Shown here: positions 1 to 37,957 of the stretch, piece by piece
Layout of the letters: the number at the start of each line of letters is the position of its first letter
How positions within the stretch are numbered: position 1 is the stretch's first letter
From: Elusimicrobiota bacterium
GTDB lineage: Bacteria > Elusimicrobiota > Elusimicrobia > Elusimicrobiales > UBA9959
Assembly: GCA_009773155.1 (NCBI GenBank)
Contig: WOVA01000021.1
Location: forward strand, 1-37,957
DNA length: 37,957 bases
Reading direction: 5' to 3'
Notes under the pieces: model-generated
The model's input: only the letters and a program-made list of their open reading frames with translations
Told to the model about the DNA's origin: nothing
The model's database searches: none
Made by a program: the position numbers and the translations under genes

Positions 1-1
1 C

Positions 2-1753
2 CTGGGCCGGCTGGGCGAGGCCCGCGAGGCCTTCGCGGCCGCGGCCGCGCTGGACCCGCTGGACCCCTCGCCGCCGCTCGGCCTGGCGCGCGTCCTGCTG
101 GCGGAGAGGAGATCGGCCGAGGCCTCCGCCGTCCTGGAGGCGCTGTCCGCGGCCCACCCCGGTTTCACGCCGGCCTGGCTTTACCTGGCCCGGGCTTACA
201 AGGCGAACGGCGAGCAGCGCAAGGCCGCCGAGGCCTATGAAAAAGTCTTTAAAGAGGACTGGACCTTCTTCGAGGCCCGCCTTCCCCTGGCCAGGCTCTA
301 CGAGCGGCTCGGCGACGCCGCCGGCGCCTGGAACCATTACGCGCGGATACTCAATGTCGCGCCGCGGCACCGCGAGTCCGCCGAAAGGGAGAAGGCGCTG
401 GGCGCCCTGCTGGGCCGCGTCCGTGAGGACGCCCTGCCCCGGCAGACCATCGACAAGCCGCTGCCCGTGGAGCGCGCCGCTCCCTCGGCGAAGATGCCGC
501 AGATAGCCGTCGGCATAGGCACCGGCCCTTCCGGCGGGCCCGGCCTGCGCGACGCGCTGGTTCTCAGCCCGACTGGCCCCTCGCACCTGGTGGACCCCGA
601 TACGGGCCGGCGCCTGGCGTGGGTGCCGGGCGGGCAGGACCTGCTTTTCACCCGGCTCTCCAAGGGGCTTTTCCAGGCAGCCGGGCCCGGGGGGAAGATC
701 ATCGGCCGCTTCAAACGTTCGCTGGCGCTGGAGCCCGACGACGCTTCCAGGCACGGCATAATACTGCGCGACGCCCGCGTCGAGCCGGGCTACGCCTGGT
801 CCTCCGTGCGCGACCGCCAGCTCAAGGGCCGCGTTGAAGTGCGTTCGAAGGGGGAGAAGCTCTACGCCGTCAACCGGCTCCCGCTGGAGGACTATCTCTA
901 CGGCGTGGTGACGCGCGAGATGCCCAGGACCTTTCCCGTCGAGGCCCTGAAAGCGCAGGCCATCATCACCCGCGGCAACGCGCTGGTGTGGAAGCGCCAC
1001 CCGCGCCACGCGCGCGACGGTTACGACGTCTGCGACGGCCAGCACTGCCAGGTCTACGGCGGCGTGCCCGGCGAGACCGACGAGGGCCGCGCCGTTGTCG
1101 ACGGCACCCGGGGCCTGGCGCTGCATCACTCCGGCCGCCCCGCTCACACCCTCTATTCCGCCAACTGCGGCGGCCATACGCAGGACTCGGGCGAGCTCGG
1201 CGGCTGGTTCGAGAGCCCCTATCTGCGCGGTTCGCTCGACGCCGACCCGCCGGCGGCCGCTCCCGTCACGCCCTGGGAACTCTACCGCTGGCTGAAAGGC
1301 CGGCCGCGGGTGTTCTGCAATGTCCCGGAAGCCGCCGGCTCTGCCCATTTCCGCTGGACCCGCGTGGTCCCCGCCGCGGAGCTGCGCGACCGCGTGGCGC
1401 GGATAAAGAAGATAGGCGAACTCAAAAGCCTGACCGTCCGGCGGCGCAGCCGCTCCGGCAATGTCAACGCCATCCGGTTCGAAGGCACGTCCGGCTCTGT
1501 CACCGTCGACCGCGAGCGATCCATACGCGCGGTACTCGGCCTGTCCTCGCTGCGCAGCACCCTCTTCGTGGTCGAGACCGAGCCTGACTCCGCGGACCGC
1601 CCGACGGAATTCGTCTTCCACGGCGGCGGCTGGGGGCACGGCGTGGGGCTGTGCCAGCACGGCGCCGCCGGCCGCGCCCTGGCCGGCCAGGACCACCGCC
1701 GCATACTGCTCCACTACTATCCCGGCACCGCGCTGGAGAAGCCGGCCTACTAA
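2..1753 (+). CDS. TPR-SpoIID fusion protein (5' end outside window)
   Basis: The reading frame is open from base 2 without a stop, so the gene starts before the window; 583 residues are visible. The first ~150 are Ala/Leu-rich helical repeats of TPR type (for example AWLYLARAYKANGEQRKAAEAY). The C-terminal ~430 residues are a SpoIID/LytB domain: the REMP segment (bases 914-925) carries the family's essential Glu, followed by VEALKAQAI, ANCGGHTQD and a terminal HGVGLCQHGAAGRA. In sporulating Firmicutes SpoIID is a lytic transglycosylase that cleaves denuded glycan strands; in non-sporulating diderms related proteins are thought to act in peptidoglycan remodelling. An internal ATG at 467 could start a shorter product, but the TPR part is in frame and looks coding, so a single fused protein is preferred. 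It is followed by an independent promoter for the next gene. Confidence 0.85.
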   Translation: MGRLGEAREAFAAAAALDPLDPSPPLGLARVLLAERRSAEASAVLEALSAAHPGFTPAWLYLARAYKANGEQRKAAEAYEKVFKEDWTFFEARLPLARLYERLGDAAGAWNHYARILNVAPRHRESAEREKALGALLGRVREDALPRQTIDKPLPVERAAPSAKMPQIAVGIGTGPSGGPGLRDALVLSPTGPSHLVDPDTGRRLAWVPGGQDLLFTRLSKGLFQAAGPGGKIIGRFKRSLALEPDDASRHGIILRDARVEPGYAWSSVRDRQLKGRVEVRSKGEKLYAVNRLPLEDYLYGVVTREMPRTFPVEALKAQAIITRGNALVWKRHPRHARDGYDVCDGQHCQVYGGVPGETDEGRAVVDGTRGLALHHSGRPAHTLYSANCGGHTQDSGELGGWFESPYLRGSLDADPPAAAPVTPWELYRWLKGRPRVFCNVPEAAGSAHFRWTRVVPAAELRDRVARIKKIGELKSLTVRRRSRSGNVNAIRFEGTSGSVTVDRERSIRAVLGLSSLRSTLFVVETEPDSADRPTEFVFHGGGWGHGVGLCQHGAAGRALAGQDHRRILLHYYPGTALEKPAY

Positions 1754-1758
1754 ACAGG

Positions 1759-1764
1759 TATAAT
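1759..1764 (+). promoter_or_regulatory. -10 element for abgT-like gene
   Basis: A perfect TATAAT sits 47 nt before the next start codon, in an otherwise very GC-rich gap. Transcription would start near 1771 and give a leader of about 40 nt that carries the Shine-Dalgarno sequence GGAGG at 1798-1802. No good -35 box is evident. This is a normal leadered promoter, unlike several others in the window. Confidence 0.5.
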
Positions 1765-1810
1765 TATCGCGCCGCCGCCCGTCGGGGCGCCGGGCGCGGA
1801 GGAAAAAAGG

Positions 1811-3361
1811 ATGACCGCGAAAGACGTTTTCAATAAATCTCTCAACGCCATAGAAAAGGCCGGCAACAGGCTGCCCGACCCCGCCGCGCTGTTCGCGCTG
1901 CTGATGTTCGCCGTCTGGGGACTCTCCTGGCTGCTGTCCGGCGCTAATTTCCCCGAGCTGGACCCGCGCACGCAGCTGCCGATAAAGATCAACAACCTGC
2001 TCGACGGCGCGGCTTTCACCTCCTATATGTCGCAGATGGTGGGCATCTTCACCTCCTTCCCGCCGCTGGGCGTGGTCCTGGTCGCGATGCTGGGCCTGGG
2101 CGTGGCCGAATACACCGGTTATATCGGCGCCGCCATCCGCGCCATAATGTCCGTCACGCCCCGGCAGCTGCTGACGCCGGTGCTGGTCCTGGTGGGAGTC
2201 CTCAGCCACGTCGCCGTCGACGCCGGCTACGTGCTGGTCATACCGCTGGGCGGCGTGGTCTTCTACGCGGCCGGCCGCCACCCGCTGGCCGGGGTAGCCG
2301 CCGCCTTCGCGGGCGTCTCCGGCGGCTTCTCGGCCACGCTGTTCATCCCGTCGAGTCTGGACCCGCTGCTCGCCGGCCTGACGCAGGCCTCGGCCCGCCT
2401 CTCCGCGCTGCCCGGCGCGCAGGAGCTGGTGGTCAGCCCGCTCAACAATTATTTCTTCACCACGGCCTCGGCCTTCCTGGTCGTGCTCATCGGCTGGTTC
2501 ATAACCGACAAGCTGGTGGAGCCCCGCCTGGCGCATGTCGCCGTGGACGGCCACAAGGACGAGCTGCCTAAGATGGAGGCCCTGCGCGCCGAGGAGAAAC
2601 GGGCGCTGGCGCTGGCCACTTTCTCCATCTTCGCCGCCCTGTCCGTACTCCTTCTGTCGGCTTACTCTCCTTCCTCCCCCTGGCGGTCGCCCGCCGGCGA
2701 GCTGACCAACTCGGCCGCGCCGCTGATGAAGTCCATCGTGCCGCTCATCTTCATCTTCTTCCTCATCCCCGGCGTGGTCTACGGCTGCGCCGCCGGCACG
2801 GTAAAGACGCACCGCGACGTCATCAAGGGCATGACCAGGTCCATGAGCGGCATGGGCTACTACGTCGTGATGGCCTTCTTCTGCGCGCAGTTCGTCTACG
2901 CCTTCGGCCAGTCCAATATCGGCGCCCTCCTTTCCATCAAGGGCGCCAACTGGCTGGCGGACATGGCCCTGCCGATGGGCCTCACGCTGACGGGGATAGT
3001 CCTGCTCTCCTCCCTGGTAAACCTGCTGGTCGGTTCGGCCTCGGCCAAGTGGGCCCTTATCGGCGCCGTCATGGTGCCGATGCTGATGCAGCTGGGCATC
3101 TCGCCCGACCTGACGCAGGCCGCCTACCGCGTGGGCGATTCCTCCACCAATATCATCACGCCGCTGATGCCCTATTTCCCGCTGGTCGTGGTGTTCTGCC
3201 AGAAATACGTGCGCTCCACCGGCATCGGCACGCTTATCGCTATAATGCTGCCCTACTCCGTCGCGCTGCTCGTCCTGTGGACGCTTTTCCTGCTGGCCTT
3301 CTGGTGGCTGGGGATCCCGCTGGGCATAGGTTCCAGCTTCGTCTTCCCGCCGGCGCCGTGA
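1811..3361 (+). CDS. AbgT-family transporter
   Basis: A 516-residue polytopic membrane protein of the AbgT family (E. coli AbgT imports p-aminobenzoyl-glutamate; Neisseria MtrF and Alcanivorax AbgT export sulfonamide-type antimetabolites). Visible family features are the N-terminal AGNRLPDPAALFALLMF segment, the LLDGAAFTSYMSQMVGIFTSFPPLGVVLVAMLG region, GVSGGFSATLF in the middle, and the C-terminal SASAKWALIGAVMVPML followed by YRVGDSSTNIITPLMPYFPL. Length matches the family. The start at 1811 is supported by GGAGGAAAAAAGG just upstream. No pab or folate genes lie next to it, so the substrate (folate catabolite uptake versus drug export) cannot be read from context. Confidence 0.9.
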   Translation: MTAKDVFNKSLNAIEKAGNRLPDPAALFALLMFAVWGLSWLLSGANFPELDPRTQLPIKINNLLDGAAFTSYMSQMVGIFTSFPPLGVVLVAMLGLGVAEYTGYIGAAIRAIMSVTPRQLLTPVLVLVGVLSHVAVDAGYVLVIPLGGVVFYAAGRHPLAGVAAAFAGVSGGFSATLFIPSSLDPLLAGLTQASARLSALPGAQELVVSPLNNYFFTTASAFLVVLIGWFITDKLVEPRLAHVAVDGHKDELPKMEALRAEEKRALALATFSIFAALSVLLLSAYSPSSPWRSPAGELTNSAAPLMKSIVPLIFIFFLIPGVVYGCAAGTVKTHRDVIKGMTRSMSGMGYYVVMAFFCAQFVYAFGQSNIGALLSIKGANWLADMALPMGLTLTGIVLLSSLVNLLVGSASAKWALIGAVMVPMLMQLGISPDLTQAAYRVGDSSTNIITPLMPYFPLVVVFCQKYVRSTGIGTLIAIMLPYSVALLVLWTLFLLAFWWLGIPLGIGSSFVFPPAP

Positions 3362-3429
3362 GCCCCCGGCGGCCGGGTTTTCCCTGCGCTGACGGCCGCC
3401 CGGATTTGAGAGGGTGCCCGGCAAATTAA

Positions 3430-3437
3430 TATACTAT
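3430..3437 (+). promoter_or_regulatory. -10 element directly before His-rich peptide gene
   Basis: TATACTAT (TATACT at 3430-3435, TACTAT at 3432-3437) ends 8-10 nt before the ATG at 3446. No Shine-Dalgarno motif is present between them, so the transcript would be leaderless or nearly so. Confidence 0.4.
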
Positions 3438-3445
3438 CTGCTCAC

Positions 3446-3823
3446 ATGAGGAAGCTGACGGCCTTCGCGCTTTTTTTCTGCCTGCTCTCGGCGAGCACGC
3501 CCGCCGTCGTCCATGCCTTAGTACATGCGGTGGTCTCTTCCTCCGGGCATTCCCATGACGGCGGGGAGACCTCGCATCTGCATCATGGCGAAGAGCATCA
3601 CAGCTCCGGCCTTTGCCTGCTGCCTCCGGCCTTGAGCCGGCGCGACAGCGTTAAGGCGCCCGCCGGTGGCAAGACCGCCGTTCTCTGCCGCCTGGCCTCG
3701 CCCCCGGCGGATAGCTCCTGCGCCGACCCGATAGCGGTTCCGGACGGGAGTCCGCTGGGACGGTCCCGCAACGGAGTACTTCCCCAGTTAGCCAGTATCC
3801 CGCCTCCTTTCCCCGCTTCCTGA
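3446..3823 (+). CDS. His-rich exported small protein
   Basis: A 125-residue protein not assigned to a named family. It begins with MRKLTAFALFFCLLSASTPA, a convincing Sec signal peptide, followed by a His-rich stretch (GHSHDGGETSHLHHGEEHHSS) of the kind that binds Ni, Co, Zn or Cu in the periplasm, then Cys residues in GLCLLPP, VLCRL and SSCADP and a low-complexity Pro/Ser tail. It lies just upstream of a HupE/UreJ-like gene on the same strand, so a metal-chelating or metal-delivery role is a reasonable inference. The start is uncertain only in mechanism: no ribosome binding site is visible, and a -10-like hexamer lies immediately upstream. The C-terminal third is low complexity and may be poorly conserved. 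Confidence 0.6.
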   Translation: MRKLTAFALFFCLLSASTPAVVHALVHAVVSSSGHSHDGGETSHLHHGEEHHSSGLCLLPPALSRRDSVKAPAGGKTAVLCRLASPPADSSCADPIAVPDGSPLGRSRNGVLPQLASIPPPFPAS

Positions 3824-3901
3824 TATCTGCCCCGAGGCCCGGGCCCAAGGGCCGGCGCGGGGGCTCTTCCAAAAACAAAGTTCCGCCATGCCTGGCGGCA
3901 C

Positions 3902-3946
3902 TATCCCGGCGGCGCCCGCTTTGGGGGCGGCCGGGGACGCGGGATA
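3902..3946 (+). promoter_or_regulatory. Inverted repeat in the hupE-like leader
   Basis: TATCCCG at 3902-3908 is matched by CGGGATA at 3940-3946, with a GC-rich, partly self-complementary interior. A second small stem (CCGCC/GGCGG near 3880-3896) precedes it. The structure ends 18 nt before the start codon and could be a leader hairpin or a terminator-like element. It matches no riboswitch consensus I recognise. Confidence 0.3.
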
Positions 3947-3964
3947 AATACAAGGGAAATTTTA

Positions 3965-4699
3965 ATGGATAAAAAACACATCGAACCCGGCGGCCGGCGC
4001 GGCTTTGACAAAGCGCTGGTCCGCCTGGGGCTGTTCGCGGCGCTGGCCGCTTTCTTCTGCCTGGTCCCCGAGGCGGGCGCGCACGGCGTGACCGACGGCG
4101 ACAGGGGCTATATACAGGAAAGCTCCGGCGTCCTTACCATGCCGTTCATCTACCTGGGCGCCAAGCACATGGTGACCGGCTACGACCACCTGCTGTTCCT
4201 GGTGGGCGTGGTCTTCTTCCTGTACCGCTTCAGGGACGTGGGTATCTACGTCAGCCTGTTCGCGGTCGGGCATACGGTCACGCTGTTGACGGGGACCCTG
4301 CTGAAGATCAGCGTCAGCGCCTACCTCATCGACGCCATCATAGGCTTCTCCATAGTCTATAAAGCGCTCGATAACATGGGCGCGTACAAGAGGTGGTTCG
4401 GCTTCCAGCCGGATACCAAGATCGCCACGCTGGTCTTCGGCCTGTTCCACGGCTTCGGCCTCGCCACCAAGATACTGGACTACAAGGTGTCGCCTGACGG
4501 GCTGCTGGCCAACCTTATCTCGTTCAATGTCGGCGTGGAACTGGGACAGCTGATGGGCCTGGCAATGATCCTCATCGCCATGGGCTTCTGGCGGCGCTCG
4601 GGCAACTTCATGCGGCACGCCTACGCGGCGCAGGTGGTCCTGATGACCGGCGGCTTCCTGCTGGTGGGCTACCAGCTTACCGGTTATTTCGTCTCGTGA
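3965..4699 (+). CDS. HupE/UreJ-family membrane protein
   Basis: A 244-residue membrane protein. After an N-terminal hydrophobic segment ending in EAGAHG come the signatures of the HupE/UreJ-2 family: YLGAKHMVTGYDHLLFLVGV, FAVGHTVTLLTG, and LVFGLFHGFGLATKI, with conserved His and Asp residues in transmembrane helices. Related proteins are nickel or cobalt permeases or accessory proteins in hydrogenase and urease clusters; no such enzymes are in this window. RBS AAGGGAA precedes the ATG. The following gene encodes a membrane-anchored protein that I recall often travelling with this HupE subfamily. The metal specificity is inferred, not shown. Confidence 0.8.
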   Translation: MDKKHIEPGGRRGFDKALVRLGLFAALAAFFCLVPEAGAHGVTDGDRGYIQESSGVLTMPFIYLGAKHMVTGYDHLLFLVGVVFFLYRFRDVGIYVSLFAVGHTVTLLTGTLLKISVSAYLIDAIIGFSIVYKALDNMGAYKRWFGFQPDTKIATLVFGLFHGFGLATKILDYKVSPDGLLANLISFNVGVELGQLMGLAMILIAMGFWRRSGNFMRHAYAAQVVLMTGGFLLVGYQLTGYFVS

Positions 4700-4727
4700 C
4701 CCTTCACGGTAAATCAAGGAGAATATC

Positions 4728-5330
4728 ATGTACAACGCTAACTTCCCTCATAAATCCGAACTTCCTTCCACGGCAAAGCTGATAAAATCGACCGTTATAG
4801 CCGCCGTCTCGGCCCTGGTTATCCTGGTCACGGTGGTCATGCCGGCCGAGTACGGCCTGGACCCCACCGGGATCGGCGGCCTGCTGGGCCTGAAAAAAAT
4901 GGGCGAGATAAAAATGTCCCTGGCGCGCGAAGCCGCCGCCGGGCCCGCCGACCCTGAAGTGCGGGCGGCCCCCGCGGCCGTCCCCGCGAAGGCCCCGTCC
5001 GCCGGGGAGGTGCGCACCGATGAAATGAGCTTAACTCTGGCCCCTGACCAGGGCGAAGAAATTAAGCTGGCGCTGGCTAAGGGCAAAAAAGCGAAATACA
5101 CCTGGACCAGCAGCGGCGGCCGGGCCAACTACGACGTGCACGGCGATTCCAAAGAACTGGGCATAAAATATCACGGCTACGGCAAAGGCTCGGAGAAAAC
5201 CGCTTCGGGCGTACTCACGGCGGCTTTCGACGGACATCACGGCTGGTTCTGGCGCAACCGCACCGGCGCCGCCATTACCGTGACCCTGAAAGTCACCGGC
5301 GAGCATACCGGGCTGAAGCACGTGAACTGA
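4728..5330 (+). CDS. Membrane-anchored HupE-associated protein
   Basis: A 200-residue protein with one transmembrane helix near residues 20-40 (KSTVIAAVSALVILVTVVMP), an Ala/Pro-rich linker, and a soluble C-terminal domain (about 100-195) containing LTLAPDQGEEIKLALAKGKKAKYTWTSS, NYDVHGDSKE and FDGHHGWFWRN. This is the layout of proteins annotated as transmembrane anchor protein in other Gram-negatives next to HupE/UreJ-like genes. Start ATG 4728 is supported by AAGGAGAA. It follows the hupE-like gene by 28 nt, so the two are probably co-transcribed. The soluble domain would face the periplasm; the paired His and Trp residues suggest ligand or metal contact but this is unproven. Confidence 0.65.
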   Translation: MYNANFPHKSELPSTAKLIKSTVIAAVSALVILVTVVMPAEYGLDPTGIGGLLGLKKMGEIKMSLAREAAAGPADPEVRAAPAAVPAKAPSAGEVRTDEMSLTLAPDQGEEIKLALAKGKKAKYTWTSSGGRANYDVHGDSKELGIKYHGYGKGSEKTASGVLTAAFDGHHGWFWRNRTGAAITVTLKVTGEHTGLKHVN

Positions 5331-5386
5331 GGACAGCCTCGCTCCCCTTCCGGCGGCAGCCCGCCGCCGGGGGGCGGTTCAAATGG

Positions 5387-5392
5387 TAAAAT
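5387..5392 (+). promoter_or_regulatory. Extended -10 element, leaderless start of methyltransferase gene
   Basis: TGG-TAAAAT: an extended -10 (TGn) whose hexamer ends 7 nt before ATG 5400, without a Shine-Dalgarno motif. The 5' end of the mRNA would fall at or next to the start codon. A GC-rich inverted repeat just before it (around 5351-5377) could terminate the preceding operon. Confidence 0.45.
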
Positions 5393-5399
5393 TGCGTTG

Positions 5400-6077
5400 A
5401 TGGAGTCCGACACCCTCAGGGTTTACGACCAGGCTGCCGCCGCTTACGACGCGGAGCCTAACTCCGTGCTGTTCACGGAGACAGCCGCCGTACTGGCGCT
5501 GCTGGACCTCCGGAAAGGCGACGCGCTGCTGGACGCGGCCTGCGGCACCGGGAAATACGTGCGGGAGGGGCTCAAAGGCGGCGCGGACTGCGTCGGGCTG
5601 GATTTTTCCCGGGAGATGCTGGCGCTGGCCGCCGCCAAATGCCCCGGCGCGCGTTTCGTGAGGCATGACCTGATGTCTCCGCCGCTGCCCTTCGCCGGCG
5701 GGGCTTTCGGGAAAATAATCCTGGCCCACGCGCTCTGGCACCTGGCCGGCGTCGCCGCGCTCTTCGCCGAGTTCGCGCGCCTGCTCGGGCCGGGCGGCCG
5801 GCTGGTGGTTACGGTAACTCACCCGGAGGCGGCCTTCAAGCGCTTTGAGTACAGGCGGGAGGACTGCCCGGGCGGCGACGAGATAGATATAAGCAAGGAG
5901 AGGCGCCGCTATACCCTCGGGGAGATAACTGCCGCGGCGCTCTCGGCCGGCCTGCGCCCCGCCGCCGCCGAGACCATACAGGTGGACGAGCGCCTGCGCC
6001 CCGTCCTGACCGAAGAGTCTTACGCGCGGGTGCGGGGAACCCCGCTGATCCTGGCGCTGCGCTTCGATAAGCCATGA
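5400..6077 (+). CDS. Class I SAM-dependent methyltransferase
   Basis: A 225-residue Rossmann-fold methyltransferase. Motif I is LLDAACGTGKYV (residues ~43-54), the acidic ribose-binding residue follows in CVGLDFSREML, motif II is FVRHDLMSPPLPF, and motif III with LGPGGRLVVTVTHPE is typical of the Methyltransf_11/UbiE group. The ATG at 5400 is chosen over the TTG directly before it. The stop overlaps the start of the next gene by four bases (ATGA), so the two are translationally coupled. The substrate is not predictable from sequence. Confidence 0.8.
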   Translation: MESDTLRVYDQAAAAYDAEPNSVLFTETAAVLALLDLRKGDALLDAACGTGKYVREGLKGGADCVGLDFSREMLALAAAKCPGARFVRHDLMSPPLPFAGGAFGKIILAHALWHLAGVAALFAEFARLLGPGGRLVVTVTHPEAAFKRFEYRREDCPGGDEIDISKERRRYTLGEITAAALSAGLRPAAAETIQVDERLRPVLTEESYARVRGTPLILALRFDKP

Positions 6078-7108
6078 AAAAGATCGATACCTTCGCGGTT
6101 ATGCTCGGCCTGCTGGCCGCTTTCTTCTTCGGCGTGTCCACGCCGCTGAGCAAGGCGCTTATCAGCGACCTCAACCCGTTCCTGCTGGCCGGCCTGCTCT
6201 ACCTCGGGGCGGGCATAGGGTTGTCCGTCTATACCCTGCTGCGCGGCGGCAGGCTTATGCCGCCGCCGAAGACCCTGAAGTACAAATACATCGTCGGCAT
6301 GACGGTGTTCGGCGGCCTGCTCGGCCCGGTGCTGCTGCTGGCCGCTGTGAAGATAGCCCCGGCGGCCTCGGTCGCCATCTGGCTGAACCTGGAACTGGTG
6401 GCCACGGCGATACTCGGTCATTTCCTGTTCAAGGACCACCTGGACAAACGCGGCTGGCTCAGCGTGGCGCTGAGCCTGTGCGCCGGGCTGCTGCTGTCCT
6501 ATAGCGGCGGCGCAGCCGGCTTTACCGCCGGGCTGCTGGTGGCGCTGGCCTGTTTCAGCTGGGGCTTCGACAATCATTTTACCGCGCTCATAGACGACCT
6601 TTCCCCGGTGCAGAGCACCATCATCAAAGGCCTGGCGGCCGGTACCACCAATCTCCTGGTAGGCCTGGCGCTGGCCGGCGGCGCGCCCGCGGCGGGCCCT
6701 GTCGGCAAGGCCCTGCTGGTGGGGTTCCTGTGTTATGGCCTTAGCATCACGTTCTACATCTCGGCGGCGCAGAAACTGGGCGCTGTGCGCAGCCAGCTGA
6801 TCTTCTCACTGGCGCCGCTGTTCGGCGTGCTGCTGGCGGTGCTGTTCCTAGGGGAGAGCCTTTCGGCCGCGCAGGCGGTGTCCGGCGGCCTGCTGCTGGC
6901 GTCGGTCTGGCTGATGCTGGCGGAAAAGCACGCGCACGCCCACGAGCACCAGGAGACCGAGCATACCCACCAGCATACTCACTCCGACCTGCACCACGAC
7001 CATCACGGCGGCGCGCGGGAGAAAGCTCATACGCATCACCATAAGCACGCCGCCGCCGCCCACGCGCATCCTCACTGGCCGGACCTGCATCACCGGCACG
7101 ATCACTAA
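6074..7108 (+). CDS. EamA/DMT-family permease with His-rich tail
   Basis: A 344-residue protein with ten predicted hydrophobic helices in two EamA repeats (for example LGLLAAFFFGVSTPLSKAL at the start and FSLAPLFGVLLAVLFLGE in the second repeat), as in drug/metabolite transporters. After the last helix (near residue 285) comes a ~58-residue cytoplasmic tail dense in His (HAHAHEHQETEHTHQHTHSD to HWPDLHHRHDH), not usual for the family. Such tails in ZIP, CDF and NikM/HupE-like proteins bind Zn, Ni or Co, so metal transport or metal-gated transport is plausible. It overlaps the methyltransferase stop by 4 nt and is followed after 3 nt by a YqaA-like gene. Confidence 0.8.
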   Translation: MKKIDTFAVMLGLLAAFFFGVSTPLSKALISDLNPFLLAGLLYLGAGIGLSVYTLLRGGRLMPPPKTLKYKYIVGMTVFGGLLGPVLLLAAVKIAPAASVAIWLNLELVATAILGHFLFKDHLDKRGWLSVALSLCAGLLLSYSGGAAGFTAGLLVALACFSWGFDNHFTALIDDLSPVQSTIIKGLAAGTTNLLVGLALAGGAPAAGPVGKALLVGFLCYGLSITFYISAAQKLGAVRSQLIFSLAPLFGVLLAVLFLGESLSAAQAVSGGLLLASVWLMLAEKHAHAHEHQETEHTHQHTHSDLHHDHHGGAREKAHTHHHKHAAAAHAHPHWPDLHHRHDH

Positions 7109-7111
7109 GCT

Positions 7112-7513
7112 ATGACCGGCGCCGAACTCAGTCTGCTTTCGCTGTTGGGCGCCAGCTTCCTGGCCTCCACGATCCTGCCGGTCAGTTCCGAAGCCGCGCT
7201 GTTCGCGGTGCTGAAGCTTGACGCGGACCTTTTCGGGCCCGCGCTCGGCGTGGCCACCCTCGGCAATACCGCCGGCGGCCTCACGACCTACCTCATCGGG
7301 CGCTACGGCGCGTCGAAAAAACCGCTGGCGCAGCTGGAGCGGGTCAGCCGTTACGGCGTGCCGCTGCTTTTCTTCGCCTGGCTCCCCGTCGTAGGCGACG
7401 GCTTCTGCCTGGCCGCCGGCTGGGCCCGCCTGAACTGGGCCGCCGTCGCGCTGGTCTCGGCCGCCGGCCGCTTCCTGCGCTACTGGCTGGTCGCCCAGGG
7501 CGCGCTCCTGTAA
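7112..7513 (+). CDS. YqaA-like SNARE-associated (VTT/DedA-related) membrane protein
   Basis: A 133-residue membrane protein related to E. coli YqaA and the wider DedA/VTT group. It shows FLASTILPVSSEAALFAVL, a G-N-x-x-G-G motif (TLGNTAGGLTTYLIGRY) and LPVVGDGFCLAAGWARLNW, which match the core re-entrant loop region (PxxGD, G) of the fold. Members influence lipid or carrier flipping and membrane potential, but the role of YqaA itself is unknown. It starts 3 nt after the His-tailed permease and is probably in the same transcript. Confidence 0.75.
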   Translation: MTGAELSLLSLLGASFLASTILPVSSEAALFAVLKLDADLFGPALGVATLGNTAGGLTTYLIGRYGASKKPLAQLERVSRYGVPLLFFAWLPVVGDGFCLAAGWARLNWAAVALVSAAGRFLRYWLVAQGALL

Positions 7514-7518
7514 AACAC

Positions 7519-8058
7519 ATGAAGATCGTCATACTTGGGAACAGCGGCAGCGGCAAGACGCGGCTCGCCGCGGAAATCGCCAAAATCCGGGATATCCCGG
7601 TCGTTCACCTGGACGAATTATTCTGGGAGCCCGGCGGCTTCGACAGGGCGCGCCCGCGCGACGCCGTCCTCCGGCTGGTCGAAGAATCGCGGAAAAAAAG
7701 CGACTGGATAGTCGAGGGGGTGTTCGGCGACCTGGCCGAACTTTACATGGAACAGGCCGATCTGCTGTTGTGGCTGGACATCGGATGGGACGTCTGCAAA
7801 GAACGGCTTCTTGCCCGGGGCTTGGAATCCAGGAAGCATATGTCGAGGGAACAGTCGGAGGAAGGGCTGGCAAAATTGCTGGACTGGGCTTCTCATTACT
7901 ACGACAGGACCGACCCGCGGTCATTTGCCGGCCATCTTCTGCTGTTCGAGCGTTTTCACGGCAAAAAGATGCGGATAGGATCGGAAGAAGAGCTCGCCGC
8001 GGCGTACGCGGCCGTGAAGCAGGGATATAAGTCCGGCGGAGCCCGCTCAGTGGCCTGA
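7519..8058 (+). CDS. P-loop kinase of the FlaR/topology-modulation type
   Basis: A 179-residue soluble NTPase with a perfect Walker A near the start (GNSGSGKT, residues 7-14) and the subgroup pattern VVHLDELFWEPG then WIVEGVF, ending with FERFHGKKMRIGS. These fit the adenylate-kinase-like proteins annotated as DNA topology modulation protein or FlaR; despite the name, they are probably small-molecule or nucleotide kinases. It begins 5 nt after the YqaA-like stop and closes this co-directional group, ending just before a bidirectional terminator. Confidence 0.75.
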   Translation: MKIVILGNSGSGKTRLAAEIAKIRDIPVVHLDELFWEPGGFDRARPRDAVLRLVEESRKKSDWIVEGVFGDLAELYMEQADLLLWLDIGWDVCKERLLARGLESRKHMSREQSEEGLAKLLDWASHYYDRTDPRSFAGHLLLFERFHGKKMRIGSEEELAAAYAAVKQGYKSGGARSVA

Positions 8059-8062
8059 AAAT

Positions 8063-8089
8063 TAAAAAACCCCTCGCGGGGTTTTAAAA
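8063..8089. terminator. Bidirectional rho-independent terminator
   Basis: AAAACCCC-TCGC-GGGGTTTT at 8066-8085 with A-rich and T-rich flanks on both sides. It can end the rightward operon finishing at 8058 and the leftward tRNA-Glu gene. Confidence 0.85.
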
Positions 8090-8091
8090 TT

Positions 8092-8168
8092 TGGCGCCCC
8101 CTACGGGATTCGAACCCGTGATCTCTGCCTTGAAAGGGCAGCGTCCTAGGCCGCTAGACGAAGGGGGC
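8092..8168 (-). tRNA. tRNA-Glu (TTC)
   Basis: On the minus strand the sequence folds as a cloverleaf: acceptor GCCCCCT pairs with AGGGGGC (7 bp), the anticodon arm CTGCC-CTTTCAA-GGCAG gives anticodon TTC, and the T arm has GGTTCGAATCC. CCA is encoded (complement of 8092-8094). No stronger alternative identity. Confidence 0.95.
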
Positions 8169-8179
8169 TTTAAGACAAA

Positions 8180-8216
8180 ATTTGCTATCATTCCGATTGG
8201 CGGAATAACAGCAAAT
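8180..8216. promoter_or_regulatory. Hairpin between tRNA-Glu and the following gene
   Basis: Two nested stems: ATTTGCT (8180-8186) with AGCAAAT (8210-8216), and ATTCCG (8190-8195) with CGGAAT (8201-8206) around a 5-nt loop. It lies in the divergent region between the leftward tRNA and the rightward gene at 8248. It may be an operator or a leader hairpin. Confidence 0.3.
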
Positions 8217-8247
8217 CCGTCGTAAAGTCTATCAATTAGGGGGAAGA

Positions 8248-9414
8248 GTGTCAAATCAGGAGCAGCCGCCGCAGGAACCGGAAAAAGAGGCCCAGCCGCC
8301 AGCGCCGCCCCGGCCGCCAGCGCCGCCCGCGCCTTCGCTTGAAATAGAGCGCGACGGGGCCATGCCGCCTCCCGGCGCCGCGGCCTTCAAACCCGTCGAG
8401 ACCTTCGAGCGCGAGAACGTCCTGCCTTCTTTCCCGGACCGCAAACCCGCGCCCGCCGCGCCGTCTTCTCCGGTCCCGCCCGCGCCCGCTCCTCCTTCCG
8501 CCGCGGCCGCGCCGCCCCCGCCGCCCGCCGCGCCGCAGCCCCCAGCGCCCGCTTCCGGCCGGGATCAGGCCGAAGGTGATGCCGTAGCGTGCGCCAAAGA
8601 ACAGCTCGAGTTGATGAAAAAGAGGAACAGGCTGCTGAAGTACCTGCTTTTAGCGGTCATGGTGATGGTGCTCATGGTAGCCGCCGCCATAGCCCTCCTT
8701 TACAACAAGATCGCTTCCTTCTTCCCGTCGGGAGAGACCTATCAGTCCGGGATCATGGAGAGTTTCTCCGCCGACCCGGCGGCGGCGTTGCGCGCTCTTC
8801 CCGCTTTCGGCCGGTCCTCCGGCCAGGCCGGAGCACCGCCCGAAGGACAAGGTCAGAGTTCCCTTTTCATGGTAAAAGGCCCGGGCGGAGAGGGCGCGGG
8901 AGAGGGCGCGGGAGAGGGCGCCGTGCGGGGCCCCATTCCGCAGGTTCCCCAGCTTTCCAAGGAGGAGGAGGCCGCCATGAAGGCGGCCATGGCCAGGTAT
9001 GCCGAACGGCCCCTCGTCAAGGAGTTCATCGAGGATCTCAGGCTGGACCCGGCGGTGGGCGACGCCTTCACGAAAGGCAGGCCGCCGACTCCCGCCGATT
9101 TCATGAAAGTTCTCGGCAACCCGGATTCCGTGCAGCGCATAACCATGAAGTACGCCGGCAGACCCGAGTTCATGCCGCTGATGATGGAGTTCATAAACGA
9201 CCCCGCTTTTAAGCCTGTGATGGGAGCAATGAACATGCAGCCCGCTTCGGGCCCGGCCGCGCCGCGGCCCGGACCCTCCCCGTTCCCCGGGGGCGAGGAG
9301 CCGGAAGAGGGTGAGTCTCCGTTTCCCGGCGGCGAGCCCCGGCTGGATACCAAAGCTATCAGAGGCCCCGCTTCCACCCGCAAAGTCGCTCCCAAAACCG
9401 TCCCCGCCCCCTGA
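8248..9414 (+). CDS. Pro/Ala-rich single-pass membrane protein, unknown function
   Basis: 388 residues, no family recognised. The first ~110 residues are Pro/Ala-rich and low complexity. One transmembrane helix lies near residues 131-152 (KYLLLAVMVMVLMVAAAIALL), so the N-terminus is probably cytoplasmic and the rest outside the inner membrane. A short Gly/Glu repeat follows (GEGA three times, encoded by three 12-bp DNA repeats at 8886-8921), then a helical region (EEAAMKAAMARYAERPLVKEFIEDL) with repeated phrases such as LVKEF, MKVLGNPDSV and PLMMEFINDPAF, and a Pro/Gly-rich tail. GTG start at 8248 with GGGGGAAGAG upstream. The stop is at the foot of the first hairpin repeat. Confidence 0.7.
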   Translation: MSNQEQPPQEPEKEAQPPAPPRPPAPPAPSLEIERDGAMPPPGAAAFKPVETFERENVLPSFPDRKPAPAAPSSPVPPAPAPPSAAAAPPPPPAAPQPPAPASGRDQAEGDAVACAKEQLELMKKRNRLLKYLLLAVMVMVLMVAAAIALLYNKIASFFPSGETYQSGIMESFSADPAAALRALPAFGRSSGQAGAPPEGQGQSSLFMVKGPGGEGAGEGAGEGAVRGPIPQVPQLSKEEEAAMKAAMARYAERPLVKEFIEDLRLDPAVGDAFTKGRPPTPADFMKVLGNPDSVQRITMKYAGRPEFMPLMMEFINDPAFKPVMGAMNMQPASGPAAPRPGPSPFPGGEEPEEGESPFPGGEPRLDTKAIRGPASTRKVAPKTVPAP

Positions 9415-9467
9415 AAAGCGGGACACAATACCTATTTCGTCTGGAAATAGGTATTGTGTCCCGCTTT
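9415..9467. repeat. REP-like hairpin copy 1
   Basis: Left arm GGACACAATACCTATTTC (9421-9438), loop 5 nt, right arm 9444-9461. The outer base pair is C-G here instead of the usual G-C, and the pairing runs on into AAAGCG/CGCTTT, so the change is compensated on the other arm. It starts right after a stop codon and could end transcription. Confidence 0.95.
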
Positions 9468-9492
9468 GTTCCCCCGCTTTGTTCCCGCTTTA

Positions 9493-9522
9493 TTGACACC
9501 CTACCCCCATTATTTATTAAAT
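9493..9522 (+). promoter_or_regulatory. Promoter of the M23/bactofilin operon
   Basis: A perfect -35 TTGACA (9493-9498) and an AT-rich -10 region, best read as TTAAAT at 9517-9522 (18-nt spacer) or TATTAA at 9515-9520 (16-nt spacer). Transcription would start within a few bases of the ATG at 9532. Confidence 0.6.
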
Positions 9523-9531
9523 ATACGGCTC

Positions 9532-10509
9532 ATGTTGGCCAAGAAGACCCGCAAACTGCTCAGGGCTTCCCTCAAGCCCGTAAGCGTAATGATCATCCCG
9601 CACAGCGGGCTGCCGTCGCTGCGTTTCAATTTCTCCCTGCTTTTCCTGCTGGCCCTCGGCGCCGCCTGGACCGGCTTCACCCTTTGGGCCGGCTATGTCT
9701 CCGGCCGCCAGGCCGACTATTATGTCACCAAGGCCGACAATCACATGCTGCGCACCCGCATGGACTACATGGCCATGAAGGTGGAGAAGGGTCTTCATTA
9801 CCTGGAGATGACCAGGCGCACCGACGCCCAGATCCGCAAGATCGTCGGCATGGGCGGCCGCCCGGACCTGGCCGGTTCCGTCGGCGGCCCCGAAACCTCC
9901 GATATCGCCGATTTCAAGAAACTGCTGGCCCGCAAGAACGCCGCGATGAACGACGAGGCTATGAGCGGGGCCATCAGCCGTATGCAGGAAGAGTCGCGCA
10001 GCCGCCTCTCCAGCTACACCGAGATCACCTGGTACCTGGCCAACAAACATAATCTGGCCAAGGCCCTGCCCTCCATCTGGCCCGCCGACGGCCGCATCAC
10101 CTCCCGCTTCGGCTACCGCAGGCACCCGATCCGGTTCACCACCGAGTACCACAGCGGCGTGGACATCGCCAATGACGCGGGCACTCCCCTGCTCGCCACC
10201 GCCGACGGCGTGGTCCGCCACACCGGCTGGATCAGCGGCTACGGCATAGCCGTGCTGATAGACCACGGCTTCGGCTACTCCACCCTTTACGGCCACATGA
10301 CCGAGTCGCTGGTCAAGGAAGGCGCCGCGATCAAGCGCGGCCAGCGCATCGGCCTGATGGGCACCACCGGCACCTCCACGGGCTCGCACGTGCATTACGA
10401 GGTGCTCGAAGGCGGGGTTCCCAAGAACCCCGAGCGCTATTTCAACGCGGGGGGAAAGACCACATTCTTCGCCGGCGTGTTCGAGGGTCTGATGGGCCCC
10501 GGCCGCTGA
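9532..10509 (+). CDS. M23-family metallopeptidase (peptidoglycan endopeptidase)
   Basis: A 325-residue protein with one N-terminal membrane anchor (LRFNFSLLFLLALGAAWTGF, ~residues 32-52), a coiled-coil-prone linker, and a C-terminal LytM/M23 domain. Zinc ligands are visible: H207 and D211 in YHSGVDIA, and H288 in SHVHYE (H286 is the catalytic partner). SRFGYRRHP and GYSTLYGHM are also family motifs. It would cut peptide cross-links in the periplasm. The ATG at 9532 is preferred over upstream alternatives that fall in the promoter. Its downstream neighbour is a bactofilin, a pairing known from cell-shape systems such as H. pylori CcmA with Csd1/Csd2. Confidence 0.88.
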   Translation: MLAKKTRKLLRASLKPVSVMIIPHSGLPSLRFNFSLLFLLALGAAWTGFTLWAGYVSGRQADYYVTKADNHMLRTRMDYMAMKVEKGLHYLEMTRRTDAQIRKIVGMGGRPDLAGSVGGPETSDIADFKKLLARKNAAMNDEAMSGAISRMQEESRSRLSSYTEITWYLANKHNLAKALPSIWPADGRITSRFGYRRHPIRFTTEYHSGVDIANDAGTPLLATADGVVRHTGWISGYGIAVLIDHGFGYSTLYGHMTESLVKEGAAIKRGQRIGLMGTTGTSTGSHVHYEVLEGGVPKNPERYFNAGGKTTFFAGVFEGLMGPGR

Positions 10510-10532
10510 GCGTCGCCAGAGAGGAAAAAGCC

Positions 10533-10967
10533 ATGTCTATATTCAAGAGCGGTAAAGGAGCTTTCGACGCGACGAACCCCGACACGGTGTTCGGCCGCGA
10601 AGCTTATTTCCAGGGCACGCTGACGGCCAAGGGGTCGCTCAAGATAGACGGCCGCATCGACGGCTCGATAGTGGACGCCAAGATGGTCACCGTCGGCAAG
10701 ACGGGCAGGATCAAGGGCGACATCTCCTGCGAGACCTGCTCGGTCAGCGGCGAGGTGAAGGGCAATATCCTGGCGCTGGCCGCCATAGAGGTGATGTCCG
10801 GCGCCCGCGTCGAGGGCGACCTGCGCGCCCCGCGCATAGTCCTGGAAGAGGGCGCCTTCTTCAACGGCAACTGCTCGATGGAGCCGCCGGCCAAGGACCA
10901 GCCAGTCCGCCCGCAGACGCAGCAGGAGCCCGCCAGAGAAAAGGCCGACAGGCCCGCCAAGAGCTGA
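10533..10967 (+). CDS. Bactofilin
   Basis: A 144-residue polymer-forming cytoskeletal protein. The central bactofilin domain has short hydrophobic repeats that build a right-handed beta-helix: GTLTAKGSLKIDGRIDGSI, VGKTGRIKGDISCETCSVSGEVKGNI and MSGARVEGDLRAPRIVLEEGAFFNG. A disordered Pro/Gln/Lys tail follows, as usual. Bactofilins form filaments on the inner membrane that place cell-wall enzymes. It starts 23 nt after the M23 gene with GAGAGGAAAAAG as the RBS, so the two are co-transcribed and probably work together in cell shape. Confidence 0.92.
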   Translation: MSIFKSGKGAFDATNPDTVFGREAYFQGTLTAKGSLKIDGRIDGSIVDAKMVTVGKTGRIKGDISCETCSVSGEVKGNILALAAIEVMSGARVEGDLRAPRIVLEEGAFFNGNCSMEPPAKDQPVRPQTQQEPAREKADRPAKS

Positions 10968-11007
10968 GCCGGCGCCGTAAATCAGACTACCGGGAGCTTA
11001 AAACACG

Positions 11008-11715
11008 ATGATCTCTTTCTTCTCACGCCACCGCAAGCCGATCTTCATCGGCACCGTCTCGATATTCCTCTCCGGCGTCTTCGTCGGCCTGGGCGCCTAC
11101 ATGTTCACCGGCGACGCCTCCGGGGCCGTGGCCGACATAGACGGCCGCAAGATCCCCTACCAGCGCTTCTCGGCGCAGGTGGACCGCGTGCTTAACAACC
11201 TGCGCGACAGCGGCACCGACATCGGAGAGATGGTCCGCCGCGGCGTGCAGCAGGAGGTCTTCCGCGAGATGGTCATCGAGGAGCTCATGCAGATGGAAGC
11301 CGAGCGGATGGACATGGGCGTCTCCGACTTCGAGCTGTCCGCCGAGATACAGGGCACCGACGCCTTCCGCGACGGCGGCGTCTTCGATCCGCGCCTTTAT
11401 TACCAGACCATCTGGAGCCAGTTCCGCATGGCCCCCAGCGAGTACGAGGCCTGGCGCCGCAAGGCCCGCCTGGCCTCCAAGTACAAGCAGTTCCTTTACA
11501 CCACCATAAAGGTCACCCCCGACGAGCTCAGGGCCTACTACCTCTCCCGCCAGAAGGACTTCAAGTCCTTCGAGAAAGAGAAGGATAAGATCCTGCAGGA
11601 GCTCTACCAGGACAAGTTCATGCAGGTGGCCAACTACCACCTCCGCCAGCTGACCACCAGGATCGAGATCAAGAACTATCTCGACAAGCTGGAGAAGCAG
11701 CGGCAGGGCGCGTAA
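11008..11715 (+). CDS. SurA-N/PpiD-like chaperone without a PPIase domain
   Basis: A 235-residue protein with an N-terminal membrane anchor (RKPIFIGTVSIFLSGVFVGLGAYMF), then the SurA-N type helical region beginning VADIDGRKIPYQRFSAQVDRV and continuing through EVFREMVIEELMQMEAERMDMGVSDFEL, GGVFDPRLYYQTIW and a lysine-rich C-terminal helix. PpiD and SurA normally carry a parvulin (rotamase) domain between or after these parts; none is visible, so this is a chaperone-only form. It would act on the periplasmic side in envelope protein folding. Same operon as the M23 and bactofilin genes. Confidence 0.75.
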   Translation: MISFFSRHRKPIFIGTVSIFLSGVFVGLGAYMFTGDASGAVADIDGRKIPYQRFSAQVDRVLNNLRDSGTDIGEMVRRGVQQEVFREMVIEELMQMEAERMDMGVSDFELSAEIQGTDAFRDGGVFDPRLYYQTIWSQFRMAPSEYEAWRRKARLASKYKQFLYTTIKVTPDELRAYYLSRQKDFKSFEKEKDKILQELYQDKFMQVANYHLRQLTTRIEIKNYLDKLEKQRQGA

Positions 11716-11738
11716 GCCGCCGCCGCTGCCTTCCCGTC

Positions 11739-12464
11739 GTGATCGAGATCGAGAACCTCACCAAGACCTTCGGCGCCTTCAAGGCCGTCGACGGCCTGTC
11801 GCTTAAAGTCCCGCCCGGCGAGATCTACGGCTTCCTCGGTCCCAATGGCGCCGGCAAGACCACCACCGTCAAGATACTCTCGGGCATCATGCGCCCGGCC
11901 GGCGGCCGCGTGCTGGTGGACGGCATAGATATGTCGGTCGACCCGCTCTCCGCCAAACGCCGCCTGGCCTATATCCCCGACGAGCCTTTCGTCTACCCCA
12001 AGCTGACCGGCCGCGAACTGCTGCGCTTCATCGGCGACCTCTACTCGGTCCCGGTGGATGAGCAGGAGCGCGAGATCCCTAAGCTCCTGGAGATGTTCGA
12101 CCTCTCCGAGGCGGGGGGAGAGCTGCTGGAGTCCTATTCCCACGGCATGAAGCAGAAGCTGCTCATCGCCAGCGTGCTGCTGCGCAAGCCTAAGGTCGTC
12201 CTGTTCGACGAGCCCACCGTCGGCCTGGACCCGCGCAGCATACGCCGCTTCCGCGAGCTCCTGCTGGACATAGCCCGCTCGGGTGCCTGCGTCTTCATGT
12301 GCACGCATATCCTGGAGATGGCCGAGAAGCTCTGCGGCCGCGTCGGCATCATTTACAAGGGGCGGCTGATAGCCGAGGGCACCGTTTCGGAACTCCGCCG
12401 CATGTCGGGCTCCTCCGCCGATCGCACACTAGAGGATATCTTCCTTTCCCTCACCGAGGGCTGA
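11739..12464 (+). CDS. ABC transporter ATP-binding protein
   Basis: A 241-residue ABC ATPase. Walker A GPNGAGKTT is at residues 34-42, the signature region reads YSHGMKQK (a common variant in exporter ATPases of the CcmA/NatA type), Walker B with the catalytic Glu is KVVLFDEPTVGLDP, and the H-loop is in CTHILEMAEKL. GTG start at 11739. The next gene (7 nt on) encodes a large membrane protein that is the natural permease partner, so together they form an exporter or a membrane-located ATPase module. The transported substrate is unknown; the context suggests an envelope component. Confidence 0.92.
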   Translation: MIEIENLTKTFGAFKAVDGLSLKVPPGEIYGFLGPNGAGKTTTVKILSGIMRPAGGRVLVDGIDMSVDPLSAKRRLAYIPDEPFVYPKLTGRELLRFIGDLYSVPVDEQEREIPKLLEMFDLSEAGGELLESYSHGMKQKLLIASVLLRKPKVVLFDEPTVGLDPRSIRRFRELLLDIARSGACVFMCTHILEMAEKLCGRVGIIYKGRLIAEGTVSELRRMSGSSADRTLEDIFLSLTEG

Positions 12465-12471
12465 GTCCCCG

Positions 12472-14142
12472 ATGCTGCTCCCCGTACTCCTCAGGAGAAA
12501 AGTTTCCTCTTTCGTGAACCGGCTGCATGCCCTGCGCGGCTGGGAGCTGGCCAAGACGCTCATGTTCCTCGCCGTCGGGCTGGGTATGCTGGCCATCCTC
12601 TACTTCTCGTTCCTCCGCCTGCTCTACTACCTCGACGGCGTGCAGCTGATAGGGCCGATGCTGTCCTGGAAACTCACCTCGATGGTGCTGCTCATCACCT
12701 TCTCGATGGTGATAGTCTCGTCGATAATAATCTCGATGACGACGCTCTACTATTCCTTCGACCTTAAGTTCCTCTTCTCCTGCCCGCTGGACCACCGCAC
12801 GCTGTTCATGGATAAAGCGCTCGAGACCGTCTTCTACTCGTCGTGGACGCTGTTCCTGGCCATCGTGCCCTATATCCTGGCGCTGATGCAGGTGAAGCAG
12901 CTTTCGCCGGCCTTCTTCGTCTCCTACTGCCTGCTGATGGTCCCGTTCGTGCTGGTCGCCGGCTCCTTCGGCGTCATCTTCAGCATGCTGGTCATGTACT
13001 GGTTCCCGTCGTCGCGCACCCGCGACCTCACCTGGCTGCTGGGCAGCCTCTCCGTCTCGCTGGTCTACGTGGCCTTCCGCTTCTCAAAGCCCGAGCAGCT
13101 GCTGCGTCCCGACTCGCTGGAGGTGGTGGCGCAGTACATCCAGTACCTGCAGTCCCCGACGGCGGAATACCTGCCGTCCTGGTGGGTCACCAAGGCCATG
13201 ATGGCCTACGGCGCGGAGCGCTGGCCGCAGTTCTTCCTCTACGGCGGGGCCCTGGCCGCCGGCGCCGCCGTCCTCTACTCCTTTATGTATTTCGTCTCCG
13301 GGCGCGTCTACGCGCAGGGCTTCAGCGGCGCGCAGTCCTCGCCCAAGTTCAAAGGCCTGCCCCGCCTGCTCTGGGAGCAGCGGCTGGTGCGCGCCGGCTG
13401 GCGCTGGCGCGGTGCGCTCACTGTGTACTGGAAGGACCGCCTCATGTTCGCGCGCGACGCGCGCTACTGGTCGCAGGTCATCCTGATAGGCGCGCTGATA
13501 ATGGTCTACCTCTTCAGCATACGCCAGCTGCCGCTGGACACGCCGGACATGAAGAGCATGGTCTCGTTCCTCAACATCGGCGTGGCGGGCTTTGTCATGG
13601 CCGCCATCGGCCTGCGCTTCACCTTCCCGTCGATAAGCCTGGAGGGCAACTGCTACTGGCTGGCCAGGAGCGCTCCTGTCACCGTGGCGCAGTTCATGCG
13701 CGAGAAGCTCCTTTTCACCCTGCCGCCGTCCATGCTCATCGGCGTCGTGCTGGTGCTGGCCTCCAACCATCTCCTGCAGGCCGACGCCTTCATCGCCTGG
13801 CTCTCGCTGTTCACCATCCTGGTCTCGTCGGTGGTCATCACCGTGATGGGAGTGGGCCTGGGCGCCCTGTTCCCCGATTTTCGCGTCGAGAACATCCACC
13901 AGATCGAGTCGTCCTACGGCGGCTTCATCTACATGGCCTGCGCCATGGGCTACCTGGCGCTGGCCATGGGCTTCGAGGCCTGGCCCGTGCAGATGCATTT
14001 CGCCGAGCGCTTCGGCCGCGCCGACCCCTGGGACTGGCGCGGCATCGCCTTCTCGGCGGCGGGCTTCTCCGTCGTGACGGCGGCCGCCCTGTACCTGCCC
14101 TGGAAGCTGGGCCGCGCCAAACTGGAGAGCCATGAGATATAA
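12472..14142 (+). CDS. ABC-type permease, large exporter type
   Basis: A 556-residue polytopic membrane protein with about 12 hydrophobic stretches in two groups (roughly residues 25-250 and 330-545) separated by a cytoplasmic part containing RLLWEQRLVRAGWRWRG and VYWKDRLMFARDARYWSQ. Resembles the large putative ABC exporter permeases of the ABC_tran_2 type. It directly follows the ATPase gene and is followed by, and overlaps, the deacetylase gene. High Ser content in helix faces (LLITFSMVIVSSIIISMTTLYYS) is notable. Function inferred from pairing only. Confidence 0.75.
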   Translation: MLLPVLLRRKVSSFVNRLHALRGWELAKTLMFLAVGLGMLAILYFSFLRLLYYLDGVQLIGPMLSWKLTSMVLLITFSMVIVSSIIISMTTLYYSFDLKFLFSCPLDHRTLFMDKALETVFYSSWTLFLAIVPYILALMQVKQLSPAFFVSYCLLMVPFVLVAGSFGVIFSMLVMYWFPSSRTRDLTWLLGSLSVSLVYVAFRFSKPEQLLRPDSLEVVAQYIQYLQSPTAEYLPSWWVTKAMMAYGAERWPQFFLYGGALAAGAAVLYSFMYFVSGRVYAQGFSGAQSSPKFKGLPRLLWEQRLVRAGWRWRGALTVYWKDRLMFARDARYWSQVILIGALIMVYLFSIRQLPLDTPDMKSMVSFLNIGVAGFVMAAIGLRFTFPSISLEGNCYWLARSAPVTVAQFMREKLLFTLPPSMLIGVVLVLASNHLLQADAFIAWLSLFTILVSSVVITVMGVGLGALFPDFRVENIHQIESSYGGFIYMACAMGYLALAMGFEAWPVQMHFAERFGRADPWDWRGIAFSAAGFSVVTAAALYLPWKLGRAKLESHEI

Positions 14143-14143
14143 T
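14138..14143 (+). promoter_or_regulatory. -10 element inside the permease stop region
   Basis: A perfect TATAAT whose bases overlap the permease stop codon; exactly 6 nt separate it from the in-frame GTG at 14150. It would give a leaderless deacetylase mRNA, so the deacetylase could be expressed apart from the operon. No -35 box is evident. Confidence 0.45.
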
Positions 14144-14149
14144 AGAAGT

Positions 14150-14875
14150 GTGGGAAAGTCGCTGAAGGCTATTTTGATCTGCCTGCTGGTCCCGGCCTGC
14201 GCCGGGGCTCAGGACTATGCCGGCAAGTTTTACACCGCCGGGCCGTCGACCGGGACCTTTTTCGCGCTGACCTACGACGACGGCCCCGGCGCCACCACGC
14301 CGGCCCTGCTGGACCTGCTCGCGTCCTCCGGCGCCAAGGCCACCTTCTTTATAAGCGGCCGGCCCTCCGGCAAGAACCTCTCCGCCCTCCAGCGCGCCTG
14401 CGCCGAAGGACACCTGGCCGCCAACCATACCCTCTCGCACAAGAACTATTTCAAGCTGGCCGTGGACCCGGACAAGGATAAGATCCTGGCGGCGGAACTG
14501 GAGCCGACCGGGAAGGCCATAGAGAAGGCCTGCGGCTACCGTCCGCGCATAATGCGCATGCCCAACGGCTATTCCCGCGACTGGGTGAGGAAGGTCGCCC
14601 GGGCCGAGGGCTATGCCCTGGTCAACTGGACCTACGGCAGCGACTGGACAAAGCTCTCCGACGAGGAGATGACGGCCGGCTACCTGAAGGCTTTGAAGCC
14701 CGGCGCCATACTTCTTTTCCACGACGGCGGGGGGAAAGTGCGTCAGCGCACCCTGCGCCTGACCCGGGCCGTCCTGGCCGAGGCCGCCAAGCGCGGCCTC
14801 GAGCCCGTAACCCTGGACAGGCTCCTTAATATTGGTGATATTGGGGACACAATACCTATTTCCTCCGGGAAATAG
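14150..14875 (+). CDS. Polysaccharide deacetylase (NodB domain)
   Basis: About 241 residues from GTG 14150, or 247 from ATG 14132, which overlaps the permease end. The GTG fits a cleaner signal peptide (MGKSLKAILICLLVPACAGA) and the nearby -10 element. Carbohydrate esterase 4 motifs are present: TYDDGPG (motif 1, catalytic and metal Asp), NHTLSH (motif 2, the two metal His), RMPNG (motif 3 region), WTYGSDW and ILLFHD (motif 5). It would N- or O-deacetylate peptidoglycan or a polysaccharide in the periplasm. The last residues (GDTIPISSGK) and the stop codon lie inside a hairpin repeat, so the natural C-terminus was probably changed by insertion. Confidence 0.85.
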   Translation: MGKSLKAILICLLVPACAGAQDYAGKFYTAGPSTGTFFALTYDDGPGATTPALLDLLASSGAKATFFISGRPSGKNLSALQRACAEGHLAANHTLSHKNYFKLAVDPDKDKILAAELEPTGKAIEKACGYRPRIMRMPNGYSRDWVRKVARAEGYALVNWTYGSDWTKLSDEEMTAGYLKALKPGAILLFHDGGGKVRQRTLRLTRAVLAEAAKRGLEPVTLDRLLNIGDIGDTIPISSGK

Positions 14876-14888
14876 GTATTGTGTCCCC
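14843..14888. repeat. REP-like hairpin copy 2
   Basis: Left arm 14843-14862, loop CTCCGG, right arm 14869-14888. It contains the deacetylase stop codon and ends 7 nt before tRNA-Leu. Confidence 0.95.
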
Positions 14889-14895
14889 CGATTTA

Positions 14896-14980
14896 GCCGA
14901 AGTGGCGGAACTGGCAGACGCGCGGGTCTCAAAAACCCGTGATCCTCTGGGTCGTGAGGGTTCGAGCCCCTCCTTCGGCA
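14896..14980 (+). tRNA. tRNA-Leu (CAA)
   Basis: Acceptor GCCGAAG pairs with CTTCGGC (14973-14979). The anticodon arm CGGGT-CTCAAAA-ACCCG gives anticodon CAA, there is a long class II variable arm, and the T arm has GGTTCGAGCCC. The discriminator is A and CCA is not encoded, unlike the other two tRNAs here. Confidence 0.95.
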
Positions 14981-15001
14981 AACAATAACGGGGCGGATAA
15001 T

Positions 15002-15030
15002 AAAAAAGAAGGCGAAAGCCTTCTTTTTTT
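15002..15030. terminator. Bidirectional terminator with GAAA loop
   Basis: AAAAAAGAAGGC (15002-15013), tetraloop GAAA, GCCTTCTTTTTT (15018-15029). It sits between the rightward tRNA-Leu and the end of the leftward AI-2E operon and can serve both. Confidence 0.9.
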
Positions 15031-15058
15031 ATTCCGGCGGCGGGCGGGCGCAGGAGCC

Positions 15059-16129
15059 TCAGGTGTATGGAATACTGATGCGCGTCGGCTCCGGGGCCGG
15101 CTTCCACTGGAACTCGGTCTCCTGCAGCTCTATCGCTATCGCCAGCGTTTCCTTGATTATGCAGGTCACCGGTATCGAGAACACCACGCCCCAGATCCCG
15201 CCCAGTTCCCAGCCCGCCATCAGGGCGAAAACTATCACCGCCGGATTCAATTTCACCGCCCGCTTCATGATGTAGGGCTGCAGGAACCAGTCGTCGAAGA
15301 AGCGTATACCGACAAAGAACATCAGTACCTTGAACACCGCCAGGAAAGTCCCGAACTGGAAGTAGGCCACCACCGAGGCCAGCGCGGCCCCGACGAAGGC
15401 CCCCAGGTAGGGCACCAGGCTGGAGAAGCCGATGATGATGGCTATCGCGCTGGAATATTCTATCCCCATCAGGACCAGGCCGGTGAAGGCGATCAGGAAG
15501 ATGATGAAGGCCTCGGTCAGGATGCCGCGCAGGTAGTTGCCCAGCGACTCGTCGATGCGGGAGGTAATGTGCAGGACTATCTCTGAATGCCTCGACGGGA
15601 TATGGTCCAGGATATAATCGATTATCCCGCTGCCGCCCAGCAGGACGAAGAAGGTGATGAACGGCACCAGGAAGAGGAGGCTGAGCATCGGCAGCAGCCC
15701 CAGGATGAAGGCCGGGCCGGCTTCCAGCAGCCTGGCCACCTTGCCCGTCAGGTTCAGGTTCTCCAGCATCGGGTAGCTGGTCACCAGTTTCATGTTGAGG
15801 TTCGAGACGAATGTCTCGGCCTGCCTGGCGTAGGCCGGCCACGTTTCCTGCAGTGCCTCCAGCTCGAACGAGAGCAGGTGTATCACAAGGTAGATTACCG
15901 TGGCCAGGATGGCTCCGGCGGCCAGATAGAGGCCCACGACGGCGTAGAGGCGTTTTATGCCGCGCACCTCGAAATAGCGGACCAGGGGGTTGAGCAGGTA
16001 GGCCAGCGCGGCGCTTAGGATGAGGGGGAAGACGGCTCCGCCCGCCTTGACGGCGAGGTAGAGGCCCGCCAGCACCAGCGCCACCGGCAGCAGGAACTGG
16101 GCCTGTCTCCTTATCGTCGCGGCCGGCAT
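15059..16129 (-). CDS. AI-2E family transporter (PerM-like)
   Basis: A 356-residue membrane protein with about eight hydrophobic helices. Family features include the N-terminal pair of helices ending ALAYLLNPLVRYFE, a soluble middle section, LVPFITFFVLLGGSGII, and the C-terminal signature YSSAIAIIIGFSSLVPYLGAFVGA, then FFDDWFLQPYIMKRAVKLNPAVIVFALMAGWELGGIWGVVFSIPVTCIIKE. Members include TqsA (autoinducer-2 export) and sodium/proton antiporters, so the name does not fix the substrate. Its start overlaps the preceding stop (TGATG), so it is translationally coupled to the cNMP-binding gene. Confidence 0.9.
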   Translation of the reverse strand: MPAATIRRQAQFLLPVALVLAGLYLAVKAGGAVFPLILSAALAYLLNPLVRYFEVRGIKRLYAVVGLYLAAGAILATVIYLVIHLLSFELEALQETWPAYARQAETFVSNLNMKLVTSYPMLENLNLTGKVARLLEAGPAFILGLLPMLSLLFLVPFITFFVLLGGSGIIDYILDHIPSRHSEIVLHITSRIDESLGNYLRGILTEAFIIFLIAFTGLVLMGIEYSSAIAIIIGFSSLVPYLGAFVGAALASVVAYFQFGTFLAVFKVLMFFVGIRFFDDWFLQPYIMKRAVKLNPAVIVFALMAGWELGGIWGVVFSIPVTCIIKETLAIAIELQETEFQWKPAPEPTRISIPYT

Positions 16130-16614
16130 CAGGCCTCTTCGACGACCTTTTCGGTCTTTGCCCGGAGGCGGGCCGAAAGGATTTTAGCCAGCTGCGACGC
16201 TATCACCACGCCTATGCGGGGATAGGAGAAAAGCAGCGACTCCAGCTTGGTCTTGAACAGCATGAAGACCTGCGTCTCCTCGGCGGCGGCCGCTCCGGCG
16301 CTGCGGGGCATTTCTTCCAGCAGCGCCATCTCGCCGAAGAACTCGCCCGGGTTTACCACGGCCAGCGGGTCGGCCTTGCCGGTTTCGGGGTTGAGTTTGT
16401 TGAGTGTGATCTTGCCGGAGAAGACGATGAAAAGGGCCCGGCCGATGTCGCCTTCGGCGAAGATCGTTTCGCCCTTGAGATAGGTGCGTTCCTGGAGGTT
16501 CTCCAGTACGTGTATCAGGTTCTTCTTGTTTATGCCCTCGAACAGCTTTATCCTGCGCAGGAACTCTATCTTGCGCAGCGTGTCCTCGTCGTAAATATTG
16601 CTGAAGATGCCCAT
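16129..16614 (-). CDS. Cyclic-nucleotide-binding-domain protein
   Basis: A 161-residue protein that is almost entirely one CAP_ED (cNMP-binding) fold: LFEGINKKNLIHVLENLQERTYLKGETIFAEGD, then the phosphate-binding cassette NPGEFFGEMALLEEMPRSAGAAA with the conserved Glu and Arg (FGEMAL and PRSA). There is no DNA-binding domain, so it is a sensor or scaffold rather than a CRP-type regulator. It lies 10 nt after a DUF948-like gene and is coupled to the AI-2E transporter gene, suggesting it regulates that transporter. Confidence 0.85.
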   Translation of the reverse strand: MGIFSNIYDEDTLRKIEFLRRIKLFEGINKKNLIHVLENLQERTYLKGETIFAEGDIGRALFIVFSGKITLNKLNPETGKADPLAVVNPGEFFGEMALLEEMPRSAGAAAAEETQVFMLFKTKLESLLFSYPRIGVVIASQLAKILSARLRAKTEKVVEEA

Positions 16615-16624
16615 CCCGCCGCCT

Positions 16625-16876
16625 TTACCGGTTCTTGACCAGGTTGTAGAAGAACTGCACCGCGCGGAACCAGCCCGAAGAGACGTTCTCGGAGACCGAC
16701 TTGGCCGCGTTTATCATCGGGTCCAGGGCGGCCAGTTTGTTGTCGGCGTTGAGCGCCAGGTATTCGACGGCCTTGGCCGTGTGGCGGACCTGTATCAGCG
16801 TCTCCACCGCGTAGAAGACGAGAATTATGAAAGCTATCGTTGCCGCGACCGCGCAGACTATCAGTACGGTGCTCAT
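16625..16876 (-). CDS. Small DUF948-like membrane protein
   Basis: 83 residues with one N-terminal helix (VLIVCAVAATIAFIILVFYAVETL) and a short amphipathic soluble part (HTAKAVEYLALNADNKLAALDPMINAAKSV), resembling short DUF948/YtxG-type proteins. The start at 16876 has GGAGGG upstream. First gene of the leftward trio. Function unknown. Confidence 0.65.
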   Translation of the reverse strand: MSTVLIVCAVAATIAFIILVFYAVETLIQVRHTAKAVEYLALNADNKLAALDPMINAAKSVSENVSSGWFRAVQFFYNLVKNR

Positions 16877-16931
16877 TTAAACCCTCCGTAACTTATATGC
16901 GTTTATCCCGAAAGTATATATAAAATTATAT

Positions 16932-16943
16932 GGGGACACAAAC
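16932..16943 (+). repeat. Partial left arm of the REP-like hairpin
   Basis: GGGGACACAAAC repeats the first ten bases of the left arm, 27 nt ahead of a complete copy. Probably a truncated remnant. Confidence 0.45.
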
Positions 16944-16955
16944 GAGGGGGTTTCA

Positions 16956-17006
16956 ATTGGGGACACAATACCTATTTCCGCCGGAAATAGGTATTGTGTC
17001 CCCAAT
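16956..17006. repeat. REP-like hairpin copy 3
   Basis: Left arm 16959-16978, loop CGCCG, right arm 16984-17003. Pairing extends to ATT/AAT on the outside. It lies between the leftward DUF948-like operon and the rightward yjbQ gene. Confidence 0.95.
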
Positions 17007-17018
17007 GCCGCGATGTTA

Positions 17019-17024
17019 TAGAAT
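17019..17024 (+). promoter_or_regulatory. -10 element, leaderless start of yjbQ
   Basis: TAGAAT followed by exactly 6 nt and then ATG 17031, with no Shine-Dalgarno motif. It begins 13 nt after the end of hairpin copy 3. Confidence 0.45.
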
Positions 17025-17030
17025 AGCGTT

Positions 17031-17423
17031 ATGAAGAAGATACAGGTGAAAACGGCCAAGTCGGAGTTTAATGACATAACAGGTCTTGTGCAGGAGGCGG
17101 TGACGGAAGCGGGGTTGGAGGACGGGGTCTGCCACCTGTTCTGCCCGCACACCACCTGCGCGCTGGCGATAAACGAGAACGCCGACCCTTCCGTGAAGAG
17201 CGACGTCCTGGCGGGGCTGGCCAAGGTGATCGACGACGCTTACCCGTACCGCCACGGGGAGGGGAACTCCCCCGCGCATATCAAGAGCGTGCTGACCGGG
17301 CCCTCTTTGACGGTCTTCGTCGAGGGAGGGAGGTTGCAGTTGGGTACGTGGCAGGGCCTCTACCTGTGCGAGTACGACGGCCCCCGCTCCCGCCAGGTCT
17401 GGCTCAAGACCTCGCCGGTATAA
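17031..17423 (+). CDS. yjbQ: YjbQ/UPF0047 family protein
   Basis: A 130-residue single-domain protein of the YjbQ (UPF0047) family, sometimes annotated as secondary thiamine-phosphate synthase because the E. coli protein has weak activity of that kind; its real role is unknown. Family signatures are CPHTTCALAINENADP (residues 38-53, with H40, T42 and E49), YRHGEGNSPAHIKS and GTWQGLYLCEYDGPRSRQVW. It ends convergently with, and overlaps by 20 nt, the RAYT gene on the other strand, so the RAYT end lies right against the host gene. Confidence 0.93.
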   Translation: MKKIQVKTAKSEFNDITGLVQEAVTEAGLEDGVCHLFCPHTTCALAINENADPSVKSDVLAGLAKVIDDAYPYRHGEGNSPAHIKSVLTGPSLTVFVEGGRLQLGTWQGLYLCEYDGPRSRQVWLKTSPV

Positions 17424-18090
17424 GTTCACCTTCCCGGTCGGTACCCTTGCGGCCCGCCGGCCGCGGGAAAAGCTGCCGGCCGGTGAGCAGTTCCGCCCGG
17501 CTTATGAATTCTGGCGCCCCGGCGGGGCGGCCGGTGCGGGAATGATGTCTTAGTTCTTCAGCGGAATCCGGGTCATTTTTCAGCATTTTCATCCATTCAT
17601 CCGGGGATATCCCCGCTATCTTTTTATCGACGAGCGGATCGCAGGACGCCGCCCCCGCGTGGAACGCGGCGCTGGACCATTGATACCCCCAGGCCTGGCG
17701 GCAGATCCCGGCCCTGACCGGGTTTCTTTCCGTGTATAGGGCGGCCGTGACAAAATACCGCTCGTCCGTCGGGCAGGAATAGAATCGCCCCTGGAACAGG
17801 TACCCGCGGACATCTTCCCGCAAATTAACTTCACGCGTGTATTTACGGTGCGCCTCCCCTATGGCTCTGGCCAGTGAATCCCCGCTTTCGGGGACCGCGA
17901 CAATGTGCACATGGTTGGACATCAGGCAATAGGCCAGGAATTCGACGCCGTACTTTTTACCGTTCGCCTTCAGCAGGTTAAGGTATTTTCTCCGGTCAGC
18001 GTCGTTCAAAAAGACCTGCATCGACCGCACCCCCCGCTGCGTTATATGGTGCGGGCACTGCGGAATCACCACCCTCGCGATCCTTGGCAT
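17404..18090 (-). CDS. REP-associated tyrosine transposase (RAYT, Y1/HUH)
   Basis: A 228-residue single-strand transposase of the TnpA-REP/IS200-like group. The HUH metal site is H60-V-H62 in LMSNHVHIVAVP, and the probable nucleophile is the Tyr of LYTERNPVRAG (Y119). GRFYSCPTDERYF, WSSAAFH and the C-terminal LTGRQLFPRPAGRKGTDRE are typical of RAYTs. The ATG at 18090 has GGGAGGAGG four bases upstream; an in-frame ATG at 18108 lacks this support. RAYTs act on REP palindromes as single strands rather than moving as classical IS elements. The intact frame and nine near-identical hairpins suggest recent activity. The gene is visibly less GC-rich than its neighbours. Confidence 0.92.
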   Translation of the reverse strand: MPRIARVVIPQCPHHITQRGVRSMQVFLNDADRRKYLNLLKANGKKYGVEFLAYCLMSNHVHIVAVPESGDSLARAIGEAHRKYTREVNLREDVRGYLFQGRFYSCPTDERYFVTAALYTERNPVRAGICRQAWGYQWSSAAFHAGAASCDPLVDKKIAGISPDEWMKMLKNDPDSAEELRHHSRTGRPAGAPEFISRAELLTGRQLFPRPAGRKGTDREGELIPARS

Positions 18091-18106
18091 AAAACCTCCT
18101 CCCGAC

Positions 18107-18165
18107 AATAAGCATTATGTCCCCAAAAAGTGTAGACGGCGGGGGCGACAACGTGGTGTCGGGGG
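18107..18165 (-). repeat. Second repeat family, copy A (upstream of the RAYT gene)
   Basis: A decayed right arm (ATTATGTCCCC, 18114-18124) is followed by AAAAAGTGTAGA and GCGACAACGT-G-GTGTCG (to 18161). The latter contains a CGACA/TGTCG inverted repeat. Over 32 aligned bases (18130-18161 against 34985-35016) it matches the sequence ahead of the DUF1016 gene at about 27 positions. It is oriented the same way to both genes and lies 10-15 nt from a complete hairpin in both places. On the minus strand TTGTCG could act as a -35 box. Confidence 0.7.
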
Positions 18166-18174
18166 TATGTCGGG

Positions 18175-18219
18175 GGGGACACAATACCTATTTCGGTCCG
18201 AAATAGGTATTGTGTCCCC
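18175..18219. repeat. REP-like hairpin copy 4
   Basis: Left arm 18175-18194, loop GGTCC, right arm 18200-18219. Located between the divergent RAYT and ileS genes, the closest complete copy to the transposase. Confidence 0.95.
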
Positions 18220-18226
18220 GAATTTG

Positions 18227-18232
18227 TATAAT
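18227..18232 (+). promoter_or_regulatory. -10 element of ileS
   Basis: TATAAT 7 nt after hairpin copy 4. It gives a leader of about 24 nt containing AATAAGGATA before ATG 18263. The leader is far too short for a T-box riboswitch. Confidence 0.55.
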
Positions 18233-18262
18233 TTGCATAGTTTTTAATAAGGATATCGTTAC

Positions 18263-21079
18263 ATGGACACCAAGAATACAGACTACTCTAAGACCGTTTT
18301 CCTGCCCAATACCTCGTTCTCCATGAGGGGCGACCTGCCAAAGAAGGAGCCGGGCATTCTTGATTTCTGGAACAAGCTGGACCTTTACAAGCGGATGCTC
18401 GAGCTGCGCAAGGACTGCAAGCCGTATATCCTCCACGACGGGCCGCCCTACGCCAACGGCCACATCCACATCGGCCACGCCCTCAACAAGATCCTCAAGG
18501 ACATACTGGTCAAGTCGCAGTCTCTGATGGGCCATTACACGCCTTATGTCCCCGGCTGGGACTGCCACGGCCTGCCCATCGAGCAGGCGCTGCTCAAGGA
18601 GATGAAGATCGGCAAGCGCCACATCGACGACGTCGCCGGATTCCGCGGCAAAGCGCGCGAGTTCGCGCAGCGCTTCATCGACATACAGCGCGCGGAATTC
18701 AGGCGCCTGGGCGTGCTGGGCGACTGGGACAACCCGTACGTCACGATGTCCAACCGCTACGAAGGCACCGTCATAAAGGCGTTCCGCGAGCTGCTGGAGA
18801 AGGGCTATATCCGCCGCGACAAGAAGGCCATCTACTGGTGCGTCAGCTGCGAGACCGCCCTGGCCGACGCCGAGGTGGAGTACAAGGACAAGACCTCCCC
18901 GTCGGTGTACGTCAAGTTCACGCTGCTGGCCCCGCCCGCCGCGATGAAGTCCGGCGGCGGGCCCGTCAGCCTGGTGGCCTGGACCACCACGCCCTGGACG
19001 CTGCCGTCCAACATGGCCGCGGCCGTCGCGCAGGACGAGGACTACTCCGTCCTGGAGTCGGCGGGGGAATACCTCGTCGTCGCCAGCAAGCTCGCCGAGA
19101 GCTTCGCGCAGGAATCCGGCCTTAAGCTCTCAAAGCACGCCGAGCTCTCCGGCAAGGATCTGCTGGGCCTCGAATACGCCCACTGCCTCGCCCCGCACCT
19201 GCCCGAGCGCCGCCGCTTCGGCCGCCCGGTCGTCGCCGCCGACTTCGTCGAGATGGCCACCGGCACCGGCATAGTCCACATCGCGCCCGGCCACGGCGAG
19301 GACGACTTCCACCTCGGCAAAAAGCTGGGCCTCGACATCTTCTGCCCCGTCAAAGAGGACGGCACCTTCAGCGCCGACGCCGGCGCCTTCGAGGGGAAAA
19401 AGGTCTTCGAGTCCAACAAGGACATCGTGGAGACGATGAAGGACGACGGCGTCCTGCTGGCCCACAAGGACATCGGCCACAGCTACCCGCACTGCTGGCG
19501 CTGCAAGCAGCCGGTCATCTTCCGCGCCACCGAGCAGTGGTTCCTGCGCGTGGACGAGCACGGCCTGCGCGAAAAGCTGGTCGAAGCCGCCGACCGCGTC
19601 GCCTGGTACCCGTCGGGCGGCAAGACGCGCATGACCTCCATGCTCAAGCTCCGCCCCGACTGGTGCCTCTCGCGCCAGCGCTACTGGGGCACGCCCATCC
19701 TGGCGCTCTACTGCAAGTCCTGCGAGAAGCCGCAGACCGACTCCGCCCTGCTCAAGACCTGGGAGGAGCGCGTGTTCAAGGAGGGAAGCGATTTCTGGTT
19801 CAGCCAGCCCGTCGAGAAGCTGCTGCCCGCGGGATATAAGTGCTCCTGCGGCGGCGCGGAGTTCCGCAAGGAGAAGGACATCCTCGACGTGTGGCTGGAT
19901 TCGGGCGTCTCCTGGTACGCCGTCGCCCGCAGCGGCCACATCCCCGGCGGCGACCATTATCCCGCCGATATGTACCTGGAAGGCTCCGACCAGCACCGCG
20001 GCTGGTTCCAGACCTCGCTCATCCCGTCGGTGGCGCTCAACGGCAAGCCGCCCTACCGCGCCGTGCTGACCCACGGTATGGTCCTCGACGAGACCGGCCA
20101 CGCCATGCACAAGTCCGCCGGCAACAGCGTCTCGCCGCAGGAGATCATGAAGAAGTACGGCGCCGAGGTCCTGCGCCTCTGGACCGCGCTCTGCGACTAT
20201 TCCGACGACGTCCGCATCGGCGAGAAGCTGCTGGCCGGCCCGATAGACACCTACCGCAAGATCCGCAACACGCTGCGCTACCTGATGGGCAACCTGAGCG
20301 ACTTCCGGCCCGCCGAACACCGCGTGGCCGACGGAGACATGACGGAGCTGGACCGCTATTTCCGCCACCGCCTGGCGCTGATGCTGGAAAAGACCCGCAA
20401 GGCCTACAATGAGTACGAGTTCCGCCACGCCATCCGCGCGATAGCCGACTTCTGCATCCTCGACCTGTCGTCGTTCTACCTGGACGCGCTCAAGGACCGG
20501 CTCTACACGCTCTCGCCCGACGATCCGTCCCGCCGCTCCGCCCAGACCGCGCTCTACGACGCGCTGGTCACCATACTGCCGCTGACCGCGCCGGTGCTCT
20601 CGTTCACGACCGAAGAGGCCTGGGGCGTGGCCCGCGCCGAGATAGACCCCTCGCTGCCCGAGAGCGTCTTCCTCTCCGCCATTCCGCAGCAGGCGCCGGC
20701 CGCCTGGAAGGACGAAGCCCTGGCGGCGAAGTGGGACAAACTGATGGAACTGCGCGAGCCCGCGTTGAAGGCCATCGAGGAACTCCGCCAGAAGGGGGAG
20801 GTCGGCTCGTCGCTGGAGGCCCGCCTGGTATTCAGGACCTCCGACCCCGCGCTGGCCGGCCTTATAGAATCCGCGCTGCCCGCGCTGCCGCAGTTCATGA
20901 TAGTCTCCGGCTGCTCGCTGGACCGCGGCGGCCCGGCGGAACTCTCCGTTTCGGCGCTCAAGGCCGAAGGCGCCAAGTGCCCGCGCTGCTGGCAGTGGCG
21001 CAAGGACATAGGCTCCGAACCGGCGCACGCCGGGGTATGCGGTCGCTGTGCTAACGTACTCAAGAAGGCGGGTGCCTGA
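18263..21079 (+). CDS. ileS: Isoleucyl-tRNA synthetase
   Basis: A 938-residue class I synthetase that charges tRNA-Ile. The HIGH motif is in PPYANGHIHIGHALNK (H69-I-G-H72), and the CP1 editing domain shows AWTTTPWTLPSNMA and GTGIVHIAPGHGEDDF. WCLSRQRYWGTPI and SDQHRGWFQTSLI follow. The KMSKS loop reads AMHKSAGNSV (residues ~614-623), a variant with His instead of Ser at the second position. A C-terminal zinc finger is present (CPRCWQW...CGRCANVL). Length and layout fit the bacterial zinc-containing type. The gene is followed by lspA with overlap or a very short gap, a common arrangement in bacteria. Confidence 0.97.
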   Translation: MDTKNTDYSKTVFLPNTSFSMRGDLPKKEPGILDFWNKLDLYKRMLELRKDCKPYILHDGPPYANGHIHIGHALNKILKDILVKSQSLMGHYTPYVPGWDCHGLPIEQALLKEMKIGKRHIDDVAGFRGKAREFAQRFIDIQRAEFRRLGVLGDWDNPYVTMSNRYEGTVIKAFRELLEKGYIRRDKKAIYWCVSCETALADAEVEYKDKTSPSVYVKFTLLAPPAAMKSGGGPVSLVAWTTTPWTLPSNMAAAVAQDEDYSVLESAGEYLVVASKLAESFAQESGLKLSKHAELSGKDLLGLEYAHCLAPHLPERRRFGRPVVAADFVEMATGTGIVHIAPGHGEDDFHLGKKLGLDIFCPVKEDGTFSADAGAFEGKKVFESNKDIVETMKDDGVLLAHKDIGHSYPHCWRCKQPVIFRATEQWFLRVDEHGLREKLVEAADRVAWYPSGGKTRMTSMLKLRPDWCLSRQRYWGTPILALYCKSCEKPQTDSALLKTWEERVFKEGSDFWFSQPVEKLLPAGYKCSCGGAEFRKEKDILDVWLDSGVSWYAVARSGHIPGGDHYPADMYLEGSDQHRGWFQTSLIPSVALNGKPPYRAVLTHGMVLDETGHAMHKSAGNSVSPQEIMKKYGAEVLRLWTALCDYSDDVRIGEKLLAGPIDTYRKIRNTLRYLMGNLSDFRPAEHRVADGDMTELDRYFRHRLALMLEKTRKAYNEYEFRHAIRAIADFCILDLSSFYLDALKDRLYTLSPDDPSRRSAQTALYDALVTILPLTAPVLSFTTEEAWGVARAEIDPSLPESVFLSAIPQQAPAAWKDEALAAKWDKLMELREPALKAIEELRQKGEVGSSLEARLVFRTSDPALAGLIESALPALPQFMIVSGCSLDRGGPAELSVSALKAEGAKCPRCWQWRKDIGSEPAHAGVCGRCANVLKKAGA

Positions 21080-21089
21080 CCTGAAAAAG

Positions 21090-21551
21090 ATGAGCGCCCG
21101 CAAATTCCTCAGCCCGGCCATAGTGCTCTCGGTGTTCCTGCTCGACAGGGTCACCAAGGGGCTGGTGCTGGAGAAACTCTACTTCTCCAGCATGCAGGTG
21201 CTGCCGTTCTTCAACCTGCACTACGTCGAGAACACCGGCGTCTCGTTCGGCATGTTCCGCGACAACAATTCGTTCTTCATCGTCTTCTCCGCGGTCTTGA
21301 TCTGCGCCCTGCTGATCTTCCGGCGGCGGCTGGTCTCCCACGGCGCCGCGGCCGAGGCCGGCGCCGCTCTGGTGCTGGGCGGCGCGCTGGGCAACCTCTA
21401 TGACCGCATCGCCTACGGGCACGTGGTGGATTTCATCGATCTCAGTTTCTTCCCCGCGGTCTTCAACGTGGCCGACGCCTCCATCACCGTCGGGGCCGTC
21501 TTCCTGGCCTTCGGCATGAAGGACGAAAAAAAGGCGCCCCGGGGCGCCTGA
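21090..21551 (+). CDS. lspA: Signal peptidase II
   Basis: Prolipoprotein signal peptidase, 153 residues from ATG 21090 (159 from the GTG at 21072, which overlaps the ileS stop and has AAGAAGG upstream). Four hydrophobic helices are visible. The conserved boxes are LHYVENTGVSFGMF, GALGNLYDRIAYGHVVDFIDL and FNVADASITVG; the Asp residues in VVDF and NVAD are the catalytic pair. It cleaves lipoprotein signal peptides in the inner membrane; several proteins in this window carry lipoboxes. The 3' end of the gene is a perfect 16-bp palindrome (21533-21548) that can form a hairpin in the mRNA. Confidence 0.96.
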   Translation: MSARKFLSPAIVLSVFLLDRVTKGLVLEKLYFSSMQVLPFFNLHYVENTGVSFGMFRDNNSFFIVFSAVLICALLIFRRRLVSHGAAAEAGAALVLGGALGNLYDRIAYGHVVDFIDLSFFPAVFNVADASITVGAVFLAFGMKDEKKAPRGA

Positions 21552-21600
21552 CGCCCCGACGGCGGGAAATATTTTCGGCGGATCTTTTCGGAGGGATAAC

Positions 21601-22539
21601 ATGGCACTCGCAAGGAACATCGTCATAGCTTCGCTGGCCCTGGCCGCGCTGGCCGCCTGCGGCCGCGACCCGGACGCCTTCTACCGGCGGGGGAACCTGG
21701 CCTACTCGCGCGGCGAGACAATGAAGGCCATCGGGCTCTACACCCGCTCGCTGATGCTCAAGAAAAAATTCCCCGAGGCCCTCACTTCGCGCGGCCTCGC
21801 CTACGAGCGCATAAGGGACACGGGCAAGGCCGAGAACGACTATAAGAAGGCCATCGACATGGACCCCTCCTACGCGCCCGCCTACAATAACCTCGGCGCG
21901 CTCTACCTGGACGCCGGCAATTACACCCAGGCGGAGAAATATCTGGACCTCGCCCTGAAGAAGAGCTCCGAGTATCCCCACGCCCTGCTCAACCGCGGCA
22001 TCGTCGCCCTCAAGACGCAGGACGCCGTCGGCGCCATACGGTTACTCTCCCGCGCCATCGACCTCAAGCCTGACCTGGCGCTGGTCTGGTTCCAGCGCGC
22101 GCTGGCCTACGGCGAACTGCGCCGCTGGTCCGAGGCCGTCTACGACCTGGACGAGTTCATCAAACTGCAGCCCCGCGTGGCGCAGGCCTGGTTCGACCGC
22201 GGGCGGCTTAAGTTCCACTCCGGCGACACCGTCGGGGCGATAGCGGATCTCAACAAGGCGGTGGAACTGCGGCCCGGCGTCTCCGCCTACCATTACTGGC
22301 GCGGCGTGGCCGTCTACCGGACCGGCTACAGGGAAGGGGCGCTGGAGGACGCCGTGAAGGCCTATACGCTCGACAACGGCAACGCCCGCGCGCGCGTGCT
22401 GGCCGGCGACATCCGCGCGGCCGACGGCGACGTGCGCGGCGCCCTGGACGAGTACGAGTACGCTGCCGAGGCCGACCCCGCCCGCTCCGAGTTCTACGCG
22501 AAGAGGGCACAGGAGCTGTTCAAGAAGAGGAGCCGCTGA
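21601..22539 (+). CDS. TPR lipoprotein
   Basis: 312 residues. The signal peptide ends in LAALAAC, a lipobox, so the mature protein is anchored by Cys20. The rest is made of about eight tandem TPR units (for example RGNLAYSRGETMKAIGLYTRSLML, AYNNLGALYLDAGNYTQAEKYLDLAL, WFDRGRLKFHSGDTVGAIADLNKAVEL), giving a superhelical protein-binding surface in the periplasm, on either membrane. ATG 21601 has GGAGGGATAAC upstream. Its stop overlaps the start of the following gene (TGATG), indicating coupled translation. Partner unknown; the neighbouring GT-C/LmeA fusion is the best candidate. Confidence 0.85.
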   Translation: MALARNIVIASLALAALAACGRDPDAFYRRGNLAYSRGETMKAIGLYTRSLMLKKKFPEALTSRGLAYERIRDTGKAENDYKKAIDMDPSYAPAYNNLGALYLDAGNYTQAEKYLDLALKKSSEYPHALLNRGIVALKTQDAVGAIRLLSRAIDLKPDLALVWFQRALAYGELRRWSEAVYDLDEFIKLQPRVAQAWFDRGRLKFHSGDTVGAIADLNKAVELRPGVSAYHYWRGVAVYRTGYREGALEDAVKAYTLDNGNARARVLAGDIRAADGDVRGALDEYEYAAEADPARSEFYAKRAQELFKKRSR

Positions 22540-24686
22540 TGAGCCCCGAGCAGGAGCACGAAGTAACTTTCAAGAACAAGTTCTACGCGGCCAGAATGGC
22601 CTTCGAGAGCATCCTCTTCGAGAAGGAACTCTCCGGACCGAAGAAAGAGGACTGGAAGAAAGGCCCGCTGGGCCTGGCCGTCCTCATACTCATCAGCGCC
22701 CTTTTTCTCTGGCAGTGGAAGGCCCGCCAGGGCGACCTCTTCAGCGCCGAGGAGGCCGGCCGCGTCACCGTCGTGCAGAAGTATCTGGCCGATTACGAGG
22801 TCGAAGGCCCCGTCGCCCTGCTGGGCACCGGCTCCGTCGGCGTAACCGCGCAGCCGCCGCTCTATTACCTGAGCTACCTGCCGGTGCTTAAATTAGTCAC
22901 CGCCGATATCGGCACCGCCGTCTTCCTGGTCAACGCCTTTTACCTGTCGCTGCTGCTGGCCTTCGTCTACTACGCCCTGCGGCGCCACCGCAACACCCTC
23001 TCCTCGCTGACGGCGGCGGTCGCGGCCGCCTCGTTCCCGTTCGTGCTGGAATGCGCGCGCTCGCTCTCGCCGCAGATAGCCACGCTGGCCTTCGCCGCCG
23101 GCTTCTGGTGCTTCTACCTCAATTCCGACGATTTCGAAAAGCCCAAGCCGCTGTTCTGGATGGGGCTTATGTTCTCGCTGGGCGTGCTGACCGACGTTTT
23201 CTACTGGGTCTATGTCCTGCCGCTGCTGCCCATGATGATCGCCGTCGCGGCGGGCCACATGAACCGCTCGGAGATGCTCAAGGGCCTGCTGCCCGGCATA
23301 GTCGCCGGCGTGCCGTGGTACCTGATGAACGCCGTCTCCTTCTACAACGCCTGGCTCGCGCGCTCCATGGCCGGGGCCGACCTGTCGCGCTGGGATAAGT
23401 TCTGGTGGCTGCTCAAGGCCTCCGCCGGCGAGATGCACCTGCTCTTCTTCGTGCTGGGCGCCGCCGCCATGCTCTGGATGTACTATTCCGTCTTCATGCC
23501 TTACCAGGGCAAGGAGAAGATCGCCCTCTGGTTCGTCGTGCCGTACCTCTTCTTCACGCTGCTGGGCCTGCGCGAGGTGGAGTATATGTACCCCGCGCTG
23601 CTGCCCTTCGCCATAGCGCTGGGCGTCATGGTCCCGGGGAAACTGCGCTACCCCGCGGGCGCGCTGGCCGCCGTGCTGATGCTCATAAACGGCTCGGGCC
23701 TGGTCGGCGTAAAGTATCTGCCCGGCGTGAAGCAGGCTCCCATCTTCGGCGGCACCGTCGTGGTCCGCGGGGGGGACTTCTCGGAGAAGTTACTCTCCGC
23801 CGTGCGCCCCGCCGCCGGGGGCCGCAGCTCGTCGGTCGTCTGCCTGGTGGGCGGCGGCGATTATCTCAACCCCGACACTATCGGCATCATGCTCGCCCGC
23901 CGCGGCCTAACCGGCGTGAAAGTAGTGAATTCCGGCGCGGACCTGGCCTCGTTCTGCGACGTGCTGGCGCTTACGCCGTCCGCCTCGCCCGAGGCCGCCG
24001 CCGCCACGGCACGCATACGCGCCGCCTCCTGGCTGGGACCGGCTTTCGAGCGGGCCGAGTCCATCTCGCTGCCGGCCGGCGACACCGAACTTTATTATAA
24101 GCGCCGCGTCCTGCCCTTCGACCAGGGCAGCGGCGTCTTTAGATACGCCTCGCTCTCCATCGGCGGCCTCACGCTGCGCGACGTGGTGATAAGGGTGGGA
24201 GACCTGGACCCCTCCTCCGGCCGCTATCCCAAGGCCGATATCTCGTCCTCCTACGCCTCCTACGGCGAGATGGACATACACGGCTTCTCGGCCACGGCCG
24301 CCAACTTCTCCTACGCCCTCGAGGACGGCATGCCCGTGATCATCGCCGCCTCGCCGGTGCGCCTGACCGGCGGCAAGATCACCGACTTCTCCGTCGCCCG
24401 CTTTCTCGAGAAGAGAGGCTTCCCGCTCAAGGACCTGGAGGTCAGGTTCGGCGACGGCATGATCGTATCCGGCACGATGGGAGGCAAGCCCGTCGAGGCC
24501 GAGCTGAATGTGGAGCTCAAGGGCCGCAAACTGGTGGTCACGCCGCGCACGGTGAGCTATGGCGAGACCAACTTCGATCCCAGGTACATACCGCTGCTCA
24601 GATATTCGCTGGACCTCGACGATCTGCCGCTCGACATCCGGCTGAACTCGCTCACCATACGCGCCTCGCTGGCCGAGATAAGCTGA
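22539..24686 (+). CDS. GT-C-like glycosyltransferase fused to a DUF2993/LmeA-like domain
   Basis: A 715-residue protein with two parts. Residues ~45-395 contain about ten hydrophobic helices arranged as in ArnT/PMT-type GT-C glycosyltransferases, including a first-loop acidic pair (FSAEEAGR), QPPLYYLSYLPVL (compare the Q-P-PLYY pattern of the family) and EVEYMYPALLPFAIALG near the end of the membrane part. These enzymes use polyprenyl-phosphate sugars. After a linker, residues ~530-715 resemble DUF2993/LmeA lipid-binding domains: SIGGLTLRDVVIRV, FLEKRGFPLKDLEVRFGDGMIVSGTMGGKPVEAE and KGRKLVVTPRTVSYG. I do not recall this fusion. The domain calls are by eye and moderately certain. Confidence 0.65.
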   Translation: MSPEQEHEVTFKNKFYAARMAFESILFEKELSGPKKEDWKKGPLGLAVLILISALFLWQWKARQGDLFSAEEAGRVTVVQKYLADYEVEGPVALLGTGSVGVTAQPPLYYLSYLPVLKLVTADIGTAVFLVNAFYLSLLLAFVYYALRRHRNTLSSLTAAVAAASFPFVLECARSLSPQIATLAFAAGFWCFYLNSDDFEKPKPLFWMGLMFSLGVLTDVFYWVYVLPLLPMMIAVAAGHMNRSEMLKGLLPGIVAGVPWYLMNAVSFYNAWLARSMAGADLSRWDKFWWLLKASAGEMHLLFFVLGAAAMLWMYYSVFMPYQGKEKIALWFVVPYLFFTLLGLREVEYMYPALLPFAIALGVMVPGKLRYPAGALAAVLMLINGSGLVGVKYLPGVKQAPIFGGTVVVRGGDFSEKLLSAVRPAAGGRSSSVVCLVGGGDYLNPDTIGIMLARRGLTGVKVVNSGADLASFCDVLALTPSASPEAAAATARIRAASWLGPAFERAESISLPAGDTELYYKRRVLPFDQGSGVFRYASLSIGGLTLRDVVIRVGDLDPSSGRYPKADISSSYASYGEMDIHGFSATAANFSYALEDGMPVIIAASPVRLTGGKITDFSVARFLEKRGFPLKDLEVRFGDGMIVSGTMGGKPVEAELNVELKGRKLVVTPRTVSYGETNFDPRYIPLLRYSLDLDDLPLDIRLNSLTIRASLAEIS

Positions 24687-24690
24687 GACC

Positions 24691-25515
24691 ATGAAAAAAC
24701 ACCTCCCGCTTCTCCCCGCGCTGCTCATACTCTCCGCCTGCGTCTCGCTGCCGGACGAAGTACTCCGCCAGCACATGCTGGCGGCGCCCGTGCCGGACCA
24801 GGCCCCCTACGGTGAGCTGGACCCAGGCTCCAAATCCGTCGAGACCTCGCGTTTCCTGGTGCGGGCCTACTCCACCGAGACCGCGCAGACCTATGCGACC
24901 TTCTGCGAGGACAGCTACACCCGCCTGATGAGCGACCTGGGCCTCTATTCCTTCGCCCCGTCGGCCCCGTACAATATCGTCGTCTACGCCGGCAAGGACG
25001 AGTACCTGGCCAAGACCAAACAGCCGGAGTGGTCCGGCGGCGTGGCCTACGGCAACGCCATCCACGTCTACGAGAACGACGCCGCCCGCGGCGTTATCGC
25101 CCACGAGATAGCCCACCTGGTCTTCAAGGAATTCATGGGGGGCACCGATTTTTCCCAGCTCACCTGGCTCAACGAGGGAATAGCTGTGCACGCCGAGAAA
25201 GCCGCGCTGCCGGCCTCGGCCGACCTCTACGCCGCCCGCGTCAAGTCGCTGGTCCGCCCCTCGCCTCTCTCTTTTACCGCGCTGACCTCCATGCCGCCCG
25301 GCGCCCGGCAGACCGGCTCCGCCGTCGAGAAATGGTACGCGCAGGCCGGCAGCCTGGCCACCTTCATGATACGCGCCGGGGGGAACTTCAACTTCTACCT
25401 TTTCCTGCGCAAACTCAAGGAAGGGCTGCCCGTGGATTACGCGGTAGGGGAAGCCTTCGCCGGCACCTGGCGCGACATGTCGGACGTGCACGCCGCCTGG
25501 CGAGCCAGCCTGTGA
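24691..25515 (+). CDS. Peptidase MA-like metalloprotease lipoprotein
   Basis: A 274-residue lipoprotein (signal MKKHLPLLPALLILSAC, lipobox LSAC). The zinc site is HEIAHLVF (HExxH) in the middle of the protein, followed 20-30 residues later by WLNEGIAVHAEK, where the Glu is the third ligand, as in the gluzincin peptidase MA-like family. Flanking segments (YNIVVYAGKDEYLAKT, WYAQAGSLATFMI and FYLFLRKLKEG) fit that family. It starts 4 nt after the preceding stop, so it belongs to the ileS-lspA-TPR-GT run. It would work in the periplasm on an unknown substrate. Hairpin copy 5 follows 20 nt after the stop. Confidence 0.8.
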   Translation: MKKHLPLLPALLILSACVSLPDEVLRQHMLAAPVPDQAPYGELDPGSKSVETSRFLVRAYSTETAQTYATFCEDSYTRLMSDLGLYSFAPSAPYNIVVYAGKDEYLAKTKQPEWSGGVAYGNAIHVYENDAARGVIAHEIAHLVFKEFMGGTDFSQLTWLNEGIAVHAEKAALPASADLYAARVKSLVRPSPLSFTALTSMPPGARQTGSAVEKWYAQAGSLATFMIRAGGNFNFYLFLRKLKEGLPVDYAVGEAFAGTWRDMSDVHAAWRASL

Positions 25516-25535
25516 AATTGTGAAATTATGAAATT

Positions 25536-25580
25536 GGGGACACAATACCTATTTCCCGCGGAAATAGGTATTGTGTCCCC
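25536..25580. repeat. REP-like hairpin copy 5
   Basis: Left arm 25536-25555, loop CCGCG, right arm 25561-25580. It is followed 27 nt later by a solitary right arm that holds the start codon of the next gene. Confidence 0.95.
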
Positions 25581-25607
25581 AAAAGCCCCCGGTTTCGCTA
25601 AGGGAAG

Positions 25608-25619
25608 GGAATAGGTATT

Positions 25620-25627
<8 letters not shown>
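25608..25627 (+). repeat. Solitary right arm containing the copA start codon
   Basis: GGAATAGGTATTGTGTCCCC differs from the complete right arm at one base (A to G at position 2) and has no left arm of its own. The GTG at 25620-25622 in its centre is the only plausible start of the following gene. It can pair with the left arm of copy 5 over 20 bases, with one G-U pair. Confidence 0.85.
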
Positions 25628-27812
<2,185 letters not shown>

Positions 27813-27817
27813 TAAAG

Positions 27818-27862
27818 GGGGACACAATACCTATTTCGGACCGAAATAGGTATTGTGTCCCC
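27818..27862. repeat. REP-like hairpin copy 6
   Basis: Left arm 27818-27837, loop GGACC, right arm 27843-27862. It fills most of the gap between copA and queF and would lie in the queF leader if the two are co-transcribed. Confidence 0.95.
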
Positions 27863-27880
27863 AATTCCAAGGAGATAAGA

Positions 27881-28288
27881 ATGAAGACCAGGACCACAGG
27901 CTATACTTCGGAACACGCGGCGACGCCGCATAAGATAAAGCTGCCGGCCATAGAGGCCTGGCCTAACCAGTACAAGCGGAACTACGTCATACGCATCGAG
28001 CACCCGGAGTTCACCTCCGTCTGCCCCAAGACCGGCCTGCCCGATTTCGGCAACATCACCATCGAGTACATTCCCAATAAGCTCTGCCTGGAGCTCAAGT
28101 CGCTTAAGTACTATTTCCTCCAGTACCGGGGTCTGGGCATCTTCATGGAGAACATCGGCAACCGCATACTCGACGACGTGGTCAAGGCGCTCAAGCCCAA
28201 ATGGTGCCGCGTCACCGGCAATTTCACCCCGCGCGGGGGGATAAAGTCGGTCATAACCGCGGAGCACGGCCGCCGGCCCAAATCGTAG
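27881..28288 (+). CDS. queF: NADPH-dependent 7-cyano-7-deazaguanine reductase
   Basis: 135 residues, the short (unimodular) QueF type in the tunnelling-fold family. It reduces preQ0 to preQ1 in queuosine biosynthesis. The active site Cys is C48 in SVCPKTGLPDFG with Asp D55, and the NADPH-binding motif is ELKSLKYYF (~71-79). FENHGNR-like ENIGNRI and TGNFTPRGG are also present. ATG 27881 has AAGGAGATAAG upstream. No other queuosine genes are in the window. It follows a hairpin repeat and precedes tRNA-Val. Confidence 0.96.
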   Translation: MKTRTTGYTSEHAATPHKIKLPAIEAWPNQYKRNYVIRIEHPEFTSVCPKTGLPDFGNITIEYIPNKLCLELKSLKYYFLQYRGLGIFMENIGNRILDDVVKALKPKWCRVTGNFTPRGGIKSVITAEHGRRPKS

Positions 28289-28296
28289 TTTTTTGA

Positions 28297-28302
28297 TATA
28301 AT
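28297..28302 (+). promoter_or_regulatory. Extended -10 element of tRNA-Val
   Basis: TGA-TATAAT 10 nt before the tRNA 5' end, in a T-rich context. It fits a tRNA promoter with a very short 5' leader. Confidence 0.6.
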
Positions 28303-28312
28303 ATCGGTGTTC

Positions 28313-28387
28313 GCCCAGTTGGCGCAGCGGTAGCGCGTTCCCTTGACATGGGAAAGGTCATAGGTTCAAATCCTATACTGGGCACCA
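28313..28387 (+). tRNA. tRNA-Val (GAC)
   Basis: Acceptor GCCCAGT pairs with ACTGGGC. The anticodon arm TTCCC-TTGACAT-GGGAA gives GAC, the T arm has AGGTTCAAATCCT, and CCA is encoded at 28385-28387. Confidence 0.95.
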
Positions 28388-28394
28388 AGTTTTA

Positions 28395-28439
28395 GAGCCC
28401 GTTAGAACCCGCTCGACGGGACTGACGGGCTCGGTTTTT
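28395..28439 (+). terminator. Terminator-like hairpin between tRNA-Val and thrS
   Basis: GAGCCCGT (28395-28402) pairs with ACGGGCTC (28425-28432), with an inner CCCG/CGGG stem, and is followed by GGTTTTTA. It ends 12 nt before the thrS start, so it may be the tRNA terminator, an attenuator of thrS, or both. Confidence 0.6.
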
Positions 28440-28451
28440 ACAGGAGAAATC

Positions 28452-30218
28452 ATGTCAGAACAGCACAAAGAACTTCACGGCGACGATAACCTGCACAAGG
28501 TCCGCCATTCGCTGGCCCACGTCATGGCCGCCGCCGTCCAGGAACTCTTCCCGGGCGTCAAGTTCGGCATCGGCCCCGCCATCGACAACGGCTTCTACTA
28601 CGACTTCGACCTGGAGCACCACTTCGTGCCCGGGGACCTCAAGACCATAGAGAAGAAGATGAAGAACCTCATCGGCGCCGCGCACAAGTTCGAGCGCGTC
28701 GAGCTCTCCCGCGCTTCGGCGCTCAAACATTTCGCGGAGAAGGGCGAGAAGTACAAGGTCGAGCTCATAAACGACCTGCCCGAAGACGCCGTCATCAGCG
28801 TCTACAAGAGCGGCCCTTTCGAGGACCTCTGCAAAGGCCCGCACGTCGACCATTTCGGCAAGCTCAAGGCCTTCAAACTGACCAGCATCGCCGGCGCCTA
28901 CTGGCGCGGCAGCGAGAAGAACCCCATGCTCCAGCGCATCTACGGCGTCGCCTTCGAGACTCAAGGAGAGCTGGACGCCTATCTCAAGCAGCAGGAGGAG
29001 GCCGCCAGGCGCGACCACCGCAAGCTGGGCAAGCAGCTCGACCTCTACTCCATCAACGAGACCGTCGGCCCCGGCCTGGTGCTGTGGCACCCCAACGGCG
29101 CCCGCATCCGCCATTCCATCGAGACCTACTGGAAGGAAGAGCATTTCAAGGGCGGCTACGACCTGGTCAATACGCCGCATATCGGCCGCGCCGGCCTGTG
29201 GGAGACCTCGGGGCACCTGGGCTTCTACAACGAGTCGATGTACGCGCCGATGAAGATCGACGACATTGAGTATTACGCCAAGCCGATGAACTGCCCGTTC
29301 CACATCGAGATCTACAAGACCAGGTCGCATTCCTACCGCGACCTGCCGCTGCGCTGGGCGGAACTGGGCACGGTGTACCGCTTCGAGAAGGCCGGCGTGC
29401 TGCACGGCCTGCTGCGCGTGCGCGGCTTCACCCAGGACGACGCGCACATCATCTGCACGCCCGAACAGATGGAGAGCGAGACCATCGAGGTGCTGCGCTT
29501 CAGCATGAACATACTGCGCACCTTCGGCCTCACCGACATCAAGGCGTATCTCGCCACCCGCCCGGCCGACGCGGTCGGCGACCCCGCGCTCTGGGAAGCC
29601 GCGCAGAAGAGCCTGCGCGCGGCCGCCGGCAAGGAAGGCGTGCCCGTCGAGCTCGACGAGGGCGGCGGCGCCTTCTACGGCCCCAAGATAGACCTCAAGG
29701 TGAAGGACGCCATCGGCCGCGAGTGGCAGATGAGCACCATCCAGTTCGACTTCAACGAGCCCGAGCGGTTCAAGATGGAATACACCGGCTCCGACGGCCG
29801 GAAGCACCGCCCGTACATGATACACCGCGCGCTGCTGGGCTCGCTGGAGCGGTTCTTCGGCGTGCTGATAGAGCATTACGCCGGCAACTTCCCGGCCTGG
29901 CTGGCCCCCGTGCAGGCCAAGGTGCTCAGCATCACCTCCGGGGAGGAGGACTACGCGCGCGAGATCGCCGGCAAGCTCAAAGCCGCCGGCATCCGCGTCG
30001 CCACCGACCTGCGCCCCGACATGATCAACGGGAAGGTCCGCGACGCCGCCATGGAGAAGCCGCCGTACGTCGTCATCGTGGGCAAGAAGGAAAAAGAAGC
30101 GGGGAACATCTCGCTGCGCCTGCGCGGCAACAAGAGCGTCTTCGGCGTGAACACCGACGAGTTTATAAAGAACCTCTCCGGCGAGATCGCCGCCCGCGAG
30201 AACACCCCCAGGTATTGA
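28452..30218 (+). CDS. thrS: Threonyl-tRNA synthetase lacking the TGS domain
   Basis: A 588-residue class II synthetase. It begins directly with the editing domain (HSLAHVMAAAVQELFP with H19 and H23; later GPHVDHFGKLKAFKLTS), so the ~60-residue N-terminal TGS domain of E. coli ThrRS (642 residues) is absent. Catalytic core motifs are intact: MNCPFH with the zinc Cys, motif 2 RWAELGTVYRFEKAGVLHGLLRVRGFTQDDAH, and YMIHRALLGSLERFFGVLIEHYAG as motif 3. The C-terminal anticodon-binding domain ends with KEKEAGNISLRLRGNK. ATG 28452 is supported by CAGGAGAAATC, and the upstream bases are taken up by tRNA and hairpin, so a missed TGS start is unlikely. Confidence 0.96.
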   Translation: MSEQHKELHGDDNLHKVRHSLAHVMAAAVQELFPGVKFGIGPAIDNGFYYDFDLEHHFVPGDLKTIEKKMKNLIGAAHKFERVELSRASALKHFAEKGEKYKVELINDLPEDAVISVYKSGPFEDLCKGPHVDHFGKLKAFKLTSIAGAYWRGSEKNPMLQRIYGVAFETQGELDAYLKQQEEAARRDHRKLGKQLDLYSINETVGPGLVLWHPNGARIRHSIETYWKEEHFKGGYDLVNTPHIGRAGLWETSGHLGFYNESMYAPMKIDDIEYYAKPMNCPFHIEIYKTRSHSYRDLPLRWAELGTVYRFEKAGVLHGLLRVRGFTQDDAHIICTPEQMESETIEVLRFSMNILRTFGLTDIKAYLATRPADAVGDPALWEAAQKSLRAAAGKEGVPVELDEGGGAFYGPKIDLKVKDAIGREWQMSTIQFDFNEPERFKMEYTGSDGRKHRPYMIHRALLGSLERFFGVLIEHYAGNFPAWLAPVQAKVLSITSGEEDYAREIAGKLKAAGIRVATDLRPDMINGKVRDAAMEKPPYVVIVGKKEKEAGNISLRLRGNKSVFGVNTDEFIKNLSGEIAARENTPRY

Positions 30219-30273
30219 AATAGGGGGACACAATACCTATTTCGGCCGAAATAGGTATTGTGTCCCCCTATTT
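30218..30273. repeat. REP-like hairpin copy 7 (perfect 56-bp palindrome)
   Basis: Core left arm 30224-30243, loop GGCC, right arm 30248-30267, with flanks AAATAG/CTATTT extending the pairing to 56 bases without mismatch. It starts right at the thrS stop and sits between convergent genes. Confidence 0.95.
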
Positions 30274-30280
30274 ATTGCGG

Positions 30281-31306
30281 TTATTTCTCTAAAATGAGGA
30301 CGCCGTAGGGCGGTAAAGACTCCGGCAGCTCGCGCCGCGTCTCGAAAAGCGGCCGCCAGCCCTTCAGCGCCTCCGCGGCCAGCGGCACTGCCCCCGCCGT
30401 CGGATTCAGGATTATCGCGTACTTCCGCCACCAGCGCCGTAGCGCGCGCCCGCTCAGCCGTTCATCCAGGCCGACAGGCAGCGGGATATCCTTCCCTTTG
30501 ACCAGGACCTTGCTCATGGCTGTCAGTTCGCCGGCAACGCGCTCATAGCGCCCCCAGAGCTCCGGCCGCGAAGGCAGCGGCACACCCTCGTTGTCGGCGT
30601 ACTTGAAATAGAAAACGCCGGCCGCGCCGCGCGCCACCGACAGCCAGGTCATAAAGCGCACCTGCTCAAAAGTCGGCCAGCCGCCCACCTTCTTCGCCCG
30701 CCGCTGCGGGTACTCTATCCAGTCGAAAGCCTGCAGCACCGCCCAGAGCGGCTTCTCCGGCCGGGCCGGGTCCGTGAGCCGCACGCCTTCCCGCACCAGC
30801 GCCAACTCGCGCCCCACCGACTCCAGCGGCAGATGCGGCACCGGGTACCAGTCCAGCATGACGATATCCGCGGCCGCGCCGTAAACCATCGCCGGCAGGC
30901 CGTGGCCCATCACAAAAGCCGTCGGCTGGCCGGGCGACCACTCCTTGACCCGCCTGTCCAGCTTCAGCAGGTCTTCTGCTTTCATCCAGCCCACTTCGGG
31001 CTCGTCCTTCAGATACCAGGCCAAAACCGGCCAGCGCCTGGCCTTTTCCGAGTAAGCCGACTCCATCGCCTTGTAGGGCGGCGCCACCATGCGCATGTTC
31101 AGCCCGCGCGCGGTCTCGGCCAGGCCGGCCAGCTTCTCCGGATCGTCAAGGTAGGTCTGGAAGCAGTTGAACCCCGAATTTTTAAGCACCGCCAGCGAAG
31201 CCGGCTCGTTCACCCCGTACACGCAGACCGGGAAATCCCCGGCCAGCGCCGCGGGGGGGAGGATAAGGGCGGCCAGCGCCGCCGAAATACGTATTATGTC
31301 CCTCAT
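30281..31306 (-). CDS. Exported TIM-barrel-like protein, glycosidase-like, function unknown
   Basis: 341 residues with a Sec signal peptide (ISAALAALILPPAALA) and a mature part that reads like a (beta/alpha)8 barrel: YGVNEPASLAVLKNSGFNCFQTYL, LNMRMVAP, PVLAWYLKDEPEVG (an Asp/Glu pair at a strand end, as in many glycoside hydrolases), DIVMLDWYPVP, LWAVLQAFDW and GAAGVFYFKYAD. A short C-terminal beta domain follows (YAIILNPTAGAVPL ... PYGVLILEK). The family is not recognised with certainty. The ATG at 31306 follows a -10 element by 6 nt. The first nine codons match a decayed hairpin arm. Substrate unknown. Confidence 0.65.
   Translation of the reverse strand: MRDIIRISAALAALILPPAALAGDFPVCVYGVNEPASLAVLKNSGFNCFQTYLDDPEKLAGLAETARGLNMRMVAPPYKAMESAYSEKARRWPVLAWYLKDEPEVGWMKAEDLLKLDRRVKEWSPGQPTAFVMGHGLPAMVYGAAADIVMLDWYPVPHLPLESVGRELALVREGVRLTDPARPEKPLWAVLQAFDWIEYPQRRAKKVGGWPTFEQVRFMTWLSVARGAAGVFYFKYADNEGVPLPSRPELWGRYERVAGELTAMSKVLVKGKDIPLPVGLDERLSGRALRRWWRKYAIILNPTAGAVPLAAEALKGWRPLFETRRELPESLPPYGVLILEK
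31281..31305 (-). repeat. Decayed REP-like left arm used as coding sequence
   Basis: On the minus strand, 21 of 25 positions match the left arm plus the GGCCG loop of the intact copies (differences at positions 1, 8, 14 and 24). It begins in the first codon of the exported TIM-barrel-like gene and encodes RDIIRIS, in the frame in which an intact arm encodes GDTIPIS. Confidence 0.7.
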
Positions 31307-31312
31307 ATCTTC

Positions 31313-31318
31313 ATTATA
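31313..31318 (-). promoter_or_regulatory. Extended -10 element, leaderless start of TIM-barrel-like gene
   Basis: On the minus strand TGG-TATAAT, then 6 nt, then ATG at 31306. There is no Shine-Dalgarno motif. Confidence 0.5.
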
Positions 31319-31324
31319 CCAAAT

Positions 31325-31368
31325 GGGGACACAATACCTATTTCGGCCGAAATAGGTATTGTGTCCCT
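31325..31368. repeat. REP-like hairpin copy 8
   Basis: Left arm 31325-31344, loop GGCC, right arm 31349-31368, with one mismatch at the outermost base (T for C). Located between divergent genes, close to both promoters. Confidence 0.95.
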
Positions 31369-31405
31369 GAATGTGATGGATGTAACTAATGTAACTTCCG
31401 GGCTA

Positions 31406-31436
31406 TTGACACACACGGCTCTGTATTTGGTACCAT
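31406..31436 (+). promoter_or_regulatory. Promoter of the FecR-like gene
   Basis: A perfect TTGACA (31406-31411) with a weak -10 TACCAT at 31431-31436 (19-nt spacer). The leader of about 35 nt carries a strong RBS (AGGAGGAG). Confidence 0.4.
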
Positions 31437-31476
31437 GGACATGTTGGCAATCAGCATTCAGGAGGAGTGTATTAAT

Positions 31477-32139
31477 ATGAAACTATCACCTATACTCGCC
31501 GTGGCGCTGCTTTTCGCCGCGGGTTCAGCCTTCGCGCAGGCCGATCCGCCCGCGCCCGCGGCCCAGGCCGCCGGCCTCAAGATCACCAGGATCACCGGCA
31601 CCGTTAACATCATGAAGGACGGCTTCATCCTCATGACGCTCAAGCCCGGCGACTCCGTCCCCGCCATCACCGACGCCAGCGTAGCCTTCGCCGTAGTCGA
31701 GGGCACCATAGAGGTCGCGGCCAACGGCAAGACCATCACCGCCGCCACCGGCTCCAACTTCACCGTCGCCGCCGCCAAAGGCAAAGTGGATATCTCCGTC
31801 ACCGCCGGCACCCCGGTGGCCGTAAAGACGCCTTCCGGCCACAACATCGTCGTCACCGCCAACAGCGACGTCAGACTGGCCACCGTGGGCGGCAAGGTCA
31901 CAGTAAAGGTAGAGAAGGGCGCCGCCGTCATCACCGACGCCGCCGGCGGCCGGACCCAGACGCTCAAGACCGGCGAGACCGCCACCGTGACCGTCCCCGC
32001 CACGATCACGACCACCACCAAGACCGCGACTGTCAAGGAAGCGGCCACGGAAGAGACCACCGTCACCGCGCCGGAGTCCACCGTAATCGAGACGCAGACC
32101 GTCGGGCAGTCCAACGAGGTCAGCGCCTCCAATCCCTGA
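31477..32139 (+). CDS. FecR-like exported beta-domain protein
   Basis: 220 residues from ATG 31477, which has CAGGAGGAG 9 nt upstream; an ATG at 31435 in the same frame lacks support and would bury the signal peptide. The signal peptide is MKLSPILAVALLFAAGSAFA. The mature part is Thr/Val/Ala-rich and made of short beta strands: ITRITGTVNIMKDGFILMTLKPGDSV, FAVVEGTIEVAANGKTITAATGSNFTV and VKTPSGHNIVVTANSDVRL, matching the FecR/LptA-like fold of periplasmic proteins. The tail (~150-220) is a low-complexity Thr/Val/Glu stretch. The next gene encodes an outer-membrane barrel, so the pair may be co-expressed. Confidence 0.65.
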   Translation: MKLSPILAVALLFAAGSAFAQADPPAPAAQAAGLKITRITGTVNIMKDGFILMTLKPGDSVPAITDASVAFAVVEGTIEVAANGKTITAATGSNFTVAAAKGKVDISVTAGTPVAVKTPSGHNIVVTANSDVRLATVGGKVTVKVEKGAAVITDAAGGRTQTLKTGETATVTVPATITTTTKTATVKEAATEETTVTAPESTVIETQTVGQSNEVSASNP

Positions 32140-32168
32140 GACCGGGGCGATCAAGGAGAATTTAAAAA

Positions 32169-33347
32169 ATGAAGAAACTCATAATACCCGCGATAATGAT
32201 GGTCGCCGCGTCCAACGCGGCCGCGATGGGGAACCTCAAGTTCGGCAACCTCGAGATCAACCCCTTCGTCAGCACCCAGGAGAGCTACGACAATAATATC
32301 TACCTGGAGATGAAAGGCAAGAACTCCTCGCTGATAAACCGCACCGGCATCGGCGTGGACCTGCTGCACAAGCTGGGCTCGCGCATAGACCTGAGCGGCG
32401 GCTACACGATGGAACTGCTCGCCTACGACGAGAGTCCCGCCACCAACAACGCCGTGCACAACATGGCCGGCCTGGGCGTAAAGGTCCGCCTGCCCAAAAA
32501 CATGTCGCTGAGCGTGGATAATAAGTACGCCGACACCACCGACCAGGCCACCACGCAGGAGACCGACCGCGCCGGGCGCATACAGAACAACGCCACGGCG
32601 CGCTTCGAGGCGCCCATACGCGGCAAGTTCGGCTTCGCGCTGGAGGCCGGCCACACCTACCACGACTACGTCAAGGTCGCCGCCAACGACAAGCTCGACC
32701 GCCAGGAGCTGCTCGCCGGCGCGGACCTGACCTGCCAGATCATGCCCAAGACCAAGGCCATGCTCTCCTGGCGCTACGGCGACCTGGACTACCGGCTCGA
32801 CACCGACAAGGGCGACGCGACCTATCATAACGTAGAGCTCGGCCTGGTGGGAAATATCGCGCCCAAGCTGACCGGCACCGTCAAGGCCGGCCTGCAGATG
32901 CGCGATTACGACCAGGGCAATACCGGCGTCGACAACGACATCGACACCTTCGGCTACAGCGCCCAGCTGCTCTGGAAGGCCGTCCCCAGGACCGATATCG
33001 CCCTCTTCGCCAGGCGCGCCAACGTGGAGACCAGCTACCTGACCAGCCGCTTCTATACCTCCACGCTGACCGACCTGAGCTTCTCCCGCGAAGTGCGCAA
33101 GGTCAAGCTGACCCTGGGCGGCAACTACGAACTGGTCGAGTACGCCGAGAACACCGCCGGCAAGACCCGCCCGCGCGAGGACCGGAACATCGCCGCCCGC
33201 CTGGCGGCCGACTACAACATACAGAAATGGCTCAAGGCGGGTTTGAGCTTCAGCCACAAGGCCCGCTTGTCCAACGACGGCGCCGCCGGCGTGGAGTTCG
33301 GCTACCGCAACAATGTCGCGGCCGCCTCGCTCAAGGCCATGTTCTAA
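32169..33347 (+). CDS. Outer-membrane beta-barrel protein
   Basis: 392 residues with a signal peptide ending ASNAAAMG. The rest alternates hydrophobic and polar residues in many strand-length blocks with aromatic belts (for example RIDLSGGYTMELLAYDES, KLTGTVKAGLQMRDYDQG, KVKLTLGGNYELVEYAEN, WLKAGLSFSHKARLS) and it ends in a Phe (AAASLKAMF), the BAM recognition signal. Resembles the beta-barrel porin 2 type found with exopolysaccharide genes. It follows the FecR-like gene by 29 nt and an O-antigen-ligase-like gene is 1.7 kb away, so a role in polysaccharide export or surface structure is possible. It ends at a terminator. Confidence 0.75.
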   Translation: MKKLIIPAIMMVAASNAAAMGNLKFGNLEINPFVSTQESYDNNIYLEMKGKNSSLINRTGIGVDLLHKLGSRIDLSGGYTMELLAYDESPATNNAVHNMAGLGVKVRLPKNMSLSVDNKYADTTDQATTQETDRAGRIQNNATARFEAPIRGKFGFALEAGHTYHDYVKVAANDKLDRQELLAGADLTCQIMPKTKAMLSWRYGDLDYRLDTDKGDATYHNVELGLVGNIAPKLTGTVKAGLQMRDYDQGNTGVDNDIDTFGYSAQLLWKAVPRTDIALFARRANVETSYLTSRFYTSTLTDLSFSREVRKVKLTLGGNYELVEYAENTAGKTRPREDRNIAARLAADYNIQKWLKAGLSFSHKARLSNDGAAGVEFGYRNNVAAASLKAMF

Positions 33348-33365
33348 GCAGGGCCAAAAGCCGAT

Positions 33366-33396
33366 AAAAAACCGCCGGCATCACCGGCGGTTTTTT
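33366..33396. terminator. Bidirectional rho-independent terminator
   Basis: AAAAAACCGCCGG (33366-33378), loop CATCA, CCGGCGGTTTTTT (33384-33396). It separates the rightward barrel gene from the leftward phosphatase gene. Confidence 0.92.
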
Positions 33397-33415
33397 ATTG
33401 CCCCGCGAACGCGCG

Positions 33416-33847
33416 CTATTTGCCTTCTATAAGCGCCAGCACGGCCCTTTTGATCTTCCCCATGACCTCGGCGTAGAGCTTCCCGTCGCCGCCCATCGGG
33501 TCGCGCAGGTCGCCGTCCCCGCCCAGGAATTCCATTATCTTCCTCGTTTTCCTGATGCTCTGGGGGAAATGCCCGGCCAGCGCCTCCAGGTGCGCCTCCT
33601 CCATCACCACCACCAGGTCCGCCCAGTCTATATCCTCGTCGCGCACCAGCGCCGGCTTGTGGGCCAGGTTCTTAACGCCCTCGGCGGCCAGGAACCCGGC
33701 CACCGCCTCCGTCATGGCGGAATAAGGCTGCGCCGCCGTCCCGCGCGAGCGCGCCTCGAAACCCTTACCCGCGCCGTAATGCGCCAGCAATTTCTCCGCC
33801 GCCGGGCTCCGGCACATATTCCCCGTGCACACGAACAATACTTTCAT
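33416..33847 (-). CDS. Low-molecular-weight protein tyrosine phosphatase
   Basis: 143 residues. The catalytic loop is at the N-terminus as usual for this family: V-C7-TGNMC-R13-S14-P (CX5R), and the general acid is D116 in LRDPMGG. Relatives such as Wzb, Etp and ArsC-type enzymes dephosphorylate tyrosine kinases of polysaccharide export or other targets; with an O-antigen-ligase-like gene nearby, a role in polysaccharide control is possible. It lies 17 nt after the DUF1016 gene on the same strand but has its own -10 element, so it may be transcribed alone. Confidence 0.93.
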   Translation of the reverse strand: MKVLFVCTGNMCRSPAAEKLLAHYGAGKGFEARSRGTAAQPYSAMTEAVAGFLAAEGVKNLAHKPALVRDEDIDWADLVVVMEEAHLEALAGHFPQSIRKTRKIMEFLGGDGDLRDPMGGDGKLYAEVMGKIKRAVLALIEGK

Positions 33848-33854
33848 AGGATAA

Positions 33855-33860
33855 ATTGTA
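33855..33860 (-). promoter_or_regulatory. -10 element, leaderless start of phosphatase gene
   Basis: On the minus strand TACAAT, then 7 nt, then ATG at 33847. No Shine-Dalgarno motif is present between them. Confidence 0.4.
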
Positions 33861-33864
33861 CAAA

Positions 33865-34965
33865 TTAAGGACCGCTATCCGGGGCGGGGGAAGCCCCGCC
33901 CATGCCTTCCTCCACCAGTATTGAGACCTGCTCGGGCGACGGCAGTTGCTTGCGCAACTTATCGGGAAGCGATTTGAATACTTTGTAGCTCGCCACCCCT
34001 ATCGGTTTGCGTGACTCCCGCAGGGAGTACTCCACTATAGTGCGCTTCTTGCTCCGGCAAATAAGGATACCTATCGAAGAGTTTTCGTCCGGCATTTTCA
34101 CAGCGTCGTCCAGTACCGCCAGGTAGAACTGCATCTTGCCGATATATTCCGGGATGAAATCCCCGACCTTCAGTTCCACTGCCACCAGGCATTTGAGATG
34201 CCTGTGGTAGAGAAGGATGTCGATAAAATATTCCTGTCCTTCCACTTCCAGACGGAACTGGCTGCCCAGGAAGGCGAAGGCCCCGCCCATTTCCAAAAGA
34301 AAGCGGTTGACCTTGTCGATAAGGGCGGTTTCCAACTCTCTTTCACTGTGTTCTTCCCCCAGTCCCAGGAAATCAAAAACATATTCGTCTTTTACCGCCA
34401 GTTTCGCTTTCCTGCGCGCTTTTTCGGTCAGGGCGGAGTCGAAATTAGTCTGATTGCGGAGGTATTTCTCGTAGGCACCGGATTCTATATTTGCCGCGAG
34501 AACGACCTTGGTCCAATTCCATTTGCGGGTCATGCGGATGTAGAATTCTCGCTCTTTTGAATCCCCGCACTTGGAGATTATCAGTATATGTTTTGCCCAA
34601 CTTAATTCTCTAACCAATGGTTGGAGAATTGTGTTCTTTGAATAGGCCCGGTAGATTTGCCGCATGAACCAAAGGTTCGGGGCCGAAAAGCCCCGGACCC
34701 CCGGAAATTCGGCCTGAAGGTCTTTCGCCAATCGTTCCACCACGCCGCGTCCCCAGCCCTCCGATTTCTGCCTCTCCACTATGAGCCGGCCGATATCCCA
34801 ATAAAGCCCGACCAGTTCTTTATTGACCGCGCGCAGCGCGGCATATTGGGCCTCGCGCACTCGCGACTTTATCTCCGACAGCAACGAGCCGTAGTCCGCC
34901 GCCGATTCCTCACGCTTTTGTGGCGGGTTGTGGCTTCCAGTAAAGTCCGCTTTCTTGCCGGTCAT
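33865..34965 (-). CDS. DUF1016/YhcG-type PD-(D/E)XK nuclease-like protein
   Basis: 366 residues from ATG 34965 (ACAGGGGGACTT upstream holds the RBS). The N-terminal part has LSEIKSRVREAQYAALRAVNKELVGLYWDIGRLI and the WGRGVVERLAKDLQAEFPGVRGFSAPNLWFMRQIYRAY block of DUF1016. The C-terminal half is the nuclease-like domain: FIDILLYHR (Asp), then VAVELKVGDFIPEYIGKMQFYLA (ExK). YhcG family members occur near restriction-modification, prophage and defence genes; E. coli YhcG is not well understood. The gene is plainly less GC-rich and uses A/T-ending codons more than its neighbours, a sign of recent transfer. Its upstream sequence repeats the one ahead of the RAYT gene. Confidence 0.9.
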   Translation of the reverse strand: MTGKKADFTGSHNPPQKREESAADYGSLLSEIKSRVREAQYAALRAVNKELVGLYWDIGRLIVERQKSEGWGRGVVERLAKDLQAEFPGVRGFSAPNLWFMRQIYRAYSKNTILQPLVRELSWAKHILIISKCGDSKEREFYIRMTRKWNWTKVVLAANIESGAYEKYLRNQTNFDSALTEKARRKAKLAVKDEYVFDFLGLGEEHSERELETALIDKVNRFLLEMGGAFAFLGSQFRLEVEGQEYFIDILLYHRHLKCLVAVELKVGDFIPEYIGKMQFYLAVLDDAVKMPDENSSIGILICRSKKRTIVEYSLRESRKPIGVASYKVFKSLPDKLRKQLPSPEQVSILVEEGMGGASPAPDSGP

Positions 34966-35020
34966 AAGTCCCCCTGTAAAAATAGTGTAGAGAGGGGGTG
35001 CGACAACGTAGTGTCGCCCG
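34966..35020 (-). repeat. Second repeat family, copy B (upstream of the DUF1016 gene)
   Basis: The same unit as before the RAYT gene: AAGTCCCCC, an A-rich step, GTGTAGA (34985-34991), and GCGACAACGT-A-GTGTCGC with a GCGACA/TGTCGC inverted repeat (35000-35017). It is oriented identically relative to the gene and followed by a complete hairpin. On the minus strand TTGTCG and TATTTT are separated by 16 nt and could be a promoter. Confidence 0.7.
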
Positions 35021-35027
35021 GAAATAG

Positions 35028-35071
35028 GGGGACACAATACCTATTTCGGCCGAAATAGGTATTGTGTCCCC
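35028..35071. repeat. REP-like hairpin copy 9
   Basis: Left arm 35028-35047, loop GGCC, right arm 35052-35071, a perfect 44-bp palindrome. The bases just before it (GAAATAG) repeat the beginning of a right arm, so this may be the stub of a former neighbouring copy; copy 7 has the same GAAATAG stub. Confidence 0.95.
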
Positions 35072-35079
35072 GAATTAGA

Positions 35080-35085
35080 TAGAAT
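35080..35085 (+). promoter_or_regulatory. -10 element before the O-antigen-ligase-like gene
   Basis: TAGAAT followed by 8 nt and ATG 35094, with no Shine-Dalgarno motif. It lies 8 nt after hairpin copy 9. Confidence 0.4.
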
Positions 35086-35093
35086 TTCAGCTT

Positions 35094-36830
35094 ATGCAGG
35101 CGGTTATAATACTCTCATTGATATTCGCGCCATTGGCCTTCGCCTCCGTCGAGCCGTGGGCCCTGGGCCTCCTCCAGGCCGCCTTCTTCGCCCTCGCCGC
35201 CCGGACATACATCAAAGGCCTCCACGTCCACCCCAACCCGCTTTATAAGAACCTCCTCCCCGCCGTCCTTGCCATCGTCGTCCTCGCCCTGCTGCAGTCG
35301 CTCAACCAGAATCCCGTCACCGCCCCGTCGGGCCTCATCTTCACCGCCTGGCGCCCCGCCACGCTCAGCGCCGTCCACCTCTGGCTCTTCTACGCCGCCG
35401 TCCTGTTCGTCGTGCCGCAGCTCATCGACACCCCCGAGCGCTTCCGCCGGCTGATGTGGACCATCTTCATCATGGGCGCCGTCGTCGCGCTGCTGGGCAT
35501 GCTGCAGAAGACCGGCGAGAACACCATGGTCTACGGCATACGCAAGGTCGCCGGCCAGCCATTCGGGCCCTTCGTCAACCGCGATCATGGCGCCCATTTC
35601 CTGGCCATCTCGGCCATGTGCGGACTGGGCCTGTTCTTCTCGGGGCTTAAGCCGCTCCTGGCCCATCAAAGCCACACCCGCCTCTTCGACCTCCTCGCCG
35701 TGCAGCTGATAAAACTGGTGATGCTCTCAGCGCTCATCTACGGCATAATCCACGCCGGCTCGCGCGGAGGGGGACATTCCTTCGCCGCCGCGGCCGCCAT
35801 AACCGGCTTCATCGCGGCCACCTTCGTGAAATCCCGCAAATGGCGAACGGCCGCCCTCGCCGCCATGATCGCCGCCGTCGCCGGCTACGGCGTCATCCTC
35901 GCCAATAACGAAAGGATGGCGGGCAAGAAGGCCGGTGACTGGGATGATTCCGTAAAAGCCCGCTTCTCGATGTACGAGAGCTCCCGCCGCCTCTTCTCCG
36001 ACTTTCCGCTCTTCGGCGTAGGTCTTAAAGCCGTCGAGCACGCCTTCCCCGCCTATAAAGAAGACTTTTTTACCGACAAACAGTTAGTCCGCCACGTCCA
36101 CAGCGACTGGATAGAACTCTTCCTCCAGAGCGGCCTCGCCGGCGGGCTCATCTACCTCGCCGGCCTCCTCGCCGCGCTCCTCCATTTCTTCAGGAAATGG
36201 CGCAATAACCCGTCGTTCACGCTCAAATGCCTGCAGGGCGGCGCCCTCGGCGCCATAATCGCCGCCTGCGGCCATAACCTGGTCGAATTCGGCTCGCAGA
36301 TGCCGGCCAACGCCCTGGCTTTCTACGCCATTATCGGCGCCCTGGCCGGGCCCGGTACGCAAAGAAAAAGCCGCGACGACGACGACCCCGAGCCCGCCCC
36401 GCCGCCGCGCCCGAAAGCCAACGCCGCCGCCCTGATCGCCGTACTGCTCATCGCCGCCGCCATACCGCGCTTCATGGCGTGGAAAGCCGACCTCCTGGCA
36501 AAGGATAAAGACATCCCGCTCAAGACCAAACTCGACCAGCGCCGCGAATCGCTCAAATGGTATCCCGACCCGCAGGCCGCCTTCCGCCTGGGCGCCGACA
36601 TCTACAATAATGCGCTCAAGGATAAGGATAACCTCACCCGCTGCCCGGCCATGCTGGAGGCCCGCAGGGCGATAACTAAAGAACTAAACAACGTCCCCGT
36701 AAACCAGGACCTGCAGCGCTTGAATAAAAACCTAAATATCCAGCTCGCCCATTGCTATAACCCGCGGCCCGACAACAAAAAACCGGCCAAACCCGACGCC
36801 CCGCCCACCCGCTCCGCCTCCCTCCCGTAA
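35094..36830 (+). CDS. O-antigen ligase-like polymerase
   Basis: A 578-residue protein with about ten to twelve hydrophobic helices. The O-antigen ligase/Wzy-type signature region is present: FVNRDHGAHFLAISAMCGLG, HAGSRGGGHSF (compare the conserved SRG step), and the large periplasmic loop SMYESSRRLFSDFPLFGVGLKAVEHAFPAYKE with HVHSDWIELFLQSGLAGGLIYLAGL after it, ending in GHNLVEFGSQMPANALAFYAIIGAL. A soluble C-terminal region (~480-578) with Tyr/Pro/Asp-rich and basic stretches is longer than usual. It would transfer or polymerise glycans at the periplasmic face of the inner membrane. Confidence 0.85.
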   Translation: MQAVIILSLIFAPLAFASVEPWALGLLQAAFFALAARTYIKGLHVHPNPLYKNLLPAVLAIVVLALLQSLNQNPVTAPSGLIFTAWRPATLSAVHLWLFYAAVLFVVPQLIDTPERFRRLMWTIFIMGAVVALLGMLQKTGENTMVYGIRKVAGQPFGPFVNRDHGAHFLAISAMCGLGLFFSGLKPLLAHQSHTRLFDLLAVQLIKLVMLSALIYGIIHAGSRGGGHSFAAAAAITGFIAATFVKSRKWRTAALAAMIAAVAGYGVILANNERMAGKKAGDWDDSVKARFSMYESSRRLFSDFPLFGVGLKAVEHAFPAYKEDFFTDKQLVRHVHSDWIELFLQSGLAGGLIYLAGLLAALLHFFRKWRNNPSFTLKCLQGGALGAIIAACGHNLVEFGSQMPANALAFYAIIGALAGPGTQRKSRDDDDPEPAPPPRPKANAAALIAVLLIAAAIPRFMAWKADLLAKDKDIPLKTKLDQRRESLKWYPDPQAAFRLGADIYNNALKDKDNLTRCPAMLEARRAITKELNNVPVNQDLQRLNKNLNIQLAHCYNPRPDNKKPAKPDAPPTRSASLP

Positions 36831-36847
36831 GCCGCGCCCCGAACTGC

Positions 36848-36853
36848 TATAAT
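36848..36853 (+). promoter_or_regulatory. Extended -10 element, leaderless start of zeta-like gene
   Basis: TGC-TATAAT, then 6 nt, then GTG 36860. No Shine-Dalgarno motif. The transcript would begin at the start codon. Confidence 0.55.
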
Positions 36854-36859
36854 TTAGCC

Positions 36860-37438
36860 GTGAATAAGCGTCGCAATGTCTATGTAGTGGCCGGCCCCAA
36901 CGGCTCCGGCAAGACCACCTTCGCCAGGGAATTCCTGCCCAATTACGCCACCTGCCCTAATTTCGTCAACGCCGACCTCATCGCCCAGGGCCTTTCGCCT
37001 TTCGACCCGCGCATAGCCGCCATCAAGGCTGGCAAACTGGTGCTGGCGCGTATCGACGATTTCGCCAGGGCCGGCGCCGATTTCGGTTTCGAGACCACCC
37101 TCTCCGGCCGTACGCATCTGAACCTCTTTCAAAAACTCAAGGCCCGCGGCTATTCCATCCACATATATTTCCTCTGGGTCCCCGGCCCCGAACTGTCGCT
37201 TCTGCGGATAAAGGACCGCGTAAAGGACGGCGGACATAATGTCCCGGAACAGGACGTGCGCCGCCGCTTCGCCCGCTCCGTGGCCAATTTCTTCGATGTT
37301 TATAAGGGGCTCGCCGCGGACTGGATGCTTTTTGATAATTCCGGCCCGGCCCCCGTCCTGGCCGCCAAAGGTCATAACGGCAGCCCGGTCATAGAGGATA
37401 GCGCCGCCTACTCCCGAATCACAGGAAAGACGAAATGA
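36860..37438 (+). CDS. Zeta-toxin-like AAA/P-loop kinase
   Basis: 192 residues with GTG start. Walker A is AGPNGSGKTT (G12 to T20), followed by FAREFLPNY, a V-N-A-D-x-I-A segment (FVNADLIAQGLSPFDP) and FGFETTLSGRTHLNLF, all typical of the zeta toxin/UDP-N-acetylglucosamine kinase-like family; later FLWVPGPELSLLRIKDRVKDGGHNVPEQDVRRRF includes the arginines expected for phosphate binding. Zeta toxins phosphorylate UDP-GlcNAc and block wall synthesis, but many chromosomal relatives have no known toxicity. The stop overlaps the start of a 50-residue gene by 4 nt (ATGA), so a two-gene unit is likely. Confidence 0.82.
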   Translation: MNKRRNVYVVAGPNGSGKTTFAREFLPNYATCPNFVNADLIAQGLSPFDPRIAAIKAGKLVLARIDDFARAGADFGFETTLSGRTHLNLFQKLKARGYSIHIYFLWVPGPELSLLRIKDRVKDGGHNVPEQDVRRRFARSVANFFDVYKGLAADWMLFDNSGPAPVLAAKGHNGSPVIEDSAAYSRITGKTK

Positions 37439-37587
37439 AGAAAAAACGCCTCACGCTCCAGGACAAGGCCGAGCTCGCCATGAAAGCCGCCGTCCGCAAA
37501 GTAGTAGCCCAGCACAAAAAGACAGGCCGCCCGCTGGCCGTCTGGAAGAACGGCCGCGCCGTCTGGGTCTCCCCTAAAGACCTTTAA
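37435..37587 (+). CDS. 50-residue partner of the zeta-like gene, putative antitoxin
   Basis: A small gene of 50 codons. The product starts MKKKRLTLQDKAELAMKAAV and ends WKNGRAVWVSPKDL. A basic N-terminus and an amphipathic helix (residues ~8-28) are followed by KTGRPLAVWKNGRAVWVSP, a pattern I have seen in small proteins beside zeta-like ATPases. Its start codon overlaps the stop of the zeta-like gene (ATGA), so translation is coupled, and AGGAAAGACGA (37422-37432) is a possible RBS. An antitoxin role is inferred from position and size; usual epsilon antitoxins precede the toxin and are larger. Confidence 0.6.
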   Translation: MKKKRLTLQDKAELAMKAAVRKVVAQHKKTGRPLAVWKNGRAVWVSPKDL

Positions 37588-37914
37588 CCCGCTCCGCTTC
37601 CTTGCCTTGAACTTTAAGGAGACAGGCGCCGGGGGGCGGGGTGAGAGCTTAGCAAGACCGCCTCGGAGCCGCGAGCATCGTAAGCGCGAGCGGCGAGAGC
37701 CGAGGACCGACGCGCTATGCGCGCGAGTCCGTGTCTTGCGTGCTCTCACCCCGTCATACCGCCGCTCTAAGTCCCCGCCCGTAACATTAGTCACTCTTAT
37801 TGACCTTTAACTAATAATGGATACGCTAATCTACAGCCACGGCAACTCCGAATGTTCAACACAGGCTCGCAATAGTTTCTGGGAATTACCAACACGATAT
37901 ATGGAGCGGCGCAG
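37588..37914. other. Non-coding region with structured element
   Basis: 327 bases without a supported gene. The first part holds a large inverted repeat (37638-37752, listed separately). The rest (37753-37914) is AT-richer; it contains a 33-codon frame (37817-37918) whose stop overlaps the next start, with no other support. Confidence 0.5.
37638..37752. ncRNA. 115-base branched hairpin element, possible structured RNA or repeat
   Basis: GGGGTGAGAGC (37638-37648) pairs perfectly with GCTCTCACCCC (37742-37752), then GCAAGAC (37652-37658) with GTCTTGC (37733-37739). Inside are two arms: CCTCGG/CCGAGG (37661-37666 and 37700-37705) continuing to GCCGC/GCGGC, and a second small GC-rich arm around 37711-37724. 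The base pairing would give a three-way junction. No protein is encoded. It could be a non-coding RNA or the end structure of a mobile repeat. Confidence 0.45.
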
Positions 37915-37957
37915 ATGAATCCCCAGTTCTTTGATATATTCATGGGCGCTATTCGAC
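37915..37957 (+). CDS. Start of a further gene (cut by window edge)
   Basis: ATG 37915 with GGAG eight bases upstream opens a frame that runs to the window end (MNPQFFDIFMGAIR). Too short to identify. Confidence 0.4.
   Translation, partial: MNPQFFDIFMGAIR

Follow-up and report, generated by a model that had tools for sequence, protein, structure and literature searches.

Palindromic repeats within bacterial genes are known, and those found at N-termini are usually suspected of reflecting misannotated starts. The closest described systems are the TIRtrons, whose GGGGWSAS terminal repeats lie on either side of TIRYT genes and are found singly, as dimers, and in groups (PMC3733652). The repeat described here shares with these TIRYT/RAYT systems a GGGGWSAS start (GGGGACAC), self-complementarity, single, dimeric, and grouped copies, and a Y1/RAYT-like gene located between copies, whereas that survey makes no mention of Elusimicrobiota and its passages dealing with TIRtrons do not discuss the recruitment of half arms to gene starts (PMC3733652). 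Rickettsia palindromic elements (RPEs) are likewise palindromic repeats read in frame within proteins, and for RPEs the products are expressed (PMC3733652). As far as their description in the survey allows comparison, however, RPEs are whole elements that add residues, whereas in our case the length is unchanged, as a half arm takes the place of an existing terminus.

Two further systems are relevant. The Yersinia repeat RU-2 in YPO1552 provides a precedent for a repeat within a gene, but it is a 168-bp MITE-like unit in a single gene, for which the published account, in its part on this unit, reports no second conserving species (PMC2759123). The termini of GTAG REPs give TAG stop codons to flanking ORFs (PMC3733652), as seen here in a deacetylase and a branching-enzyme gene; these REPs nevertheless belong to a different repeat family, and in the present genus gene starts and signal peptides are also involved, as confirmed by orthologues. 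Our literature search for REPs in Elusimicrobiota found none. Palindromic repeats in genes are known, and what is new is an unusually well-controlled case in a phylum without such repeats in the searched literature. In this case, the doubt about misannotation is largely removed by orthologues, by a start codon whose position is set by a conserved promoter of leaderless type, and by identical 30 nt at the gene start of a second species.

A palindromic repeat linked to a RAYT-like gene

We analyzed a stretch of 37,957 nucleotides from an Elusimicrobiota genome (G000), hereafter the window, together with the congeners G017 (UBA11179), G018 (WAS_Bin_5), and G019 (MAG Ess09-09) and other genomes of the family. 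The window contains nine two-arm copies of a near-perfect palindrome, GGGGACACAATACCTATTTC-(loop)-GAAATAGGTATTGTGTCCCC, and the whole genome contains 61 arms in about 31 clusters (the clusters being counted by hand), whereas the reversed pattern gave no match genome-wide. Through both arms, five of the six reading frames are free of stop codons. Other genera of the family carry variant forms of the repeat.

Copies of the repeat at 16959-17003 and 18175-18219 flank a gene for a RAYT/TIRYT-like Y1 HUH transposase (17404..18090, minus strand, ATG at 18090), and a decayed half arm lies at about 18104-18121, directly upstream of the ribosome-binding site of this gene. The protein exceeded the cut-off of PF01797 (E 3e-8) and matched NF047646 (REP_Tyr_transpos) over the whole model length with an E-value of 7.7e-14, although its score of 51.8 bits lies below the curated cut-off of 80. 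The original prediction named the repeat a REP element. The GTAG/GTGG at the hairpin foot of canonical REPs is absent from this repeat, which ends GGGG...CCCC, and most intact copies carry at their end GGGGACAC, which fits GGGGWSAS. The repeat is thus closer to the GGGGWSAS terminal repeats (TIRs) associated with RAYT genes, whose motif it fits, than to a canonical GTAG REP. In TIR terms, the intact palindrome would be a dimer and a half arm a monomer.

Two other repeats were observed beside this family. A second palindromic repeat around GCGACAACGTNGTGTCGC adjoins copies of the main repeat at 18125-18181 (beside the RAYT gene), at 34980-35036, and downstream of L107:6172. A sister repeat, GAAATAGRTATACTGTCCC (L133:6140-6181; L105:5079-5129), is present in G000, and in G018 it occupies the site downstream of the secreted-protein gene described below; in G054 it is the main variant found.

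A half arm at the start of a gene for a predicted secreted protein

The gene at 30281..31306 (minus strand) encodes a TIM-barrel protein of 341 aa with a glycosidase-like fold and the signal peptide MRDIIRISAALAALILPPAALA, for which export is predicted. It is followed downstream by an intact palindromic repeat (30224..30268), and a further intact copy with both arms (31325..31368) is located upstream, as had been claimed. This copy begins at 31325, with 18 nt between it and the gene; it is present at the same site in G017 and reduced in G019. In Pfam, no significant family was found for the protein (GH42 E=0.24). The AlphaFold model (mean pLDDT 87.5, pTM 0.86) showed an N-terminal helix at residues 2-14 and a low-confidence stretch at 14-22, followed by a confident TIM barrel and a C-terminal beta domain, and the nearest solved structures in Foldseek were GH13 and GH30 barrel enzymes. 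The natural reading of this model is that the N-terminus up to ...AALA would be a signal peptide.

The start of this gene contains a single half arm with loop bases, AGGGACATAATACGTATTTCGGC (31281..31303, minus strand), which occupies codons 2-8/9. Read on the minus strand from 31306, the start sequence of G000 (ATGAGGGACATAATACGTATTTC) runs ATG A GGGACATAATACGTATTTCGGCGG, giving M-RDIIRIS-A; it also reads ATG A GGGACATAATACGTATTTC GGC GG (MRDIIRIS). The half arm thus supplies the seven codons that follow the ATG of the predicted exported protein. Within the arm core (31284-31302), 17 of 19 positions agree with one arm of the palindrome GGGACACAATACCTATTTC-loop-GAAATAGGTATTGTGTCCC; when the A that follows ATG and the loop bases are included, the match is 21/25. 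The original prediction had reported this match to the left arm plus loop, and its count, coordinates, and RDIIRIS reading were all correct. An unmodified arm in the frame of this gene would read RDTIPIS. The two deviating core bases give T>I and P>R, both amino-acid changing; the former is a step toward hydrophobic and the latter toward basic character, as would be expected of tuning to a signal peptide. The further claim that GDTIPIS is encoded elsewhere by an intact arm read in this frame was also correct, and we located this reading at the C-terminus of the deacetylase ORF 14132-14875 (GDIGDTIPISSGK followed by the stop codon), with further DTIPIS or GDTIPIS readings in L105, L107, and L121.

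Comparison with orthologues

Orthologues of the gene were found in 23 of 59 genomes of the family, and 22 of them have a readable start. The first 30 nt of the gene in G019, which is an independent MAG and belongs to another species, are identical to those of G000, and the gene overall is 85% identical. The starts of G017 (MKKLVLIS, MKKLVLISAALAAF) and G018 (MRNFFLGC, MRNFFLGCAALAAL) have the same length and are devoid of the arm, and the first 36 nt align to both of them without an indel, with different sequence. When 20 orthologous starts were compared with the arm in register, 17 positions matched in G000 and G019, 11 in G017, and 4-8 elsewhere. The arm was present only in G000 and G019 and absent from G017, G018, and 18 more orthologues; among the 22 readable starts, MRDIIRIS did not occur outside the genus, so that the refuting condition named in the original prediction did not arise. 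The expectation that some orthologues would begin directly at the Ala-rich part was not borne out, since none of this kind was found and the congeners have different starts of the same length. Considering that the congener starts are equally long and that there is no indel over the first 36 nt, the sequences indicate that the arm overwrote an existing signal-peptide start and is not an extension.

In both G000 and G019 the arm follows the conserved ATG in frame, and it is predicted from sequence to be translated. The proposal of the original prediction, that a REP-type element was exapted as coding sequence, is therefore supported by the arm match, the frame, the replacement seen among orthologues, and the second species. 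We consider it probable (about 0.82) that a half-palindrome of the RAYT-associated repeat became the start of an existing secreted-protein gene in an ancestor of at least G000 and G019.

In terms of timing, outgroup-polarised sites (a syntenic block and two further genes, summed by hand) grouped G000 with G017 at 122 positions, G017 with G019 at 103, and G000 with G019 at 86, and the rest of the target gene does not group G000 with G019. By these sites, the three genomes form a near trichotomy in which G000 plus G019 is the least favoured pair. Accordingly, the arm may be older than the split of G017 and may have been lost there, in which case the 11/19 match in G017 is perhaps a trace. Alternatively, it may have arisen on a very short branch or may have been exchanged by recombination.

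Origin of the arm and alternative explanations

In the course of this recruitment, a monomer arm would have come to occupy the codons immediately following the start codon, either by landing there or by being copied. In its original frame it would have read R-D-T-I-P-I-S, and two amino-acid-changing substitutions would have given RDIIRIS, which may form the basic n-region of the signal peptide together with the first part of its hydrophobic stretch. We infer export and cleavage of the peptide, as well as selection of both changes.

These observations fit both an insertion in which the old start was lost and a templated copying event, and the equal length together with the 18 nt distance leans mildly to copying. 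In the latter case, the gene start would have been rewritten from the adjoining intact repeat, by template switch or short gene conversion and with no insertion; this alternative concerns the mechanism only, as origin and use would be the same. It is consistent with the indel-free alignment of the first 36 nt to G017 and G018, with a match that begins right after ATG(A) and ends at the shared GCGGCG, with the intact donor 18 nt away, and with the arms of the CopA-like and BtuF-like genes described below, which also adjoin an intact copy. However, signal-peptide starts vary in length anyway, so that the equal length may be a coincidence, and the promoter region of G000 and G019 is also unlike that of G017 and G018. 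We regard templated rewriting as a real possibility that falls somewhat short of even odds. By eye, no second arm that might once have partnered the half copy was recognizable within the gene. Derivation of the AALAAL that follows the arm from a second arm was rejected, because AALAAL is conserved with the congeners.

A different explanation is that the arm is kept for a role at the DNA or RNA level, for example pairing with its intact neighbour, and that its coding is incidental. G000 and G019 share 30/30 nt here, a high value for this gene, which shows full identity between the two genomes in 12 of 333 windows of 27 nt, and pairing would be possible between the half arm and the 3' arm of the intact repeat. 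However, the predicted mRNA begins at the ATG, so the intact copy would not be co-transcribed, both departures from the arm core alter amino acids, and the gene is kept in G017 without the arm. We consider such a role unlikely.

If translation began further downstream, the arm would be a 5' leader of a gene with a wrongly assigned start, and the REP survey warns, in its treatment of N-terminal REPs, that many of them are misannotated leaders (PMC3733652). The position of the promoter speaks against this for the start at 31306. A -10 box TATAAT of the extended TGn type lies at 31313..31318 (minus strand), 6 nt from the ATG, and in 21 of the 22 orthologues with a readable start a TANAAT box, nearly always extended by TGn, stands 6-7 nt before the same ATG, which fixes the start codon. 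There is no other in-frame ATG before codon 73, and a GTG near codon 29 would remove the signal peptide. A wrong start is thus very unlikely. Since the -10 box is 6-7 nt from the ATG and a Shine-Dalgarno-like sequence upstream of the ATG is absent in nearly all of the 22 orthologues, the mRNA is probably leaderless, with its 5' end predicted at the ATG. As an observation in its own right, the placement of a conserved extended -10 box immediately ahead of the ATG in this gene (30281-31306) and 21 orthologues suggests that this Elusimicrobiota family uses leaderless mRNAs.

A further, very unlikely explanation is that a signal-peptide start drifted toward arm likeness by chance: the G017 start is already at 11/19 in register and matches of 16/19 at gene starts do turn up across about 60 searched genomes (for example a MurC-like start in another genome of the family), but at least 17/19 is expected by computation at 1.6e-9 per position, 1.2e-4 per window, and 0.009 per genome, a 17/19 match within 100 nt of an intact copy at about 1e-7, orthologues other than those of G000, G019, and G017 match at 4-8 positions, and unpaired arms occur at five further gene ends of the same genome. 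In shuffled windows, 0.01 19-mer matches with at most three mismatches were expected per window. The amino-acid motif MRDI by itself was rejected as evidence, because such starts arise independently, as in the MurC-like gene and in a BtuF-like orthologue of G042 that begins MRDIFLLLL without a repeat.

Arms at other gene ends

All six three-arm clusters of G000 have their unpaired third arm in a gene end, namely the start of the secreted-protein gene, the signal peptide of a BtuF-like protein, the C-terminus of an amidase, the GTG start of a CopA-like gene, the C-terminus of a nuclease, and the stop codon of a branching enzyme. We rejected this 6/6 count as statistical proof of enrichment, because short intergenic gaps put many third arms in genes anyway. 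Accordingly, weight was placed on orthologue comparisons. Across the four congeners, other unpaired arms were likewise located in gene ends.

The second unpaired arm in the window (25608..25626, plus strand) contains a GTG (25620) that is the only plausible start of a CopA-like heavy-metal P-type ATPase (25620..27812, plus strand; VSPNLKKAVIPLEG...). This start was found in G000 and in G019 (VSPDLKKA; L116:16497-18701), whereas in G018 and in most other genera the orthologue has an ordinary ATG that precedes this motif. In G000, an intact repeat lies about 28 nt upstream of this gene. The BtuF-like binding proteins (L101:8065-8889(-), L122:2069-2901(+), L130:1494-2336(-), L139:1257-2138(-)) carry in 4/4 congeners a predicted signal-peptide core derived from the arm, TTAATAGGTATTGTGTCCCC, which reads LIGIVSP (LIGIASP in G019); such a core occurred in 0 of 16 loci examined in other genera, which have unrelated signal peptides. 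The C-terminus NWGHNTxFDGR of the Amidase_2 proteins (L106:257-1738(+), L126:1815-2948(-), L131:13040-14173(+), L141:876-2033(+)) represents arm plus loop in another frame, also in 4/4 congeners, and was found in none of the loci examined outside the genus. The C-terminus of a PD-(D/E)XK nuclease and the stop codon of a GH57 branching enzyme lie in a repeat arm in both G000 and G017.

Recruitment of an intact repeat was seen in the polysaccharide deacetylase gene (14132..14875, plus strand), whose last codons and TAG come from the repeat (GDTIPISSGK-stop). In G019 the coding arm of this gene is gone (GDAKPVPSGK-stop), and the SGK-TAG and a decayed partner arm are kept, which suggests that the recruitment of an arm can be reversed. 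The parallel cases range from recent recruitment to recruitment shared by the whole genus, and as a set they make it testable how selfish repeats turn into protein termini.

As a general scheme, a repeat that is mobile or copied locally would place one of its arms on a gene end, where this arm would usually be readable because five of the six frames are stop-free. If the new terminus works, the arm would be preserved by its reading frame, unlike non-coding arms, which can decay, and the repeat-derived peptide would be adapted by point changes. More broadly, and as a tentative proposal only, half-palindromes of the RAYT-linked repeat may be recurrent raw material for gene ends in this genus: start codons (GTG/ATG-TCC-CC), signal peptides, C-termini, and stop codons would receive an arm from an intact neighbour, perhaps through templated copying and not by insertion, and the frame would afterwards protect the arm while unprotected arms decay.

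From a mechanical scan for ORF starts within arms, many cases (L115, L103:2011, L209) were left out as likely artefacts with a normal ATG downstream. Separately, two neighbouring Schlafen/AlbA-like genes (L103:2001-6785(+)) begin at or beside an arm, and in one of them the GTG of the arm is replaced by ATG (MSPNAEELKLL).
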